Part shown: positions 1 through 64,000 of the stretch, piece by piece | How the letters are laid out: each line of letters begins with the position of its first letter | Position numbering within the stretch: the stretch's first letter is position 1 | Assembly (NCBI RefSeq): GCF_000479045.1 | Contig: NZ_KI518090.1 | Span: 1 to 64,000 of the forward strand | Length of the DNA stretch: 64,000 nt | Reading direction: 5' to 3' | Source: Cetobacterium somerae ATCC BAA-474 | GTDB taxonomy: Bacteria; Fusobacteriota; Fusobacteriia; Fusobacteriales; Fusobacteriaceae | The notes under the pieces: generated by a model | Seen by the model: only the letters and a program-made list of their open reading frames with translations | Databases searched by the model: none | Told to the model about the DNA's origin: nothing | Made by a program: the position numbers and the translations under genes

Positions 1-549
1 TTTAAATTGTATATTAATCTCTTTTTGTATAATTACATCAATATAATCAGTATTTTGAATTAAAAAATTTATTAAATTATTAGATAGAGTTTTTGAAAAA
101 TTATCTTTATTAAAACTAGAGCTAAAAAATTTAGATAAATTTTTATCAAACTGAATTTTATCGTCAATTTCTTTAAGAAATTCAGTAGTTTTTTCATTTG
201 AATTATTTGTGTTAGTAAGGGGTGAAGATATCAAGTTATTATTAAAGCTAATTCCATTAAGAGTTAAATTGCTAATAGTAAAGTTATTTTTAGATTTAAA
301 AAATGTTTTGAAATCCATTTTACATTCAACATTTTCAATTGAAATGTTATATTCAATTAAAGATAAATTTTTTAATTCAAAAGAGTTATTAAAAAAACTA
401 AAATTAGCTTTTTTAATAGTTACTTCTTGCTTAAAAGAAGTTGAAAGCTGTTTTGTGATAATATTTTTAAAATATATATTTTTTCCCCAAAAAAGAATAA
501 TTAAAAATATTAAAATACTAGATGTAAAAACTAGCATTTTGTTTTTCAT
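1..549 (-). CDS. AsmA-like inner-membrane-anchored protein, N-terminal part (cut by window edge)
   Basis: The reading frame is open from the ATG at 549 to the first base of the window (183 codons seen), so the C-terminus lies outside. The start is fixed by an AGGAGG site at 553-558. The protein begins with a single hydrophobic segment at about residues 5-22, followed by a polar, Asn/Lys-rich region of short alternating strands. This is the layout of AsmA/TIGR03545-like proteins, which sit in the inner membrane and extend into the periplasm. The family call rests on architecture only, since no diagnostic motif is visible. It follows fabG after a strong intercistronic hairpin and is probably cotranscribed with it. 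Confidence 0.5.
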   Translation of the reverse strand, partial: MKNKMLVFTSSILIFLIILFWGKNIYFKNIITKQLSTSFKQEVTIKKANFSFFNNSFELKNLSLIEYNISIENVECKMDFKTFFKSKNNFTISNLTLNGISFNNNLISSPLTNTNNSNEKTTEFLKEIDDKIQFDKNLSKFFSSSFNKDNFSKTLSNNLINFLIQNTDYIDVIIQKEINIQFK

Positions 550-567
550 AAAATCCTCCTAAAATAT

Positions 568-597
568 TAAAGGCAAGAAATAAATTTCCTGCCTTTA
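568..597 (-). terminator. Hairpin between fabG and the AsmA-like gene
   Basis: A 13-base inverted repeat (568-580 with 585-597) has one position that becomes a G-U wobble in the minus-strand RNA, and a 4-base loop. The tail read on the minus strand is only ATATTTT, and the next gene's ribosome site begins about 10 bases on. It may be a leaky terminator or a processing or stability hairpin. Confidence 0.6.
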
Positions 598-612
598 AAT
601 AATTTGTTTTAA

Positions 613-1338
613 TTATAGTGCTAATCCACCACTAACTTCAATTGTTTGTCCAGTAATGTATGAAGATTCATCACTTGCTAAAAATAATACAGTGTTAGCA
701 ATATCTTCAGGCATTCCTAATTTTCCTAAAGCTGTTCTCTCAAGCATTCCATTGATAACATCTTCTGGTAAAACGTCAGTCATTGGAGTAGAGATAAATC
801 CAGGAGCAACACAGTTAGCTCTAACTTGAGCACCTTTTCTAGCTAATTCTTTAGCCCAAGTTTTAGTCATTGCAATAACTCCACCTTTAGTAGCAGCGTA
901 GTTAGCTTGACCAATGTTTCCGTATAAACCTACAACAGATGAGATAGTAACAATTGATCCTTTTTTATTTTTAGTCATTAAAGGAGCAACAGCTTGAGTC
1001 ATATTGAAAACTCCTTTTAAATTAACATTAATTACAGCATCCCAAGCATCTTCACTCATTCTTACAAATGGTGCATCTTTAGTAATACCTGCATTGTTAA
1101 CAAGAATATCGATTCTACCAAATTCATCTTTTATTTTTTTAACTAATTCTTTAATAGCATCTCTATCAGTTACATTTAAAATTTCATGTCTAACATTAGT
1201 TTGTTCAAAAGTAGCTTCACCCATATCACACGATATAACTAATTCAGCACCTTCAGAAGCTAACTTCTCAACTATAGTTCTTCCAATTCCTCTAGCACTT
1301 CCAGTAACTAAAGCAATTTTTCCTTCTATTCTATTCAT
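613..1338 (-). CDS. fabG: 3-oxoacyl-ACP reductase (SDR family)
   Basis: This is a 241-residue short-chain dehydrogenase, the normal length for FabG. FabG reduces 3-oxoacyl-ACP to 3-hydroxyacyl-ACP with NADPH in fatty-acid elongation. Visible motifs are the nucleotide loop TGSARGIG (12-19), NNAG (81-84), catalytic Ser134, and the YxxxK pair Tyr147/Lys151. The sequence around GQANYAATKGG is typical of FabG. A longer reading frame starts 10 codons upstream, but AGGAGG sits directly before the ATG at 1338, which fixes the start. No other fatty-acid synthesis gene is adjacent, so a role in butanoate or PHB-type 3-oxoacyl-CoA reduction cannot be excluded. Confidence 0.88.
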   Translation of the reverse strand: MNRIEGKIALVTGSARGIGRTIVEKLASEGAELVISCDMGEATFEQTNVRHEILNVTDRDAIKELVKKIKDEFGRIDILVNNAGITKDAPFVRMSEDAWDAVINVNLKGVFNMTQAVAPLMTKNKKGSIVTISSVVGLYGNIGQANYAATKGGVIAMTKTWAKELARKGAQVRANCVAPGFISTPMTDVLPEDVINGMLERTALGKLGMPEDIANTVLFLASDESSYITGQTIEVSGGLAL

Positions 1339-1371
1339 ATAGATCCTCCTATAAAATACATGTGTCATTTA

Positions 1372-1400
1372 ATAGTATAATCATTTTAAAAAAATGTCAA
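1372..1400 (-). promoter_or_regulatory. Sigma70-type promoter for fabG
   Basis: On the minus strand a perfect TTGACA (1395-1400) is followed after 17 bases by TACTAT (1372-1377). It lies 34 bases before the fabG start. Confidence 0.65.
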
Positions 1401-1416
1401 TAATTTCCTTAAAAAA

Positions 1417-3006
1417 TTAGTGAGATGTTCCCATTTTGAATAGAGTTTCATTTAATTTATCAGCTTGTTTTTCTGGAAGTAAAAGAACTAAAACATCACC
1501 AGCAAGAATTTTACTACTTCCTTTAGGAATATACTCAGTTTCTCCTCTTCTGATGGCAACAACAAGAGTATTTTTAGGCCAAGCAACATCTCTTATTAAT
1601 TTTTCATCGAATTCGGATTCTGCAGAAACAGGAATACAAATTAGTGTCTTTTCATGATGCTCATGACGATCTTCTTCGAAGTCATCCTCAATTTTTTTCT
1701 TAGGCATTCTTTCGTATAAAATTTCATAAATAGGCTCTAATTTTAGAATATCTGTAATATAGTATGCTACTATAGAAACTGTTGCAATCGCTAAAAGATG
1801 ATCAAAGCTACCAGTCATTTCTAAAATTAGAATAACTCCAGTTATAGGAGCTCTAACAACGGCAACAAAAAATCCAGCCATTCCTAAAATCATATAGTGA
1901 ATGACAAAATCACTATGAAGATTAAAAGTTGTTATAAGTGTAAGTGCATAAATTTTTCCAAGAATAGCACCTAAAACAAGCATTGGTAAGAATATACCAC
2001 CTTGAAATCCCGTTGCATATGATATTGTTGTAAACAATAGCTTAACAATAAAAACTAATAAAAGAAATAGTATTGTTTGATTAAGATGAGGCAACTCTTC
2101 AACTAAGTGATGTCCACCACCTGTTATATCAGGCATAACAAAACATATAATAAACGATAATGTCATAACAGATGATATTTTTACGGCTCTAGGAAGTTTA
2201 ATTCCTTTAAAAATATCTTGTGTTTTAATTAGTGAAACTGTAAAAAGCTTTCCAAAAAATGCAATGACAATTCCAAAAACTATAAAAAATAAAAATTGAA
2301 AATACGGATTAACATCTGTAGGATACTTAATATTTAAATTAAAAGATGGATCCATTCCAAAAATTCTTCTAGCTACGAAATTAGAGCAAATACTAGCTAA
2401 GAATGTGCAGATAATAAGTTTAGAAGAAAAGAAACGATGAAGCTCCTCCATGCTAAATATAACTCCAGCTAATGGTGCACCAAAGGCTCCGGCTAAACCA
2501 GCACTTGAACCAGCTGTTACAAGATACTTTTCATCAGTATAATTTCTTTTAAAAATTTTAGTAAAGCCATATCCAATATATGATCCTAATTGTACTGAAG
2601 GACCCTCTCTACCTAAAGATAAACCAGCTCCAATACCAAGTAAACCACCAAAGAATTTGACTAAAAGTTCTTTTACCCAAAAGATATAATCTAGTTTTCT
2701 TAAAATTAAAGCTTTAACTTGTGGAATACCACTTCCACCTGTTGTAGGAAATTTTCTAGATAAATAATCTACAAAAAGACCTATAACGATAAAAATTCCC
2801 CATATTAAAAGAAGTTTAGAGGGATTTGTAAGAAGTTCCCTACTAATATAGTGTTCTCTAAGATTACCAGCAATTCCTAAACCATATCTGTAAATAGATA
2901 CGATAACTCCAGTAATAACACCTACAAGAAGAGAGAGTCCATACAGACCTCTATTTCCTTTTTGGAGAAGTTCAACATGATTTTTGATTTCTCTTTTTCT
3001 GCTCAT
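1417..3006 (-). CDS. ClC-type chloride channel/antiporter with C-terminal RCK (TrkA-C) domain
   Basis: This 529-residue membrane protein moves chloride across the inner membrane. The three anion-pathway signatures are present: GSGIP (91-95), GREGP (132-136, with gating Glu134) and GGIFLP (336-341). A Glu-Glu pair at 187-188 matches the internal proton glutamate of E. coli ClcA, so an H+/Cl- antiporter is more likely than a passive channel (inference from family knowledge). Residues from about 440 form a soluble TrkA-C-like domain that may bind a ligand, following an acidic, His-rich linker (about 431-440). The start is supported by AGGAG before the ATG. It is transcribed divergently from dapF. 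Confidence 0.9.
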   Translation of the reverse strand: MSRKREIKNHVELLQKGNRGLYGLSLLVGVITGVIVSIYRYGLGIAGNLREHYISRELLTNPSKLLLIWGIFIVIGLFVDYLSRKFPTTGGSGIPQVKALILRKLDYIFWVKELLVKFFGGLLGIGAGLSLGREGPSVQLGSYIGYGFTKIFKRNYTDEKYLVTAGSSAGLAGAFGAPLAGVIFSMEELHRFFSSKLIICTFLASICSNFVARRIFGMDPSFNLNIKYPTDVNPYFQFLFFIVFGIVIAFFGKLFTVSLIKTQDIFKGIKLPRAVKISSVMTLSFIICFVMPDITGGGHHLVEELPHLNQTILFLLLVFIVKLLFTTISYATGFQGGIFLPMLVLGAILGKIYALTLITTFNLHSDFVIHYMILGMAGFFVAVVRAPITGVILILEMTGSFDHLLAIATVSIVAYYITDILKLEPIYEILYERMPKKKIEDDFEEDRHEHHEKTLICIPVSAESEFDEKLIRDVAWPKNTLVVAIRRGETEYIPKGSSKILAGDVLVLLLPEKQADKLNETLFKMGTSH

Positions 3007-3026
3007 AAAAATCTCCTTGATGACAT

Positions 3027-3054
3027 ATTGTACTACTTGGGAATATTAACACAA
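3027..3054 (-). promoter_or_regulatory. Possible promoter for the ClC gene
   Basis: On the minus strand TTGTGT (3049-3054) is followed after 16 bases by TACAAT (3027-3032), just upstream of the ClC ribosome site. Confidence 0.4.
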
Positions 3055-3102
3055 AACCTATGAAAAGTAAAGTAGAATCAAACAAAAGTGAAGGGGGTTG
3101 CG

Positions 3103-3131
3103 TTAAATGAAAGGATAGGGTAGAATATAAT
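3103..3131 (+). promoter_or_regulatory. Possible promoter for dapF
   Basis: A perfect TATAAT at 3126-3131 has only a weak -35 (TTAAAT, 3103-3108) at 17 bases. The position, about 30 bases before the start, is right. Confidence 0.4.
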
Positions 3132-3164
3132 GTAATAGAAAGTTATACTAATGAGGTGATTAAT

Positions 3165-3998
3165 TTGAAATTTAATAAAATGCAAGGAGCTGGTAATGAT
3201 TTTTTACTTTTTAATGGAGTAAAAAATAAATATGAAAATTATTCAAAGATGGCCAAAAAACTTTGTGATAGACGTTATGGAGTTGGAGGAGATGGTATAA
3301 TGATTGCGGAGGAGAGTCAAAAAGCTGATATAAAAATGGTTTATTATAATTCAGATGGCTCAAAAGGTGAGATGTGTGGAAACGGAATTAGATGTTTCTC
3401 AAAATTTATTTATGAAGAGGAAATCATAAAAAAAAGCGAAATAACAATAGAGACAGGTGATGGAATAAAAACAGCTTATTTAACTATAGATGATAAAAAT
3501 AAAGTGCAATCAATAATGATATCTATGGGTAAAGCAAGATTAAATTCTAAAGAGATTCCAGTATTAATAGAAAAAAATAAAGTTATAAATGAAAAAATAA
3601 GTATTGATGGTGAAGATATAATTTTTTCAGCTGTATTAATTGGAGTTCCACATGCAGTAATAATAAGAGAAGATTTGGAGAGTATTGATGTAAATACTTT
3701 GGGAGCAAAGATTGAAAAAGATAAATTATTTCCTAAAAATATAAATGTAAATTTTATTCAAATTTTAGATAAATGTAGAATAAAAATAAAAACATGGGAA
3801 AGAGGAGCTGGAAGAACACTAGCTTGTGGAACAGGATCATGTTCAGGAGTTTATATTTCTAATTTATTAGGATTAGTCGAAGATGAAGTAGTTGTAGAAA
3901 CAGAGGGTGGAGTATTAAAAATTAAATTACAAGGGGATGAGGTATTTATGATAGGAACAGCAGAAACCACATTTAAAGGAGAGATAGTATGGGAATAG
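3165..3998 (+). CDS. dapF: Diaminopimelate epimerase
   Basis: DapF converts LL- to meso-diaminopimelate for lysine and peptidoglycan synthesis in the cytoplasm. Both catalytic cysteines are visible in their family contexts: Cys71 in GEMCGNGIRC and Cys221 in ACGTGSC. The N-terminal KMQGAGNDF is also characteristic. I place the start at the TTG at 3165 (277 residues) because GAGGTGA at 3154-3160 sits 5 bases before it. A GTG at 3156 would add three residues but overlaps this ribosome site. The 3' end overlaps the next gene by 10 bases, so the two are probably translationally coupled. Confidence 0.93.
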   Translation: MKFNKMQGAGNDFLLFNGVKNKYENYSKMAKKLCDRRYGVGGDGIMIAEESQKADIKMVYYNSDGSKGEMCGNGIRCFSKFIYEEEIIKKSEITIETGDGIKTAYLTIDDKNKVQSIMISMGKARLNSKEIPVLIEKNKVINEKISIDGEDIIFSAVLIGVPHAVIIREDLESIDVNTLGAKIEKDKLFPKNINVNFIQILDKCRIKIKTWERGAGRTLACGTGSCSGVYISNLLGLVEDEVVVETEGGVLKIKLQGDEVFMIGTAETTFKGEIVWE

Positions 3999-5299
3999 CA
4001 GAAAAATTAATGTTTATTCTTTTTTTAATTTTGATAAGTGCATTTTTCTCTATGGCAGAGATATCTTTGGCAGGAGCAAGAAAAATTAAATTACAATTAT
4101 TAGTGGATGAAGGTAATGAAAATGCAAAAAAAGTTATTGATCTTCAAAGTAATCCAGGAAACTTTTTTACAACTGTACAAATAGGATTAAATATAGTAGC
4201 TATATTAGCTGGTATAATTGGAGATGGAATATTATCACCAATAATAAATAAATATATAGGAAATCCAACAATAGCATTTTTGATATCATTTATATTTGTA
4301 ACAGGTTGTTTTATAGAATTTGCAGATTTAATACCAAAAAGATTGGCAATGGTTTATCCAGAAAAAATAGCACTTACTTTAGTAAATCCAATGACTTTAA
4401 CAATAAAGATTTTAACACCAATTGTATTTATATTTAGTGGTGTGGCTAATTTAGTTTTTAAAGTGTTTAATACACCAAACTCAAGAGATGAACTAATAAC
4501 TCATGATGATATTTTTGCGTTAGTAGATGCGGGAGCAGAAGCAGGAGTAGTGCATACAAAAGAGCACCATCTAATTGAAAATGTATTTGAACTTGAGCAA
4601 AGATGGGTATCATCAGCAATGACAACGAGAGATGAAATAGTATATTTTACTTTAGAAGAGACAGAAGAAAGTATAAAACAAAAAATAGCAGAGTACCCAC
4701 ATTCTAAATTCTTAGTTTGTGAGAGTGATATAGATTCTATATATGGATATGTTGGTTCAAAAGATATCTTACCTAGAATTTTAAAAGGAGAATCTAGTGG
4801 ACTTCAAAATATAAAAGAGATAACAAATAGAAATATTTTGATTATTCCTAATACACTTACTCTTTCAGAGATGCTAGATAGATTTAATGAAGCTAGAGAG
4901 GACTTTGCTGTAATATTAAATGAGTATGCTCATGTTGTAGGAGTTATAACTTTAAATGATGTTGTTTCGACTTTAATGGGAGACGTAGTTTACCCAATGC
5001 AAGAGGAATATATAATAAAAAGAGGAGATGGCTCTTGGCTAATAGATGGGGTTACAGCTACTGAGGATGTAAAAAAAGTTCTAGAAATAGAAGCGTTTCC
5101 AGAAGAGGATAGCTATGAAACAATAGCTGGCTTTATGATGTATATGTTGAAAAGTATACCTAAAAAAGGTGCCCACATAGAGTTTGATGGTTATAGTTTT
5201 GAAGTGGTAGATGTAGATAACTTTAAAATAGACCAACTTTTAGTTATAAAAGAGGAAAAGAAATCAGAGGATGATTTAGAAAATAATGAGAATGAATAA
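3989..5299 (+). CDS. CNNM/CorC-type (HlyC/CorC) membrane transporter
   Basis: This 436-residue protein has an N-terminal DUF21/CNNM transmembrane domain (about residues 5-160, four hydrophobic segments), a CBS-pair region (about 185-330) and a C-terminal CorC_HlyC domain (about 345-420). The family is linked to Mg2+/Co2+ export or tolerance, and the old name hemolysin is misleading. The early sequence SAFFSMAEISL is typical of the DUF21 domain. It overlaps dapF and ends at a strong bidirectional terminator. A second, differently diverged copy of the family lies at 55853-57112. Confidence 0.85.
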   Translation: MGIAEKLMFILFLILISAFFSMAEISLAGARKIKLQLLVDEGNENAKKVIDLQSNPGNFFTTVQIGLNIVAILAGIIGDGILSPIINKYIGNPTIAFLISFIFVTGCFIEFADLIPKRLAMVYPEKIALTLVNPMTLTIKILTPIVFIFSGVANLVFKVFNTPNSRDELITHDDIFALVDAGAEAGVVHTKEHHLIENVFELEQRWVSSAMTTRDEIVYFTLEETEESIKQKIAEYPHSKFLVCESDIDSIYGYVGSKDILPRILKGESSGLQNIKEITNRNILIIPNTLTLSEMLDRFNEAREDFAVILNEYAHVVGVITLNDVVSTLMGDVVYPMQEEYIIKRGDGSWLIDGVTATEDVKKVLEIEAFPEEDSYETIAGFMMYMLKSIPKKGAHIEFDGYSFEVVDVDNFKIDQLLVIKEEKKSEDDLENNENE

Positions 5300-5329
5300 A
5301 AAAAGGTAGCTTTGTAGGCTACCTTTTTT
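5300..5329. terminator. Bidirectional terminator between the CNNM gene and malic enzyme
   Basis: GGTAGC (5305-5310) pairs with GCTACC (5318-5323), flanked by an A-run on the left and a T-run on the right. It can serve both convergent genes. Confidence 0.9.
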
Positions 5330-5330
5330 A

Positions 5331-6506
5331 CTATCTTGTTATATTTTGTTCTTTAGCAATTCTTTTAACCTCTTCAGCAACAACAGTAGCTACTCTTGGA
5401 TCAAAAGCATTTGGGATAACATATTCTGGTGTTATTTCATCGTCCTGAATTAATTTAGCAATTCCAACAGCTGCAGCAATTTTCATCTCTTCAGTTATTT
5501 TTTTAGCTTTAGCATCAAGAGCTCCTCTAAATATTCCTGGGAAAGCTAAAACATTATTAACTTGATTAGGGTAGTCAGATCTACCAGTACCTACAATTTT
5601 TGCTCCTCCTGCAATAGCATCTTCAGGCATAATTTCAGGATTAGGGTTAGCCATAGCAAAAACAATAGCATCTTTATTCATAGTTTTAACCATATCAACT
5701 GATAAAATATTAGCAGCAGAAACTCCTATGAAAACATCTCTTCCAATAACAGCTTCTTTAAGTCCACCTTTAATATTTTCAGGATTTGTAATATCAGCTA
5801 TTTCTGATTTTAAGAAATTGTAGTTAGCTTTATCGTCTCTGTTTATAATACCATCAATATCATTAACAACAATGTCTTTTGCACCCATTTTAATAAGAAG
5901 TTTGATAATTGAACTACCAGCAGCACCTGCTCCACTAACAACAAATTTAGCAGATTCAAAAGATTTATTAACTAATTTAAATGAGTTGATAAGAGCAGCT
6001 ACAACAACAATAGCTGTTCCATGTTGATCATCATGGAAAACAGGAATATCAAGTTCATTTTTTAATCTTGTTTCAATTTCGACACATCTAGGAGCAGAAA
6101 TATCTTCTAAATTTATACCCCCAAATCCAGGTGCGATTAATTTAACAGCTTTAATAATCTCTTCAGTATCTTGTGTATCTAAGCAGATAGGAAAAGCGTC
6201 AACATCTGCAAATTGTTTAAAAAGAATAGCTTTTCCTTCCATAACAGGGAGAGCAGCTTCAGGACCAATGTTTCCTAAACCTAGTACAGCAGAACCGTCA
6301 GTAACAACAGCAACCATATTTCCTTTAGATGTGTATTTATATACATTTTCAACATTTTCTTTTATTGCTAAACAAGGAGCAGCAACTCCAGGAGAATAAG
6401 CTAAACTTAGTTCCTCTTTATTTGTAACAGCAACTTTTGACACAACTTCAATTTTTCCTGAATGAGTCTCGTGTAGCTTTAAAGATTTTTCAAAAACTGT
6501 AGACAT
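5331..6506 (-). CDS. NAD(P)-dependent malic enzyme (oxaloacetate-decarboxylating)
   Basis: This 391-residue short-type malic enzyme oxidatively decarboxylates malate to pyruvate in the cytoplasm. The family signatures are visible: SLAYSPGVAAPC near residue 35, VTDGSAVLGLGNIGP near 70, the conserved HDDQHGTA around residue 160, and the Rossmann loop GAGAAGSS near 193. It has no phosphotransacetylase extension, unlike long MaeB. It is the last gene of an operon with the two fumarase subunits, 24 bases downstream of the beta subunit. This suggests a fumarate-malate-pyruvate route, with the direction depending on redox state. Confidence 0.92.
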   Translation of the reverse strand: MSTVFEKSLKLHETHSGKIEVVSKVAVTNKEELSLAYSPGVAAPCLAIKENVENVYKYTSKGNMVAVVTDGSAVLGLGNIGPEAALPVMEGKAILFKQFADVDAFPICLDTQDTEEIIKAVKLIAPGFGGINLEDISAPRCVEIETRLKNELDIPVFHDDQHGTAIVVVAALINSFKLVNKSFESAKFVVSGAGAAGSSIIKLLIKMGAKDIVVNDIDGIINRDDKANYNFLKSEIADITNPENIKGGLKEAVIGRDVFIGVSAANILSVDMVKTMNKDAIVFAMANPNPEIMPEDAIAGGAKIVGTGRSDYPNQVNNVLAFPGIFRGALDAKAKKITEEMKIAAAVGIAKLIQDDEITPEYVIPNAFDPRVATVVAEEVKRIAKEQNITR

Positions 6507-6530
6507 AATATATTACCCCTTTAATTAAAT

Positions 6531-7073
6531 TTATTTTGAGCTATTTCTAGCTATTTCATATAGGTCATTTCCTTCGCAATCATTTATAACGATTGCTGGG
6601 AAGTCAACAACTTCAAGTCTTCTAATTGCTTCAGCACCTAAATCCTCATAAGCAATGATTTCACTACTTTTTACAGACTTAGCAATTAATGCAGCGGCTC
6701 CACCAACAGCTGCAAAATATATAGCTCCATTTTTAACAATAGAATCTTTAACTTTTTGATCTCTTGCACCTTTTCCAATCATTCCTTTTAAACCTTGATC
6801 TAAAATAGCAGAAGAGTATGAATCCATTCTATAACTAGTAGTAGGTCCACAGCTTCCAATAGGTTGCCCAGGTTTAGCAGGAGTAGGTCCAGCATAATAG
6901 ATAATTTGTCCTTTTACATCAAAAGGTAGTTCTTTACCTTCTTCTAAAAGTTTAACTAATCTAGCATGTGCAGCATCTCTAGCAGTATAAATAACACCAG
7001 TTATAGAAACAGCATCACCAGATTTTAATTTTTTTATATCTTCATCTCTTAACGGAGTAGTTAATTTTATCAT
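6531..7073 (-). CDS. Class I fumarate hydratase, beta subunit (C-terminal half)
   Basis: This 180-residue subunit corresponds to the C-terminal domain of iron-sulfur class I fumarases and to TtdB. With the alpha subunit it hydrates fumarate to L-malate. Visible family features are GPTPAKPGQPIGSCGPTTS (about 65-83) and the conserved MIGKG (98-102). Its ATG overlaps the TGA of the alpha subunit in an ATGA arrangement, a sign of tight translational coupling. L-tartrate dehydratase is the main alternative, but the partner malic enzyme favours fumarase. Confidence 0.88.
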   Translation of the reverse strand: MIKLTTPLRDEDIKKLKSGDAVSITGVIYTARDAAHARLVKLLEEGKELPFDVKGQIIYYAGPTPAKPGQPIGSCGPTTSYRMDSYSSAILDQGLKGMIGKGARDQKVKDSIVKNGAIYFAAVGGAAALIAKSVKSSEIIAYEDLGAEAIRRLEVVDFPAIVINDCEGNDLYEIARNSSK

Positions 7074-7912
7074 AATGTTACCTCCTTGTGTCTAGCAGCA
7101 TGGCAATTTAAGTTAACAGCAACTGGTAAAGATGCAAAGTGACATGCTTGAGTTTCAACTTTAACAGCAAGAGCAGTAGTTTTTCCACCAAGACCTTGAG
7201 GACCAACATTAGTATCATTTATTAATTTTAAAAGTTCAGCTTCTAACGCTGCAGCAATTGGATCAGGATTAACATCTTCAATTTCTCTTAGAAGAGCTTC
7301 TTTAGCTAACTCAGCACATCTTTCGAAGTTTCCACCAATTCCAACACCAACAACGATAGGAGGACAAGGGTTTCCACCGGCGTTTTTAATACTATCTACA
7401 ACAAACTTTTTAATACCCTCTACTCCATCAGCAGGTTTGAACATTTTTAATGTACTCATATTTTCAGACCCACCACCTTTAGGAGCTACAATAATTTTAA
7501 CTTTATCAGAACCAGGTACAAGTTTAGTGTGGATAACAGCAGGAGTATTATCCTGTGTATTAACTCTATCTAGAGGATGTCTAATAACAGATTTTCTTAA
7601 ATATCCATCTTTATATCCTTTGGCAACTCCAGCATTAACAGCAGAGTAAATATCTCCATTGATTTTAACTTCAGTTCCAATTTCTAAGAAAACAACAACA
7701 AGACCAGTATCTTGACACATAGGAACATTATCCTTTGCAGCAATCTCGTCATTCTCAATAATTTGACTTAAAATAACCTTCCCCAACTCACTAGTTTCTG
7801 TTTTTTGGCATTCTTTAATTTTGTTTAAAACGTCACTGCCAATAAAGTAGTTAGCTTCAATACAAAGTCTAGCAACTTCATTAGTAACTAAATCTAAATC
7901 TAGTACTTTCAT
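7070..7912 (-). CDS. Class I fumarate hydratase, alpha subunit (N-terminal half, [4Fe-4S])
   Basis: This 280-residue subunit carries the [4Fe-4S] cluster that activates the substrate. The three expected ligands are visible: Cys66 in MCQDTG, Cys183 in [14 protein letters not shown], and Cys270 in [10 protein letters not shown]. Oxygen-sensitive two-subunit fumarases of this kind are common in anaerobes. It is the first gene of the alpha-beta-malic enzyme operon and starts with a clear AGGAGG site. The leader between crr and this gene has two alternative hairpins (see findings). Confidence 0.9.
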
Positions 7913-7954
7913 TTTTCCTCCTTAAATTTCCGTGTATGCTTTTTTATTAATAAA

Positions 7955-7972
7955 GAAAGGTACCATCCTTTC
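7955..7972 (-). terminator. Hairpin between crr and the fumarase operon
   Basis: GAAAGG (7955-7960) pairs with CCTTTC (7967-7972) around a 6-base loop. On the minus strand it is followed by TTTATT, a poor U-tract. It may be a weak terminator for crr or part of a fumarase leader switch, because its CCTTTC arm (read on the minus strand) can instead pair with an upstream segment at 7987-7994. Confidence 0.4.
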
Positions 7973-8003
7973 CTAAATAGTAAAGAGGCACCTTCTTAAA
8001 AAA

Positions 8004-8501
8004 CTACTTTTTGATTTTAACTCTCATTAAAAGGTCTCCTATTTTAACATCTCCAGAAGCAACTACTTCAAGTGCTTCAACTTGGTCCATGTTTGCAATA
8101 ATAACAGGAGTCTTTGTTGATTTAGCATGTTCTTTAATGTAAGCTAAATCATATTTAATAAGCTCATCTTTAACCTCTACAGTTGATCCAGGTTCAGCAA
8201 TTCTAGTGAATCCTTCTCCATTTAATTTTACTGTGTCAATTCCAAAGTGAACTATTAACTCAAGTCCGTTAGGAACTTCAAAACTAACAGCGTGGTTAGT
8301 AGCGAAAATATCAATTTCACCAGCAACAGGTGAGCAGATTGCTCCCTCAGTAGGATCAATTCCACATCCATCCCCAATCATTTTTTGAGAAAAAGCGTCA
8401 TCTGGTATTTCGCTTAAAGGAATAACTTTTCCGTTTAATGGTGAATAGATATTAAACCATTCATCCTCTTTTTTCTTTTTAAAGAAATCAAATAATCCCA
8501 T
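8004..8501 (-). CDS. crr: PTS glucose-type IIA component
   Basis: This 165-residue soluble EIIA(Glc) protein carries a phosphoryl group from HPr to a sugar permease and may act in regulation. Both active-site histidines are recognisable: His70 in TNHAVSF and the phosphorylated His85 in VHFGIDTVKLNGEGF. The start at 8501 is preceded by AAGGAG at 8 bases; an in-frame ATG six codons upstream overlaps that ribosome site and is unlikely. No IIB/IIC, HPr or EI gene lies nearby, so it must serve permeases encoded elsewhere. Confidence 0.92.
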   Translation of the reverse strand: MGLFDFFKKKKEDEWFNIYSPLNGKVIPLSEIPDDAFSQKMIGDGCGIDPTEGAICSPVAGEIDIFATNHAVSFEVPNGLELIVHFGIDTVKLNGEGFTRIAEPGSTVEVKDELIKYDLAYIKEHAKSTKTPVIIANMDQVEALEVVASGDVKIGDLLMRVKIKK

Positions 8502-8542
8502 AGTCAAATCTCCTTTCAAATAAAATGCGAAATATATGTAAT

Positions 8543-8571
8543 ATTATTTCACATTTAGTTCATTAAATCAA
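8543..8571 (-). promoter_or_regulatory. Possible promoter for crr
   Basis: On the minus strand TTGATT (8566-8571) is followed after 17 bases by AATAAT (8543-8548). The downstream leader contains an imperfect palindrome, GAAATA-N10-TATTTC, that could be an operator. Confidence 0.4.
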
Positions 8572-8649
8572 TAATATTTTTAAAAAAAAGCATACAAAGA
8601 ATAAAAGAAAAATCTATGTACTATAAATAAATTATATCATAAGATTTAT

Positions 8650-9672
8650 TTATTTTCCTAGTAATTCTTTTATTTTTTTAATAAAATTATCAACATCCTC
8701 TTTTGTGCTGTCAAAAGATGTAACAAGTCTTACTTCATGGATATTTTCATTCCATATATAGAAATAAAAAGACTTTTGAAGTTCAGAAATTATTTCTTTA
8801 GGTAAAATAGCAAAAACAGCATTAGCTAAAACTTCTTTTGTTACGGGTATTTCAATTTTTTCTAACTCTAATTTTAAATATTGAGCAATATCATTTGCAT
8901 TTTTAGCACATTCAAACCAAATATTGTTTTTTATATAAGGAACGAATTGAGCAGACATAAATCTCATTTTTGAATACAATTGAAGATTTTGTTTTCTTAT
9001 CCAAGAAAATTCTTTAGCTAATTCTTTATTGAAAAATATAAGAGCTTCACCAAACATTAATCCATTTTTAGTACCACCAAAAGATAAAACATCAACTCCT
9101 AAATCTCCAGTCATCTCTTTAAAAGAACATCCTAAGGCTACAGCAGCATTAGAAATTCTTGCTCCATCCATATGTAAAAGCATATTATTTTCCTTAGCAA
9201 AATTAGAAATAGCTTTAATTTCATCTAATGTATAAACAGTTCCATATTCTGTAGTTTGGCTGATTGAAATAATTTCAGCTTTTGGTTTATGAAAGTTATT
9301 TTTAAAAGTTAACCATTTTTTAGCAGCTTCTAAGTCAAGTTTTCCATCTGTACTTGGAACTGTAAGAAGTTGCATACCAGTTATCTTGCTAGGAGCTCCA
9401 GTTTCATCTTGCACAATGTGAGCATTCTCAGGAGTTATAACAGCAGATGCTCGAGCTTTCATTCCTTCTAGTGCTAATACGTTAGCTCCAGTACCATTAA
9501 ATACAAAAAACACTTCAACATCCCCAAATATATCTTTGAAGCATTCAATCGCTTCTTGAGTGATTTCATCTGCTCCATAAGCAGAAACATGGCCGTTATT
9601 AACTTCAATTATTTTTTCTAAAATTTTCTGATGGACACCACTATAGTTATCACTAGCAAAAGATTTTTTCAT
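8650..9672 (-). CDS. ltaE: Low-specificity L-threonine aldolase (PLP enzyme)
   Basis: This 340-residue fold-type I PLP enzyme cleaves L-threonine or L-allo-threonine to glycine and acetaldehyde. The PLP-binding lysine is Lys202 in SFGGTKNG, and Asp169 in HMDGARI contacts the pyridine nitrogen. The N-terminal FASDNYSGVH also matches the family. It stands alone with its own promoter, divergent from the riboswitch-controlled purine permease. A GGAGG site lies about 11 bases before the ATG. Confidence 0.9.
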   Translation of the reverse strand: MKKSFASDNYSGVHQKILEKIIEVNNGHVSAYGADEITQEAIECFKDIFGDVEVFFVFNGTGANVLALEGMKARASAVITPENAHIVQDETGAPSKITGMQLLTVPSTDGKLDLEAAKKWLTFKNNFHKPKAEIISISQTTEYGTVYTLDEIKAISNFAKENNMLLHMDGARISNAAVALGCSFKEMTGDLGVDVLSFGGTKNGLMFGEALIFFNKELAKEFSWIRKQNLQLYSKMRFMSAQFVPYIKNNIWFECAKNANDIAQYLKLELEKIEIPVTKEVLANAVFAILPKEIISELQKSFYFYIWNENIHEVRLVTSFDSTKEDVDNFIKKIKELLGK

Positions 9673-9708
9673 AAATTATATTACCTCCCAGTATATTTAT
9701 TTTAATAC

Positions 9709-9737
9709 ATTATAGTTTTTTTCTTTATAAAAAGCAA
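9709..9737 (-). promoter_or_regulatory. Promoter for the threonine aldolase gene
   Basis: On the minus strand TTGCTT (9732-9737) is followed after exactly 17 bases by a perfect TATAAT (9709-9714). Confidence 0.6.
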
Positions 9738-9750
9738 AAATAAATAAAAC

Positions 9751-9779
9751 TTGACAAAATTGGAAGAAATCTTTAATAT
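9751..9779 (+). promoter_or_regulatory. Promoter for the riboswitch-purine permease transcript
   Basis: A perfect TTGACA (9751-9756) is followed after 17 bases by TAATAT (9774-9779). The predicted start near 9786 lies just upstream of the aptamer. Confidence 0.7.
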
Positions 9780-9803
9780 TTAGGTAAAGATTATATTTAA
9801 TTT

Positions 9804-9870
9804 GAACCATATATACTCCGAATACGGCGGAGAGTTTCTACGAGCTACCTTAAATAGCTTTCTATGGGTC
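9804..9870 (+). promoter_or_regulatory. Purine riboswitch aptamer, guanine type
   Basis: The three-way junction of the purine riboswitch is visible. P1 pairs 9804-9811 with 9863-9870 with one mismatch. P2 pairs CTCCG (9816-9820) with CGGAG (9828-9832). P3 pairs GAGCTA (9842-9847) with TAGCTT (9855-9860), including wobble. The J2/3 core GTTTCTAC and loop CCTTAAA are conserved. The specificity base in J3/1 is C (9862, in TCTATG), equivalent to C74 of guanine sensors; adenine sensors have U. It therefore should bind guanine or hypoxanthine and lies before a purine permease gene. Confidence 0.93.
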
Positions 9871-9923
9871 ACAACTTAGTATTTTTTATTAAGTTTTTTG
9901 ACCTGTTTTTGCAGGTCTTTTTT
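9867..9923 (+). terminator. Riboswitch expression platform: terminator and competing antiterminator
   Basis: The terminator pairs GACCTG (9900-9905) with CAGGTC (9912-9917), followed by a T-run. The competing antiterminator pairs GGTCA (9867-9871, which overlaps the 3' strand of P1) with TGACC (9899-9903), extended by AACTTA (9873-9878) with TAAGTT (9890-9895). Ligand binding would hold P1, free the terminator and switch the permease off. Confidence 0.88.
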
Positions 9924-9974
9924 ATTTTAGTCAGTAATTATTATAAAATATTAAAATAAATCTAGGAGGGAAAC

Positions 9975-11261
9975 ATGGAAAAATTGTTTCAATTAAAAGA
10001 GCACGGAACGACAGTAAAACAGGAGATAATAGCGGGGGTTACAACATTTTTAACAATGGCATATATTATATTTGTTAATCCCTCAATATTATCAATGACG
10101 GGAATGGATAAAGGTGCATTAATAACAGTAACATGTTTAGCATCAGCGATAGGAACGGCTATAACAGCATTTTGGGTAAATGCACCATTAGCTATGGCAC
10201 CAGGAATGGGATTAAATGCATTTTTTACTTTTACACTTGTTTTAGGAAATGGAGCGACATGGGAACAGGCTTTAGGAGTAGTATTTATATCTGGAGTTAT
10301 CTTCTTAGCGCTAACATTTTCAGGATTGAGAGAGAAAATAATTGATGCTATACCAGCTGAGATTAGGTTAGCTGTGGGAGCGGGAATAGGTTTATTTATA
10401 GCTTTTATAGGAATGCAGGGAATGGGATTAATTGTAAGCAATCCAGCAACAGTGGTGGCTTTAGGGAAATTTAATTTAAATGTTGTTTTAGGATTAGTAG
10501 GTTTTGCAATTATGGGATTCTTAGAGATGAAAAAAGTTAAGGGTGGAATTTTAATAGGAATTGTAGCTACAACAGTTTTAGGAATTATATTTGGTGCAGT
10601 TCAATTACCATCACAAATAATATCAATGCCTCCAAGTCCAGCACCAATTGCTTTAAAACTTGATGTTTTAGGAGCAATTAAGCCAATATTTTTAGGATCG
10701 ATTTTTTCATTTATGTTTGTCGATTTATTTGATTCTTTAGGAACTATAATGGCTTGTGCTCATGAAGCTGAAATGATAGATGAAAAAGGTAAGATAAAAA
10801 ATGTTAGTAAAATATTAGAGGCTGATGCAATAGCGACAGTAATAGGTTCTTTATTAGGAACATCAACAACTACAACATTTGTAGAGTCAGCTTCAGGAAT
10901 TGCAGTTGGTGGAAGAACAGGATTAACAGCGCTAACAACAGCGGTATTATTTGCGATTTCACTATTCTTTTCTCCAATTATAGGGGTTGTACCAGCATTT
11001 GCAACGGCTCCAGCTTTAATACTTGTAGGAGTTTATATGTTTAAAAATTTATTGGATATAGATTTTCATAATATAGAAGTTGCAATACCTTGTTTCTTAA
11101 TAATAATAATGATGCCATTAACTTATAGCATATCAATTGGAATTTCTTTTGGATTTATTTCTTACATATTAGTATGTTTATTTGGTGGGAAAATTACACA
11201 TGTAAAGCCTATAATGTGGGCGATAGGATTTTTCTCAGTTGTAGAGTTAATGTTTAAATAA
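9975..11261 (+). CDS. NCS2-family guanine/hypoxanthine (purine) permease, PbuG/AzgA type
   Basis: This 428-residue polytopic inner-membrane protein of the AzgA branch imports purine bases by cation symport. Visible family features are the N-terminal GVTTFLTMAYIIFVNP (about 21-36), the substrate-region segments MAPGMGLNAFFTFT and GAGIGLFIAFIGMQG, and the conserved DLFDSLGT and STTTTFVES stretches. The upstream guanine-type riboswitch supports a purine rather than a uracil or xanthine substrate. An AGGAGGG site lies before the ATG. It is a single-gene transcript ending at a bidirectional terminator shared with the convergent brnQ copy. Confidence 0.92.
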   Translation: MEKLFQLKEHGTTVKQEIIAGVTTFLTMAYIIFVNPSILSMTGMDKGALITVTCLASAIGTAITAFWVNAPLAMAPGMGLNAFFTFTLVLGNGATWEQALGVVFISGVIFLALTFSGLREKIIDAIPAEIRLAVGAGIGLFIAFIGMQGMGLIVSNPATVVALGKFNLNVVLGLVGFAIMGFLEMKKVKGGILIGIVATTVLGIIFGAVQLPSQIISMPPSPAPIALKLDVLGAIKPIFLGSIFSFMFVDLFDSLGTIMACAHEAEMIDEKGKIKNVSKILEADAIATVIGSLLGTSTTTTFVESASGIAVGGRTGLTALTTAVLFAISLFFSPIIGVVPAFATAPALILVGVYMFKNLLDIDFHNIEVAIPCFLIIIMMPLTYSISIGISFGFISYILVCLFGGKITHVKPIMWAIGFFSVVELMFK

Positions 11262-11287
11262 AAAAAAGGAGCTTAGCTCCTTTTTTT
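11261..11287. terminator. Bidirectional terminator between purine permease and brnQ copy 1
   Basis: GGAGC (11268-11272) pairs with GCTCC (11276-11280) with seven A before and seven T after. The brnQ stop codon (11286-11288) lies in the T-run. Confidence 0.9.
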
Positions 11288-12545
11288 ATGCATTCTTTTT
11301 TAAAGTTAGTTTTTCAGTTTTAAAGGTAAAAGATATTCCAAAAGCTATTAAAGCTGGTATAACCCAAGGGAATCCGTGGTTAGCAAGAGGAATAAAGCTT
11401 AAATCTACTTTTAACATTTCAGCTATACTGATTATTAAAGTTACTGCAACAACAGATTTAAAGGTAAAGTGATTTTTAATACCAAAAATATTTAGTAAAA
11501 TAAGAACGATAGTAACTGGATAAAGTATTACTAAAACAGGTACAGATAAACTAATTATATAGTCTAATCCTGCAACAGAAAGTATTGTTGAGAAAATACA
11601 AATTCCAAGAGCTATTTTTTTATAAGATATTTTAAATAGTTTTGAAAACCATTCACTAGCTAAAGCAACTAATCCTACAGAAGTTGTTAAACAAGCTGCA
11701 GCAACACAAATTCCAAAAGCTATTTTCCCAATATTTCCAAGAGTCAGTTCTGCTAAAGTTAATGTTGTTTGAGCAGTTGTAAGACCTTTTATACTACTAA
11801 TTTGTGCTCCTAAATAGATTAAGCTTAAATAGATAAATCCAAGACCAATAGCAGCAATAAATCCAGCATTACTTAAAAAAGATTTTTGTTCATTTGTATC
11901 AGTTACTCCCTTTCCTTCAAGTCCTCTAATAATTATAACTCCAAATAGAACAGAAGCTAAAGCATCCATTGTCTGGTAACCACTAACAAATCCATAAGAG
12001 AAAGGGTTTCCATTTATTATAGAGTCAACAGGCGTTCCTAAATCGCTAGTTATTCCTAAAATAGTTATTAATGAAAGAATTAATAAGATAATAGGTGTTA
12101 AAAATTTACCTAGAATATCAGTTATACTTGATTCATTTAAAACTAAGAATAAAGTTACTCCAAAGAAAATAACAGATGTTAACACAGCTATAATAGTAGG
12201 GTTTGAATTAGGAAATAAAGGTAAAACTCCCATTTCAAAAGTAGTTGATCCTGTTCTTGGTATAGCAAATAGAGGACCTATAACTAATATTAATATAGTA
12301 GAATAGATTGTATTAAATTTATTTGAAACTTTATTTGCAAACTCATCTAGACTTCCAACTTTTGTGAATGCAAGAATTCCAAGTAGTGGTAAACCAATTC
12401 CAGTTAGAAAAAATCCTAGACCAGCCTCAAACCAATCCTTTCCTACAGCTACTCCAACAGAAGGTGGGAATAGTAAATTTCCTGCTCCAAAAAACATAGA
12501 GAATAGAGCGAAACCTAAAATTAAAATTTCTTTCTTTTTATTCAT
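11286..12545 (-). CDS. brnQ: Branched-chain amino acid:cation symporter, LIVCS family (copy 1)
   Basis: This 419-residue protein has about 12 membrane segments and imports leucine, isoleucine and valine with Na+ or H+. The N-terminus (ALFSMFFGAGNLLFPP, about 13-28) and FAIPRTGSTTFEMGV near residue 95 are hallmarks of BrnQ. The start at 12545 is set by GGAGG five bases upstream. A very similar protein lies at 15215-16447 in the opposite orientation, with agcS and a WYL regulator between them. Substrate preference between the two copies cannot be read from sequence. Confidence 0.92.
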   Translation of the reverse strand: MNKKKEILILGFALFSMFFGAGNLLFPPSVGVAVGKDWFEAGLGFFLTGIGLPLLGILAFTKVGSLDEFANKVSNKFNTIYSTILILVIGPLFAIPRTGSTTFEMGVLPLFPNSNPTIIAVLTSVIFFGVTLFLVLNESSITDILGKFLTPIILLILSLITILGITSDLGTPVDSIINGNPFSYGFVSGYQTMDALASVLFGVIIIRGLEGKGVTDTNEQKSFLSNAGFIAAIGLGFIYLSLIYLGAQISSIKGLTTAQTTLTLAELTLGNIGKIAFGICVAAACLTTSVGLVALASEWFSKLFKISYKKIALGICIFSTILSVAGLDYIISLSVPVLVILYPVTIVLILLNIFGIKNHFTFKSVVAVTLIISIAEMLKVDLSFIPLANHGFPWVIPALIAFGISFTFKTEKLTLKKNA

Positions 12546-12569
12546 TGTAACCTCCAAAAAATTAGTATT

Positions 12570-12598
12570 ATTGTAATAAAAAAATGTGTGTGTTTAAA
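12570..12598 (-). promoter_or_regulatory. Promoter for brnQ copy 1
   Basis: On the minus strand TTTAAA (12593-12598) is followed after 17 bases by TACAAT (12570-12575), 25 bases before the start. The rest of the 300-base divergent spacer up to agcS (12599-12852) is very A+T-rich; it holds a weak inverted repeat (AACCC 12718-12722 with GGGTT 12735-12739) but no convincing agcS promoter or riboswitch. Confidence 0.55.
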
Positions 12599-12852
12599 TA
12601 ATTAGAAAAATTGTATCAAAAAATCAGAAAAAAATCAAGAATAAAATAATGAAAAAAAGGTATGAATGTACTAAAAAAATGGTATATAGAACAATAAAGT
12701 TTAGAAAAAAATACAAGAACCCTTTAAAAACAATGGGTTTGTTTTCCAAAAATACGAACAAAAAAATAAAAAAATTGTTATCTATTAAGTAGGAAAAATA
12801 AATGTTAGGATTATTTTAGAAAATATTAAGGGTAAATTAAGGAGGAGTCATT

Positions 12853-14202
12853 ATGGAAATATTGAAGTCTATAATAAATGGAACTAATGCAATTTTGTGG
12901 GAAAAAAATGTACTTGTGGTAATGCTTATTGGGATGGCTTTATATGCCAGCTATAAAACTAAATTTATGCAAATTAGATTATTTGGAGAAATAGTAAAAA
13001 CTTTAAAAGGTGAAAAAACAACTGGAGAAAAAATAAGTTCTTTAGAGGCTTTTTATTTAGGAACAGCTTGTAGAGTAGGAGCAGGAAATATAGCTGGAGT
13101 TGTAGCAGCTATATCTATAGGAGGACCTGGGGCATTGTTTTGGATGTGGATAGTAGCATTATTAGGGGCCTCAACAGCATTTGTTGAATCAGTTCTATCT
13201 GTAATTCATAGGGAAAAAGACTCTAATGGAAATTATAGAGGTGGAACACCGTGGGTTATAAAAAATAGATTAAAAAAGAGATGGTTAGGAATAGTTTATG
13301 CAGTAGCTTCAGTAATATGTTATATTGGAGTTATTCAAGTTATGGCAAACTCTGTAACTGAGTCAGTAGTTGGAGCTTATAAATTAAATCCAACAATAAT
13401 TTCAGTAATATTGGCATTATTAGTTGCAATAACAATTTTTGGTAAAGGAAGAAAAGATAAAATTGTAACAGCATTAAATAAAATTGTTCCTGTAATGGCT
13501 TTTATGTATTTAGCAGTTGTATTATATGTTCTTTTAACTAATATAACAGAAATACCAATGGTCTTTGGAAAAATATTCTCGGCAGCATTTGGAATAAATC
13601 AATTTGCAGGAGGAGCTTTAGGTGGAGCAATCATGCAAGGAGTAAGAAGAGGGTTGTTTTCTAATGAGGCAGGGAGTGGTAACGGGAATTACGCAGCAGC
13701 CTTAGCAGATGTAGATGAACCTGTAAAACAAGGAATGGTTCAATCATTAAGTGTTTTTGTGGATACATTAGTTATTTGCAGTGCAACAGCCTTTGTTGTG
13801 TTATTAGCAAGTGATTCTAGGTTAAGTGAGCTAAATGGAATGGTGCTATTCCAAGAAGCTTTAAAAAGTCATATTGGCTGGATAGGAATACCCTTTACAG
13901 TAATAATATTATTTTTCTTTTCTTTTAGCACGATACTGGGAGTTACTTTTTATGGAAGAAACGCATTACAATTTATTAGTGAGAATCCTAAAGTAAATAC
14001 AGGTTATCAATTGATAGTTGTATGGATGGTTTATGTTGGTGGAGTTGAACAAAATTATTTTGTTTGGTCTTTAGCTGACTTTGGATTAGGATTAATGACT
14101 GTAATTAATATTGTAGCGATAGCTCCCCTAATAAACGAAAGTATTGTATATTTGGAAAAATACGAGCAAAAATTAAAGGGATGTGCTAAAATAAACCCAT
14201 AA
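12853..14202 (+). CDS. AgcS-family sodium:alanine/glycine symporter
   Basis: This 449-residue inner-membrane protein imports alanine or glycine with Na+. Family signatures include GTACRVGAGNIAGV (about 73-86), the PGALFWMW segment, GTPWVI and RRGLFSNEAGSGN near residue 275. The length is typical. Its ATG follows GGAGGAGT. A 29-base gap with a hairpin separates it from the WYL regulator, and the two are probably one transcript. Divergent from brnQ copy 1. Confidence 0.92.
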   Translation: MEILKSIINGTNAILWEKNVLVVMLIGMALYASYKTKFMQIRLFGEIVKTLKGEKTTGEKISSLEAFYLGTACRVGAGNIAGVVAAISIGGPGALFWMWIVALLGASTAFVESVLSVIHREKDSNGNYRGGTPWVIKNRLKKRWLGIVYAVASVICYIGVIQVMANSVTESVVGAYKLNPTIISVILALLVAITIFGKGRKDKIVTALNKIVPVMAFMYLAVVLYVLLTNITEIPMVFGKIFSAAFGINQFAGGALGGAIMQGVRRGLFSNEAGSGNGNYAAALADVDEPVKQGMVQSLSVFVDTLVICSATAFVVLLASDSRLSELNGMVLFQEALKSHIGWIGIPFTVIILFFFSFSTILGVTFYGRNALQFISENPKVNTGYQLIVVWMVYVGGVEQNYFVWSLADFGLGLMTVINIVAIAPLINESIVYLEKYEQKLKGCAKINP

Positions 14203-14220
14203 ATTATGTAAAGTTATGGG
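14196..14220 (+). promoter_or_regulatory. Hairpin over the agcS stop codon and part of the WYL-gene ribosome site
   Basis: CCCATAA (14196-14202, containing the agcS stop) pairs perfectly with TTATGGG (14214-14220) around an 11-base loop. The last three G of the stem are the first three of the GGGGGA ribosome site of the WYL gene, so the fold would partly hide it. This is consistent with translational coupling. Confidence 0.45.
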
Positions 14221-14231
14221 GGAACTGAAGT

Positions 14232-15086
14232 ATGAAAAAAGTAAGAGTTACAGTTTCAGAAGATATTTGGAGACTTTTAAAAAAAGATTCAGAAGAGTTT
14301 GGAATAAACAATAATAAATTATGTAATTTTATTTTAGATAAATTTAAATACACTAAAAAGTTTGATATTGATAAGTTTATAGAACCTCAAGGAAGACCTT
14401 TAAAAAAAGTTATACAATTTGATTTAAATGTAGCTAATAAAGGTATATATTATGATATTTTAAAGGCAAATGATGTAGAGGTAGAAGCTGAGTTTTTTAG
14501 AGATCTTTTTGAAATATATTCATCACAATTTAAGTATCAACGAGAAATATTTATATTTCAAGATACTTACAAAGTAGTTTTAGAAGCTATAAAAAATAAA
14601 TCAAAAATGAGAATATTATATATGGAAGATAATTTAATAATATCTCCATATTTTATAAAAAGAGAGGATCAAGGAGATGAAAATTTTATATTTGCTTATG
14701 ATGATGAGAATAGAATTTATAGAAGTATAAAATTAAAAGATGTGATTATTTTAGGTGTGCTAAATGAAAAAATTCAAATTAGAGATAAAAAATATATTGA
14801 AAATATGAGGAAAAATTTCGATCCATTTTTAGGAGAGAGATTATTAATAAAAGCTATTTTTACTCCAATAGGAGAGAGTATGCTAAAAAGTTTTACTAAC
14901 TATAAACCTAAACTTATAAAAAAAGATGAAAATATTTATCAATTTGAAATGACTTTAGAGAATGCTAAGTTTTATTTTGCTTCTTTTTTAAAAGAGGTTA
15001 CGATAATAGAGCCACAAAAATTAAGAGATGAATTAAGAAGTTCTTTTTTACAAGCATATAAAATTTATGATGATAAAAAAATTTAA
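14232..15086 (+). CDS. WYL-domain transcriptional regulator with N-terminal ribbon-helix-helix-like segment
   Basis: This 284-residue protein has three visible parts. Residues 1-30 (KKVRVTVSEDIW...) resemble a ribbon-helix-helix DNA-binding strand and helices. About 110-180 resembles a WYL domain, with the basic ligand-binding strands and YRSIKLKDV near its end. About 190-280 resembles the WCX extension that often follows WYL. WYL proteins bind nucleotides or other small ligands, or sense signals, and usually control genes nearby. Most bacterial WYL regulators have an HTH; the RHH form is a recognised minority. Its position behind agcS and before brnQ copy 2 suggests control of amino-acid uptake, which is inference. 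Confidence 0.7.
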   Translation: MKKVRVTVSEDIWRLLKKDSEEFGINNNKLCNFILDKFKYTKKFDIDKFIEPQGRPLKKVIQFDLNVANKGIYYDILKANDVEVEAEFFRDLFEIYSSQFKYQREIFIFQDTYKVVLEAIKNKSKMRILYMEDNLIISPYFIKREDQGDENFIFAYDDENRIYRSIKLKDVIILGVLNEKIQIRDKKYIENMRKNFDPFLGERLLIKAIFTPIGESMLKSFTNYKPKLIKKDENIYQFEMTLENAKFYFASFLKEVTIIEPQKLRDELRSSFLQAYKIYDDKKI

Positions 15087-15091
15087 AAAAC

Positions 15092-15120
15092 TTGAAAAAA
15101 TAAAAAAAAAGTGTTATTAT
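15092..15120 (+). promoter_or_regulatory. Promoter for brnQ copy 2
   Basis: TTGAAA (15092-15097) is followed after 17 bases by TATTAT (15115-15120), starting 6 bases after the WYL stop codon. The predicted transcript begins near 15127 and runs through a terminator-like hairpin before brnQ. Confidence 0.6.
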
Positions 15121-15149
15121 TTACAAAAATTAAAATTAATTATCAAAAT

Positions 15150-15182
15150 AAAGGCAATCTTTTCTAAACAGGTTGCCTTTTT
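15150..15182 (+). terminator. Terminator/attenuator in the brnQ copy 2 leader
   Basis: AAAGGCAATC (15150-15159) pairs with GGTTGCCTTT (15171-15180), 10 base pairs with one G-U, followed by five T. It is good enough to terminate, yet only about 30 bases separate it from the brnQ start. It is either the terminator of the agcS-WYL transcript or an attenuator of brnQ, or both. Confidence 0.75.
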
Positions 15183-15214
15183 AATAATATTTATTTTATA
15201 TGGGGAGGAAAAGA

Positions 15215-16447
15215 ATGAATAAAAGAAAAGAGATTTTAGTTTTAGGGTTAGCATTATTTTCGATGTTTTTTGGAGCGGGGAACTTGTTATTTCCACCATC
15301 TCTTGGGGTAGCAGTTGGACAAAGTTGGTTTATAGCAGGAATAGGATTTTTTATAACTGGAGTTGGATTACCACTACTTGGAATTCTTGCTTTTACAAAA
15401 GGTGGAAGTCTAGATGAGTTTGCAAGTAAAGTTTCTAAAAAATTTAATACAGCATACTTAACAACATTAATTTTAGTAATTGGACCATTATTTGCAATTC
15501 CAAGAACAGGATCAACTACTTTTGAAATGGGAGTATTACCACTAATAGGAGGAGCGGACCCTAAAATTTCTGCAATAGCTTGTTCTGTTATATTTTTCGG
15601 AATAACACTATTTTTAGTTTTAAATGAATCTAAAGTAACAGATGTTTTAGGAAAGTTTCTGACACCTATTATATTAGTGATTTTAGCTTTAATAACAGTA
15701 TTTGGAATTTTAAATCCGATTGGAGAACCAGTAGCAAGCATAGTTGAAGGAAGTCAATTTTCATATGGATTTATAAATGGTTATCAAACAATGGATGCAT
15801 TAGCTTCAGTTTTATTTGGTGTAATAATAGTAAAAGGATTAGAAGGAAAAGGTGTTACAGATTCTAAAGAGCAAAAAGTTTTTTTAACTGGAGCAGGATT
15901 TATAGCAGCATTAGGATTAGGATTAATATATTTTAGTTTAATTTATCTAGGAGCACAAATTAGCAGTATGCAAAATTTATCTACAGCTCAAACAGCATTA
16001 ATGGTAGCTGAATTAACATTAGGAAGTTCAGGAAAGATTGCATTTGGTATTTGTGTAGCTGCAGCATGTTTAACAACTTCTGTAGGATTAACAGCATTAG
16101 TGAGTGATTGGTTTTCAAAGCTAACAAATGTATCATATAAAAAAGTAGCTATTATAACATGTATATTTTCAGCAATATTAGCAGTAGCAGGTTTAGACTA
16201 TATCATAAGCTTAGCTGTACCAGTTTTAGTAATCCTTTACCCAGTTACTATTGTATTAATTGTTTTAAATATTTTTGGAGTTGAAAATAGAAATTGTTTT
16301 GCCTTTGCAACGATAATTACTTTAATTATAAGCATTTTAGAAGTTTTAAAAGTAAACTTATCATTTATACCTCTATCAAATTTAGGTTTTGCATGGATTA
16401 TTCCAGCAATAATTGCCTTTTTAATTGGAAAAGTTATAAAAAATTAA
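15215..16447 (+). CDS. brnQ: Branched-chain amino acid:cation symporter, LIVCS family (copy 2)
   Basis: This 410-residue BrnQ protein is highly similar to copy 1 throughout, sharing ALFSMFFGAGNLLFPP, GPLFAIPRTGSTTFEMGVLPL and SYGF(V/I)(S/N)GYQTMDALASVLFG stretches. It differs most at the C-terminus, which is about nine residues shorter. The start is the ATG at 15215 after GGGGAGG; an ATG five codons earlier overlaps the ribosome site. The leader contains a terminator hairpin, so expression may be attenuated. It ends at its own strong terminator. Confidence 0.92.
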   Translation: MNKRKEILVLGLALFSMFFGAGNLLFPPSLGVAVGQSWFIAGIGFFITGVGLPLLGILAFTKGGSLDEFASKVSKKFNTAYLTTLILVIGPLFAIPRTGSTTFEMGVLPLIGGADPKISAIACSVIFFGITLFLVLNESKVTDVLGKFLTPIILVILALITVFGILNPIGEPVASIVEGSQFSYGFINGYQTMDALASVLFGVIIVKGLEGKGVTDSKEQKVFLTGAGFIAALGLGLIYFSLIYLGAQISSMQNLSTAQTALMVAELTLGSSGKIAFGICVAAACLTTSVGLTALVSDWFSKLTNVSYKKVAIITCIFSAILAVAGLDYIISLAVPVLVILYPVTIVLIVLNIFGVENRNCFAFATIITLIISILEVLKVNLSFIPLSNLGFAWIIPAIIAFLIGKVIKN

Positions 16448-16487
16448 CTAGAAAGTTTGTTTGTATATACTTAATATATTAAAATAG

Positions 16488-16517
16488 AACTCAATCATAT
16501 TTTGATTGAGTTTTTTT
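16488..16517 (+). terminator. Terminator after brnQ copy 2
   Basis: AACTCAATCA (16488-16497) pairs with TGATTGAGTT (16503-16512), followed by a run of seven T. Confidence 0.9.
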
Positions 16518-16526
16518 AATATTATC

Positions 16527-16555
16527 TTGAAAAAAAAGGATAAAGGGTGTATAAT
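16527..16555 (+). promoter_or_regulatory. Promoter for the formate/nitrite transporter gene
   Basis: TTGAAA (16527-16532) is followed after 17 bases by a perfect TATAAT (16550-16555), 35 bases before the GTG start. Confidence 0.75.
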
Positions 16556-16590
16556 TCCAAACTGTATGAAAAAAAATCAGGAGGGAAAAA

Positions 16591-17352
16591 GTGAAGGTTT
16601 ATTTAACAAACAAAGAAACAACAGAGCAAGTTCTTCTTTTAGGAGAGAATAAGGGGCATTACTCATTTACTAAAACTACTTTACTAGGATTTATGGGAGG
16701 AGTGTACATAGCTCTTTCAGCTTTGGGAAATTTAATAGCTAACTTTACTGTAGGTGGAGGCGCTGGAAAATTTATAGGAGCTGCTGTTTTCCCAACAGGA
16801 TTAATGCTTGTTGTATTAGTAGGAGGATCATTATTTACAGGAGATTGTCTAGGATTATTGGCTTTTACTAAGGGAAAGGTAGAAAAGACAACATACACAA
16901 GAAATTTATGTGCAGTATGGATAGGGAATTTTTTAGGATCAATATTTATAGCGTATGTGTCTTACTTAGCAGGAAATTATTCATCACCAGAATTTTCTAA
17001 ATATGTAGTTGGAGTTGCAGAACATAAAGTTCATCTTACATTTACAGAAGCAGTAGCAAGTGGATTTTTATGTAACGTATTAGTTGCTATTGGTGTTTGG
17101 TTTGCTTTAGCAGCAAAAGATTTAGCAGGAAAAATATTAGCTATTTGGTTCCCGATAATGTTATTTATCTTAGGAGGATTCCAACACGTGGTTGCTAACA
17201 TGTACTATGTAAGTATAGGAAAAATACTTATGTCTACAGTATATTCTCCAAGTGAAATGGCAATTCATTTCTTAGCTGTTACAATTGGAAACTTTTTATC
17301 AGGAGCATTATTTTTACCATTAATATATAAAAAGTTATACATGAATGATTAA
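16591..17352 (+). CDS. Formate/nitrite transporter (FNT) family channel
   Basis: This 253-residue protein has six membrane segments and the FNT pattern, in which pentamers conduct formate, nitrite or related small anions. The segment GFMGGVYIALSALGN (about 31-45), SLFTGDC (about 88-94) and the later FQHVVANMYY (about 199-208, with the central-pore His) are typical. The start is a GTG after AGGAGGG. It is a single-gene unit with a good promoter. In a fermentative anaerobe formate is the most likely cargo, but FocA and NirC types cannot be separated by eye. Confidence 0.88.
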   Translation: MKVYLTNKETTEQVLLLGENKGHYSFTKTTLLGFMGGVYIALSALGNLIANFTVGGGAGKFIGAAVFPTGLMLVVLVGGSLFTGDCLGLLAFTKGKVEKTTYTRNLCAVWIGNFLGSIFIAYVSYLAGNYSSPEFSKYVVGVAEHKVHLTFTEAVASGFLCNVLVAIGVWFALAAKDLAGKILAIWFPIMLFILGGFQHVVANMYYVSIGKILMSTVYSPSEMAIHFLAVTIGNFLSGALFLPLIYKKLYMND

Positions 17353-17357
17353 TTAAA

Positions 17358-17386
17358 AAGGAGTAGAAATTTAATTTCTACTCCTT
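17358..17386. terminator. Bidirectional terminator between the FNT gene and the SDR gene
   Basis: AAGGAGTAGAAAT (17358-17370) pairs perfectly with 17374-17386 around a TTA loop, with A/T-rich flanks on both sides. Confidence 0.85.
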
Positions 17387-17392
17387 AATTTT

Positions 17393-18166
17393 TTAATTTT
17401 CTCTATGAACAGTTCTTCCATCAGCTTGATGGTTTGGTGTCATTGCAATTTCTGTCAACTGTATATTTTCAGGAAGGCCAGTAGCATAAATAACAACATT
17501 TGCTACATCATCAGGAGTTAAAGCATCGATACCTTTATACGTATTATTAGCTTTTTCAAGATCTCCTTTAAATCTTACCTTACTAAATTCTGTTTCAACT
17601 AAACCAGGCTTAATATTAGTAACTCTAATATTTGAATCAACTAAATCAATTCTTAATCCATCAGAAAAAGTTTTAACAGCGGCTTTAGAAGCGCAATAAA
17701 TAGCTCCACCTGCATAAGCAGCATCCCCAGCGATAGAACCGATATTAACAACATATCCAGAGTTATTTTTTAACATTAAAGGAACTATAGCACTTGTAAC
17801 ATAAAGCATCCCTTTAATATTAGTATCAATAACAGTGTCGATATCTGTAGGAGAGGCTAGATAAACTTTGTCTAGACCTAAAGCTAATCCAGCATTATTG
17901 ATTAAAATGTCAATTTTTTTAAAAGACTCAGGTAAAGATTTTACCTTATCTTCAACATCTTTGCTATTACGCACATCAATAACTAAAGTATGAACTCTTA
18001 TACCATATTTTCTAATTAATTCTTCTTTTAAAGAATCAAGTAAATCGGAACTTCTAGCAGTTAAAATTAGGTTTGCACCTTTTTCTGCATACGCTAAAGC
18101 ACAACTTCTTCCAATACCTTTTGTTGCTCCAGTAATAAAAATAGTCTTACCGTATAAATTGTTCAT
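17393..18166 (-). CDS. SDR oxidoreductase, YdfG-like (3-hydroxy acid dehydrogenase type)
   Basis: This 257-residue short-chain dehydrogenase has the NAD(P) loop TGATKGIGR (13-21), NNAGLALG near residue 90 and the catalytic YCASK. The Ala-Gly-Gly-Ala stretch before YCASK and the basic C-terminus resemble YdfG, which oxidises serine, allo-threonine and 3-hydroxy acids with NADP+. Such enzymes also act on malonic semialdehyde, so the physiological substrate is open. It lies 12 bases downstream of aroK in the same direction. Confidence 0.8.
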   Translation of the reverse strand: MNNLYGKTIFITGATKGIGRSCALAYAEKGANLILTARSSDLLDSLKEELIRKYGIRVHTLVIDVRNSKDVEDKVKSLPESFKKIDILINNAGLALGLDKVYLASPTDIDTVIDTNIKGMLYVTSAIVPLMLKNNSGYVVNIGSIAGDAAYAGGAIYCASKAAVKTFSDGLRIDLVDSNIRVTNIKPGLVETEFSKVRFKGDLEKANNTYKGIDALTPDDVANVVIYATGLPENIQLTEIAMTPNHQADGRTVHREN

Positions 18167-18178
18167 AGAAAAACCCCC

Positions 18179-18697
18179 TTAGCTTAATATATAAGCATTT
18201 TTTATTTTTTCAACACTATCATAAATATTTGTGTTTGAATCTATTTTAATTGAAAAATCAGAAGATATTTTGTACAATGTTTGTCTTTTATCATACAAGT
18301 CTTGTATTGTTTGTAACATGTCTTCTGAGTTTGTAAGAAGTGGTCTAGTTTTACTTCTTTTTACTCGTTCGTAAATAGTATTAACATCACAATCTAAATA
18401 AACTACAAAAGAAGTGGATTTTAGATTTTTAATATTAACATTATCAATAATTGCTCCACCACCAGTGGAAATAACTATATTGTTATCTTTAGATTCTTCT
18501 TCAATAATAGATCTTTCTAAATCTCTAAAATATTTTTCTCCATGTTCTTCAAATATTTCAGGGATAGTTCTTTTTTCTTTCATAGATATGCAACGATCAA
18601 TATCTATGAATTTCATATCTAGGCTTCTAGCTAGAATTCTACCTATAGTAGTTTTTCCACTTCCCATAAAACCTATAAGAGCGATATTAGCTTTCAT
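18179..18697 (-). CDS. aroK: Shikimate kinase
   Basis: This 172-residue P-loop kinase phosphorylates shikimate at O3 in aromatic amino-acid synthesis. Walker A is GSGKTT (12-17), the shikimate-binding Asp lies in FIDIDR (31-36), and STGGGAI near residue 77 is the second binding loop. A lid Arg region follows at RSKTRPLL. It is followed closely by an SDR gene and preceded by the DUF1904 gene, in an apparent four-gene minus-strand operon starting with an M16 protease. Another shikimate-pathway gene, aroQ, is at 51890. Confidence 0.93.
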   Translation of the reverse strand: MKANIALIGFMGSGKTTIGRILARSLDMKFIDIDRCISMKEKRTIPEIFEEHGEKYFRDLERSIIEEESKDNNIVISTGGGAIIDNVNIKNLKSTSFVVYLDCDVNTIYERVKRSKTRPLLTNSEDMLQTIQDLYDKRQTLYKISSDFSIKIDSNTNIYDSVEKIKNAYILS

Positions 18698-18702
18698 AAA
18701 AA

Positions 18703-19032
18703 TTAAAAATGTTCCCCATTATCATAATAATTTGAACCTTCAAGGGGATAGAAGATAACAGTAGTATCGTTGTTGTTTGTTAATTTTTTACAAAATTTTG
18801 TGATGAAGTCTGCAACAATATTTTTAGTTTCTTGTCCTCTGTCAAACCAAGCAACATCAACAAAAGTATAACCAGGAACGATAGCTCCATCGAAAATATA
18901 CTCAGTTTCAGTATGCTCAATAGTAAACCAAGTTCTATCACATTGTACAATTGAAGTAAGTCCATCAATTAATTCTTTACTATTTTCAATTAAACTTTTT
19001 TTATCAATACCTCTAAATTTTAAATGTGGCAT
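18703..19032 (-). CDS. DUF1904 (tautomerase/MIF-like) protein
   Basis: This 109-residue cytoplasmic protein begins MPHLKFRG, with Pro2 after the initiator methionine, as expected for tautomerase-superfamily proteins where Pro1 is the base. The central WFTIEHTETEY and WFDRGQETKN stretches match DUF1904, a family known structurally to adopt the tautomerase fold but without a defined reaction. It begins one base after the stop of the M16 protease gene and ends just before aroK, so it is part of the same transcript. Confidence 0.7.
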   Translation of the reverse strand: MPHLKFRGIDKKSLIENSKELIDGLTSIVQCDRTWFTIEHTETEYIFDGAIVPGYTFVDVAWFDRGQETKNIVADFITKFCKKLTNNNDTTVIFYPLEGSNYYDNGEHF

Positions 19033-19033
19033 T

Positions 19034-21811
19034 TTATTCCTCCTTTTCTGGCAAAAGAATAACTTCTACACAGTTTTTTATATTAAGTGCTCTATTAGAA
19101 AAATTTATAATAGAGTTATAGTTTACTGTCTTATTATACCTCATAGGAGTATAAAATTCATAGTCAGATATTAAATTTTTTTTCTCTAGGTAATTATTCC
19201 AAAAACTATTGGTATTTAATGCAGTCTCAAAATTTAGTTTATAGTTTTTTTGAATATCTAAAATTTTATTTTCTGGAAAAGTTCCTTTTTGAATATTTTT
19301 AATAGTATTTTTGACTTTAGATACAACTTCATCAACTCTTTTAGTATCTGTACTAAACATAATTTGAAGATAATTTTCACCAAAATTTAATTTTTCAAGG
19401 TTAGAATATGAAGAAATAGAATAAACACCACCAATTTTTTCTCTAACATCTTCGATTAGGAGTATATTTAATAAATTAGAAAAAGCTCCATATAAAACTC
19501 TATTTTCTAATGAAAAATTACTTTGATAAGGAAAAGTTAAAATAACTGTAGCTTTTTTATCAATTCCTTTGATAATAGTTTTTTTAACAGACTCAGTAGG
19601 GTAAACTACATTTAAGTCTTTGTATTCTAATTGATTAGTATTTATAGGAAGATTAGCAAAGTAATAATCTAAATTTTTAATTAAAATTTGTTCATCAATA
19701 GAACCTGTAACAACTAGTTTATAATTTTTAAAATTACTAAATAAATGTTCAAATGTATTTAAAAGAGATTCTTTGTTAACATAAGAAATATCATCTATTT
19801 CTAAAGGAACTTTTCTTGGATGATTGTTATTTAAAGTTTCTAAATATGTTTTTTTAAATAAAGCTTTAGGAGAAAAGTCTCTATTTTTTATTAACTCTCT
19901 ATTTGTTTTTAAATTTGATTCAATAATATTTTCATCAAATTTTGGATTAGAGATAAGTGTTCTAAAAAACTTTAATGCTTCAGAAAGATTCTCTTTATTT
20001 GTAGATATTGTAAACCCTTGTGTATAATCATCAATAAATGGTTCAACACTAAAATTTTTTCCTTTGAAATATAACTCTAAAGAGCTATAGTTAATATCTC
20101 CTACTCCAGAATTAGAAAGAATTTCTGGAAGGAAAAGTGAATTAATGTATTCAGGATATTCTAAACTAGAGCTACCTTGCAATTTAGTTAATTTAAAAGT
20201 TATCTTATCTTTGTCAAAGTTAGTTTCTTTATAAAGAACTTCTATTCCATTTGAAAGAAGTAGTTTTGTATAATCTTTTTCTTTTGTAATAATTTTAGAA
20301 GTACCAGGTATTAAATTTAACTCTGGTAATTCAGTTTTAAAAGATTTTTCTTCAATAGAGGTTGTATTTTTTGTTAAAAGTAAATCAATTAAAGATTTAA
20401 TTTCATTTGTTTTAGGTAGCTTATCTTTCATATTTTCTCTAGAAGTTATTAAAACGTCGTAATTTAAAGAAGTAAGATTACTAGCAATATTTTTTAAGTC
20501 ATCAATAGTTATACTTTTTAAAATATTTTCAGTTAATTCATATTCCGCATCAGGTTCCATAAAAACATTATTATTTAAAATATAATCAACGATAGAATCC
20601 ATGTAGATATCATTTTTAATACTTTCTTTATTGCTAACAATAGTCTTTAGATTGTTTAAAAGATTTATTTTTTCATTTTCTAATTCTTGAGATGAAACTC
20701 CATTTAATGAAATACTTTTTAAATTATCAATTATATCCGTTATAGATTTATTTATATTTTCATCCTTTATAAGTGCTGAAATTGCATAAATTCCAGTGTT
20801 TTTATTAAGAGGAAAATTATAAATAGAGGAATATACAAAAGGTGAATCTTTATCTTTAGATAAAATAGAAAATCTAGTATTTAAAATAGAATTAAGTAAG
20901 ATTTTTTCTAAGTTATTTTTGAATGAAGCTGTAGTATCAATAGTAGATATAGGTTCTTTCCACATTAAATTAAAATTAGTTGTAGTAAGTTCAGGATCAG
21001 TAAAAATAGTAACTGAATCCTCAAGGGGTAAAGATATTTCATAATTTGTATTAACAATATTTGTTTTATTTTTTAATGATGCAAAATTATTAGTAATAAG
21101 GTGTTTGATATCTTCAGGATTAAAATCTCCAACAGCAACAACAGCCATATTTTCTGGTTGATACCATTTTTCATAATAGTCTCTAAGTTTTTTAGAAGTT
21201 GCGCCCTTTATAGTTTCAGGAAAACCTATAGGAAATCTTTTAGAATACCAAGAATCACCATATAAGATTTTCTTTTGTAAATCTCCAACTCTTTGAGAAA
21301 TTCCTTGTCTTAGTCGCCACTCTTCAATAATTATATTTTTTTCATTTTCAACATCTTTTGGATCGAGAGTTACCTCTGATGCCCACTCTTTAAGAACATT
21401 AAAACCAGTTTCTAAATCTGACTTAGAAGTGGGAACTTGAAGTTTATAAACCGTTTCTGAAAAACTGGTATATGCATTTAAATCTCCACCGAAACTTAAA
21501 CCTAAAGACTGGAGATATGTAACAAGCTCATTTTTTTTATACTCTGTAGTACCATTGAAAGCCATATGTTCTAAAAAATGTGCCAATCCTTGTTGATCTT
21601 CCTCTTCGTAAAGAGAACCAGCTTTTACAACAAGATTTAAAGAAGCTCTATTTTCAGGTTTTTTATTTTTAAGTATATAGTACTGTAAACCGTTGTCAAG
21701 TGTTCCAGAAATTAGATTTTTAGATACTTGTAGATTTGGTTGGTTACTAGCAAAAATAAAAAGTTGTAAAATTAAAAATATTATAGTAAACGGAAATATT
21801 CTTTTTTTCAT
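19034..21811 (-). CDS. M16-family (pitrilysin/PqqL-like) zinc metalloprotease, exported
   Basis: This 925-residue protein starts with a hydrophobic signal segment (about 5-22), so it acts in the periplasm or at the envelope. The inverted zinc motif HxxEH is HFLEH (78-82), with the third ligand Glu probably in NIIIEEW near residue 157. The length fits two M16 repeats (catalytic and inactive half) in one chain, as in PqqL/pitrilysin. GAGGAGG lies before the ATG. It is the first gene of a minus-strand run with DUF1904, aroK and an SDR. The substrate is unknown; PqqL-like enzymes degrade imported peptides. Confidence 0.88.
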   Translation of the reverse strand: MKKRIFPFTIIFLILQLFIFASNQPNLQVSKNLISGTLDNGLQYYILKNKKPENRASLNLVVKAGSLYEEEDQQGLAHFLEHMAFNGTTEYKKNELVTYLQSLGLSFGGDLNAYTSFSETVYKLQVPTSKSDLETGFNVLKEWASEVTLDPKDVENEKNIIIEEWRLRQGISQRVGDLQKKILYGDSWYSKRFPIGFPETIKGATSKKLRDYYEKWYQPENMAVVAVGDFNPEDIKHLITNNFASLKNKTNIVNTNYEISLPLEDSVTIFTDPELTTTNFNLMWKEPISTIDTTASFKNNLEKILLNSILNTRFSILSKDKDSPFVYSSIYNFPLNKNTGIYAISALIKDENINKSITDIIDNLKSISLNGVSSQELENEKINLLNNLKTIVSNKESIKNDIYMDSIVDYILNNNVFMEPDAEYELTENILKSITIDDLKNIASNLTSLNYDVLITSRENMKDKLPKTNEIKSLIDLLLTKNTTSIEEKSFKTELPELNLIPGTSKIITKEKDYTKLLLSNGIEVLYKETNFDKDKITFKLTKLQGSSSLEYPEYINSLFLPEILSNSGVGDINYSSLELYFKGKNFSVEPFIDDYTQGFTISTNKENLSEALKFFRTLISNPKFDENIIESNLKTNRELIKNRDFSPKALFKKTYLETLNNNHPRKVPLEIDDISYVNKESLLNTFEHLFSNFKNYKLVVTGSIDEQILIKNLDYYFANLPINTNQLEYKDLNVVYPTESVKKTIIKGIDKKATVILTFPYQSNFSLENRVLYGAFSNLLNILLIEDVREKIGGVYSISSYSNLEKLNFGENYLQIMFSTDTKRVDEVVSKVKNTIKNIQKGTFPENKILDIQKNYKLNFETALNTNSFWNNYLEKKNLISDYEFYTPMRYNKTVNYNSIINFSNRALNIKNCVEVILLPEKEE

Positions 21812-21946
21812 TGGTAAAACCTCCTCGTATAAGTTAAAGATATTTAGATAGTAACATTTTATAAGTTTTATTAAAAGGATTATTTAGTAGATTTTTTTAG
21901 ATAAAATTGTTAAAATATGACGAATAAATAATAAATGGAGGATAAC

Positions 21947-23563
21947 GTGAGAGTAAAGGACAAAAAGAAATTCTTTAGATTTTTAATACTAGTAACAATT
22001 TTTATTTTTACAATTTCTTGTGGGGTTAAAAGATTTGTTTTTAATGATGAACCTAAAAAAGTAGAAATGGTAAGTGATGAAATAAAAGTGGATGTCTTAT
22101 CTTTAAATAAAGTAAATACAGACACAGAATTAAAAAAAAAAGATTCAATTATAAAAGAGGATAAAAAAGAGATAGAGTTAAAAAATATAACTGAACAAAA
22201 AATACCTGAAATAAAAGAGGAAGTATCAGTAAATGAGCAAAAAGAAGAAAAGAATATTGAAAAAAATATAGTAAATAACTCAAAATATATTAAAAATCAA
22301 ACGCTGTTTGTTTATAGAGATGAAATGCAAAAAGAAAAAACAGACACTTTGAGAAAAGGGACAAGAGTTGATATTATAGATGAAAAAGAAATAACTGTAA
22401 ATGATAAGAAAAAGTCATTATTAAAGATTCAATATAAAAAAGATTTGAAAAATAAAAGTGGTTGGATAAGTAAAGTAGATTTAGCAAATAGTTTAAATGA
22501 AGTTTTGCCAAAAGAATGGAAAAATCTAGATTTTACATCAAATTATCCAACTAATAATTTTAGTAATAATCCAAGAGTAGATGTAAAAGGAGTGTACTTA
22601 AATATTTATACAATTGGAAGTTCTAAAAAAATGGAAAGACTCATAAATCTTGCGAATACAACAGAAATAAATGCTTTTGTAATAGATGTAAAAGATGATA
22701 ATGGAGTACTATCTTTTGAAATGGAAGCTCCTAAAAAATTCGGAATACCAGTTTCGAAAAATTATCCAATAAAAAATATAGAAGAGTTTATGAAAAAAAT
22801 GAAAGAAAATAATATATATACGATAGCAAGAATTGTTTCATTTAAGGATCCAACGTATGCAAAAGCAAATCCAGATAAAGTTATTATTTCAAGAGATACA
22901 GGAAAACCTTATACAAATAGTGATGGAATAATTTGGGTATCAGCACACGATAGAAATCTTTGGGATTATAATTTATCAGTTGCAGAAGAAGCAGCAAAAG
23001 CAGGGTTTAATGAGATACAATTTGATTATGTAAGATTTCCAGCTTCAAATGGTGGGAAGTTAGATGCAAAACTAAATTATAGAAATACCAAAAATGAATC
23101 AAAACCAGAAACTATTCAAAAATACTTAAAATATGCAAAAGAAAGATTAAATGTTTTAGGTGTTTATACAAGTGCGGATGTTTATGGGCAAGTAGGAACA
23201 TTTAGTGATGATATGGGATTAGGACAGCATTGGGAAGCTGTAACTCAAGTTGTAGACTATATTTCACCAATGATGTATCCAAGTCATTATGGAAATGGAG
23301 CTTATGGAATAGCAGTTCCAGATGCACAGCCATATAAAACAATATACCACTCATTAAAAGATTCTATAAATAGAAATGAAAATGTTAATTCACCAGCAGT
23401 GATAAGACCGTGGATTCAAGCTTTTACTGCAAAATGGGTAAAAGGATATATTCCTTATAATGAAAAGGAAATAAGAGAGCAAATTAAAGCAATGAATGAT
23501 TTGGGAGTAACAGAGTATTTACTTTGGAGTCCAAGTAATAACTATAAGATTACAGGGAAATAA
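21947..23563 (+). CDS. Lipoprotein with SH3-like region and DUF4015 putative glycoside hydrolase domain
   Basis: This 538-residue protein has a lipoprotein signal peptide ending TISCG (lipobox Cys near residue 25). A Lys/Glu-rich linker follows (about 30-110), then a bacterial SH3-like stretch (about 115-175), then a DUF4015 TIM-barrel domain (about 195-538). Domain features include DVKDDNG, QFDYVRFP and SPMMYPSHYGNG, with acidic residues suited to glycosidase chemistry. The start is the GTG at 21947 after GGAGG; an ATG at 21935 overlaps that site. A role in cleaving cell-wall or surface glycans is likely but not shown. Confidence 0.8.
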   Translation: MRVKDKKKFFRFLILVTIFIFTISCGVKRFVFNDEPKKVEMVSDEIKVDVLSLNKVNTDTELKKKDSIIKEDKKEIELKNITEQKIPEIKEEVSVNEQKEEKNIEKNIVNNSKYIKNQTLFVYRDEMQKEKTDTLRKGTRVDIIDEKEITVNDKKKSLLKIQYKKDLKNKSGWISKVDLANSLNEVLPKEWKNLDFTSNYPTNNFSNNPRVDVKGVYLNIYTIGSSKKMERLINLANTTEINAFVIDVKDDNGVLSFEMEAPKKFGIPVSKNYPIKNIEEFMKKMKENNIYTIARIVSFKDPTYAKANPDKVIISRDTGKPYTNSDGIIWVSAHDRNLWDYNLSVAEEAAKAGFNEIQFDYVRFPASNGGKLDAKLNYRNTKNESKPETIQKYLKYAKERLNVLGVYTSADVYGQVGTFSDDMGLGQHWEAVTQVVDYISPMMYPSHYGNGAYGIAVPDAQPYKTIYHSLKDSINRNENVNSPAVIRPWIQAFTAKWVKGYIPYNEKEIREQIKAMNDLGVTEYLLWSPSNNYKITGK

Positions 23564-23572
23564 AAATAAATG

Positions 23573-23601
23573 TTTAAAAAAAGTATAGTGTATGATATAA
23601 T
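23573..23601 (+). promoter_or_regulatory. Possible promoter for truB-typA
   Basis: TTTAAA (23573-23578) is followed after 17 bases by a perfect TATAAT (23596-23601), 30 bases before the TTG start. Confidence 0.55.
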
Positions 23602-23631
23602 GTCATTTGAACTAATTTAAAGGAGAAAAGA

Positions 23632-24489
23632 TTGGAAGGAATAATAGTTATAGATAAACCTATCGGTATAACTTCCTTTGATGTTATAAGGGTTTTAAGA
23701 AGAAATTTGAAAGAAAGAAGAATAGGACATACAGGAACTTTAGATCCTTTAGCAACTGGAATTCTAGTTATTTGTGTAGGAAAAGCTACAAAATTAGCAC
23801 AGGATATAGAAGGATATGAAAAAGAGTATGTTGCAGATTTAGAACTTGGTTTTAAAACAGATACCTATGATATAGAAGGGAAAGTTTTAGCTAAAGTAGA
23901 AGAGTTTAATATTTCTTATGAAAATTTTGAAGAAACATTAGAAACATTTAAAGGAGATATAAAGCAAATACCACCAATGTATTCTGCTATAAAAGTGGAT
24001 GGAAAGAAGCTTTATGAGTTAGCAAGAGAAGGTGTAGAGATTGAGAGAAAAGCTAGAGATGTTAGTATAAAAAATCTAGAAACTATATCTTTTGATGGAG
24101 TAAAGGCTAAGATTGATTGTACAGTTTCAAAAGGTACATATATAAGAAGTCTAATTTATGATTTAGGTGAGAAATTAGGAACTTTTGCAACAATGACTGG
24201 TTTAAGAAGAACTAGAGTTGGAGAAGAGGATTTAGCAAGAGCATTCACATTAGAAACTATTGAAAAAATGGTATCAGAGAATGATTTTTCTTTCTTAGTT
24301 TCAATAGAGGATTATTTTAAATTTCCTAAAGTAGATATTGAAGATGAAAATGATTTAAAACTTTTTGTTAATGGTCAAAGATGTAAAAAAAGAATAAATG
24401 AAGGAAAATATAGAGTTTATTCTAAGAATAATTTTATAGGCTTAGGCGAGGTTACAAAAGGATTATTAAAAGGTTACAAATATTATTAA
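23632..24489 (+). CDS. truB: tRNA pseudouridine-55 synthase
   Basis: TruB makes pseudouridine 55 in the T-loop of tRNAs. The catalytic Asp38 sits in GHTGTLDPLATG, and the N-terminal IDKPIGITS, the KQIPPMYSAIK stretch and the SKGTYIRSL motif are all typical. The 285-residue length is normal. The start is a TTG at 23632, preceded by AAGGAG at suitable spacing, with no better in-frame ATG nearby. typA follows after 18 bases. Confidence 0.95.
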   Translation: MEGIIVIDKPIGITSFDVIRVLRRNLKERRIGHTGTLDPLATGILVICVGKATKLAQDIEGYEKEYVADLELGFKTDTYDIEGKVLAKVEEFNISYENFEETLETFKGDIKQIPPMYSAIKVDGKKLYELAREGVEIERKARDVSIKNLETISFDGVKAKIDCTVSKGTYIRSLIYDLGEKLGTFATMTGLRRTRVGEEDLARAFTLETIEKMVSENDFSFLVSIEDYFKFPKVDIEDENDLKLFVNGQRCKKRINEGKYRVYSKNNFIGLGEVTKGLLKGYKYY

Positions 24490-24507
24490 TTATAGAGAGG
24501 AAGAAAT

Positions 24508-26313
24508 ATGAAGATTAAAAACATTGCAATTATTGCACACGTTGACCATGGAAAAACAACTTTGGTTGACTGTTTATTAAGACAATCTGGAGTTTTCGGA
24601 GCTCACGAACTTGAAAAAGTTGCTGAGAGAGTAATGGACTCTAACGATATTGAAAAAGAAAGAGGAATAACAATATTCTCTAAAAATGCTTCAGTAAGAT
24701 ATGGAGATTGTAAAATTAATATTATAGATACTCCAGGACACGCGGACTTCGGTGGAGAAGTTCAGAGAATTATGAAAATGGTTGATTGTGTTGTTTTACT
24801 AGTAGATGCGTTTGAGGGACCAATGCCACAAACAAAATACGTATTAAAGAAAGCTTTAGAGCAAGGACACAGACCAATAGTTGTAGTAAATAAAGTAGAT
24901 AGACCAAATGCAAGACCTGAAGAGGTTTTATACATGGTTTACGATCTATTTATCGAACTTAATGCTAACGAATTACAATTAGAGTTCCCAGTTGTGTATG
25001 CTTCAGGAAAAGCTGGTTTTGCTAAAAAAGAGTTAAATGATAATAGCGACAATATGCAACCTTTATTCGAAACAATAATAGAACATGTTGAAGATGCAGA
25101 GGGAGATAACAACAAACCTACGCAATTTTTAATAACAAACATTGAGTACGATAACTATGTTGGAAAACTAGCTGTTGGAAGACTTTACAATGGTACATTA
25201 AAAAGAAATCAAGATGTTATATTAATAAAAAGAGATGGAAAGCAAATTAGAGGAAAGGTTTCAGTTCTTTATGGATATGAAGGTCTAAAAAGAGTTGAAA
25301 TTCAAGAAGCTTTCTCTGGAGATATAATCTCAGTTGCAGGTTTAGATAACATTGATATTGGAGAGACAATTGCTGATTTCAATGAGCCAATTGCTTTACC
25401 AGTAATTGATATAGATGAGCCAACTTTAGCAATGACATTCATGGTAAATGATTCTCCATTTGCTGGAAAAGAAGGTAAATTTGTAACATCTAGAAATATT
25501 TGGGATAGACTTCAAAAAGAGCTTCAAACAAACGTTAGTATGAGAGTAGAAGCAACAGAAAGTCCAGATGCTTTCGTAGTAAAAGGAAGAGGAGAACTTC
25601 AACTTTCAATACTTTTAGAGAATATGAGAAGAGAAGGATTTGAAATTCAAGTTTCTAAACCAAGAGTTTTATTAAAAGATATTGATGGAGAAAAATATGA
25701 GCCAATCGAATTAGCAATGGTTGACGTTGATGATGCATTCGTAGGTGTTGTAATTGAAAAAATGGGTATCAGAAAGGGAGAAATGATAACAATGACTCCT
25801 GGAACTGATGGATATACAAGATTAGAGTTTAAGGTACCTGCAAGAGGATTAATTGGATTTAGAAATGAATTCTTAACAGATACAAAAGGAACAGGAATCT
25901 TAAATCATTCATTCTATGATTTCGAATTATATAAAGGTCCAATTCCAACAAGAGCTAAAGGAGTTTTAATCTCTTTAGAGCAAGGAACAACTGTAGCTTA
26001 TGCTTTAGGTGGACTACAAGATAGAGGAGTATTATTTACTGATCCAGGAGTAGCTGTTTATGAAGGAATGATCGTAGGAGAGCATAACAGAGATAACGAT
26101 TTAGTTGTAAACGTATGTAAGGCTAAGAAGTTAACTAACATGAGAGCATCAGGAAGTGACGATGCTATAAAGCTTGCTACACCTAGAAGATATACTTTAG
26201 AGCAAGCTCTTGATTACATAGCAGATGACGAGTTAGTAGAAATCACTCCAACTAATATCAGAATAAGAAAGAAATTCTTAAAAGAGGGCGACAGAAGAAA
26301 AAACTCTAAATAA
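24508..26313 (+). CDS. typA: Ribosome-associated GTPase TypA/BipA
   Basis: This 601-residue translational GTPase of the EF-G family assists ribosome assembly and stress adaptation. G motifs are AHVDHGKTT, DTPGHADF and NKVDR, in the spacing of the family. Domains II, III and V follow, and a C-terminal TypA-specific domain includes the LGGLQDRG and PTRAKG stretches. Codon use is better adapted than in neighbours, as expected for a well-expressed protein. It is cotranscribed with truB. Confidence 0.95.
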   Translation: MKIKNIAIIAHVDHGKTTLVDCLLRQSGVFGAHELEKVAERVMDSNDIEKERGITIFSKNASVRYGDCKINIIDTPGHADFGGEVQRIMKMVDCVVLLVDAFEGPMPQTKYVLKKALEQGHRPIVVVNKVDRPNARPEEVLYMVYDLFIELNANELQLEFPVVYASGKAGFAKKELNDNSDNMQPLFETIIEHVEDAEGDNNKPTQFLITNIEYDNYVGKLAVGRLYNGTLKRNQDVILIKRDGKQIRGKVSVLYGYEGLKRVEIQEAFSGDIISVAGLDNIDIGETIADFNEPIALPVIDIDEPTLAMTFMVNDSPFAGKEGKFVTSRNIWDRLQKELQTNVSMRVEATESPDAFVVKGRGELQLSILLENMRREGFEIQVSKPRVLLKDIDGEKYEPIELAMVDVDDAFVGVVIEKMGIRKGEMITMTPGTDGYTRLEFKVPARGLIGFRNEFLTDTKGTGILNHSFYDFELYKGPIPTRAKGVLISLEQGTTVAYALGGLQDRGVLFTDPGVAVYEGMIVGEHNRDNDLVVNVCKAKKLTNMRASGSDDAIKLATPRRYTLEQALDYIADDELVEITPTNIRIRKKFLKEGDRRKNSK

Positions 26314-26332
26314 TAATTAAAGAGGTATATCT

Positions 26333-27133
26333 ATGAAAAAATTATTGTTTGTAATTTTACTGTTATCAATCTTTGGAGGTTGTAGTGGTTTAAATACAAA
26401 AAAGTATACGGAAGAAGAGATTATAGCAGCAGTAGTTGTAGATAATGTGTATATTTTAAATAGAGCAATAAAGAATGGTTTTAACATAGATCAACAGTTA
26501 AAAAATGGAGATACTCTTTTAAGCCTAGCTTTAAAAGAGGATTCTCTACAAGTTATAGCTAGTTTGTTATCAAATGGAGCAAATATAACTAATGATTTAC
26601 CTGCAAAGAAGAATATAGGAACTAATTTAATAACTTCAGCAAGACCACCAATTTTTTATGTAAATAGTATGGATGCTTTACAAATGTTTTTAAATGATAA
26701 AGCTGATGTAAATGTATTCACTAGTGATGGTGAACTTCTTTTGAATTTTTATATAAAGACAAGGCCACAAAATTTAGCGATAACATTAATAGAAAATGGA
26801 GCATCACTTAGAGTTCTTGATTCTAGCCAATGGTATCCAATATTCTGGGCTGTTAATATAGAAAATGAAAATATTTTAAAAGCATTACTAAAAAAAGATA
26901 ATAGTCAATATTTATTAAAAGATAAAAAAGGGAATTATCCGATATATTATGCTAATTCAAAAGAAATTATAAAAGAGTTATTAGATGGGGAATATAATCC
27001 TAAAGAAAAAAACATATATGGGGAAAATATATTAGGAGAAGTATACCTAAAAGTTAAAAGATTAGGTTATAATGATTTGATTCCTATTTTATTAAAAAAG
27101 GGAGTAAATCCTAATTATACCTCATATAAATAG
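26333..27133 (+). CDS. Ankyrin-repeat lipoprotein
   Basis: This 266-residue protein begins with a lipoprotein signal (LLSIFGGCSG, lipid-modified Cys near 17) and continues with ankyrin-like repeats. At least three or four repeats are visible, such as NGDTLLSLALKEDSLQVIAS, and later LIENGAS and LLKKDN helices. Ankyrin repeats bind proteins, but no partner can be named. It lies 19 bases after typA and ends at a hairpin. It is envelope-anchored, unlike its cytoplasmic neighbours, so the link to typA may be only transcriptional. Confidence 0.72.
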   Translation: MKKLLFVILLLSIFGGCSGLNTKKYTEEEIIAAVVVDNVYILNRAIKNGFNIDQQLKNGDTLLSLALKEDSLQVIASLLSNGANITNDLPAKKNIGTNLITSARPPIFYVNSMDALQMFLNDKADVNVFTSDGELLLNFYIKTRPQNLAITLIENGASLRVLDSSQWYPIFWAVNIENENILKALLKKDNSQYLLKDKKGNYPIYYANSKEIIKELLDGEYNPKEKNIYGENILGEVYLKVKRLGYNDLIPILLKKGVNPNYTSYK

Positions 27134-27151
27134 AAAATTATAAAAGTTAAG

Positions 27152-27183
27152 ACAAGGATAGAATTTATTAGTTCTATCCTTGT
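27152..27183 (+). terminator. Hairpin terminator after the ankyrin lipoprotein gene
   Basis: ACAAGGATAGAA (27152-27163) pairs perfectly with TTCTATCCTTGT (27172-27183). The downstream T-tract is poor, but a new promoter follows. Confidence 0.65.
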
Positions 27184-27199
27184 TAACTATTTAGTGAAC

Positions 27200-27228
27200 T
27201 TGAAAAAATGATAAAAATAATGTATAAT
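27200..27228 (+). promoter_or_regulatory. Promoter for the ktrB-lpxD run
   Basis: TTGAAA (27200-27205) is followed after 17 bases by a perfect TATAAT (27223-27228). It is the only clear promoter before the long ktrB to lpxD gene run. Confidence 0.75.
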
Positions 27229-27259
27229 TGCAAAAGCATTTTTTCATAGGAGGAAATAA

Positions 27260-28606
27260 ATGATAAGAAAACTTTTAAGCCCTATAGATAGATTATCTTT
27301 TTCGAGGAAATTAATACTTGGATTTTTAACAGCAATAATTTTAGGGTCAATATTACTATACATGCCATTTTCTCTTCAGGATGGTCAAAGGATAAGTTTT
27401 TTAACAGCACTTTTTACAATAACATCGGCAATATGTGTGACAGGGTTATCAGTTATTGACATAAGTAAAGTTTTATCTTTTGAAGGACAAATAATACTGC
27501 TTGTATTTATTCAATTAGGTGGTTTAGGTGTAATGACTTTTTCATCTTTATTTTTTCTTTTAATTGGAAAAAAAATTGGATATAAAGATAGAGAGTTAAT
27601 AAAAGAGGAGAGAAATGCTGAAAATAGTGGAGAAATTGTAGATTTTATAAAAAAAATAGTAATAATTGTTTTTTTAATAGAAGGAATAGGAGCATTTTTT
27701 TTAACATTGGAATTTTTAAAAATTTTTGATTTTTCAAAAGCTTTATATTATGGAATATTCCACTCTATATCAGCTTTTTGTAATGCAGGATTTGCATTAT
27801 TTTCAAATAACTTGGAAAACTATCCAGGAAGCATATTAATGAATATGACAGTAGCGTATTTAATAATATTAGGTGGAATAGGATTTTCCGTGATAAATTC
27901 AGTACTAGTAGCAGTTAGAAGGGATGTAAAAAGATTTACTTTGACATCAAAAGTAGCTATATTAGTTTCAATGTTTTTAACATTTGTTGGAATGATTTTA
28001 TTCTTTTTATTAGAATATAAAAACCCTTTAACAATTGGAAGTTTAAATTGGTTTGATAAAGTTTTGGCTTCTTTTTTCCAAAGTGTTACAACTAGAACGG
28101 CAGGGTTTAATACCGTTCCTATGGGAGCTTTGAAACCAGCTACTATATTTATGTTTTGTATTTTAATGTTTATTGGAGCTTCTCCTGGGTCAACAGGTGG
28201 AGGAATAAAGACAACAACAATTGGAGTAATTATATTTTATGTTATTGGAGTTGTTCAAGGAAAAGAAAATATAAATGTTTTTAATCGAAGAATAAGTTGG
28301 GATATACTAAATAGAGCTTTAGCAATATTAATAATATCAATTATATATGTTTCTATAATAATAATGGCAGTTATGACAATAGAAGATATGAGTTTTGAAA
28401 AAGTAACATTTGAAGTTATATCGGCTTTTGCCACTGTTGGATTATCGATGGGAATAACTGCAGATTTAAGTGCAATGTCAAAGATACTATTAATAATAAC
28501 AATGTTTATAGGAAGATTAGGTCCAATGACATTTGCTTTGGCTTTAGGAGAAAAGAAAGTAAAACAAAACTTAAGATACCCAAAAGAGAATATTTTAGTA
28601 GGTTAA
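27260..28606 (+). CDS. ktrB: Potassium-uptake transporter membrane subunit, KtrB/TrkH type
   Basis: This 448-residue membrane protein has the four-fold M1-P-M2 layout of the Trk/Ktr/HKT superfamily. It drives K+ uptake together with a cytoplasmic RCK subunit. Pore-loop signatures are visible as AICVTGLS, SAFCNAGFA, TTRTAGFNT and FATVGLS, each with the filter Gly, and the conserved SPGSTGGGIKTTT loop precedes the fourth repeat. The length favours KtrB over the longer TrkH. The RCK gene follows after 16 bases. Confidence 0.9.
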   Translation: MIRKLLSPIDRLSFSRKLILGFLTAIILGSILLYMPFSLQDGQRISFLTALFTITSAICVTGLSVIDISKVLSFEGQIILLVFIQLGGLGVMTFSSLFFLLIGKKIGYKDRELIKEERNAENSGEIVDFIKKIVIIVFLIEGIGAFFLTLEFLKIFDFSKALYYGIFHSISAFCNAGFALFSNNLENYPGSILMNMTVAYLIILGGIGFSVINSVLVAVRRDVKRFTLTSKVAILVSMFLTFVGMILFFLLEYKNPLTIGSLNWFDKVLASFFQSVTTRTAGFNTVPMGALKPATIFMFCILMFIGASPGSTGGGIKTTTIGVIIFYVIGVVQGKENINVFNRRISWDILNRALAILIISIIYVSIIIMAVMTIEDMSFEKVTFEVISAFATVGLSMGITADLSAMSKILLIITMFIGRLGPMTFALALGEKKVKQNLRYPKENILVG

Positions 28607-28622
28607 TTAATGGAGGGAAATT

Positions 28623-29279
28623 ATGAAACAATATGTAGTTATAGGTATGGGAAGATTTGGGTCAAGTGTTGCAGAAACACTATACAAGGCTAATGAAGAG
28701 GTTTTAGCAATAGATGAATCTGAAGATATAATTCAAGAAGCAGTAAATAGTGGAGTAGTTGAAAATGCAGTAGTGGCAGACGCAACAGATGATAAAGAAT
28801 TAAAAAATATAGGATTAGAAGGGTTTGATGTTGCTTTTGTATGTATTGGAGCAATAGAGCCGAGCATAATGGTAACTTTAAATTTAAAAGAGTTAGGTGT
28901 AAAAAAGATAATTGTAAAAGCAGTATCTAGAAGACATGGAAAAGTTTTAGAAAAAATAGGTGCAAATCAAGTTGTATATCCTGAAGAGTATATGGGTAAA
29001 AGAGCTGCAATGGCTGCAATGGATCCAAATATGATTGAACACTTTAGATTTTCAAAGGACTTTTTATTGGCAGAAATAAAATCACCAGAAATCTTTTGGA
29101 ATAAAACACTTATAGAATTAGATATAAGAAAAAGATATAATGTAAATATTGTTGGAATAAAAAAGGGGAATAGAAACTTTATTCCTAATTTATCAGCGGA
29201 TACAATAATAGAGCAAGGAGATATTCTTCTTGTAATAACAGATGCTAAAACAGCAGCAGAATTAAAGAATTTAAAGTAA
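28623..29279 (+). CDS. ktrA: Potassium-uptake RCK regulatory subunit, KtrA/TrkA type
   Basis: This 218-residue cytoplasmic protein has an N-terminal RCK Rossmann domain with GMGRFGSS (8-15) and Asp at the end of the second strand, and a C-terminal TrkA-C domain (about 135-218). It gates KtrB in response to nucleotides such as ATP/ADP, and in some relatives cyclic di-AMP. One RCK unit rather than two indicates KtrA rather than enterobacterial TrkA. It sits between ktrB and mnmG with short gaps. Confidence 0.9.
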   Translation: MKQYVVIGMGRFGSSVAETLYKANEEVLAIDESEDIIQEAVNSGVVENAVVADATDDKELKNIGLEGFDVAFVCIGAIEPSIMVTLNLKELGVKKIIVKAVSRRHGKVLEKIGANQVVYPEEYMGKRAAMAAMDPNMIEHFRFSKDFLLAEIKSPEIFWNKTLIELDIRKRYNVNIVGIKKGNRNFIPNLSADTIIEQGDILLVITDAKTAAELKNLK

Positions 29280-29294
29280 TAGAGAGGAGTAAAA

Positions 29295-31184
29295 ATGCAA
29301 AATTTTGATGTTATAGTTGTAGGTGCAGGACATGCAGGATGTGAAGCAGCATTAGCAGCAGCAAGAATGGGAGCTAAAACAGCTATCTTTACGATATTAT
29401 TAGATAATATTGGATATATGTCTTGTAATCCATCTTTAGGAGGGCCAGCTAAGTCTCATTTAGTGAAAGAAATAGACGCTTTAGGTGGAGAAATGGGAAG
29501 AAATATAGATAAAACATTTATCCAAATTAGAGTATTAAATACAAAGAAAGGTCCAGCAGTAAGATCTTTAAGAGCACAAGCAGACAAGGTAAATTATAGT
29601 AAAGAGATGAAAAAAACTCTTGAAAATACAGAAAACTTAGATGTTATACAAGGAATGGTAACAGAGATTATCGTTGAAGATAGTAAAGTTGTTGGAGTAA
29701 AAACTAAAGAGGGTGTAGAGTACAGAGCAAAAGCTGTAGTAATAGCAACTGGAACATTCATGAGAGGTTTAATTCATATTGGAGAAAAGCAATTTCAAGG
29801 CGGAAGAATGGGAGAGTTATCTTCAGAAGAATTACCAGTATCATTAGAAACATTGGGGTTAAAATTAGGAAGATTTAAAACAGGAACTCCACCAAGAATA
29901 GATGCTAGAACAATAGATTATTCAAAGGTAGAGGTTCAACCAGGAGATCAAGGAGTATTAAAATTTTCAAGTAGAACAACTGCAGAAGAAGTTTTATCTA
30001 GAAAACAGATTCCTTGTCATATGGTATTTACAAACCAAGGAGTTCATGACACAATTATTTCAAATAAAGACAGATCGCCTCTATTTAATGGAACAATTCA
30101 AGGAACAGGACCTAGATATTGTCCATCAATAGAGGATAAAGTATTTAGATATCCGGATAAAGATAGACATCATCTTTTCTTAGAAAAAGAGGGATATGAT
30201 ACTAACGAGGTTTATATTAGTGGATTTTCTTCGTCATTACCAACAGATGTTCAATATAAAATGTTAAAAGGCATAGAAGGTTTAGAGAATGCAAAAATAA
30301 TGAGATATGCTTACGCAATAGAGTATGACTACATAATTCCAGAAGAGATAAAATATAGTTTAGAAACTAAAAAAGTGGAAAACCTATTTTTAGCTGGACA
30401 AATAAATGGAACATCAGGTTATGAAGAAGCAGGATCTCAAGGACTTATGGCAGGGATAAATGCTACAAGAAAAGTATTTGGAAAAGAACCTATTATTTTA
30501 GATAGAGCAGATTCGTATATAGGAACATTAATTGATGATTTAGTTTCAAAAGGAACAAATGAGCCATATAGAATGTTTACCGCAAGAAGTGAGTATAGAT
30601 TGGTTCTAAGAGAAGATAATGCAGATTTAAGATTATCTAAAATAGGATATGATATTGGTTTAGTTTCTGAAGAAGAATATGCAAGAGTTCAAAAGAAAGA
30701 AAAGGATGTTGCTGAAATAATAGAAAAATTAGAAAAGCAACACGTAGGAAGTAGTAACCCAAGAGTTAATGAAATTTTGATAAAAGCCAATGAACCTGAA
30801 GTAAAATCAGGAATAACTTTATTAGAGTTATTAAGAAGACCAGAAGTAACATATTCAGATATAAAATATATTTCTGAATTAATAGAAAAGTTTGATTTAG
30901 GGTCTTACGATGAAGATACAGAGTACCAAGTTGAGGTACAAGTTAAATATTCAGGATATATTCAAAAATCTTTGAAAATGATAGAAAAGCATAAAGGATT
31001 AGAAAATAAAAAACTTCCAGAAGATATGGATTATGACTCTTTAGAAAATATGCCAAAAGAAGCAAAAGATAAATTGAAGCAAGTAAGACCATATAATATT
31101 GGACAAGCTTCAAGAATTTCAGGAGTTTCTCCAGCGGATATTCAAGTTCTATTAATGTATTTAAAGTTGAAAGGAAATAAATAG
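29295..31184 (+). CDS. mnmG: tRNA U34 5-carboxymethylaminomethyl modification FAD enzyme
   Basis: MnmG (GidA) works with MnmE to modify the wobble uridine of several tRNAs. The 629-residue length is typical. The FAD dinucleotide motif [10 protein letters not shown] (10-19), the [14 protein letters not shown] stretch, the FKTGTPPRI motif and the C-terminal GLNGTSG-like region ([11 protein letters not shown]) are all present. rsmG starts immediately after the stop codon. mnmG-rsmG is a conserved pair that in many bacteria lies next to mnmE and parAB, but here follows ktrAB. Confidence 0.96.
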
Positions 31185-31889
31185 ATGAGAGAGTATTTAG
31201 TTGAAGGAATAAAAAAAATAGGATTAAAATATACAGATAAAAAAATTGATAATTTAATAAAGTATTTAGAATATTTGGTAGCTTATAATAAGCATACAAA
31301 TTTAACAGCCATCAGAGATACTAAAGATGCGATAGAGAAGCATTTTTTAGATTCTCTTCTTTTACAAAATTTATTGGATGAGAAAAATGGGACGAAAGCT
31401 ATAGATATAGGAACTGGAGCTGGATTTCCAGGGATGGTTTTAGCTATTTTTAATCCCAATATAGAGTTTGTATTAATGGATTCTGTAGGTAAAAAGACAA
31501 CATTTTTACAAAATGTAAAAGAGTTATTAAATTTAGAAAATGTAACTGTAGTTAATTCTAGAGCAGAAGATTATATAAATGATTCTAATAGAGAAAGTTT
31601 TGATATAGGACTTTGTAGAGGAGTTAATAAATTAAATGTTATTTTAGAGTATATGATTCCTTTTATAAAAGTTGAAGGTCATTTTTTAGCTCAAAAAATG
31701 GCTGGTACAGAGGAAGAAGGAGAAGCAACAAATGCGCTAGAAACTTTAGGTGCAAAAATTGTTAAAATACATAGATATAAGTTACCAAATTACGGTGATG
31801 AAAGATTAGTTGTTGAAATTTTAAAAGAAAAATCAACAGATAAAAAATACCCAAGAAGAGCTGGAGTGGCTTTAAAAAAACCATTATAA
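31185..31889 (+). CDS. rsmG: 16S rRNA (guanine-527-N7)-methyltransferase
   Basis: RsmG (GidB) methylates G527 of 16S rRNA using SAM. The 234-residue protein has the SAM motif DIGTGAGFPG (74-83), preceded by EKHFLDSL. The basic C-terminus PRRAG is typical. Its ATG follows the mnmG stop with no intervening base, so translation is coupled. tamB follows after 26 bases. Confidence 0.95.
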   Translation: MREYLVEGIKKIGLKYTDKKIDNLIKYLEYLVAYNKHTNLTAIRDTKDAIEKHFLDSLLLQNLLDEKNGTKAIDIGTGAGFPGMVLAIFNPNIEFVLMDSVGKKTTFLQNVKELLNLENVTVVNSRAEDYINDSNRESFDIGLCRGVNKLNVILEYMIPFIKVEGHFLAQKMAGTEEEGEATNALETLGAKIVKIHRYKLPNYGDERLVVEILKEKSTDKKYPRRAGVALKKPL

Positions 31890-31915
31890 ATATACTAATT
31901 AGGGAGGGAAGAGAT

Positions 31916-34900
31916 ATGAGAATTTTTGAAAAATACAAAAAATTAATAATCATATCTCTTTCCATTTTTATTTTTTTGAGTGGAGGATTGTTAATTAAAT
32001 ATAATTTACCAAAAGTTGTAGAAATTATATTGAAAATAGCAGTAGGGCCAACAATATCTTCTCAAGAAATTAAATTTCCAAAATTTGGAGAGATTGATAT
32101 AACTGATGTGGTATTATCAAAGGGAGATGATGTAATAGTAAAAGCTCCCAAGGTAGTTATAACATATTCAAAAGAATCATTAAAAAACTTTAGATTGAAA
32201 GAGATTAACGTTGAAAAACCATGGGTTCATATAGAGCGAAAGGGAGAGAGTGTAAATATTGTAGATGCTTTTTCTAGTGGAACTAAAGGGGAATCTACAG
32301 CTAAAGCAGGAACAGCAGTTCCAATAGATATAATAACAGTAAAAGATGGTGAGCTTTTATTTCGAGATACAACATATTCAAGAGAAATAAAACAAGAGTT
32401 GAATAATGTAAATGGATATGTTTCATTTAATAAAATAACAGGTATAGATTTAGAGTTTAAAGGTGAATGTCAAAAAGAAAAATATGAATATAGATTTAAT
32501 AATTTAAATGAACCTTTAGATATGAATATAGTTTTAAAAAATATTGTAGTTAAGCCAGAGCTTATTCAGTATGGTTATGATGATAAAGAAATAAGTGGAG
32601 CTACAGGATTATTCGATATGAATTTGACTATTGCAACAAGTGGATTAACTGGAGATGCTGAACTTAAAAATGGAACAGTAACATATGATGGTCTAAGTAG
32701 TAAAGTAGAGAATGTAAATGGTAAGATTGATTTTAGAAAAGATAAAATTGATGTTAATTTTACATACTTGTTAGAAAATAATCCTGGAACTTTTGATGTT
32801 TTTTATTCAGAGAAATCAGGAGTGAAGGTTGATTTTAAATTTAAAGATTTACCTTATTCTGTTACTAAAAGTTATAAATTATTAGGAGATTTAAATTTAC
32901 CTTTAGACAATTTAAAATTTAAAAATGTTGATGTTCAATTGTCTTATGAGAAAAGTCAAGGTTTTAAAGCTGAAATTTTATATAATGGTTATCCTTTTGT
33001 CTCTTCTGGAGTAGAGATTAGTAACTTAAATGGGAAAGTCTTATTTAAAGATGGAATATTGACTTTGTCAGGAAATAGTTTGAATATATTAGCTTCAGGA
33101 TTGGAATATAAAAAAGATTTAACATATGAAGTAGCTTTAGATTTAAATGGAGAAGATTTAAAATTTGATGTTATTTCAAATTTTATTAATTTAAATGGAG
33201 AATATAAAAAGAAAGAGGAGATATTAAACTTATATCAAGATAAAAAGCTTGTAATGTCTTATAATTTAAAAACTCAAACATTAGAGTTATTAGATTTAGC
33301 AGGTAGTAATTTACTTAATAATTATGATTTCTTTTTAAAAGCTCAAGAAAAAGATAAAGTAATTAACTTTGAAGAGATTTCAATGATTAATAAAGATGGA
33401 CAGATGGTTTTACAAGTCGTTGGAGAGTTAAATAGAGAAAATTTAAAATATAAATTTAAAATGCATACAAAAAATCTTCGTGAAAAAAGTTTGTTGAGCA
33501 ATCTAAATTTAGATACAAAATTAGATTTTATAGGTGAGATAGCTGGAGAGAGAGATAAATTTATTTTACGAGGAGTAGTTAATGATTTAAAAATAGAAAA
33601 TAAAGATATTCTTTTAGATGCTTATGCGAATGTTTCAGTGATTAATGATAATGGAATTCAGGCTAATATTCAAGGAGAGTTAAGAGAAGGAAAATACAAA
33701 AAAATTAAAGTGCAAGGTATAAAAATTGACTCTACATTTGATAATGGGAAATTAACAATATCTGATATAAGAAATGGATTATTTAAAGTCCGAGGAGAAG
33801 TTGATATCTTAGATAAAAAGTTGGATTTGAATTATCATATAACAGGATTAAAAAGTAGTGAATTTGAAAAAAGTAGTGTAGTTTTACTTTTAGAAAATGT
33901 ATATGGAAATATATCAGGAACTTTTGAAGAGTTTCAAGCTGATGCACAAGTAAAAGAAGCATACTTAGAAATGCCAAATAAAGCTTTGGTATCAATGAGT
34001 GGAGATATTTTATATAAAGATAACACTATATCAACAGAGAAGTTTAAATTAAATCAAAGTTTAGCTAGTGGAAAATATAATTTAAAAGAAAAAGATGGAA
34101 AGTTTATACTTAATATATTGGAAGAAAATTTATCAAAATATTATAATTTTAAAGCACTAAAATATCGTGTATTATCTAGAGTTGAAGGACAAATATCTGA
34201 TGGAGTTATTGAAGCAAGTGCAGGAGTAAATATTGATAGAGTATATTTAAATGGCGATATATTACCAAATTTAACTTCAACTTTAAAATATTTAAAAAAT
34301 GATAAGGAAAATATACTATATATAGATAATTTAGACATATTTAGCTTAGAAGGAAAAAGAGTTTTATTCTCAAAGGGTAGTGTTAATTTAATTGAGAAAA
34401 CAATAGAATACAATATTCCAAAACAAACACTGCATCTAAGGGATTTTCAAGGTGTAATAAATGTAAAGGATATGAGTGGAAGTATAGGAATAGAAAGTGA
34501 AGTTAAAGGTTATTTAGATAATCCACAATATAATTTAAAATTATATGATGGAGAGTACGAAATTAAAGGATTTAATTTTGACGATATTTCTTTGGAGTTA
34601 GCAGGAGATAAAGAGATTTTAAAAATTAATGAAATTTTAGCGTATTATGAAAAAAATATGATAAAAGGAAAAGGAGAGTATATAATCTCAAATCAAGAAT
34701 ACAACTTTAATATTTTTTCAAAAAATATAGATTTAAGTTTTTTAAATGCAATTTTATCAAAGGATAATTTAAAAGATATTAGTGGAACAGCTAATATAGA
34801 TGTACAGTTATCAAGTGATTTAAAAGAAAATAGTGGCTATATAGATTTAATTGATTTTAATGCAACTCTACCAAAAGCTCTATTAAATTTAAATAATTTA

Positions 34901-36253
34901 AATATGATTTTAAAGATTGATAATGAAAGATTAACAGTAAATTCCTTAGAAGGAAAGTTAAATGATGGTGAAATAAAAGGAAAAGGTTATTTAAAGTTAC
35001 CATCATTAGATGAGATAAAGGCAGACGATGAGTTTTATAAAAATTTAGACTATGCATTTAATATAACTTTAAAAAATATGATTTATCAATTAAAAGATTA
35101 TTTTAAAATAGATCTTTCAACAAATTTAGTATATTCTGAAAATAAAGTATCTGGAAATGTTATTATAAATAATGGTGAAATAACGGGAATACTAAAAGAA
35201 GATAAGGGCTTGATTTTAACGATTTTAAATTTTATAATAGATAAGACTAGAGCTATAATTGGCGAGAGTAAAAGATTGGGAAAAGATTTTGAAATAAAGA
35301 GTGGATTAAATGAAACTCCTGAGTTTAATATAGGGGTTATGATAAGAGATGGTATAAATATAAACATACCAGATATATCAACTTTTGCTCAAGATGTTCA
35401 AGGTGTTTTATTAGGAAGATTTAATATTGTTGGAAAAAATGAAAAGATTGGTGTAGTTGGTGAATTAGAAATACAAAAAGGTAGCTTTGTTCTGGGAAGC
35501 GAAGACTTTACTGTTACTAGAGCATTACTTTTAGCGGATAAAAAAAATGGCTTAATTTCAGATTTTAATCCGAATTTAATATTTGATGTATCTTCATTAA
35601 CGGCTAATGGGAATGTAGAAATATCTTTACAAGGAGAGCTAAATAGTTTAAGATTAAATATAGTAACTAATCAAGGAAGTGAAAGCAGTAGTTTGAAAAA
35701 TCTTTTCGACGGAAGTGGAGAGGGTAATGATAAAAACGTAGTGGCATTGTTATTTAAAACTATTATAGATAGTCAAATTTCAAGTACTTTATTAAGACCA
35801 ATATCAAGAACTATCCAAAATGTTTTTCATATATCTAAATTTAGGATAGTATCAGATGTCTTTAATCAAGAGGTTTTAGCTAATTCAGATGATCCAAAAA
35901 CACAAGATCCAAATGTATTTGGATTTGGTGCATATTTAGAAGCGGAGAATCCTATATATAAAGATAAATATTTTTGGATTTTAAAGCTAGGAATAATAGA
36001 TGGAACGAAGTATGATATAGGTGGGTCTGATAGTGAAAGTCAAAGTAATGAGTTTTCTAACTCTGTAAATCAGTTAGATTTTAAAGTAGAGAGAAGATAT
36101 AAATCAGGATGGTCTTATGGAGTAGGAGTAGCAAAATTAAACGATGCAAATATGATTGATGAAAAGAAAAAAGGAAAATTAAATTATTATGTTGATTTTA
36201 AGTTTGAAAGAAAATATAATAGTATAAAAGATATTTTTTCTAATAAAAAATAA
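31916..36253 (+). CDS. tamB: Translocation and assembly module inner-membrane component TamB
   Basis: This very large 1445-residue protein has one N-terminal membrane anchor (about 10-28) and then a long repetitive beta-rich body, as in TamB/AsmA-like bridge proteins that carry phospholipids or assist outer-membrane protein assembly. The C-terminal third resembles the DUF490 domain (about 1080-1445), with features such as GVLLGRFNIVGKN and the final DFKFERKY. It directly precedes bamA (17 bases). TamB-bamA adjacency without a tamA is notable. The family is certain from layout and context, with moderate sequence evidence. Confidence 0.85.
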   Translation: MRIFEKYKKLIIISLSIFIFLSGGLLIKYNLPKVVEIILKIAVGPTISSQEIKFPKFGEIDITDVVLSKGDDVIVKAPKVVITYSKESLKNFRLKEINVEKPWVHIERKGESVNIVDAFSSGTKGESTAKAGTAVPIDIITVKDGELLFRDTTYSREIKQELNNVNGYVSFNKITGIDLEFKGECQKEKYEYRFNNLNEPLDMNIVLKNIVVKPELIQYGYDDKEISGATGLFDMNLTIATSGLTGDAELKNGTVTYDGLSSKVENVNGKIDFRKDKIDVNFTYLLENNPGTFDVFYSEKSGVKVDFKFKDLPYSVTKSYKLLGDLNLPLDNLKFKNVDVQLSYEKSQGFKAEILYNGYPFVSSGVEISNLNGKVLFKDGILTLSGNSLNILASGLEYKKDLTYEVALDLNGEDLKFDVISNFINLNGEYKKKEEILNLYQDKKLVMSYNLKTQTLELLDLAGSNLLNNYDFFLKAQEKDKVINFEEISMINKDGQMVLQVVGELNRENLKYKFKMHTKNLREKSLLSNLNLDTKLDFIGEIAGERDKFILRGVVNDLKIENKDILLDAYANVSVINDNGIQANIQGELREGKYKKIKVQGIKIDSTFDNGKLTISDIRNGLFKVRGEVDILDKKLDLNYHITGLKSSEFEKSSVVLLLENVYGNISGTFEEFQADAQVKEAYLEMPNKALVSMSGDILYKDNTISTEKFKLNQSLASGKYNLKEKDGKFILNILEENLSKYYNFKALKYRVLSRVEGQISDGVIEASAGVNIDRVYLNGDILPNLTSTLKYLKNDKENILYIDNLDIFSLEGKRVLFSKGSVNLIEKTIEYNIPKQTLHLRDFQGVINVKDMSGSIGIESEVKGYLDNPQYNLKLYDGEYEIKGFNFDDISLELAGDKEILKINEILAYYEKNMIKGKGEYIISNQEYNFNIFSKNIDLSFLNAILSKDNLKDISGTANIDVQLSSDLKENSGYIDLIDFNATLPKALLNLNNLNMILKIDNERLTVNSLEGKLNDGEIKGKGYLKLPSLDEIKADDEFYKNLDYAFNITLKNMIYQLKDYFKIDLSTNLVYSENKVSGNVIINNGEITGILKEDKGLILTILNFIIDKTRAIIGESKRLGKDFEIKSGLNETPEFNIGVMIRDGININIPDISTFAQDVQGVLLGRFNIVGKNEKIGVVGELEIQKGSFVLGSEDFTVTRALLLADKKNGLISDFNPNLIFDVSSLTANGNVEISLQGELNSLRLNIVTNQGSESSSLKNLFDGSGEGNDKNVVALLFKTIIDSQISSTLLRPISRTIQNVFHISKFRIVSDVFNQEVLANSDDPKTQDPNVFGFGAYLEAENPIYKDKYFWILKLGIIDGTKYDIGGSDSESQSNEFSNSVNQLDFKVERRYKSGWSYGVGVAKLNDANMIDEKKKGKLNYYVDFKFERKYNSIKDIFSNKK

Positions 36254-36270
36254 TTGGAGGGCAATTTGGG

Positions 36271-38352
36271 ATGAAAAAGCACCTAATCGGAATAATATCA
36301 CTAGTAGCTTCTATAGTTTCATTTGGAGCAGAGGGAGAATATTTAGTAAAAGGGGTAGAGTTTAAAAACTTAAACGAAATACCTCAAGATGTTTTAATAC
36401 AAAAGATGAGTTTAAAGAAAGGTCAAGTATTCTCAACAGAGGGATTATTAAAAGACTATAACAACATAAAGAAAAGTGATTATATAGACGAATTGGCTAT
36501 TTATCCTCAAGTTTATGATGGAGGAATAAAACTAGTAGTAGACGTAAAAGAGAAAAAAGATACTAAAGAACTTTTAGAAAAGCAAGGTATTTTACCAGCT
36601 TCTGAAAGAGAGAGAGTAGATACGACATTAGTTGTTTCTAGTTTAGAAATAATTGGTAGTGTAAATGTTCCTGTTAATGAAGTTGCAAAGAAAATACCAA
36701 TTAAAGTTGGAGGGTATTTTTCAAAAAATAAAATAATTAAAGGACAAAGAGAGCTTTTAGAAACAGGGATGTATAGAGAGGTTATACCTGATGTATACCA
36801 ATACCCAGAAGGATTAGTTGTTGTGTATTCTGTTATTGAAAATCCAATTATAAATGGAGTTCAAATTAAGGGAAATACTAAATATACTACAGAAGAATTA
36901 AAAAGTTTAATTAATATAGAACCAGGAAAAGTTTTAAATCTTAATAATCTGAGAGATGCTAGAGATAAAATATTAAAAAAATATAATGAAGATGGTTATG
37001 TTTTAGCTGAAATAGAAGATATTGATTTAACTGGTGGTAATGACTTAACAATAGTAATTAATGAAGGTACAGTGGATAAAGTTAATTTCACAAAAATGGT
37101 TACTAAACAAAAAGGTCAAAGAAGAAAAGCTACTGATACATTATTAAAAACTAGAGATTATGTAGTTGAAAGAGAAATAGAGATACAACCTGGTGAAGTA
37201 TTTAATATAAATGATTATAATGAGACTGTATCAAATTTAATGAGAACAGGATATTTTAAAAATGTAAAATACGAAACAAAACCAGCACCAGGAGAAAATC
37301 AAGGTGTTGACTTAGTTCTTCTATTAGAAGAGGAGAGAACTGCAACTTTACAAGGAGCGGTATCTTATGGATCAGAGATAGGATTACTAGGGATGTTATC
37401 AGTAAAAGATATGAACTGGCAGGGTAAAGGGCAAGAGTTAGGAGTAACTTTTGAAAAATCAGATGAAAATTATACAAGTTTCTCAATCAATTTCTCAGAT
37501 CCTTGGATAAAAGGTACAGATAGAATATCTTGGGGATGGAGTTTATATAAAAACGAATATGAAAATAGTGACAGTGTACTTTTCAATGAGACAGATACAT
37601 ATGGTGCTAAGTTAAATATAGGAAAAGGATTAACTAAAAACTTAAGATTAGGTTTAGGAACTAAAGCTGAATATATAACAGAAAAGGCTGATAAGTCGGA
37701 ATTAGCAATTTATTCTACTCCTGAAAATGATTTACTTAATAAATGGGGAGATAAGAGAAGTTATGGATTATTTAGTGTTTATCCGTCGATAACATATGAT
37801 ACAAGAAATAGCTATTGGAATCCAACATCTGGTTGGTATGGAAAATATCAAGTTGAAGTAGGATATGCTGATACAATAGATTCTGGAACTTTTGCTAATA
37901 CAACTTTAGAATTAAGAAAGTATCATAGAGGATTATTTAAAAATAATACATTTGCATATAGAGCTGTAGGAGGAGTTATGACTACAACTACTCCGGAATC
38001 TCAAAGATTCTGGGTAGGAGGAGGAAGTACTCTTAGAGGATACGATGGAGGATTCTACCAAGGAACACAAAAGATAACTGCAACAATAGAAAATAGAACT
38101 CAAATAAATGATGTATTAGGATTTGTTCTATTCTCAGATATAGGAAGAGCATGGGATTATCAAGGGGAAGACCCAGGATATTTAAATGAAAAAAGAGATG
38201 CTAGATTCCCAGATGATATAGGAACAACAGTGGGAGTTGGATTAAGAGTTAATACACCAGTAGGACCATTAAGATTTGACTTTGGATGGCCAGTAGGAAA
38301 TTCAGAAGAAAGTGGAATGAAATTCTACTTTAATATGGGACAATCATTCTAA
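36271..38352 (+). CDS. bamA: Outer-membrane protein assembly factor BamA (Omp85)
   Basis: This 693-residue Omp85 protein has a signal peptide (about 1-19, ending FGA), several periplasmic POTRA domains (about 25-345) and a 16-strand barrel (about 350-693). The lid-loop motif is visible as STLRGYDGG near residue 588, matching the conserved R-G-F/Y. The chain ends with phenylalanine (GQSF), the outer-membrane insertion signal. BamA inserts beta-barrel proteins into the outer membrane. It is followed by skp and lpxD, the classic gene neighbourhood. Confidence 0.95.
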   Translation: MKKHLIGIISLVASIVSFGAEGEYLVKGVEFKNLNEIPQDVLIQKMSLKKGQVFSTEGLLKDYNNIKKSDYIDELAIYPQVYDGGIKLVVDVKEKKDTKELLEKQGILPASERERVDTTLVVSSLEIIGSVNVPVNEVAKKIPIKVGGYFSKNKIIKGQRELLETGMYREVIPDVYQYPEGLVVVYSVIENPIINGVQIKGNTKYTTEELKSLINIEPGKVLNLNNLRDARDKILKKYNEDGYVLAEIEDIDLTGGNDLTIVINEGTVDKVNFTKMVTKQKGQRRKATDTLLKTRDYVVEREIEIQPGEVFNINDYNETVSNLMRTGYFKNVKYETKPAPGENQGVDLVLLLEEERTATLQGAVSYGSEIGLLGMLSVKDMNWQGKGQELGVTFEKSDENYTSFSINFSDPWIKGTDRISWGWSLYKNEYENSDSVLFNETDTYGAKLNIGKGLTKNLRLGLGTKAEYITEKADKSELAIYSTPENDLLNKWGDKRSYGLFSVYPSITYDTRNSYWNPTSGWYGKYQVEVGYADTIDSGTFANTTLELRKYHRGLFKNNTFAYRAVGGVMTTTTPESQRFWVGGGSTLRGYDGGFYQGTQKITATIENRTQINDVLGFVLFSDIGRAWDYQGEDPGYLNEKRDARFPDDIGTTVGVGLRVNTPVGPLRFDFGWPVGNSEESGMKFYFNMGQSF

Positions 38353-38379
38353 TAAATATATATATATGGAGGATTCACA

Positions 38380-38865
38380 ATGAAGAAAATAGCAATAATA
38401 GCAATGTTAGCAGCAGTATCTACATCTGCTTTCGCATTAAAAGTAGGATATGTAAATAGTCAAGAGTTATTTGCAAAATACTCACAAACAAAAGTTATTA
38501 GAGATAATTTAACTAAAGAAAAACAAACTTTAGAGACTACATTACAAAAGAAAGAGATTGAATTACAAAAACTTCAAGTTGAATTACAAGGAAAAGGGAA
38601 AGATGTAACTGAAGCTGAAAAAAAGGCTTTTGAAGAAAAAGTTGCAGCATTTCAAAAATTAGTAAGAGAGTCTCAAGCTAAACTTTCAAATGAAGAAGCA
38701 AAAAAAATGCAAGAGATAGATAGATTAATAAATATTTCTATTCAAAACGTAGCAAGATCAGATAAGTATGACTATGTTCTTGAGCAAGGTGCAATTAAAT
38801 TTGGAGGAGAAAATATAACTCCAAAAGTGTTAAATGTTATGGAAAAAAGTAAAAAAGTAAACTAA
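38380..38865 (+). CDS. Periplasmic chaperone OmpH/Skp
   Basis: This 161-residue protein has a signal peptide ending SAFA (about residue 19) and then a long coiled coil (about 40-125) between short beta strands, the prefoldin-like Skp layout. The mature start KVGYVNSQELF is typical of OmpH. It holds unfolded outer-membrane proteins for BamA. It lies between bamA and lpxD in one transcript. Confidence 0.9.
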   Translation: MKKIAIIAMLAAVSTSAFALKVGYVNSQELFAKYSQTKVIRDNLTKEKQTLETTLQKKEIELQKLQVELQGKGKDVTEAEKKAFEEKVAAFQKLVRESQAKLSNEEAKKMQEIDRLINISIQNVARSDKYDYVLEQGAIKFGGENITPKVLNVMEKSKKVN

Positions 38866-38886
38866 TAAAAAATAGAGAGGGATAAA

Positions 38887-39885
38887 ATGACTTATAAAAT
38901 AGATGAGTTAATAACCCTTCTTGAATGTGAGGTAAAGGGAGATGCCAAGGTAAACATTACAGGGTTATCTCCCTTTTTTCAAGCTGAAGAAGGAGAAGTA
39001 ACTTTTGCATCAGATGAAAAATTTTTAAAAAAATTAGACGAAACTAAAGCAAGTGTTGTAATTGTTCCATTTGGAATGGTATTACCAGAAAATGGAAAGA
39101 CATATTTACTAGTAAAGGATAATCCAAGAGTTTTAATGCCTAAGTTATTAGCATTTTTTAAAAGAAAGCTGAAAAAAATGGAAAAATTAGTTGAAGAATC
39201 AGCTATAATAGGTGAAGGAACAACTGTTGGAATAAATGCTTATATTGGGCATGATGTTAAACTTGGAAAAAATGTAATGATTTATCCAAATGTAACAATA
39301 TGTGAAGGGGTCGAGATAGGGGATAATACAGTAATTTATCCAAATGTAACAATAAGAGAGTTTTGTAAAATTGGAAAAGAGTGTGTTATTCAACCAGGAG
39401 CAGTAATTGGATCAGATGGATTTGGTTTTGTAAAGGTAAATGGAAATAATACAAAAATAGATCAGATAGGATCTGTAATTCTTGAAGATTTTGTAGAAAT
39501 AGGTGCCAATACAACAATTGATAGAGGAACGATTGGAAATACAGTAATTAAAAAATATACAAAAATAGATAATCTGGTTCAAATTGCTCATAATGATATA
39601 ATTGGTCAAAACTGCTTAATCATATCTCAAGTAGGAATAGCTGGAAGTACTGAAGTGGGAGATAATACAACTTTAGGTGGACAAGTTGGAGTTGCAGGAC
39701 ATATTAAGATTGGTAGCAATGTAATGGTTGGAGCAAAATCCGGTATTATAGGAAATGTTGATGATAATCAGGTTTTAGCTGGACACCCATTAATGAATCT
39801 AAAAGATGACTTAAAAGTAAAAGCTGCTCAAAAGAAATTACCAGAACTATTAAAAAGAGTAAAAGAGCTGGAAAAGAAACTTTAA
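38887..39885 (+). CDS. lpxD: UDP-3-O-(3-hydroxyacyl)glucosamine N-acyltransferase
   Basis: LpxD adds the second acyl chain in lipid A synthesis. The 332-residue protein has an N-terminal uridine-binding domain (about 1-100), then left-handed parallel beta-helix hexapeptide repeats (about 105-300) with IGANTTIDRG, followed by the catalytic His in VQIAHNDIIG (about 238). The usual followers fabZ and lpxA are not here; a terminator closes the run. Presence of lpxD shows the cell makes lipopolysaccharide or a lipid A-based outer leaflet. Confidence 0.95.
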   Translation: MTYKIDELITLLECEVKGDAKVNITGLSPFFQAEEGEVTFASDEKFLKKLDETKASVVIVPFGMVLPENGKTYLLVKDNPRVLMPKLLAFFKRKLKKMEKLVEESAIIGEGTTVGINAYIGHDVKLGKNVMIYPNVTICEGVEIGDNTVIYPNVTIREFCKIGKECVIQPGAVIGSDGFGFVKVNGNNTKIDQIGSVILEDFVEIGANTTIDRGTIGNTVIKKYTKIDNLVQIAHNDIIGQNCLIISQVGIAGSTEVGDNTTLGGQVGVAGHIKIGSNVMVGAKSGIIGNVDDNQVLAGHPLMNLKDDLKVKAAQKKLPELLKRVKELEKKL

Positions 39886-39903
39886 AAATAATAAAATAAA
39901 GAA

Positions 39904-39943
39904 AAATCTAAAGAGGTTAAATCAACTTTAGATTTTTTATTTT
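39904..39943 (+). terminator. Terminator after lpxD
   Basis: AAATCTAAAG (39904-39913) pairs with CTTTAGATTT (39926-39935), followed by T-rich sequence. Confidence 0.85.
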
Positions 39944-40016
39944 TTTGAAGAAAGGTATTTAATTTAAAGGTGTAACATGATACAATATATTAAAATAAAA
40001 AAAATGAGGTAGTTTA

Positions 40017-40604
40017 ATGAAAAAGAGAATAACTTTTGATAAGTATGGTGAAATGAGATTTATATCCCATTTGGATATGCTTAGATTTGCAGATAGATTA
40101 TTAAAGAAAGCTCATATACCTATGAAATATACTCAAGGATTTCATCCAAGACCAAAGATATCCTTAGGAAATCCAGTATCTTTAGGAACAGAAGCTTTTA
40201 ATGAATTAATGGATATAGAGTTATCAGAAATGATGACAAATGAAGAGGTAATGGAAAGAATGAACTCTGCAGCAGTTCCAGGATTTAAAGTAACTAAAGT
40301 AGAAACAATCGAAGATAAAAGAAGTATTGTAGATGTATATACAAATGCTATATTTGAAATAACAGGTTCTAAAAGTGATATAGATACCTTAGAAACTCTA
40401 TTTAATCAAGAGGAAATAATTGAGCGAAAAGAGAAAAAAGGAAAGATATCAGAAAGAAACTTAGGAGAAAGAGTTAAAGATTTTTCAAGAGTAGATGACA
40501 CAATAAACTTAGAATTGGTTAATACTTCACCAAACTCTTTTTTAATCTTAGCAGGAGTAGATATAAAGGACGTACATATAATAAAAAAAGGTTATAAAAT
40601 CTAA
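40017..40604 (+). CDS. DUF2344 / TIGR03936 radical-SAM-associated protein
   Basis: This 195-residue protein shows the strong family pattern YGEMRFISHLDMLR near its start, then GFHPRPKISLGNPVSLGTEA and a mid-chain MNSAAVPGF. In many bacteria it is fused to or adjacent to a radical SAM protein, but here it stands apart and no radical SAM gene lies nearby. Its reaction is not established. serS follows after 31 bases. Confidence 0.82.
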   Translation: MKKRITFDKYGEMRFISHLDMLRFADRLLKKAHIPMKYTQGFHPRPKISLGNPVSLGTEAFNELMDIELSEMMTNEEVMERMNSAAVPGFKVTKVETIEDKRSIVDVYTNAIFEITGSKSDIDTLETLFNQEEIIERKEKKGKISERNLGERVKDFSRVDDTINLELVNTSPNSFLILAGVDIKDVHIIKKGYKI

Positions 40605-40635
40605 AACATATAATTAATTATAAAGGAGAAAAGCT

Positions 40636-41907
40636 ATGCTAGATTTAAGATTTATTCGTGAAAACATTGATATGTTACAAGAAATGCTTGTAAACAGAGG
40701 AAGCAATATTGATCTTCAAGAGTTTGTAAAATTAGATACAGAGAGAAGAGAGATTTTATCCAAAGTTGAAATGCTAAAAAATAAAAGAAATACAGAGTCT
40801 GCAGAAGTAGCTAGAAGAAAAAAGGCAGGAGAGGATGCTTCTGAAATTATAGCTGAGATGGGAAAAGTTTCTGCTGAAATAAAAGAACTAGATGCAAAAC
40901 TTGCAGAAGTAGAAGAGAAGGTAACATATTTCCAAATGACATTTCCAAATATGTACCACTCAAGTACTCCTATCGGAAAAGACGAAGAGGATAATGTTGA
41001 AATAAGAAGATGGGGAACACCTAGAGAGTTTACTTTCCAACCAAAAGAGCACTGGGAAATAGGAGAAAATCTTGAAATTTTAGACTTTGAAAGAGGAGCA
41101 AAATTAGGAGGTTCAAGATTTGTAGTATATAGAGGAGCAGCAGCAAGATTAGAGAGAGCTTTAATTAGCTTTATGCTAGATACTCATACAACAGAGCATG
41201 GATACACAGAGCATCTAACACCATTTATTGTAAAAAGAGATATTTGTGAAGGAACAGGACAATTACCAAAATTTGAAGAGGATATGTATAAGACAACTGA
41301 TGATATGTTCTTAATTTCAACATCAGAAATAACATTAACAAATATACATAGACAAGAGATATTAAATGAAAGTGATTTACCTAAATATTATACAGCTTAT
41401 TCACCTTGTTTCAGAAGAGAGGCTGGTTCTTATGGAAGAGATATGAAAGGGTTAATAAGATTACATCAATTTAATAAAGTTGAAATGGTAAAGTTAGCAA
41501 CACCTGAAACATCATATGATGAGCTAGAGAAAATGGTTGCTAATGCAGAAACAATATTACAAAGATTAGGATTACCATATAGAGTTATTCAATTATGTTC
41601 TGGAGATATGGGATTTGGAGCAGCTAAAACTTATGATTTAGAAGTATGGTTACCTGGTCAAAATAAATTTAGAGAGATTTCATCTTGTTCTAACTGTGGA
41701 GATTTCCAAGCTAGAAGAATGGGACTAAAATATAGACCAGAAGGAAATTCGAAAAGTGAATTCTGTCATACATTAAATGGATCAGGATTAGCAGTAGGTA
41801 GAACTCTAGTAGCAATTATGGAAAATTATCAACAAGAGGATGGATCATTCTTAATACCAGAAGTTTTAGTACCATATATGGGTGGTATGACTGTTGTTAA
41901 AAAGTAG
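40636..41907 (+). CDS. serS: Seryl-tRNA synthetase
   Basis: This 423-residue class II enzyme charges tRNA-Ser. The N-terminal coiled-coil arm (about 30-100) and class II motifs 2 ([14 protein letters not shown]) and 3 ([12 protein letters not shown]) are visible. The length is typical. No T-box lies in the short gap upstream. The 3' end overlaps the next small gene by 14 bases in another frame. Confidence 0.96.
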
Positions 41908-42364
41908 TCTTTTAATTTTATTTGTTTTGAATCTATTTGTTAAAAATATGACGGTATTGGGAGTTCTTCTTTTTATTGGAGTTGTATTGAATATTATATT
42001 CAATAAAGAACTTTTAAAACATTTAAAGAAATTAAAATTTCTTATATTTATATATTTAACTACTTTTTTGGCTCAGATATATTATCATCAAGAGGGAGAG
42101 GTTCTATTTAAAATTTACAGTATATATGTTACAAAGGGTGGAATCTTAAATTTTGCTTCAAGCTTTTTAAGGATTATAAATTTAATTCTTTTATCTTGGT
42201 TAGTAAATACTCAAAATATATTGCCCAAAAGTCTATCTTCATACCAAAGGGTAATAGAAGATGTAATAGAGTTAATACCTGAGGTTTTTAAGATATTTAA
42301 AAGTAAAAGAAAGATAAAGTGGTTTTTTAGATATATTTTAAGTCAAATAAAGATAAAAAACTAA
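41894..42364 (+). CDS. Small membrane protein, possibly EcfT/CbiQ-like
   Basis: This 156-residue protein starts with TTG at 41894, inside the serS end. It has about four hydrophobic segments (roughly 5-33, 43-60, 78-103) and a basic C-terminus ([12 protein letters not shown]). The [16 protein letters not shown] segment followed by an IPEVF helix is reminiscent of the first part of EcfT/CbiQ transmembrane couplers, but the usual coupling Ala-Arg-Gly motifs are missing. No ABC component is adjacent. The start has no clear ribosome site, so translation may depend on serS. Function unknown. Confidence 0.5.
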
Positions 42365-42376
42365 TAGTTTCAAAAA

Positions 42377-42405
42377 TTGATTTTAGTGTAAAAATTTGTT
42401 ATATT
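42377..42405 (+). promoter_or_regulatory. Promoter for the fructose-bisphosphate aldolase gene
   Basis: TTGATT (42377-42382) is followed after 17 bases by TATATT (42400-42405), 31 bases before the start. Confidence 0.65.
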
Positions 42406-42436
42406 AATAGATGAATAAAATATTAGGAGGAAAATT

Positions 42437-43414
42437 ATGTCATATAATTACAAAGATTTAGGATTATCTAATACTAGAGAAATGTTCGCAAAAGCTAACA
42501 AAGAGCACTATGCTGTTCCAGCATTTAACTTCAATAATATGGAGCAAATGCTTGCAATCGTTGAAGCTTGTGCTGAGATGGGATCACCAGTTATATTACA
42601 ATGTTCAACAGGAGCATTAAAGTATATGACAAAAGAGGTTACTCCACTTTTAGCTAAGGCAGCTGTAGACAGAGCAAGAGCTATGGGATCAGATATTCCA
42701 GTAGCACTTCACTTAGATCACGGACCAAGCTTAGATGCAGTAAAATCATGTATAGATGCAGGATTCTCATCAGTAATGATCGATGGATCTCACTATTCAT
42801 TTGACGAGAATATAGCAATCACAAAAGAAGTTGTTGAATATGCAAAGAAATTTGACGTTACAGTAGAAGCTGAATTAGGAGTTCTTGCTGGAGTAGAAGA
42901 TGACGTTGTTGCTGAGCACAGCATATTTACAAATCCTGATGAGGTTGAAGAGTTTGTATCAAGAACTGGAGTGGATTCATTAGCTATCGCTATTGGAACT
43001 TCACATGGAGCTCACAAATTCAAACCTGGAACAAATCCAAAGTTAGAGTTAGAAATATTAGCTGAAATCGAAAGAAGAATCCCAGGATTCCCAATCGTAT
43101 TACACGGATCATCAGCAGTACCTCAAAAATATGTTGAAGAGATCAAAAAATATGGTGGAGTATTAAAAGACGCTATTGGAATCCCTAACACTGAGTTAAT
43201 GGGAGCAGCAAAATCAGGTGTTGCAAAAATAAACGTAGATACAGATGGAAGACTTGCATTTACAGCAGGAGTAAGAAGAGTATTTGCTGAGCAACCTGGA
43301 GAGTTCGATCCAAGAAAATATTTAGGTGTTGCAAAAGAAGAGATGAAATCATACTATAAAGAAAAAATTAAAGAAGTTTTCGGATCAGAGAACGCTTACA
43401 AAGCAGCAAAATAA
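42437..43414 (+). CDS. fba: Class II fructose-bisphosphate aldolase
   Basis: This 325-residue zinc enzyme cleaves fructose-1,6-bisphosphate in glycolysis. Metal ligands and active-site residues are seen in LHLDHG (91-96, His95 metal), the DGSHYSF stretch, EAELGVLAGVED, and SHGAHKF and LHGSSAV later. Strongly biased codons match a highly expressed protein. It has its own promoter and terminator. Related tagatose-bisphosphate aldolases share these motifs, but length and isolated glycolytic-type codon bias favour Fba. Confidence 0.92.
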   Translation: MSYNYKDLGLSNTREMFAKANKEHYAVPAFNFNNMEQMLAIVEACAEMGSPVILQCSTGALKYMTKEVTPLLAKAAVDRARAMGSDIPVALHLDHGPSLDAVKSCIDAGFSSVMIDGSHYSFDENIAITKEVVEYAKKFDVTVEAELGVLAGVEDDVVAEHSIFTNPDEVEEFVSRTGVDSLAIAIGTSHGAHKFKPGTNPKLELEILAEIERRIPGFPIVLHGSSAVPQKYVEEIKKYGGVLKDAIGIPNTELMGAAKSGVAKINVDTDGRLAFTAGVRRVFAEQPGEFDPRKYLGVAKEEMKSYYKEKIKEVFGSENAYKAAK

Positions 43415-43424
43415 TTAAACAATT

Positions 43425-43456
43425 AAAACCTGTAGATTATGTCTACAGGTTTTTTT
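43425..43456 (+). terminator. Terminator after fba
   Basis: AAAACCTGTAGA (43425-43436) pairs perfectly with TCTACAGGTTTT (43442-43453) followed by more T. Confidence 0.9.
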
Positions 43457-43483
43457 ATTTGAAAATTTAAATTGTTCTAGCTA

Positions 43484-43512
43484 TTGATTTTTTAAAAAAA
43501 ATATAGTAATAA
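43484..43512 (+). promoter_or_regulatory. Possible promoter for the hydrogenase operon
   Basis: TTGATT (43484-43489) is followed after 17 bases by TAATAA (43507-43512), about 50 bases before the first gene. No clear Rex operator palindrome is present. Confidence 0.5.
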
Positions 43513-43562
43513 AATAGAATAAATTCTTTGGGAAAAATTAAAATGAAAAATAGGAGGTAAAA

Positions 43563-44057
43563 ATGGCTTGTGATAATAAATTAAAAAAAGAGATGTTTGA
43601 AGAGTTAAAGAAGTATATAAGTGAGATTGAAGAAAAAAATGGAGCATTAATCTCTGTACTTCATAAAGGACAAGAGATTTTTGGATATTTACCACAAGAA
43701 GTACAGGAGTTTATAGCAAAAGAGATGAATATTCCAATTGCTAAAGTGTATGGAGTGGTAAGTTTTTATCATTTCTTCTCAATGAAACCAAAAGGAAAGC
43801 ATCCGATATCAGTTTGTATGGGTACAGCTTGTTATGTTAGAGGGGCTGAAAAAGTTTTAAATAGTGTAAAAAATTACTTAGGAATTGATGTAGGAGAAAC
43901 AACAGAGGATGGATTGTTTTCTATAGATGCATTAAGATGTGTTGGAGCATGTGGACTAGCTCCAGTAGTTTTAATAGGAAAAGATGTTTATGGAAAAGAA
44001 GAGGTTAAAGATATGAAAAAAATCTTAGAAAAATATAGGAAAGAAGCATCAAAATAG
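43563..44057 (+). CDS. NuoE-like [2Fe-2S] subunit of NADH-linked [FeFe] hydrogenase
   Basis: This 164-residue thioredoxin-like ferredoxin matches the gamma (HydC) subunit of multimeric [FeFe] hydrogenases. Four cysteines for one [2Fe-2S] cluster are seen in CMGTACYVRG and in LRCVGACG. The N-terminal four-helix region has GYLPQEVQEFIA, as in NuoE. It is the first gene of a three-gene operon with NuoF-like and hydrogenase subunits. Confidence 0.9.
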   Translation: MACDNKLKKEMFEELKKYISEIEEKNGALISVLHKGQEIFGYLPQEVQEFIAKEMNIPIAKVYGVVSFYHFFSMKPKGKHPISVCMGTACYVRGAEKVLNSVKNYLGIDVGETTEDGLFSIDALRCVGACGLAPVVLIGKDVYGKEEVKDMKKILEKYRKEASK

Positions 44058-44097
44058 AGGATCGATATTACATTAAAAGTATTTTAGGAGGCTAATT

Positions 44098-45885
44098 ATG
44101 AAAGAAAAAAAGAAAATACTTGTTTGTGGTGGTACTGGTTGTTTATCTGCAAAAGGAGAACAGATTGTAGAAAATTTAAGAAATTCAATTAAAGAGCATG
44201 GATTAAAAAATGATGTTGAAGTCATACAAACAGGTTGTTTTGGATTTTGTGAAAAAGGACCTATAGTAAAAATAATGCCAGAAAATACATTTTATATTGA
44301 AGTAAAGCCAGAAGATGCAGAAAGAATAGTAGTAGAGGACATAATTAGTGAGAAAAGAATAGTAGAGCTACTTTATATAGACCCTAAAAATGGTGAGAGA
44401 GTTTTTGAAGGGGAAAATATGGAGTTTTATAAAAAACAGATAAGAATTGCTCTTAAAAATTGTGGTAGTATAGATCCAGAATCGATTGAACAATATATGG
44501 CAGCTGAAGGTTATGCAGCTTTAAAAAAAATATTAACAACAATGACCCCTGAAAGTGTTGTAAAAGTAATTAAAGATTCAGGTTTAAGAGGAAGAGGGGG
44601 AGGAGGATACTCAACAGGTTTGAAATGGGAATTTGCCTCTAAAAATATATCAGATCAAAAATATGTAGTGTGTAATGCTGACGAAGGAGATCCAGGTGCT
44701 TTTATGGACAGATCTATTTTAGAGGGAGATCCACATAGTGTTATTGAGGGTATGATTATTGCTGGATATGCTATAGGAGCTACAAAGGGATTAGTTTACA
44801 TTAGAGCTGAATATCCATTAGCAATAGAAAGATTGAGAAAGGCGATTGAAACGGCTAGAAAGAATGGAATATTAGGAGAGAAAATATTTGGAACAGATTT
44901 CCAATTTGATATTGAAATAAAATATGGTGCTGGAGCATTTGTATGTGGAGAGGAAACAGCATTAATACACTCTATGGAAGGTGGAAGAGGAGAACCAACA
45001 ACAAAACCACCATATCCAGCTGAATCGGGATATTGGGGGAAACCAACAATAGTAAATAATGTTGAGACTTTAGCTAATATTGCTCAAATAATTTTAAAAG
45101 GGGTAGAGTGGTTTAGAAGTATTGGAACAAAAAATTCTCCTGGAACAAAAGTTTTTGCTTTAGCTGGAAAGATAAATAATGTTGGATTAGTTGAAGTTCC
45201 TATGGGGACAACTTTAAGAGAAGTTATTTTTGAAATCGGTGGTGGAATAAAGAATAATAAAAAATTTAAAGCTGTTCAGACAGGAGGTCCATCAGGTGGG
45301 TGTTTAACTGAAAAAGATTTAGATACACCAATAGATTTTGATACTCTTTTAGCTAAAGGGTCTATGATGGGATCAGGTGGAATGATAGTAATGGATGAAG
45401 ATGACTGTATGGTTGCAGTATCTAAATTTTATTTAGAATTCACTGTTGATGAATCTTGTGGAAAGTGTGCACCTTGTAGAATAGGAAATACTAGATTGTG
45501 GGAAATTTTAGATAGAATAACAAAAGGAGAGGGAAAGGAAGAGGATATAGGACTATTAAAAGAGCTATCTCAAACAATAAAAACAACTTCTCTTTGTGGA
45601 CTAGGGCAAACTTCACCAAATCCCGTTTTATCTACAATAAATCAATTTTTAGATGAGTATTTAGAGCATATACATGATAAAAAATGTAGAGCCGGACAGT
45701 GTCAAGCTTTAAGAAGATATCTAATAAATGATAAATGTGTAGGATGTACAGCATGTGCAAGAGTATGTCCAGTTGCATGTATTGATGGAAAAGTTAAAGA
45801 AAGACATGTTATAGACCAAAGTAGATGTATAAAATGTGGTGCTTGTTATAATGCTTGTAAGTTTAGTGCAATAGATATAGCTTAG
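44098..45885 (+). CDS. NuoF-like NADH/FMN subunit of [FeFe] hydrogenase
   Basis: This 595-residue protein matches HydB. In order it has an N-terminal [2Fe-2S] thioredoxin-like domain (about 1-90, CGGTGC and GCFGFC), the NADH/FMN domain (about 120-430, GRGGGGYSTG near 163, ADEGDPG), the [4Fe-4S] domain with CGKCAPCRIG and SLCGLG, and a C-terminal double-cluster ferredoxin (about 540-595, CVGCTACARVCP and CIKCGACYNAC). NADH enters or leaves here. The extra ferredoxin ends are typical of ferredoxin- and NADH-linked (often electron-bifurcating) enzymes. Confidence 0.92.
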   Translation: MKEKKKILVCGGTGCLSAKGEQIVENLRNSIKEHGLKNDVEVIQTGCFGFCEKGPIVKIMPENTFYIEVKPEDAERIVVEDIISEKRIVELLYIDPKNGERVFEGENMEFYKKQIRIALKNCGSIDPESIEQYMAAEGYAALKKILTTMTPESVVKVIKDSGLRGRGGGGYSTGLKWEFASKNISDQKYVVCNADEGDPGAFMDRSILEGDPHSVIEGMIIAGYAIGATKGLVYIRAEYPLAIERLRKAIETARKNGILGEKIFGTDFQFDIEIKYGAGAFVCGEETALIHSMEGGRGEPTTKPPYPAESGYWGKPTIVNNVETLANIAQIILKGVEWFRSIGTKNSPGTKVFALAGKINNVGLVEVPMGTTLREVIFEIGGGIKNNKKFKAVQTGGPSGGCLTEKDLDTPIDFDTLLAKGSMMGSGGMIVMDEDDCMVAVSKFYLEFTVDESCGKCAPCRIGNTRLWEILDRITKGEGKEEDIGLLKELSQTIKTTSLCGLGQTSPNPVLSTINQFLDEYLEHIHDKKCRAGQCQALRRYLINDKCVGCTACARVCPVACIDGKVKERHVIDQSRCIKCGACYNACKFSAIDIA

Positions 45886-45897
45886 TGGAGGTAATTT

Positions 45898-47658
45898 ATG
45901 AAAAATGTTATTGTTATAATAGATGGTAAAGAAATAGAAGCTTTAGCAGGAACAACAATATTAGAGGCAGCTAAAACAGCTGGAATAAAAATACCAAGCT
46001 TATGTTATATGAATATTCCAGAGATTGGATTTAAAAATGATTGTGCCTCTTGCAGAATATGTGTTGTTGAAGTTGTAGGAAGAAAAAATTTAGTTCCAGC
46101 TTGCGCAACACCAGTATCACCAGGAATGATAATAAATACAAATACTATGGAAGTTTTAGAAAAAAGAAGGAATGTACTAGAATTAATGTTATCAAATCAT
46201 CCAACAGATTGTTTAATATGTGCTAAGAATGGTAAATGTGATTTACAGACTTTGGCAATGGAGTTTGGAATAAGAGATATCAGATTTAAGGGGAAAATAT
46301 TTGAGTATAGAAGAGAGGTTTCTCCATCGATAGTTAGAGATTTAGATAAGTGTATAATGTGTCGAAGATGTGAGAATATGTGTAATAATATTCAAAAATG
46401 CCAAGTTTTATCAGCAGTTAATAGAGGATTTAAATCAGTTGTTTCAACAGCTTTTGAATCAGATTTAGATAAAACTAACTGCACATTCTGTGGACAGTGT
46501 GTAGCTGTATGTCCAGTTGGAGCATTGTATGAAAAAGATTACACATGGGGGCTTATAAAAGATATTGCAAATCCAAGAAAAAGAGTTACAGTTCAGGTAG
46601 CACCTGCAGTAAGAGTTGCAATAGGTGAAGAATTTGGATATGAGCCAGGAACAGATGTAACTGGAAAGTTGGTAACAGCATTAAAAAAATTAGGTTTTGA
46701 TGATGTATTTGATACGGATTATGCAGCAGATTTAACTATAATGGAGGAAGCAGCAGAATTTAAGCAAAGATTAGAAAAGTATTTAAGTGGTGATAAGAGT
46801 GTAAAACTTCCAATTCTAACTTCGTGCTGTCCAGCTTGGGTTAATTTTATAGAACACCATTATCCAGATATGCTAGATATACCATCTTCAGCAAAATCAC
46901 CACAACAGATGTTTGGAGCGGTATTAAAGAACATATGGGGACCAGCAAGAGGAATTAAAAGAGATGAAATAATAAATGTTTCCATAATGCCTTGTTTAGC
47001 AAAGAAATACGAATCCTCTAGGCCGGAGTTTGCAACTGATGGAATTCCAGATGTAGATTATTCAATATCGACAAGAGAATTAGCTCATCTTTTAAAACAA
47101 TCAAATATAGATTTAAGAAAATTAGATGAATCAGAATTTGATAATCCTTTAGGTTATTCAACAGGAGCAGCTGTTATTTTTGGTAGAACAGGCGGAGTTA
47201 TAGAAGCAGCAACAAGAACACTATATGAATGGGTAACAAATGAAACTTTAGAAGATGTAGATTTTAAAGCTATGAGAGGAATGGAAGGTATTAAAATAAG
47301 TGAAGTTAAGGTTGGAGATACTATTGTAAAAATTGGAATAGCAAATGGGTTATCTGCAGCAAGAGATATTTTAGATAGAGTTAAAACAGGAGAAGAATTT
47401 TTTCATGCAATAGAAATAATGGCATGTAAAGGAGGATGTGTTGGAGGGGGAGGACAACCTTACCATCATGGAAATTTTGAAAAAATTGTAAAAAGAGCAG
47501 AAGGATTGCAAAGTATAGATAATGGAAAAACATTTAGAAAATCACATGAAAATCCATACATACAATCACTATACGAAAAATATTTAGAGCATCCATTAAG
47601 TTCAGAGGCTCATAGAATACTACATACAAAGTATTACTCAAAAAAAGACTTAAAATAA
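45898..47658 (+). CDS. [FeFe] hydrogenase catalytic subunit (group A3-like)
   Basis: This 586-residue subunit makes or oxidises H2 at the H-cluster. N-terminal relay sites are a [2Fe-2S] cluster (Cys36, 52, 55, 69), a His-ligated [4Fe-4S] (His101, Cys105, 108, 114), and two [4Fe-4S] clusters (Cys152/155/158 with Cys205, and Cys195/198/201 with Cys162). The three H-cluster motifs are intact: TSCCPAW (308-314, proton-shuttle Cys310 and ligand Cys311), MPCLAKK (Cys366) and MACKGGCVGGGGQP (Cys510, Cys514). The small-subunit tail is fused at the C-terminus. No maturation genes hydE, hydF or hydG are in the window. Confidence 0.95.
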   Translation: MKNVIVIIDGKEIEALAGTTILEAAKTAGIKIPSLCYMNIPEIGFKNDCASCRICVVEVVGRKNLVPACATPVSPGMIINTNTMEVLEKRRNVLELMLSNHPTDCLICAKNGKCDLQTLAMEFGIRDIRFKGKIFEYRREVSPSIVRDLDKCIMCRRCENMCNNIQKCQVLSAVNRGFKSVVSTAFESDLDKTNCTFCGQCVAVCPVGALYEKDYTWGLIKDIANPRKRVTVQVAPAVRVAIGEEFGYEPGTDVTGKLVTALKKLGFDDVFDTDYAADLTIMEEAAEFKQRLEKYLSGDKSVKLPILTSCCPAWVNFIEHHYPDMLDIPSSAKSPQQMFGAVLKNIWGPARGIKRDEIINVSIMPCLAKKYESSRPEFATDGIPDVDYSISTRELAHLLKQSNIDLRKLDESEFDNPLGYSTGAAVIFGRTGGVIEAATRTLYEWVTNETLEDVDFKAMRGMEGIKISEVKVGDTIVKIGIANGLSAARDILDRVKTGEEFFHAIEIMACKGGCVGGGGQPYHHGNFEKIVKRAEGLQSIDNGKTFRKSHENPYIQSLYEKYLEHPLSSEAHRILHTKYYSKKDLK

Positions 47659-47674
47659 CATAAATATATTAGAA

Positions 47675-47710
47675 AAAAATAACAGTAGTACCTAACTACT
47701 GTTATTTTTT
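47675..47710 (+). terminator. Terminator after the hydrogenase operon
   Basis: AAAAATAACAGTAG (47675-47688) pairs with CTACTGTTATTTTT (47696-47709). Confidence 0.9.
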
Positions 47711-47724
47711 GTTACCTTTAACTC

Positions 47725-47753
47725 TTTACAAAGGAATGACAATGTAATATAAT
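47725..47753 (+). promoter_or_regulatory. Promoter of the 12-gene peptidase-mreC-accB operon
   Basis: TTTACA (47725-47730) is followed after 17 bases by a perfect TATAAT (47748-47753), 43 bases before the start. Confidence 0.75.
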
Positions 47754-47796
47754 CTAGAGAAGAATATCAAAAAACAGATAACCTGTGGGAGGGCAA

Positions 47797-48900
47797 ATGA
47801 TAAGAGAAGCTAGATTAGTAGAAAATTTTTTAGATATGGTAAAAATTTCATCTCCTTCAAAAAATGAAAGAGCTATGGGAGACTATTTATTAAAAGTTTT
47901 AAGAGAATTAGGGTTAGAAGTAAAAGAAGATAATGCAGGTGAGTTAAATGGTGGAAACTGTGGAAATATAATTGGAATTTTAAAAGCTACAGGAAAGAAG
48001 AAGTTTTTATTTAGTGCTCATATGGATACAGTTGTGCCTTGTGAAAAAGTTGTTCCAGTAATAGAGAATGGTATAATAAAATCAGATGGGACATCTATAT
48101 TAGGTGGAGATGACAAAGGTGGAATTGCAGCTATCATAGAGATGTTAAGAGTAATAAAAGAAAATAATTTAGATCATCCAGAAATAATTGTAGTTTTTTC
48201 TATGGGAGAAGAGATTGGGTTATTAGGATCAAAATCTTTTGATATTGATAGCTACGGTGTAGATTTTGGATTTATATTAGATTCAAGTGGAAAGCCAGGA
48301 AAAATAATTACAAAAGCTCCGTCAGCAGCTAGAGGAAAAATAACAATTATAGGAAAGCCAGCACATGCAGGTATTTCTCCAGAAAGTGGAATAAATGCAT
48401 TGACAGTTGCAGCACATGCAATAACTAAAATAAAATTAGGTAGAGTTGATACTGAAACAACTTCAAATATAGGAGTTGTAAGTGGAGGACAAGCCACAAA
48501 TATCGTTATGCCATCAGTTGAATTAGATTATGAAGCTAGAAGTTTATCAAATGAAAAATTACAATCTTTATTAGATGAAACATTTAATATATTCCAAAAG
48601 GTTTGCGATGATTTTGGAGCAAAATTAGAAAATGATGTTAAAGTTGAGTATCCTGGATTTGCACTTGAAGATTGTGAAGAGGTTGTAGAGATTGTAAAAG
48701 CTGCTTGTGAAAAAGCTGGTGTAAAAAGTGAGACTGCATCTTCAGGTGGAGGTAGTGATACAAATATTTATAATAGTAAAGGTGTTCCAAGTGTAAACTT
48801 AGCTGTAGGAATGACAAAAGTTCACACTTTAGAGGAGTATATTGAGATAAAAGACTTAGTAGATTTATCAAAAATATTAGTTGAAATTATAAAAGGATAG
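47797..48900 (+). CDS. M20-family peptidase, tripeptidase T-like
   Basis: This 367-residue dizinc aminopeptidase probably trims small peptides in the cytoplasm. Metal and catalytic residues are visible in SAHMDTV (about 73), GGDDKGG (about 105) and the Glu-Glu pair in SMGEEIGLLG (about 138). A central dimerisation domain (about 180-285) contains GKPAHAGISP. The C-terminal metal site is probably in VGMTKVHTLEEY. The start is the ATG at 47797 after GGGAGGG, not a GTG four codons earlier. It heads a dense operon, with mreC 2 bases behind it. Confidence 0.88.
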   Translation: MIREARLVENFLDMVKISSPSKNERAMGDYLLKVLRELGLEVKEDNAGELNGGNCGNIIGILKATGKKKFLFSAHMDTVVPCEKVVPVIENGIIKSDGTSILGGDDKGGIAAIIEMLRVIKENNLDHPEIIVVFSMGEEIGLLGSKSFDIDSYGVDFGFILDSSGKPGKIITKAPSAARGKITIIGKPAHAGISPESGINALTVAAHAITKIKLGRVDTETTSNIGVVSGGQATNIVMPSVELDYEARSLSNEKLQSLLDETFNIFQKVCDDFGAKLENDVKVEYPGFALEDCEEVVEIVKAACEKAGVKSETASSGGGSDTNIYNSKGVPSVNLAVGMTKVHTLEEYIEIKDLVDLSKILVEIIKG

Positions 48901-48902
48901 AG

Positions 48903-49709
48903 ATGAAAATAGGAAAGAAAAAAAATAAAGTATTAAACATTATATATATTTTTATAATTTTAATGGTTGTAGTTTTCTTTGCTAAAGACGTATTTATGTA
49001 TACAATGACAGAGATTGAAGAGATTTTTTTACCTCTTCAATCTCGTGTATATTTTTTAGGTAAAAAAGCTAAAGAGAGCACAGAGAGTGTTATAAATTAT
49101 AAAGAGTTATTAAATGAAAATAATAAATTGAAACATACGCTAGCAGAAAAGTCTTTAATTGAAGAAAAGAATCAAAGGTTATTAGAGGAAAATGATAGAC
49201 TAAGAGAACTTTTAGATATGAAAGATCATTTTAAATTTAAATTTAAAGTTGGGAAAATAAGTTTTCAACAAACTAGAGAGATGTATGAAAGTTTTGCTAT
49301 AAATATTGGTGAAATAGATGGAATAGAAAAAAATATGCCAGTTTTATATAATGAATCTCTAATTGGAAAAGTAGAAAAAGTATTTAAAAATTACTCTGTT
49401 GTTCAAATGATAACTTTTCAAGATTCAGTAGTTAGTGCAACTGCAACAGGGGATACAGTAGGTATAGTAAAAGGAAATAGAAGTGATGAACTTATTTTTG
49501 AACCTGTATCATTTCATGAAGCACAATTATCTGTAGGAGATAAAGTTTATACTTCTGGAATAAGTGATATATACCCAAAAGGTTTATATATTGGAGAGGT
49601 ATGTGAAATAAGAAAAAAATATGAAAATAATGTAGAATATTTAGTAAAATTACCATTTAATATAATAGATATGAATGAAATAATAGTTCTTACAGAGGTG
49701 GATAGATGA
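48903..49709 (+). CDS. mreC: Rod-shape determining protein MreC
   Basis: MreC is an inner-membrane scaffold that links the elongasome to MreB. The 268-residue protein has one N-terminal membrane segment (about 11-28), a coiled coil (about 60-105) and then the two beta-barrel domains, with the conserved GKVEKVFKNYSVVQ stretch (about 156-169). mreB and mreD are not next to it; the next gene overlaps by 4 bases (ATGA) and is a LolA-like protein. Its presence suggests rod or elongated cells. Confidence 0.88.
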   Translation: MKIGKKKNKVLNIIYIFIILMVVVFFAKDVFMYTMTEIEEIFLPLQSRVYFLGKKAKESTESVINYKELLNENNKLKHTLAEKSLIEEKNQRLLEENDRLRELLDMKDHFKFKFKVGKISFQQTREMYESFAINIGEIDGIEKNMPVLYNESLIGKVEKVFKNYSVVQMITFQDSVVSATATGDTVGIVKGNRSDELIFEPVSFHEAQLSVGDKVYTSGISDIYPKGLYIGEVCEIRKKYENNVEYLVKLPFNIIDMNEIIVLTEVDR

Positions 49710-50260
49710 TAAAAAAAATAGCTATGTTTTTATTAATAGGAACATCAATTTTTGCATCACCAAATAGAATTTCTGATATAAAAGATATATATTCTACAGT
49801 AAAAGAAACAGTATATTTAAATGGTGAGAAAAAAGTGAAGGAATATAAAATTGAGTATATCTCACCAGATTATTTGAGAAAAGAAGTAATCTCGCCAAAT
49901 GTAAATAAAGGAGAGATATTTCAATATGAAAATGAAAAATCTTTAGTTTATATTCCATTATTTGATGAGGTATCTGAAAATAATGGTGAAGATGTGAGTA
50001 ATTTTTTATCAATTATAAAAGATTTGAAAAATAAAGATCAAAATGATAAAAACTTTAAAGATAACTATTATTTACAAAAAGTAAAAGAATTAAAATATAA
50101 AGATACCTACAGAATAAAAATAAAAGAGTATAAAAAAGTAGATGGGTATTTATTACCGATTAAGATGGAGATATTTGAAAGTGAAAGTAAAGTCGCTGAT
50201 TTAGACTTGAAAGACACAAAAGTAAATAGTGACCTTAAAAGAAAGGAACTAAAAAAATGA
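49706..50260 (+). CDS. LolA-like outer-membrane lipoprotein carrier/sorting protein
   Basis: This 184-residue protein has a short signal peptide (about 1-18, ending FAS). The mature part has the pattern of LolA/outer-membrane lipoprotein sorting proteins: an amphipathic beta structure with EYISPDYLRKEVISP, KGEIFQYENEKSLVYIP, and a late KVDGYLLPIKMEIFES strand. LolA-type proteins ferry lipoproteins across the periplasm. It is sandwiched between mreC and recO with 4-base overlaps. Similarity is by fold pattern, so moderate confidence. Confidence 0.6.
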   Translation: MIKKIAMFLLIGTSIFASPNRISDIKDIYSTVKETVYLNGEKKVKEYKIEYISPDYLRKEVISPNVNKGEIFQYENEKSLVYIPLFDEVSENNGEDVSNFLSIIKDLKNKDQNDKNFKDNYYLQKVKELKYKDTYRIKIKEYKKVDGYLLPIKMEIFESESKVADLDLKDTKVNSDLKRKELKK

Positions 50261-50958
50261 AATTTATAAAAACTAAAGGATTAATAATAAAAAAAGTAGA
50301 TTTTGGAGAAGGAGATCGAATTATAACTGTTTTTTCTGAAAATTTTGGAAAGATTGATCTTTTAGTTAGAGGAATTAGAAAAAGTAAAAAAAGAGACCAA
50401 AGTTCGGTAGATTTATTAACTCTATCAAATTTTACATTTTATAAAAAAGGTGATAATTTTATACTAAATACAATTGATTCGATAGATTTTTTTTATGATT
50501 TAAAAAAAGATATAGAAAAATTGGAGATAGTATCTTATATTCTCTCTATTATTAATGAGATAGTCTTGCCAGGAGAGAGAAAAAAGGAGTTTTTTCAAAG
50601 AATAGAAAAAGCTTTATACTTTATTATAAAAAGTGATAACTATAATAATTTTATTATGGTTTTAAAAATGATGAATTGGATTATAAAAAATGAAGGTTAT
50701 AGAATAAATATATCAGGTGAAAAATATTTTAGTATTTCTGAATCAGTTATAACAGATTTTGGAAATGATAAAGTTATACCTTTGAAAAGAGATTTATTTG
50801 AAGTGTTAGCAAATGTGGAGAAAAAAGTATCAGATGAGAAAAGGGTGGAATTAAGCACTTTAATTGATGCGATTATTCTTTATGAAAAATATATAAATTA
50901 TCATTTAGATACAAAATTAAATCTAAAGAAACATTTATTTGGAGGTTACTCATGTTAA
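50257..50958 (+). CDS. recO: DNA repair protein RecO
   Basis: This 233-residue protein loads RecA with RecF/RecR in recombinational repair. The N-terminal OB-fold shows KTKGLIIKKVDFGEGDRIITVFSE and LLVRGIRKSKKR; a helical domain follows. The C-terminus lacks the four-cysteine zinc site found in some RecO proteins, with only one Cys at the very end. It overlaps genes on both sides, by 4 and 7 bases. Confidence 0.85.
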   Translation: MKFIKTKGLIIKKVDFGEGDRIITVFSENFGKIDLLVRGIRKSKKRDQSSVDLLTLSNFTFYKKGDNFILNTIDSIDFFYDLKKDIEKLEIVSYILSIINEIVLPGERKKEFFQRIEKALYFIIKSDNYNNFIMVLKMMNWIIKNEGYRINISGEKYFSISESVITDFGNDKVIPLKRDLFEVLANVEKKVSDEKRVELSTLIDAIILYEKYINYHLDTKLNLKKHLFGGYSC

Positions 50959-51422
50959 ACATAGTTAAAATAACTGACTATATGTCAGAAGAACTAATAT
51001 TACTTAATCTAAAAGCTAAAAATAAAGATGAAGCTTTAAAAGAACTGTCTGCTTTAATAGGAAAATCAGAAAAAATAGAAAAAAAAGATGTAATATATAA
51101 AGCTCTTTTAGAAAGAGAGAATTTAGGAAGCACAGGGATAGGAAAAGGGGTAGCAATACCACATGCTAAAACTGATGCAGCAGAGAGTTTAACAATAGCT
51201 TTTGGAATAAGTAAAGAGGGAGTAGATTTTAAATCTTTAGATCAAGAAAAAGTAAAAATATTTTTTGTATTTGCATCACCATTTAAAGATAGTCAAATTT
51301 ATTTAAAAGTGCTGGCAAGAATTTCAAGATTAATAAGAGATGAAAATTTTAGAGAAAAGCTTTTAAATTGTGAAAATGCAAAAGAAGTATTAGAGTGTAT
51401 AGACAAAGAGGAAGCTTTATAG
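50952..51422 (+). CDS. Fructose-type PTS EIIA domain protein (PtsN-like)
   Basis: This 156-residue single-domain EIIA carries its phosphoryl-accepting His71 in VAIPHAKTD, in the usual context GSTGIGKG before it. It is either a fructose/mannitol IIA or a regulatory PtsN (EIIA-Ntr). The location between recO and nrdR, with no permease nearby, favours a regulatory role. The start overlaps the end of recO, with GGAGG before it. Confidence 0.85.
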   Translation: MLNIVKITDYMSEELILLNLKAKNKDEALKELSALIGKSEKIEKKDVIYKALLERENLGSTGIGKGVAIPHAKTDAAESLTIAFGISKEGVDFKSLDQEKVKIFFVFASPFKDSQIYLKVLARISRLIRDENFREKLLNCENAKEVLECIDKEEAL

Positions 51423-51431
51423 GGAGAGAGT

Positions 51432-51893
51432 ATGAGATGTCCATTTTGTAATAGTGAAGACACAAAAGTAATAGATAGTAGAGCGTTTTCTGAAAATAAT
51501 TCTATAAAAAGAAGAAGAGTATGTAATAGTTGTGAAAAGAGATTTACTACCTATGAACGAATAGAAGAAAATCCAATCTATGTTGTAAAAAAAAATAAAA
51601 GTAGAGAAAAATTTAATAAAGATAAACTTTTAAGGGGATTAGAAAGAGCAACTAATAAAAGAAACATAAGTAGAGATGATTTAGAAAAATTTATTGCTGA
51701 TGTGGAAAAAGTAATACAAAACACTTTAAAAAATGAGATAACAACACAGGAACTAGGGGAGCTTGTACTAGAAAAATTAAAGGTATTAGATGAAGTAGCA
51801 TATGTTAGATTTGCATCTGTATATAAAGAGTTCGATGATATAAAATCTTTTATAGATGTCGTAGAAGATATAAAAAAGGATAAAAAGATATGA
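51432..51893 (+). CDS. nrdR: Transcriptional repressor NrdR
   Basis: NrdR represses ribonucleotide reductase genes when dATP is high. The 153-residue protein has a zinc ribbon with Cys3, Cys6, Cys31 and Cys34 (CPFCNSED and CNSC), then RFTTYERIE and an ATP-cone domain (about 48-138). No NrdR boxes were found nearby, so its targets are probably elsewhere. It overlaps aroQ by 4 bases. Confidence 0.95.
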   Translation: MRCPFCNSEDTKVIDSRAFSENNSIKRRRVCNSCEKRFTTYERIEENPIYVVKKNKSREKFNKDKLLRGLERATNKRNISRDDLEKFIADVEKVIQNTLKNEITTQELGELVLEKLKVLDEVAYVRFASVYKEFDDIKSFIDVVEDIKKDKKI

Positions 51894-52321
51894 AAGTTTT
51901 AATAATAAATGGACCAAATTTAAATTTTTTAGGAAAGAGAGAGCCTAAAATATATGGAGATGAAACTTTAGAGTTAATAAATAATAAAATTAAAAAATTT
52001 GGTATGAATCATGGGATGGAGGTAGAATTTTTTCAATCCAATCATGAAGGATATATAATTGATAAGATACAAGAAAGTTATGAAAATGTTGATTATCTAA
52101 TAATAAATCCAGGGGCATTAACACATTATGGGATAGGAATAAGAGATGCAATTTTGTCAACTAATCTAAAAACAATAGAGGTTCACTTATCAAATGTATA
52201 CTCTAGAGAGGAGTTTAGACATAAATCTGTAATATCGGATATATGCATAGGTAAAATTACTGGATTCGGTTCTGAAGGGTATAAAATGGCTCTTCAATAC
52301 TTAAGTAATTTAAAGAAATAG
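51890..52321 (+). CDS. aroQ: Type II 3-dehydroquinate dehydratase
   Basis: This 143-residue enzyme dehydrates 3-dehydroquinate to 3-dehydroshikimate in the shikimate pathway. The signature NGPNLNFLGKREPKIYG (8-24) contains the catalytic Tyr, and QSNHEG, NPGALTHYGIGIRDA and HLSNVYSREEFRHKS hold the His, Asn and Arg residues of the active site. The stretch is a complete family pattern. Translation is coupled to nrdR. Confidence 0.96.
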   Translation: MKVLIINGPNLNFLGKREPKIYGDETLELINNKIKKFGMNHGMEVEFFQSNHEGYIIDKIQESYENVDYLIINPGALTHYGIGIRDAILSTNLKTIEVHLSNVYSREEFRHKSVISDICIGKITGFGSEGYKMALQYLSNLKK

Positions 52322-52329
52322 GAGGCAAA

Positions 52330-53262
52330 ATGAGAATTTTATTTATGGGAACGCCAGAGTTTGCAGTTCCATCATTAGATATATTAAGAAAAAAGCATGA
52401 TATAGTAGGAATATTTACAAAGGTAGATAAACCTAATACTAGAGGTAAAAAAATAAAGTATACACCAGTTAAAGAGTATGGAATTGAGAATAATATACCA
52501 GTTTATCAACCTGATTCATTAAGAACAGAAGAAACATTTGAGTTAGTAAAAGAATTAAATCCAGATTTAATTGTTGTTGTAGCATATGGAAAAATAATAC
52601 CAAATAATATTATTGATTTTCCAAAGCTTGGAATAATAAATGTACACTCATCTTTACTTCCAAAGTTTAGAGGTGCAGCACCAATTAACGCAGCAATAAT
52701 AGCTGGTGAAGAAGAAACAGGTGTTACTATTATGGATATTGCTGAGGAATTAGATGCAGGGGATATTATTTTAAAAGGAACTACTCCAATTTATGAAGAG
52801 GATACTTTTTTAACACTTCATGATAGATTGAAAGAAATTGGAGCAGAAAAATTAAATGAAGCTGTAGATCAAATAGAAAATGGAACAGCAAAAAGAGAGA
52901 AACAAAACCATGAGTTAGCAACATTTGTAAAGCCATATAAAAAAACTGATTGCTTAATTAATTGGAATAAAAATAAAGAGGAAATTTTTAATTTTGTAAG
53001 AGGAATGAATCCATTTCCAACAGCTTATACACACCACAATGATAAGATTTTAAAAGTTTATGCAGTTGAAAAACTTGATAAAATTTATGAAGAAGGGGAA
53101 AATGGTGAGATAGTAGATTTGATTAAAGGAAAAGGATTTGTTGTAAAAGTAAATGAAGGAAGCATAATTTTAACTGAGATTAAACCTGAAAATAAAAAAA
53201 ATATATCAGGAAAAGATAGTATAAATGGAAACTTATTTAAAATAGGTGAGATTTTAAAATAA
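52330..53262 (+). CDS. fmt: Methionyl-tRNA formyltransferase
   Basis: This 310-residue enzyme formylates initiator Met-tRNA. The N-terminal RILFMGTPEFAVPSL and the 10-formyl-THF site HSSLLPKFRGAAPI (about 110-123), with the downstream GVTIMDIAEELDAGDI, are diagnostic. A C-terminal OB domain follows (about 205-310). folD, which makes the formyl-donor pool, lies two genes downstream in the same operon. Confidence 0.96.
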   Translation: MRILFMGTPEFAVPSLDILRKKHDIVGIFTKVDKPNTRGKKIKYTPVKEYGIENNIPVYQPDSLRTEETFELVKELNPDLIVVVAYGKIIPNNIIDFPKLGIINVHSSLLPKFRGAAPINAAIIAGEEETGVTIMDIAEELDAGDIILKGTTPIYEEDTFLTLHDRLKEIGAEKLNEAVDQIENGTAKREKQNHELATFVKPYKKTDCLINWNKNKEEIFNFVRGMNPFPTAYTHHNDKILKVYAVEKLDKIYEEGENGEIVDLIKGKGFVVKVNEGSIILTEIKPENKKNISGKDSINGNLFKIGEILK

Positions 53263-53287
53263 AAATAATGGGGGGAGAGGTTAAATA

Positions 53288-53938
53288 ATGAAAACTTCAG
53301 AAAAGAGAGAAAAAATTTCAAAAAAAACTATACAGAGGTTAACAATGTATTTAAAATGTTTGGAGAAATTTTCGCCAGATGATTATATATCATCAGAAGA
53401 GATGGGTGTTTTACTTGGAGTAACGGCTGCTCAAATTAGAAAAGACTTTTCAAACTTTATAATGGATTTAGATTCTTGTATAGGAATAAGGGGTAAAGGG
53501 TATAACGTAAAGTGTCTTTACGAAATGATTGAAGATATATTGGGAATAAATAAACAAAACAATGTAATTATTGTTGGAGCTGGAAAGTTAGGGAATGCTA
53601 TTTTGCTAGAAGGTGACATAGAAAAACCAAGATTTAATATTGTGGGAATTTTTGATATTACAAAAAGCAGAATTGGTAAAGAGTATAAGGGAATAAAGAT
53701 AAGTAGTGTAAGTGATATACCAAAAATTGCATCTGAGAAAAAAATAGATATGGCAATTATAACAGAAAATAAATCTATAGCTCAGCAAGTAACAGATATA
53801 GTAACTCAATCAGGAATAAAAGCTATATTGAACATGACTTCCTTAGAAATAAAAGTACCAAAAGATGTTGTAATAGAACACATAGATTTAAATAGAAAGC
53901 TTCAAGAATTAAATTACTGGAAGGAAAAGGCGGAATAG
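53288..53938 (+). CDS. rex: Redox-sensing transcriptional repressor Rex
   Basis: Rex binds operators when NADH/NAD+ is low and releases them as NADH rises, controlling fermentation genes. The 216-residue protein has a winged-helix domain (about 10-80; EEMGVLLGVTAAQIRKDFSNF lies at about 38-58) and a Rossmann domain with GAGKLGNA (about 97-104). Family members usually control hydrogenase, alcohol dehydrogenase or malic enzyme genes, so the window's hydrogenase and malic enzyme operons are plausible targets (inference); no clear TTGTGA-type palindrome was seen before them. Confidence 0.93.
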   Translation: MKTSEKREKISKKTIQRLTMYLKCLEKFSPDDYISSEEMGVLLGVTAAQIRKDFSNFIMDLDSCIGIRGKGYNVKCLYEMIEDILGINKQNNVIIVGAGKLGNAILLEGDIEKPRFNIVGIFDITKSRIGKEYKGIKISSVSDIPKIASEKKIDMAIITENKSIAQQVTDIVTQSGIKAILNMTSLEIKVPKDVVIEHIDLNRKLQELNYWKEKAE

Positions 53939-53940
53939 TA

Positions 53941-54795
53941 ATGAAAATTTTAGATGGTAAATATGTATCTCAAAAGGTTAGAGATTTAATAAAAAAAGAG
54001 ATAATAGAGATAAAAGAAGTTAAAGGAACAGTTCCAGGATTGGCAGTAATACAGGCGGGAGATAACTTAGCATCTAAAATTTATGTTAATTCTAAGATAA
54101 AACAATGTGCAGAAGTTGGAATAGAATCAAAAAATTTTATTATGCCAGCAGATGTAACTGAAGAAGAGCTTTTAAGAAAAATAGAAGAATTAAACAGTGA
54201 TGAAACAGTTGATGGAATATTAGTTCAATTACCATTACCTGATCATATAGATACACCAAAGGTAATAGAAGCAATAGATATAAATAAAGATGTGGATGGA
54301 TTTAAACCAGAAAATTTAGGAAAAGTAGTTTTAGGAGATGAAACAGCACTAATTTCATGTACTCCTGCAGGTATATTAAGATTATTTGAAGAGTATGAGA
54401 TAGCTTTAGAGGGAAAAGATATCGTTGTTATAGGAAGAAGTAACATTGTTGGAAAACCTATGACAGCACTTTTAATAAATGAAGGAGCAACAGTAACAGT
54501 TTGTAATAGTAAAACAAAAAATCTTGCAGAAAAAACAAAAAATGCAGATGTTGTAATAGTAGCTATAGGAAAAGCTAATTTCTTAAAAGGTGATATGATT
54601 AAGACAGGTGCTATTATAATAGATGTTGGAATAAACAGAGATGAAAATAATAAGATTTGTGGAGATGTGGACTTTGAATCTGTAAAAGAAAAAGTATCAT
54701 ATATAACACCTGTTCCAGGGGGAGTAGGACCCATGACTATAGCAATGTTACTTAATAATACGTTAAAGGCGTTTAAAATTGGAAAAAAAATATAG
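53941..54795 (+). CDS. folD: Bifunctional methylene-THF dehydrogenase/methenyl-THF cyclohydrolase
   Basis: This 284-residue enzyme interconverts methylene-, methenyl- and 10-formyl-tetrahydrofolate with NADP+. The YVNSKIKQC Lys site, QLPLPDHID, and GRSNIVGKPM (about 165-174) motifs are all present, as is the late PVPGGVGPMT. The start follows the rex stop by 2 bases. It supplies 10-formyl-THF to fmt and to purine synthesis. Confidence 0.96.
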   Translation: MKILDGKYVSQKVRDLIKKEIIEIKEVKGTVPGLAVIQAGDNLASKIYVNSKIKQCAEVGIESKNFIMPADVTEEELLRKIEELNSDETVDGILVQLPLPDHIDTPKVIEAIDINKDVDGFKPENLGKVVLGDETALISCTPAGILRLFEEYEIALEGKDIVVIGRSNIVGKPMTALLINEGATVTVCNSKTKNLAEKTKNADVVIVAIGKANFLKGDMIKTGAIIIDVGINRDENNKICGDVDFESVKEKVSYITPVPGGVGPMTIAMLLNNTLKAFKIGKKI

Positions 54796-54808
54796 GGGAG
54801 AGTTTAGA

Positions 54809-55249
54809 ATGGATAAAAAAGAATTTTATATTGTTGATAAGAGAATACTACCAAATTCGATTCAAAGTGTTATAAAGGTAAATGAGATTGTTCAAGCTGA
54901 AAGAATTTCAAAGTATGAAGCTATAAAGAGAGTTGGAATAAGTAGAAGTACATATTATAAATATAAAGACTATATAAAACCATTTTTCGAAGGTGGAAAA
55001 GAAAAAGTATTTAGTATACATTTATCTTTAATGGATAGACCTGGAATTTTAGCAAGGGTTTTAGATATTATTGCAGGAGAGCAGATGAACATCTTAACAA
55101 TTGTTCAAAATATAGCAATAGATGGTGTGAGTAGAGTAACAATTTCTATACAAACAACAGAAAATTTACTTAGAAAAATTGAAGAGATGTTAGAAAAAAT
55201 CAGTTCTTTAGATTCTGTAAAGGAATTAAGAGTAATAGGAAGTAATTAA
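54809..55249 (+). CDS. ACT-domain protein, PheB/UPF0735 family
   Basis: This 146-residue protein has an N-terminal helix-turn-helix-like segment (AERISKYEAIKRVGISRSTYYKYKD, in the first 60 residues) and a C-terminal ACT domain (about 70-146, SLMDRPGILARVLDII). It matches the UPF0735 or PheB family, possibly an amino-acid-responsive regulator. The start at 54809 follows GGGGAGAG; an ATG 10 codons earlier lies within folD. The ligand is unknown. Confidence 0.8.
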   Translation: MDKKEFYIVDKRILPNSIQSVIKVNEIVQAERISKYEAIKRVGISRSTYYKYKDYIKPFFEGGKEKVFSIHLSLMDRPGILARVLDIIAGEQMNILTIVQNIAIDGVSRVTISIQTTENLLRKIEEMLEKISSLDSVKELRVIGSN

Positions 55250-55258
55250 GGAGGAACA

Positions 55259-55717
55259 ATGAAGTTAGATTTAGAAAGCGTAAAAAAATTAGCTAAAAGT
55301 ATAGAGGAGCATAATCTTTCTGAAATTAGTATAGAAGTTAATGGAACAAAGCTTACTATGAAAAAGGAAGAACTAAGACAAGAGGTAGTAACTTCAAATA
55401 TTAAGTACGTAGAACAACCGACTTTAACTAATAAAGAGATAGAAATTGAAGAAATAGAATCTTCAGAAGAAGTAGTTGTAGAAGGAAAAGAGATTGTTTC
55501 TCCAATGGTTGGAACATATTACTCAGCACCTTCACCTGACTCAGAAGACTTTGTAAAAATTGGAGATAAAGTAGAGGTAGGAGATACAGTATGTATAGTT
55601 GAGGCTATGAAAATGATGAACGAAGTAAAATCATCAGTAGCAGGAACTGTTGTAGCTTTGAGAGCAGAGAATGGAAAAGTAGTAAAAAAAGGTGACATAT
55701 TATTTTTAGTAAAATAA
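55259..55717 (+). CDS. accB: Biotin carboxyl carrier protein of acetyl-CoA carboxylase
   Basis: This 152-residue carrier has the biotin-accepting Lys118 in EAMKM, preceded by a Glu/Val-rich linker and the IVSPMVGTYYSAPSPDSEDF thumb region typical of AccB. The N-terminal LESVKKLAKSIEEHNL segment supports AccB rather than a decarboxylase biotin subunit, though oxaloacetate decarboxylase carriers of Fusobacteria are a possible alternative. accC is not adjacent. It closes the 12-gene operon. Confidence 0.85.
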   Translation: MKLDLESVKKLAKSIEEHNLSEISIEVNGTKLTMKKEELRQEVVTSNIKYVEQPTLTNKEIEIEEIESSEEVVVEGKEIVSPMVGTYYSAPSPDSEDFVKIGDKVEVGDTVCIVEAMKMMNEVKSSVAGTVVALRAENGKVVKKGDILFLVK

Positions 55718-55741
55718 GGAAAGCTAACAGCTTTCCTTTTT
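55716..55741 (+). terminator. Terminator after accB
   Basis: AAGGAAAGCT (55716-55725) pairs perfectly with AGCTTTCCTT (55729-55738) around AAC, followed by T. The 5' arm begins in the stop codon. Confidence 0.85.
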
Positions 55742-55779
55742 ATTCTTTATTAAAGTGCTGGTTTAAAAAGCACAGTATA

Positions 55780-55808
55780 TTGTTTTTTATGGAGAATTAT
55801 GGTAGAAT
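55780..55808 (+). promoter_or_regulatory. Promoter for the second CNNM gene
   Basis: TTGTTT (55780-55785) is followed after 17 bases by TAGAAT (55803-55808). A separate GTGCT/AGCAC inverted repeat lies just upstream (55755-55773). Confidence 0.5.
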
Positions 55809-55852
55809 ATATAAGCATTCAATTTAAAAAATAAGGAAGGTGTATTATAAAG

Positions 55853-57112
55853 TTGGACACGTATCGTGATATTATTATATTAGTTGTATTAATTTTACTA
55901 TCTGGTTTTTTTTCAGCCTCAGAAACAGCATTAACATCTTTTAAAACAACAGATTTAGAAGATATTGAGAAGTCGAATAAGAAAACAGCACATTTATTGA
56001 AAAAGTGGTTAAAAAGTCCAAATGAGATTTTAACAGGTATGCTTTTAGGAAATAATATAGTAAATATTTTAGGATCATCTATTGCAACTGCTTTAGCAAT
56101 TAATATAATGGGGAATTCTCCTAGAAGTTTGGCTATCGTAACAGGGATTATGACAGTTTTAATTCTTATATTTGGAGAAATAACACCGAAAATAATGGCC
56201 AAAAATAATTCTAAAGGTTTCTCAAAATTAGTAATTGGTCCTATGTATTATTTTGGATTATTAATGAAACCAATTGTAAAAATATTGATGTGGACATCTA
56301 TATTAATTGGTAGAATTTTAGGAGTTGAAGTAAAAACTGAAAATATAATGTTTACAGAAGAGGATTTAATATCTTTTGTAAATGTAGGTGAAGCTGAGGG
56401 TATTATAGAAGAAGAGGAAAAAGAAATGATTCACTCAATTGTAGGATTAGGTGAAACTAATGCAAAAGAAATTATGACACCTAGAACATCAATGTTTGCA
56501 GTTGAAGGAAATAAAACTTTAGATGATATTTGGGAAGAGATGATAGAAGCTGGATTCTCAAGAATACCTGTATATGAAGAGACTATTGATAATATTATAG
56601 GTGTTTTATATACTAAAGATGTTTTAAATTACTTAAAAGCACATAGCACAGATACTCAAGTTAAAGAGTTAGTAAGAGAGGCTTACTATGTTCCTGAAAC
56701 AAAGTCAATTATAGAAATTTTACAAGAATTTAAAAGTAAAAAAGTTCATATTGCACTTGTATTAGATGAGTATGGTGGTATTGGTGGAGTTTTAACAATA
56801 GAAGACTTATTAGAAGAGATTGTTGGAGAAATTCGTGATGAGTTTGATAATGAAGAGGAAGAAAGCATTAAAGAGATTGATGATAATAGATATGAAGTTG
56901 ATGCAATGCTTGATATAGAAACAATAAATAAAAGTTTAAATATTGATTTACCAATATCAGAGGATTACGAAAGTTTAGGCGGATTAATAATGTCAGAGCT
57001 TGGAAAAATTCCTGCAATAGGAGATATTGTAGACTTTCAAGATGTTAAGTTGGTAGTAGTTGAGGTTGAGAAGATGAGAGTGTCTAAGGTAGAGATACAA
57101 AGAGGAGAATAA
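55853..57112 (+). CDS. CNNM/CorC-type (HlyC/CorC) membrane transporter, second copy
   Basis: This 419-residue protein has a DUF21/CNNM transmembrane domain (LSGFFSASETALTS, about 18-31), two CBS domains (about 200-325) and a CorC_HlyC domain (about 335-415). It is a more classical family member than the copy at 3989-5299, with MTPRTSMF and VLDEYGGIGGVLTIEDLLEEIVGEI. It probably takes part in divalent-cation homeostasis. The start is a TTG at 55853; the GGAAGG site is 12 bases away, longer than usual, so a nearby non-standard start is possible. Confidence 0.88.
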   Translation: MDTYRDIIILVVLILLSGFFSASETALTSFKTTDLEDIEKSNKKTAHLLKKWLKSPNEILTGMLLGNNIVNILGSSIATALAINIMGNSPRSLAIVTGIMTVLILIFGEITPKIMAKNNSKGFSKLVIGPMYYFGLLMKPIVKILMWTSILIGRILGVEVKTENIMFTEEDLISFVNVGEAEGIIEEEEKEMIHSIVGLGETNAKEIMTPRTSMFAVEGNKTLDDIWEEMIEAGFSRIPVYEETIDNIIGVLYTKDVLNYLKAHSTDTQVKELVREAYYVPETKSIIEILQEFKSKKVHIALVLDEYGGIGGVLTIEDLLEEIVGEIRDEFDNEEEESIKEIDDNRYEVDAMLDIETINKSLNIDLPISEDYESLGGLIMSELGKIPAIGDIVDFQDVKLVVVEVEKMRVSKVEIQRGE

Positions 57113-57115
57113 AAG

Positions 57116-57775
57116 ATGAAAAGAGTAAAAGCCAGTTTTTATAGTGGGCTAATTGCTATATTACCTATAGTTATTACAGTATATATTTTTAACTGGATAT
57201 TTCAAATTTTCTTAAACTTATTGCAAGATTCTGTTTTAACAGTAGCAATAAGAAAGATTGTTTTACAAACTGGATTAGGAAAAGAACAAGATCTTCATTT
57301 ATATACTCAAATACTTATAAATGTTTTATCTTTTGTAACTTTGATATTATTATTAATAGCTATAGGAACAGCTATGAGAGTATTTTTATTTAAAAAAATT
57401 GGAGCTTTTTTAAACAATCTTTTAGTAAAAATACCATTATTTAGTCAGATATATAGTACAATAACTCAAATAATATCTCTATTTGCATCAGATAGACAAA
57501 AATCATACCAAAAAGTTGTGATGTTTGAATATCCTAGACATGGGATTTATAGTATCGGATTTATGACTTCAGATAGTAATCATTTTGTAGAAGAGGTAAC
57601 TGGTGAGGAGATGTGTAATGTATTTTTACCGACATCACCAAATCCTACTTCAGGGATGTTCATAGTTTTAAAAAAATCAGAAGTAAGAGTTTTAGATTTA
57701 AAAGTAGATGACGCAATAAAGCTTATAATTTCAGGAGGAGTAATATTACCACCAAATAATAAAAAGGAGAACTAA
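57116..57775 (+). CDS. DUF502 membrane protein
   Basis: This 219-residue protein has two transmembrane segments (about 10-32 and 68-92) and a soluble C-terminal domain. The SGLIAILPIVITVYIFNW opening, the PLFSQIYSTITQI stretch, the PTSPNPTSGM motif and a late ISGG are characteristic of the DUF502 family, whose function is unknown. It lies 3 bases after the CNNM gene and is followed without a gap by the TPR lipoprotein. Confidence 0.85.
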   Translation: MKRVKASFYSGLIAILPIVITVYIFNWIFQIFLNLLQDSVLTVAIRKIVLQTGLGKEQDLHLYTQILINVLSFVTLILLLIAIGTAMRVFLFKKIGAFLNNLLVKIPLFSQIYSTITQIISLFASDRQKSYQKVVMFEYPRHGIYSIGFMTSDSNHFVEEVTGEEMCNVFLPTSPNPTSGMFIVLKKSEVRVLDLKVDDAIKLIISGGVILPPNNKKEN

Positions 57776-58564
57776 ATGTGGAAATATCTTTTTTTAGTTT
57801 TTGTACTAATTGGTTGTAGCAATAGTGAGGTAGTAAAGACAACGAAAAATCTTGAAACAAAAAATGAAAAGTATCTATTACTTAAGGGAGCTAACTTGTA
57901 TTCTTTAGGTAAAAAAAGTGAAGCGTTAGAAATATATGAGGAAATACTAAAGATTAATAGTAAAAATAGTGTAGCACTAAGAGAAAAAGCAATAATTGAA
58001 GGGCAACTTGGGAATATAGTTCAAGCAGAAAAAGATTTAAATAGAGCTTTGGCACTTAATCCTAAAGATAATTTAACTTTGAAGAATTTAGGTTATTTAA
58101 ATTTTGAAAAAAGAGATTATGGTAAAAGTTCTAAGTATTTAAAAAGTGTGTCTAAAGATTTTATGAATGATCAAGATTATTTTATTTTAGGATATATAGA
58201 GTTTTTGAATGGGAACTATTTAAATTCTTTAAAGTATTATGAATATGTAGAGGATGATGAAATATTTAATAATAGTTTGTTTTTTGATTCATATTTAAAT
58301 AATTTAAAAAGAGTAGATAGTTTAAAGAAAGATTCATATTTAAAAATCGAAAATAAAATTAAATATAATAAAGTTAATACAATAAAATTATCAAATTTTT
58401 ATAGTTTATCTTTAGATAAAGATGATTATTCAGAAAGAGTTTTAAAGAATTATTTAACTTATAATGATATTGATAAAGAAGTAGTAGAAAAATTAATAAA
58501 CATATACTATAAAAATGGAGATAAAGTAAAGGAAAAAGAAGCTTTAAATTTAATTTTCAATTAG
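57776..58564 (+). CDS. TPR-repeat lipoprotein
   Basis: This 262-residue protein has a lipoprotein signal (FVLIGCSN, Cys about residue 14) and then at least three tetratricopeptide repeats (about 34-135), including the clear NSVALREKAIIEGQLGNIVQAE and LNPKDNLTLKNLGYLNFEKRD. It is probably a protein-binding scaffold at the periplasmic face of a membrane. The start is immediately after the DUF502 stop codon. Confidence 0.78.
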   Translation: MWKYLFLVFVLIGCSNSEVVKTTKNLETKNEKYLLLKGANLYSLGKKSEALEIYEEILKINSKNSVALREKAIIEGQLGNIVQAEKDLNRALALNPKDNLTLKNLGYLNFEKRDYGKSSKYLKSVSKDFMNDQDYFILGYIEFLNGNYLNSLKYYEYVEDDEIFNNSLFFDSYLNNLKRVDSLKKDSYLKIENKIKYNKVNTIKLSNFYSLSLDKDDYSERVLKNYLTYNDIDKEVVEKLINIYYKNGDKVKEKEALNLIFN

Positions 58565-58616
58565 TATAGATAATTTATGATAAATTTTTAAAAGAGTAAT
58601 ATTTAGGAGGAATTAA

Positions 58617-59129
58617 ATGGATTTAAAAAAATATGTAGCATTAGTAGAGGATTATCCAAAACCAGGAATAAAATTTAGAGATATAACTCCGCTAATGGGA
58701 AATGGTGAAGCATATAAATATGCAACAGATAAGGTTGTAGAGTTTGCAAAGGAACACAATATAGATTTAGTTGTAGGACCAGAAGCAAGAGGATTTATAT
58801 TTGGATGTCCAGTATCTTATGCTTTAGGAGTTGGATTTGCTCCAGTTAGAAAACCAGGAAAATTACCAAGAGAGGTAATCGAGTATGCATATGATTTAGA
58901 ATACGGTTCAAATGTTTTATGTATGCATAAAGATTCTGTAAAACCTGGACAAAGAGTATTAATAGTTGATGATTTATTAGCAACTGGAGGAACTATAGAA
59001 GCTACTGTAAAATTAATAGAAGAATTAGGTGGAGTAGTAGCAGGATTAGCATTTTTAATTGAACTAGAAGACTTAAAAGGTAAAGAGAAATTAGAAGGTT
59101 ATCCAGTATTAACTTTAATGAAGTATTAA
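58617..59129 (+). CDS. apt: Adenine phosphoribosyltransferase
   Basis: This 170-residue enzyme salvages adenine to AMP using PRPP. The PRPP loop is [13 protein letters not shown] (about 119-131), and the N-terminal [15 protein letters not shown] and GPEARGF segments are typical. It links to the window's guanine-sensing purine permease in purine salvage. It is followed by a strong hairpin, then relA. Confidence 0.95.
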
Positions 59130-59137
59130 TAACTTTT

Positions 59138-59163
59138 AAGGCGGCACAAACTAGTGTCGCCTT
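59138..59163 (+). terminator. Hairpin between apt and relA
   Basis: AAGGCGGCAC (59138-59147) pairs with GTGTCGCCTT (59154-59163), 10 pairs including one G-U. The following T-tract is short (ATTTGT). Only 33 bases separate it from the relA start. Confidence 0.7.
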
Positions 59164-59196
59164 ATTTGTATAGGATTATTAAAAAAGAGGTGTATT

Positions 59197-61377
59197 ATGA
59201 AATATTGGCAAGAAATAGAAAGTGAAATAGATAAGCACAATTTAAAAGTGGACAAAGAAAAGATCAGAATGGCTTTCTTTTTTGCAGAAGAATGCCATAT
59301 AGGACAATACAGAAAATCTGGTGACAGCTATATAATACATCCTGTAGAAGTAACCAAAATATTAATAGATATGAAGATGGATACAGAGGGAATAATAGCA
59401 GGAATACTTCATGATATAGTTGAAGATACACTGATAACTATAGCAGATATAAAGTATAACTTTGGAGACGAAGTTGCCCATCTTGTAGATGGAGTTACAA
59501 AATTAGACCATTTACCTAATGGAACTAAAAAACAGGATGAAAATATTAGAAAAATGATAATAGCAATGGCAAAAGATGTTAGAGTTATTATTATAAAATT
59601 GGCAGATAGACTTCATAATATGAGGACTTTAAAGTTTATGCCACCAGAAAAACAAAAAAGAATTGCTCAAGAAACTCTTTCTATATATGCCCCTTTAGCT
59701 CATAGATTAGGTATAGCAAAGATAAAGTGGGAATTAGAGGATATGTCTTTACATTATTTAGAACCAGAAAAATATAAAGATATAAAAGCATTAATTGATG
59801 AAAAAAAAGACGAGAGAAAAAAATATTTAGAAGAGATGGTAAATAATATAACTCGTTTGTTAAATGAAGTACAAATATATGCAAAAGTTAAAGGAAGATT
59901 TAAACATTTTTATAGTATTTATAAAAAAATGTTTGAAAAAGGCAAAGATTTTGATGGAATTTATGATTTAATAGGTATTAGAATTATTTTAAATACAGAA
60001 GCAGAATGTTACAATACTTTAGGAGTTATACATAGTAATTACAGACCTGTTCCTGGAAGATTTAAGGATTATATAGCGGTTCCTAAATCAAATAACTATC
60101 AATCAATTCATACAACAATTGTAGGACCTTTGGGAAAATTTGTTGAGATTCAAATTAGAACTGAAGATATGGATAGAGTAGCTGAAGAGGGAGTTGCAGC
60201 TCACTGGAGTTATAAAGAAAATAAAAAAATAAGTAAAAAAGATCAAGTTTATGGATGGCTTAGAAATATTGTAGAGTTAAATCAAGGTGCAGAAAATACT
60301 GAAGAATTTATTAAAGAAGTAACTGGAGATATAGTAAAAGAGACGGTATTTGTATTTTCTCCAAAAGGAGATGTTATTGAGTTAGCTCAAGGTGCTACAC
60401 CAATAGATTTTGCTTTTAATATTCATACAGAGATTGGGATAAAGTGTGTAGGTGCAAAAGTTAATGGAAAAATAGTTCCATTGGATTACAAATTAAATAA
60501 TGGTGATCGAGTAGAAGTTATTACATCTAAAACTGGTAGAGGACCTGGAAATGATTGGTTAGATATTGTAGCTACACAAAGTGCAAAAAGTAAAATAAAA
60601 AAATGGTTAAAAGACCAAAAACTTGATGAAAATATTAAAGTTGGAAAAGAGCTTATCGAAAAAGAAGTTGGAAAATTAGGAATGACTTTAAAAGAGTTTG
60701 AAGATAGCCCAATTCTAAAAAAGCATTTAGAGAAACATAATATACCAACAATGAGTGATTTCTATTTCCATATGGGAGAGACAAAAAGTAAAGTAGATGT
60801 AGTTGTTGCTAAATTAAAGATAGAGCAAGAAAAAAGTAAAGCGTATATAGAAAGTAATCTAGAAGATTTTATTAAAGAGCCTATAAAGAAAAAATCAGCA
60901 AAAAAGGATGATCAAGGAATTATAATTGATGGGACAGAAAATACTCTAATAAGATTTGCAAGATGTTGTACACCTCTTCCTGGAGATGATATAGGTGGAT
61001 ATGTAACAAAATTAACAGGAATTGCAATTCATAGAAAAGATTGTCCAAATTATATTTCAATGGTTAACCATGATCCTGCAAGAGTTATAGATGTTAATTG
61101 GGATGAGAGACTTTTAGAAGCACCTTCGAAAAAAAATAGATATACTTTTGCTTTTACAATAAAAGCTATAGATAGACAAAATATACTTATGGATGTTGTA
61201 ACAATGATTTCAAACCATAAAATAAATGTATTATCTTTAAACTCTCATAATATAAAAAAGGGATTAGATACAATTGCAATTATAAAAGTGACTGTTGAGT
61301 TAAATAATAAAGATGAGTATAAACAATTAGTTAGTCATCTATTAAAAATAAAAGATGTAATGTCAGTAGAAAGATAG
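59197..61377 (+). CDS. Bifunctional (p)ppGpp synthetase/hydrolase (RelA/SpoT)
   Basis: This 726-residue stringent-response enzyme makes and removes (p)ppGpp. The hydrolase HD domain is intact, with His48 and HDIVEDT (72-78). The synthetase domain follows (about 240-350, YDLIGIRIIL and PKSNNYQSIHT), then TGS (about 390-450, VFSPKGDVIEL), a helical/zinc-finger-like region with CCTPLPGDDI near 590, and an ACT domain (about 650-726). Intact HD residues argue for the Rel (bifunctional) type rather than synthetase-only RelA. Confidence 0.94.
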   Translation: MKYWQEIESEIDKHNLKVDKEKIRMAFFFAEECHIGQYRKSGDSYIIHPVEVTKILIDMKMDTEGIIAGILHDIVEDTLITIADIKYNFGDEVAHLVDGVTKLDHLPNGTKKQDENIRKMIIAMAKDVRVIIIKLADRLHNMRTLKFMPPEKQKRIAQETLSIYAPLAHRLGIAKIKWELEDMSLHYLEPEKYKDIKALIDEKKDERKKYLEEMVNNITRLLNEVQIYAKVKGRFKHFYSIYKKMFEKGKDFDGIYDLIGIRIILNTEAECYNTLGVIHSNYRPVPGRFKDYIAVPKSNNYQSIHTTIVGPLGKFVEIQIRTEDMDRVAEEGVAAHWSYKENKKISKKDQVYGWLRNIVELNQGAENTEEFIKEVTGDIVKETVFVFSPKGDVIELAQGATPIDFAFNIHTEIGIKCVGAKVNGKIVPLDYKLNNGDRVEVITSKTGRGPGNDWLDIVATQSAKSKIKKWLKDQKLDENIKVGKELIEKEVGKLGMTLKEFEDSPILKKHLEKHNIPTMSDFYFHMGETKSKVDVVVAKLKIEQEKSKAYIESNLEDFIKEPIKKKSAKKDDQGIIIDGTENTLIRFARCCTPLPGDDIGGYVTKLTGIAIHRKDCPNYISMVNHDPARVIDVNWDERLLEAPSKKNRYTFAFTIKAIDRQNILMDVVTMISNHKINVLSLNSHNIKKGLDTIAIIKVTVELNNKDEYKQLVSHLLKIKDVMSVER

Positions 61378-62553
<1,176 letters not shown>

Positions 62554-62555
62554 AA

Positions 62556-62584
62556 AAAAGCTGACTTTTTTAAGTCAGCTTTTT
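62556..62584. terminator. Bidirectional terminator between tgt and the 70-residue gene
   Basis: AAAAGCTGACTT (62556-62567) pairs with AAGTCAGCTTTT (62572-62583), with A-run and T-run flanks. It serves both convergent transcripts. Confidence 0.9.
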
Positions 62585-62595
62585 CTCTATTTAAA

Positions 62596-62808
62596 TTATA
62601 AACTATATTTTGTAAACTTAGTTTTAAACTCATCTTCAGATCTAACAAAAAGTTTTTCATTTCCTTCTGAATCTAGAACTTCTTCAGAAAAAACTCTGTA
62701 TAGATACATAATTTGTCCATCTTGTTCATTAGTACAATTTAATATATTATAATTTAAAACTTCATAAAGTTTACTATTTTTATTATTTTTCCAAAGATTT
62801 TTGTTCAT
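62596..62808 (-). CDS. Small conserved-looking protein, possibly DUF1653-like
   Basis: This 70-residue protein has a GGAG site before its ATG (62808) and lies 9 bases downstream of ansA in the same direction, so it is a real operon member. It carries a hydrophobic strand (IMYLYRVFSEE) and ends with KLFVRSEDEFKTKF. That pattern, YR...LWVRP.EMF in the family, is reminiscent of DUF1653, but the match is weak. No membrane segment is seen. Function unknown. Confidence 0.55.
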   Translation of the reverse strand: MNKNLWKNNKNSKLYEVLNYNILNCTNEQDGQIMYLYRVFSEEVLDSEGNEKLFVRSEDEFKTKFTKYSL

Positions 62809-62817
62809 AGCACTCCT

Positions 62818-63849
62818 TCAAACAGTTATTTCACCACATAAATCAGATTCCATAAAAACTTTAATTTCTTCAATAGGAAGATTTTTTCCTAATAAATACA
62901 TTAACTTGGTTATGGCTGCTTCTGGAGTCATATCTCCACCGCTGATTACTCCAATACTTTTTAATGCGCTACTAGCTTCATATAATCCCATTTTGACAGC
63001 ACCAGTTGCACATTGAGTAATATTAACAACAACAACTCCTGAATCAATAATAGATTTTAAAGCTGAAACAAAATTATCAGTAGTTGGAGCATTACCATTT
63101 CCATAAGTTTTTAAAATAACTCCCTTTATTTCAGAATGAGATTCTACAAGTGTTTTTATATATTGAGGATTCATTCCAGGGAAAATCTCAACAATAAGTA
63201 TATTACTGTTGATAGAAGAATCTGTATAAAACTCATTTTTAGGCATATCTAAAACCTTTTTATCATGAATTTTAATTTCACATCCAATCTCTCCCAAAGC
63301 TCTATAATTTGGTGAAGCAAACCCAAAATAATTTGTAGCATCAATTTTTCTAGCTCGATTTCCTCTCAATAACTCATCTCTAAAACAGATTGTAACTTCA
63401 GGTATACTTTTAACACCGTATATTCTATTACCTGCAATTTGAATAGATGTAATTAAATTTTGAAGTGCATCACTTCTTGGTGTAACTAAAGGAACTTGAG
63501 ACCCAGTTAAAACCACAGGTTTATCAAGATTTTTAAGCATAAAAGATAGAGCTGAAGCTGTAAAAGCCATAGTATCAGTTCCATGTAAAATTACAAATCC
63601 TCTGTAGTCATAATAATTTTTTTCTATAATTTTAACAATATCAATCCAAATTTCAGGATTCATATCTGAAGAATCAATTAAAGTTGAAATTTGACAGTAG
63701 TCAGCAGGAAATCTTTCTAAAATAGGATGATTTTTAGCTACTTCAAACCAATTTTTAGCAGGTCTTAAAGGACTATTAGGATTATTTTCCTCGCTGTTGA
63801 CCATACCAATAGTGCCCCCAGTATTTATGATAAGAATTTTTTCTAACAT
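62818..63849 (-). CDS. ansA: Type I L-asparaginase
   Basis: This 343-residue enzyme hydrolyses L-asparagine to aspartate and ammonia. The catalytic Thr13 is in NTGGTIGM and the second site is in LHGTDTMAFTASALSFML (about 89-106, Thr and Asp). The Lys of the triad lies in a conserved VVLTGSQVP context downstream. There is no signal peptide, so it is cytoplasmic (type I). It is preceded by purA with only a hairpin between them, and followed by the 70-residue gene. Confidence 0.92.
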   Translation of the reverse strand: MLEKILIINTGGTIGMVNSEENNPNSPLRPAKNWFEVAKNHPILERFPADYCQISTLIDSSDMNPEIWIDIVKIIEKNYYDYRGFVILHGTDTMAFTASALSFMLKNLDKPVVLTGSQVPLVTPRSDALQNLITSIQIAGNRIYGVKSIPEVTICFRDELLRGNRARKIDATNYFGFASPNYRALGEIGCEIKIHDKKVLDMPKNEFYTDSSINSNILIVEIFPGMNPQYIKTLVESHSEIKGVILKTYGNGNAPTTDNFVSALKSIIDSGVVVVNITQCATGAVKMGLYEASSALKSIGVISGGDMTPEAAITKLMYLLGKNLPIEEIKVFMESDLCGEITV

Positions 63850-63870
63850 TTAGCTCCTCCTAAAATTAAT

Positions 63871-63888
63871 CCCCTAGTAAACTAGGGG
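63871..63888 (-). terminator. Hairpin between purA and ansA
   Basis: CCCCTAGT (63871-63878) pairs with ACTAGGGG (63881-63888). On the minus strand a short T-rich tail follows (ATTAATTTT). Only 21 bases separate it from the ansA start, so no promoter fits between. Confidence 0.65.
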
Positions 63889-63897
63889 ATTGATTTC

Positions 63898-64000
63898 TTA
63901 TATATCTTTTAAGAATATGTTTTGACTTCTATCAGGACCAACAGAAACAACAGTTATTTGACATCCTAAATACTCTTCAACTCTAGCAAGGTATTTTTTA
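63898..64000 (-). CDS. purA: Adenylosuccinate synthetase, C-terminal end (cut by window edge)
   Basis: The last 33 residues before the stop at 63898 are visible, including VEEYLGCQITVVSVGPDR and the ending FLKDI. The GPDR motif and its distance to the C-terminus match the end of PurA, which makes adenylosuccinate from IMP and aspartate. The rest of the gene lies beyond the window. Asparaginase downstream supplies aspartate, a substrate of PurA, which gives a simple metabolic reason for the pairing. Confidence 0.85.
   Translation of the reverse strand, partial: KKYLARVEEYLGCQITVVSVGPDRSQNIFLKDI

Follow-up and report, generated by a model that had tools for sequence, protein, structure and literature searches.

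Introduction

The Bacillus subtilis xpt-pbuX guanine riboswitch (RF00167) has a three-way-junction aptamer like that of the element described here, and we take the likeness to extend to a P1 3' arm shared with the antiterminator, an intrinsic terminator, OFF logic and a purine transport target. The B. subtilis pbuG leader, a guanine riboswitch before a purine permease, is presumably similar as well. In the xpt structure, U51 and C74 contact guanine, according to the available text of PMC7287874. According to the available text of PMC11477304, guanine switches have C and adenine switches have U at nucleotide 74; an earlier sequence-only reading of the DNA analysed here had called this C74/U74 rule established, and the rule is indeed stated there. 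The same text reports four guanine switches in Clostridioides difficile, and guanine-binding OFF switches on the purine-type permease genes CD2107 and CD2704. For B. subtilis, four guanine switches and one adenine switch are listed in the available text of PMC2258182.

The window is the whole stretch of 64,000 nucleotides analysed here, from Cetobacterium somerae ATCC BAA-474 (contig C37 of genome G000; genome size 3.07 Mb), a member of the Fusobacteriota. No study of this Cetobacterium element is evident from titles and abstract openings of the literature on purine or guanine riboswitches, Fusobacteria and Cetobacterium. From its modelled folds and its sequence, the element is predicted, with a probability of about 0.93, to be a guanine-sensing riboswitch that turns a purine permease OFF through premature transcription termination.

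Results

Leader and neighbouring genes

The leader, which contains a promoter, an aptamer and a terminator, lies between a PF01212 lyase gene on the minus strand and a PF00860 permease gene on the plus strand. Its features and neighbours are as follows, in window coordinates.

8650-9672, - strand: beta-eliminating lyase gene (PF01212), divergent from the permease gene
9751-9779, + strand: sigma-70-type promoter TTGACA-17-TAATAT (TTGACA 9751-9756, 17-nt spacer, TAATAT 9774-9779)
9787-9884, + strand: purine riboswitch aptamer region, flanks included (RF00167)
9804-9811, + strand: P1 5' arm, GAACCAUA (RF00167 alignment, transcript folds)
9862, + strand: C at specificity position 74, guanine type (RF00167 alignment)
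9863-9870, + strand: P1 3' arm, UAUGGGUC, the switching strand (RF00167 alignment, transcript folds)
9865-9905, + strand: antiterminator, 9865-9871 paired with 9899-9905 around the connector hairpin (transcript folds, duplex shuffles, orthologs)
9873-9895, + strand: A+U-rich connector hairpin, present in both states (transcript folds)
9900-9923, + strand: intrinsic terminator, stem GACCUG/CAGGUC and U6 tract (terminator search, transcript folds)
9964-9969, + strand: Shine-Dalgarno sequence AGGAGG, outside the riboswitch (read from the sequence)
9975-11261, + strand: purine-type permease gene, 428 aa (PF00860, E 4e-50)

The promoter, aptamer, intrinsic terminator and PF00860 permease gene together are a standard riboswitch unit. 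The promoter named in the sequence-only reading is present and matches 10 of 12 consensus bases. Taken alone, it is not beyond chance, because the 321-base stretch contains three promoter-like sites where shuffles average 1.5 (sd 1.3).

The permease scores 22.1 bits against the NCBIfam pbuX model, which has a cut-off of 414, and is assigned to the broad PF00860 family only; the family match supports a predicted purine-type substrate. Among named records, its closest relatives are 89-100% identical in uncultured Cetobacterium genomes, 86% in Cetobacterium sp. 2A and 74% in Propionigenium maris. Orthologs at 89-100% identity are found in 10 of 11 other same-genus genomes. For the eleventh, G001 (82% complete), identity to the best match falls to 58%.

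Aptamer and ligand class

The sequence-only reading had described a canonical purine aptamer with C at 9862 and had proposed a search with the Rfam purine riboswitch model. This description holds. RF00167 matches 9787-9884 on the plus strand over the full covariance model (1-102) with 64.1 bits (E 7.2e-09; gathering score 37), and no other Rfam family attains its gathering score anywhere in the 64 kb window. J3/1 is formed by 9861-9862, and C9862, its last position before P1, aligns with position 74. The P1 helix (9804-9811 with 9863-9870) has a single A.G mismatch (9806-9868). J2/3 is GTTTCTAC, and the purine riboswitch core GUUUCUAC, including U51, is present; the numbering of U51 within J2/3 is the one we presume. 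J1/2 is UAU, as opposed to UAA in the Rfam consensus, and position 73 is U. The C74/U74 rule supports a guanine-type aptamer with a predicted preference for guanine. An adenine-type aptamer is ruled out, as it needs U74 and the window has C9862.

Expression platform

The fold of 9786-9926 has an energy of -34 kcal/mol (z -3.88), and 0 of 200 shuffles are equally stable. The terminator (9900-9917 followed by TTTTTT) is found once, against a shuffle mean of 0.0 (sd 0.2). The P1 3' arm region, taken as the 12 bases that start at 9864, forms a duplex with the terminator 5' side at -8.8 kcal/mol, an energy that no shuffle equals (0/300).

In folds of the growing transcript, sampled every 3 bases, the helices appear in the expected order of P1, antiterminator and terminator. 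P1 has a probability of 0.98-0.99 at transcript ends 9868-9901, the antiterminator 0.99-1.00 at ends 9904-9913, and the terminator 0.87 at end 9916 and 1.00 from 9919. In the full-length transcript, the balance favours the terminator state (-34.0 kcal/mol, against -29.6 kcal/mol for the antiterminator state), and therefore the ON state must be kinetic.

The two-state terminator and antiterminator arrangement of the sequence-only reading is readable, with both shapes clear in the sequence and in most relatives. Two of its details need to be redrawn. It had placed the P1 3' arm at 9867-9871, pairing with the terminator 5' arm; these bases do pair with 9899-9903, but the P1 3' arm itself is 9863-9870. 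It had also proposed an extended antiterminator made of GGTCA and AACTTA with their partners. The pairing of the P1 arm with the terminator arm is retained, but the AACTTA part is not, since the AACTTA/TAAGTT hairpin (9873-9895) is common to both states: its pair 9876-9892 has a probability of 1.00 once the transcript reaches 9895. An antiterminator-specific AACTTA pairing is ruled out by this and by leader L074, which has no such hairpin. Because it is formed in both states, the hairpin is a shared connector. In the folding models, it unites the two antiterminator arms and is itself unswitched.

Conservation across orthologous leaders

Thirteen leaders were counted (the window, L065-L075 and L055). 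One is the window's own, 10 are from other same-genus genomes, and Cetobacterium sp. 2A and Propionigenium maris supply one each; the gene 3' of each leader is an ortholog of the window permease. L050-L054 and L056 share ranges with L065, L070, L071, L072, L074 and L075 and were counted once. The set excludes L076 and L078-L082 (extracted, platforms undelimited), the distant homologs L058 and L060, and L077, in which the core motif was not found. Within one set of 14 loci, 9 carry a purine aptamer, and it is absent from the others (L057, L059, L061, L062 and L063). Pairs were counted from hand-delimited segments because the MAFFT alignment misplaces the variable linker.

With G-U pairs allowed and arms delimited by hand, the antiterminator keeps 7/7 pairs in 12 of the 13 leaders and 6/7 in L055, and the terminator keeps 6/6 in 12 and 4/6 in L075; the leaders are close relatives, with few independent changes behind these counts. 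Antiterminator pair 9869-9901 is U-A in eight leaders, U-G in three and C-G in two. Terminator pair 9901-9916 is A-U in eight, G-C in four and G.G in one. In the five leaders where 9901 is G rather than A (L072, L073, L074, L055 and L075), this base always makes a standard pair in the antiterminator (with U three times and with C twice), and in four of them its terminator partner has changed from U to C. Base 9901 thus tracks two alternative partners, a pattern of substitutions that is good evidence in favour of the two-state model.

The growing-transcript folds show the order P1, antiterminator, terminator in 10 of the 13 leaders. In L072 and L073, other pairings of the P2/P3 strands are preferred, and the maxima are 0.28 and 0.65 for the antiterminator and 0.00 and 0.15 for P1, respectively. 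A longer 5' leader raises pairing at the P1 column of L073 to as much as 0.81. In L075, the terminator never overtakes the antiterminator, which is kept to the end. The L069 terminator is weak (0.68 in one fold series and 0.82 at the last length of another). With these exceptions, the P1 3' arm, antiterminator and terminator pairings are mutually exclusive in the orthologs, as they are in the window. A chance A+U-rich match is ruled out by the score, the fold z-score, the terminator shuffles, the orthologs and the gene context.

Purine riboswitches in the genome

The genome contains 14 purine aptamers over the cut-off, the window copy included, with C at position 74 in 12 and U in two. RF00167 is present in 45 of the 61 genomes compared (own genome included) and in 2 of 14 control genomes; the 12 same-genus genomes have between 3 and 15 matches apiece. 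The next genes 3' of the 14 copies include PF00860 permeases or homologs, AIR carboxylase, GMP synthase, a Bmp/PnrA-like binding protein, MTA/SAH nucleosidases, three amidohydrolases and an adenosine deaminase.

A crude hairpin search over the 14 copies listed nothing for C126, C64b, C118, C115 and C64c, and missed the long C118 hairpin described below. In the window, it listed three hairpins, the antiterminator among them, and only the terminator gave 0/300 shuffles. The eight other genome copies with a listed hairpin gave no comparable signal in the shuffle test (lowest fraction 0.07).

At four loci (L046:2672-3418, L043:1595-2377, L044:1983-3398 and L045:2038-3429), guanine-type aptamers precede MTA/SAH nucleosidase-like and amidohydrolase genes. 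Read by eye, the products start with signal-peptide-like or lipoprotein-like sequences, which suggests purine salvage outside the cytoplasm. A further C74 aptamer (L041:492-601, copy C126) precedes a PF00860 permease gene and has a Shine-Dalgarno sequence directly 3' of P1; with no terminator listed by the crude search, it is perhaps a translational guanine switch. Among the distant homologs, Anaerophilus nitritogenes (L060:1195-1376) has a purine aptamer followed directly by a Guanidine-I match (RF00442) of 60.5 bits, slightly below the gathering score of 63. The arrangement resembles the guanine/PRPP tandem in the available text of PMC9481103.

Two copies are of the adenine type (U74). The first (L048:757-850, copy C115) lies directly 5' of a gene for a permease that is 42% identical to the window permease. 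Its P1 3' arm (UAUUAG) extends into the Shine-Dalgarno sequence (UAUUAGGAGGAG), and both the aptamer and this overlap are retained in 10 of the 10 relatives' leaders fetched (L094-L103). A plain fold of the C115 copy itself is unremarkable, and P1 is not seen in it (z -0.54). The sequence of C115 predicts translational repression by adenine, as an OFF switch at the Shine-Dalgarno sequence. The second (L047:3395-3525, - strand, copy C118) precedes an adenosine deaminase gene (TIGR01430). In its most stable fold, the P1 3' arm is part of a long hairpin followed by a U tract (z -4.89), and this modelled fold is what a pbuE-type adenine ON switch would be expected to show.

Discussion

Computation shows the aptamer, the alternative pairings and the terminator, together with the order in which they appear and how they are conserved. 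By all computed signs, the window element is a guanine OFF riboswitch of an ordinary kind. In the absence of ligand, the nascent P1 would be displaced once 9900-9905 is made, the antiterminator would persist while the polymerase crosses the U tract, and permease would be produced. When guanine is bound, P1 would keep its 3' arm, leaving the terminator 5' arm free, and transcription would stop near 9918-9923. The shut-off of transport put forward in the sequence-only reading is congruent with this predicted OFF logic, for which the model match, the order of folding and the covariation all speak; the predicted identity of the ligand comes from the C74/U74 rule. Hypoxanthine is presumably a second ligand, in line with the behaviour of the family.

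A purine-class aptamer could instead prefer 2'-deoxyguanosine, xanthine or a nucleoside, like some relatives of the class. This is very unlikely here. The UAU of J1/2 and U73 depart from the consensus, and 14 genome copies before varied salvage genes could favour specialised ligands. However, C74 and the J2/3 core are kept, and the UAU looks like a lineage habit because it is present in 9 of the 14 genome copies. Less probable still is a constitutive attenuator, with a terminator so strong at equilibrium that ligand matters little. Without ligand, the antiterminator state lies 4.4 kcal/mol above the terminator state, but the antiterminator is favoured at the transcript lengths where the choice falls, and its pairing survives base changes. 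A guanine-responsive OFF switch is the preferred reading.

As such, the element would be a clean guanine switch in the Fusobacteriota that leaves the general picture unchanged. It offers a well-resolved natural three-way strand competition with covariation, of use in teaching and as a benchmark for kinetic folding. The 14-copy set allows one aptamer family to be compared across expression platforms inside one genome. Put forward tentatively, at slightly under even odds, is a broader proposal in which this enlarged set runs purine salvage in Cetobacterium-like bacteria and adenine is read with both signs. C118 would be turned ON by terminator disruption, and C115 would be a translational OFF switch whose P1 includes the first bases of the Shine-Dalgarno sequence. 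The predicted C115 switch is less usual than the window element, although adenine OFF logic was predicted earlier for a Clostridium botulinum transcript, according to the available text of PMC9481103. If the proposal is true, the new elements are that P1 with adenine bound sequesters a ribosome site directly and that a single genome uses both signs; no report of such sequestration is evident from titles and abstract openings in the literature searched.

Among known systems, the adenine-type pbuE riboswitch belongs to the same aptamer family and differs by U74, where the window has C74. The C. difficile switches on CD2107 and CD2704 are alike by description, in the guanine OFF control of permease genes. 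Compared with xpt-pbuX, the window element comes from a different phylum and has an A.G mismatch in P1 and UAU in J1/2. It is further set apart by the A+U-rich connector hairpin between its antiterminator arms.
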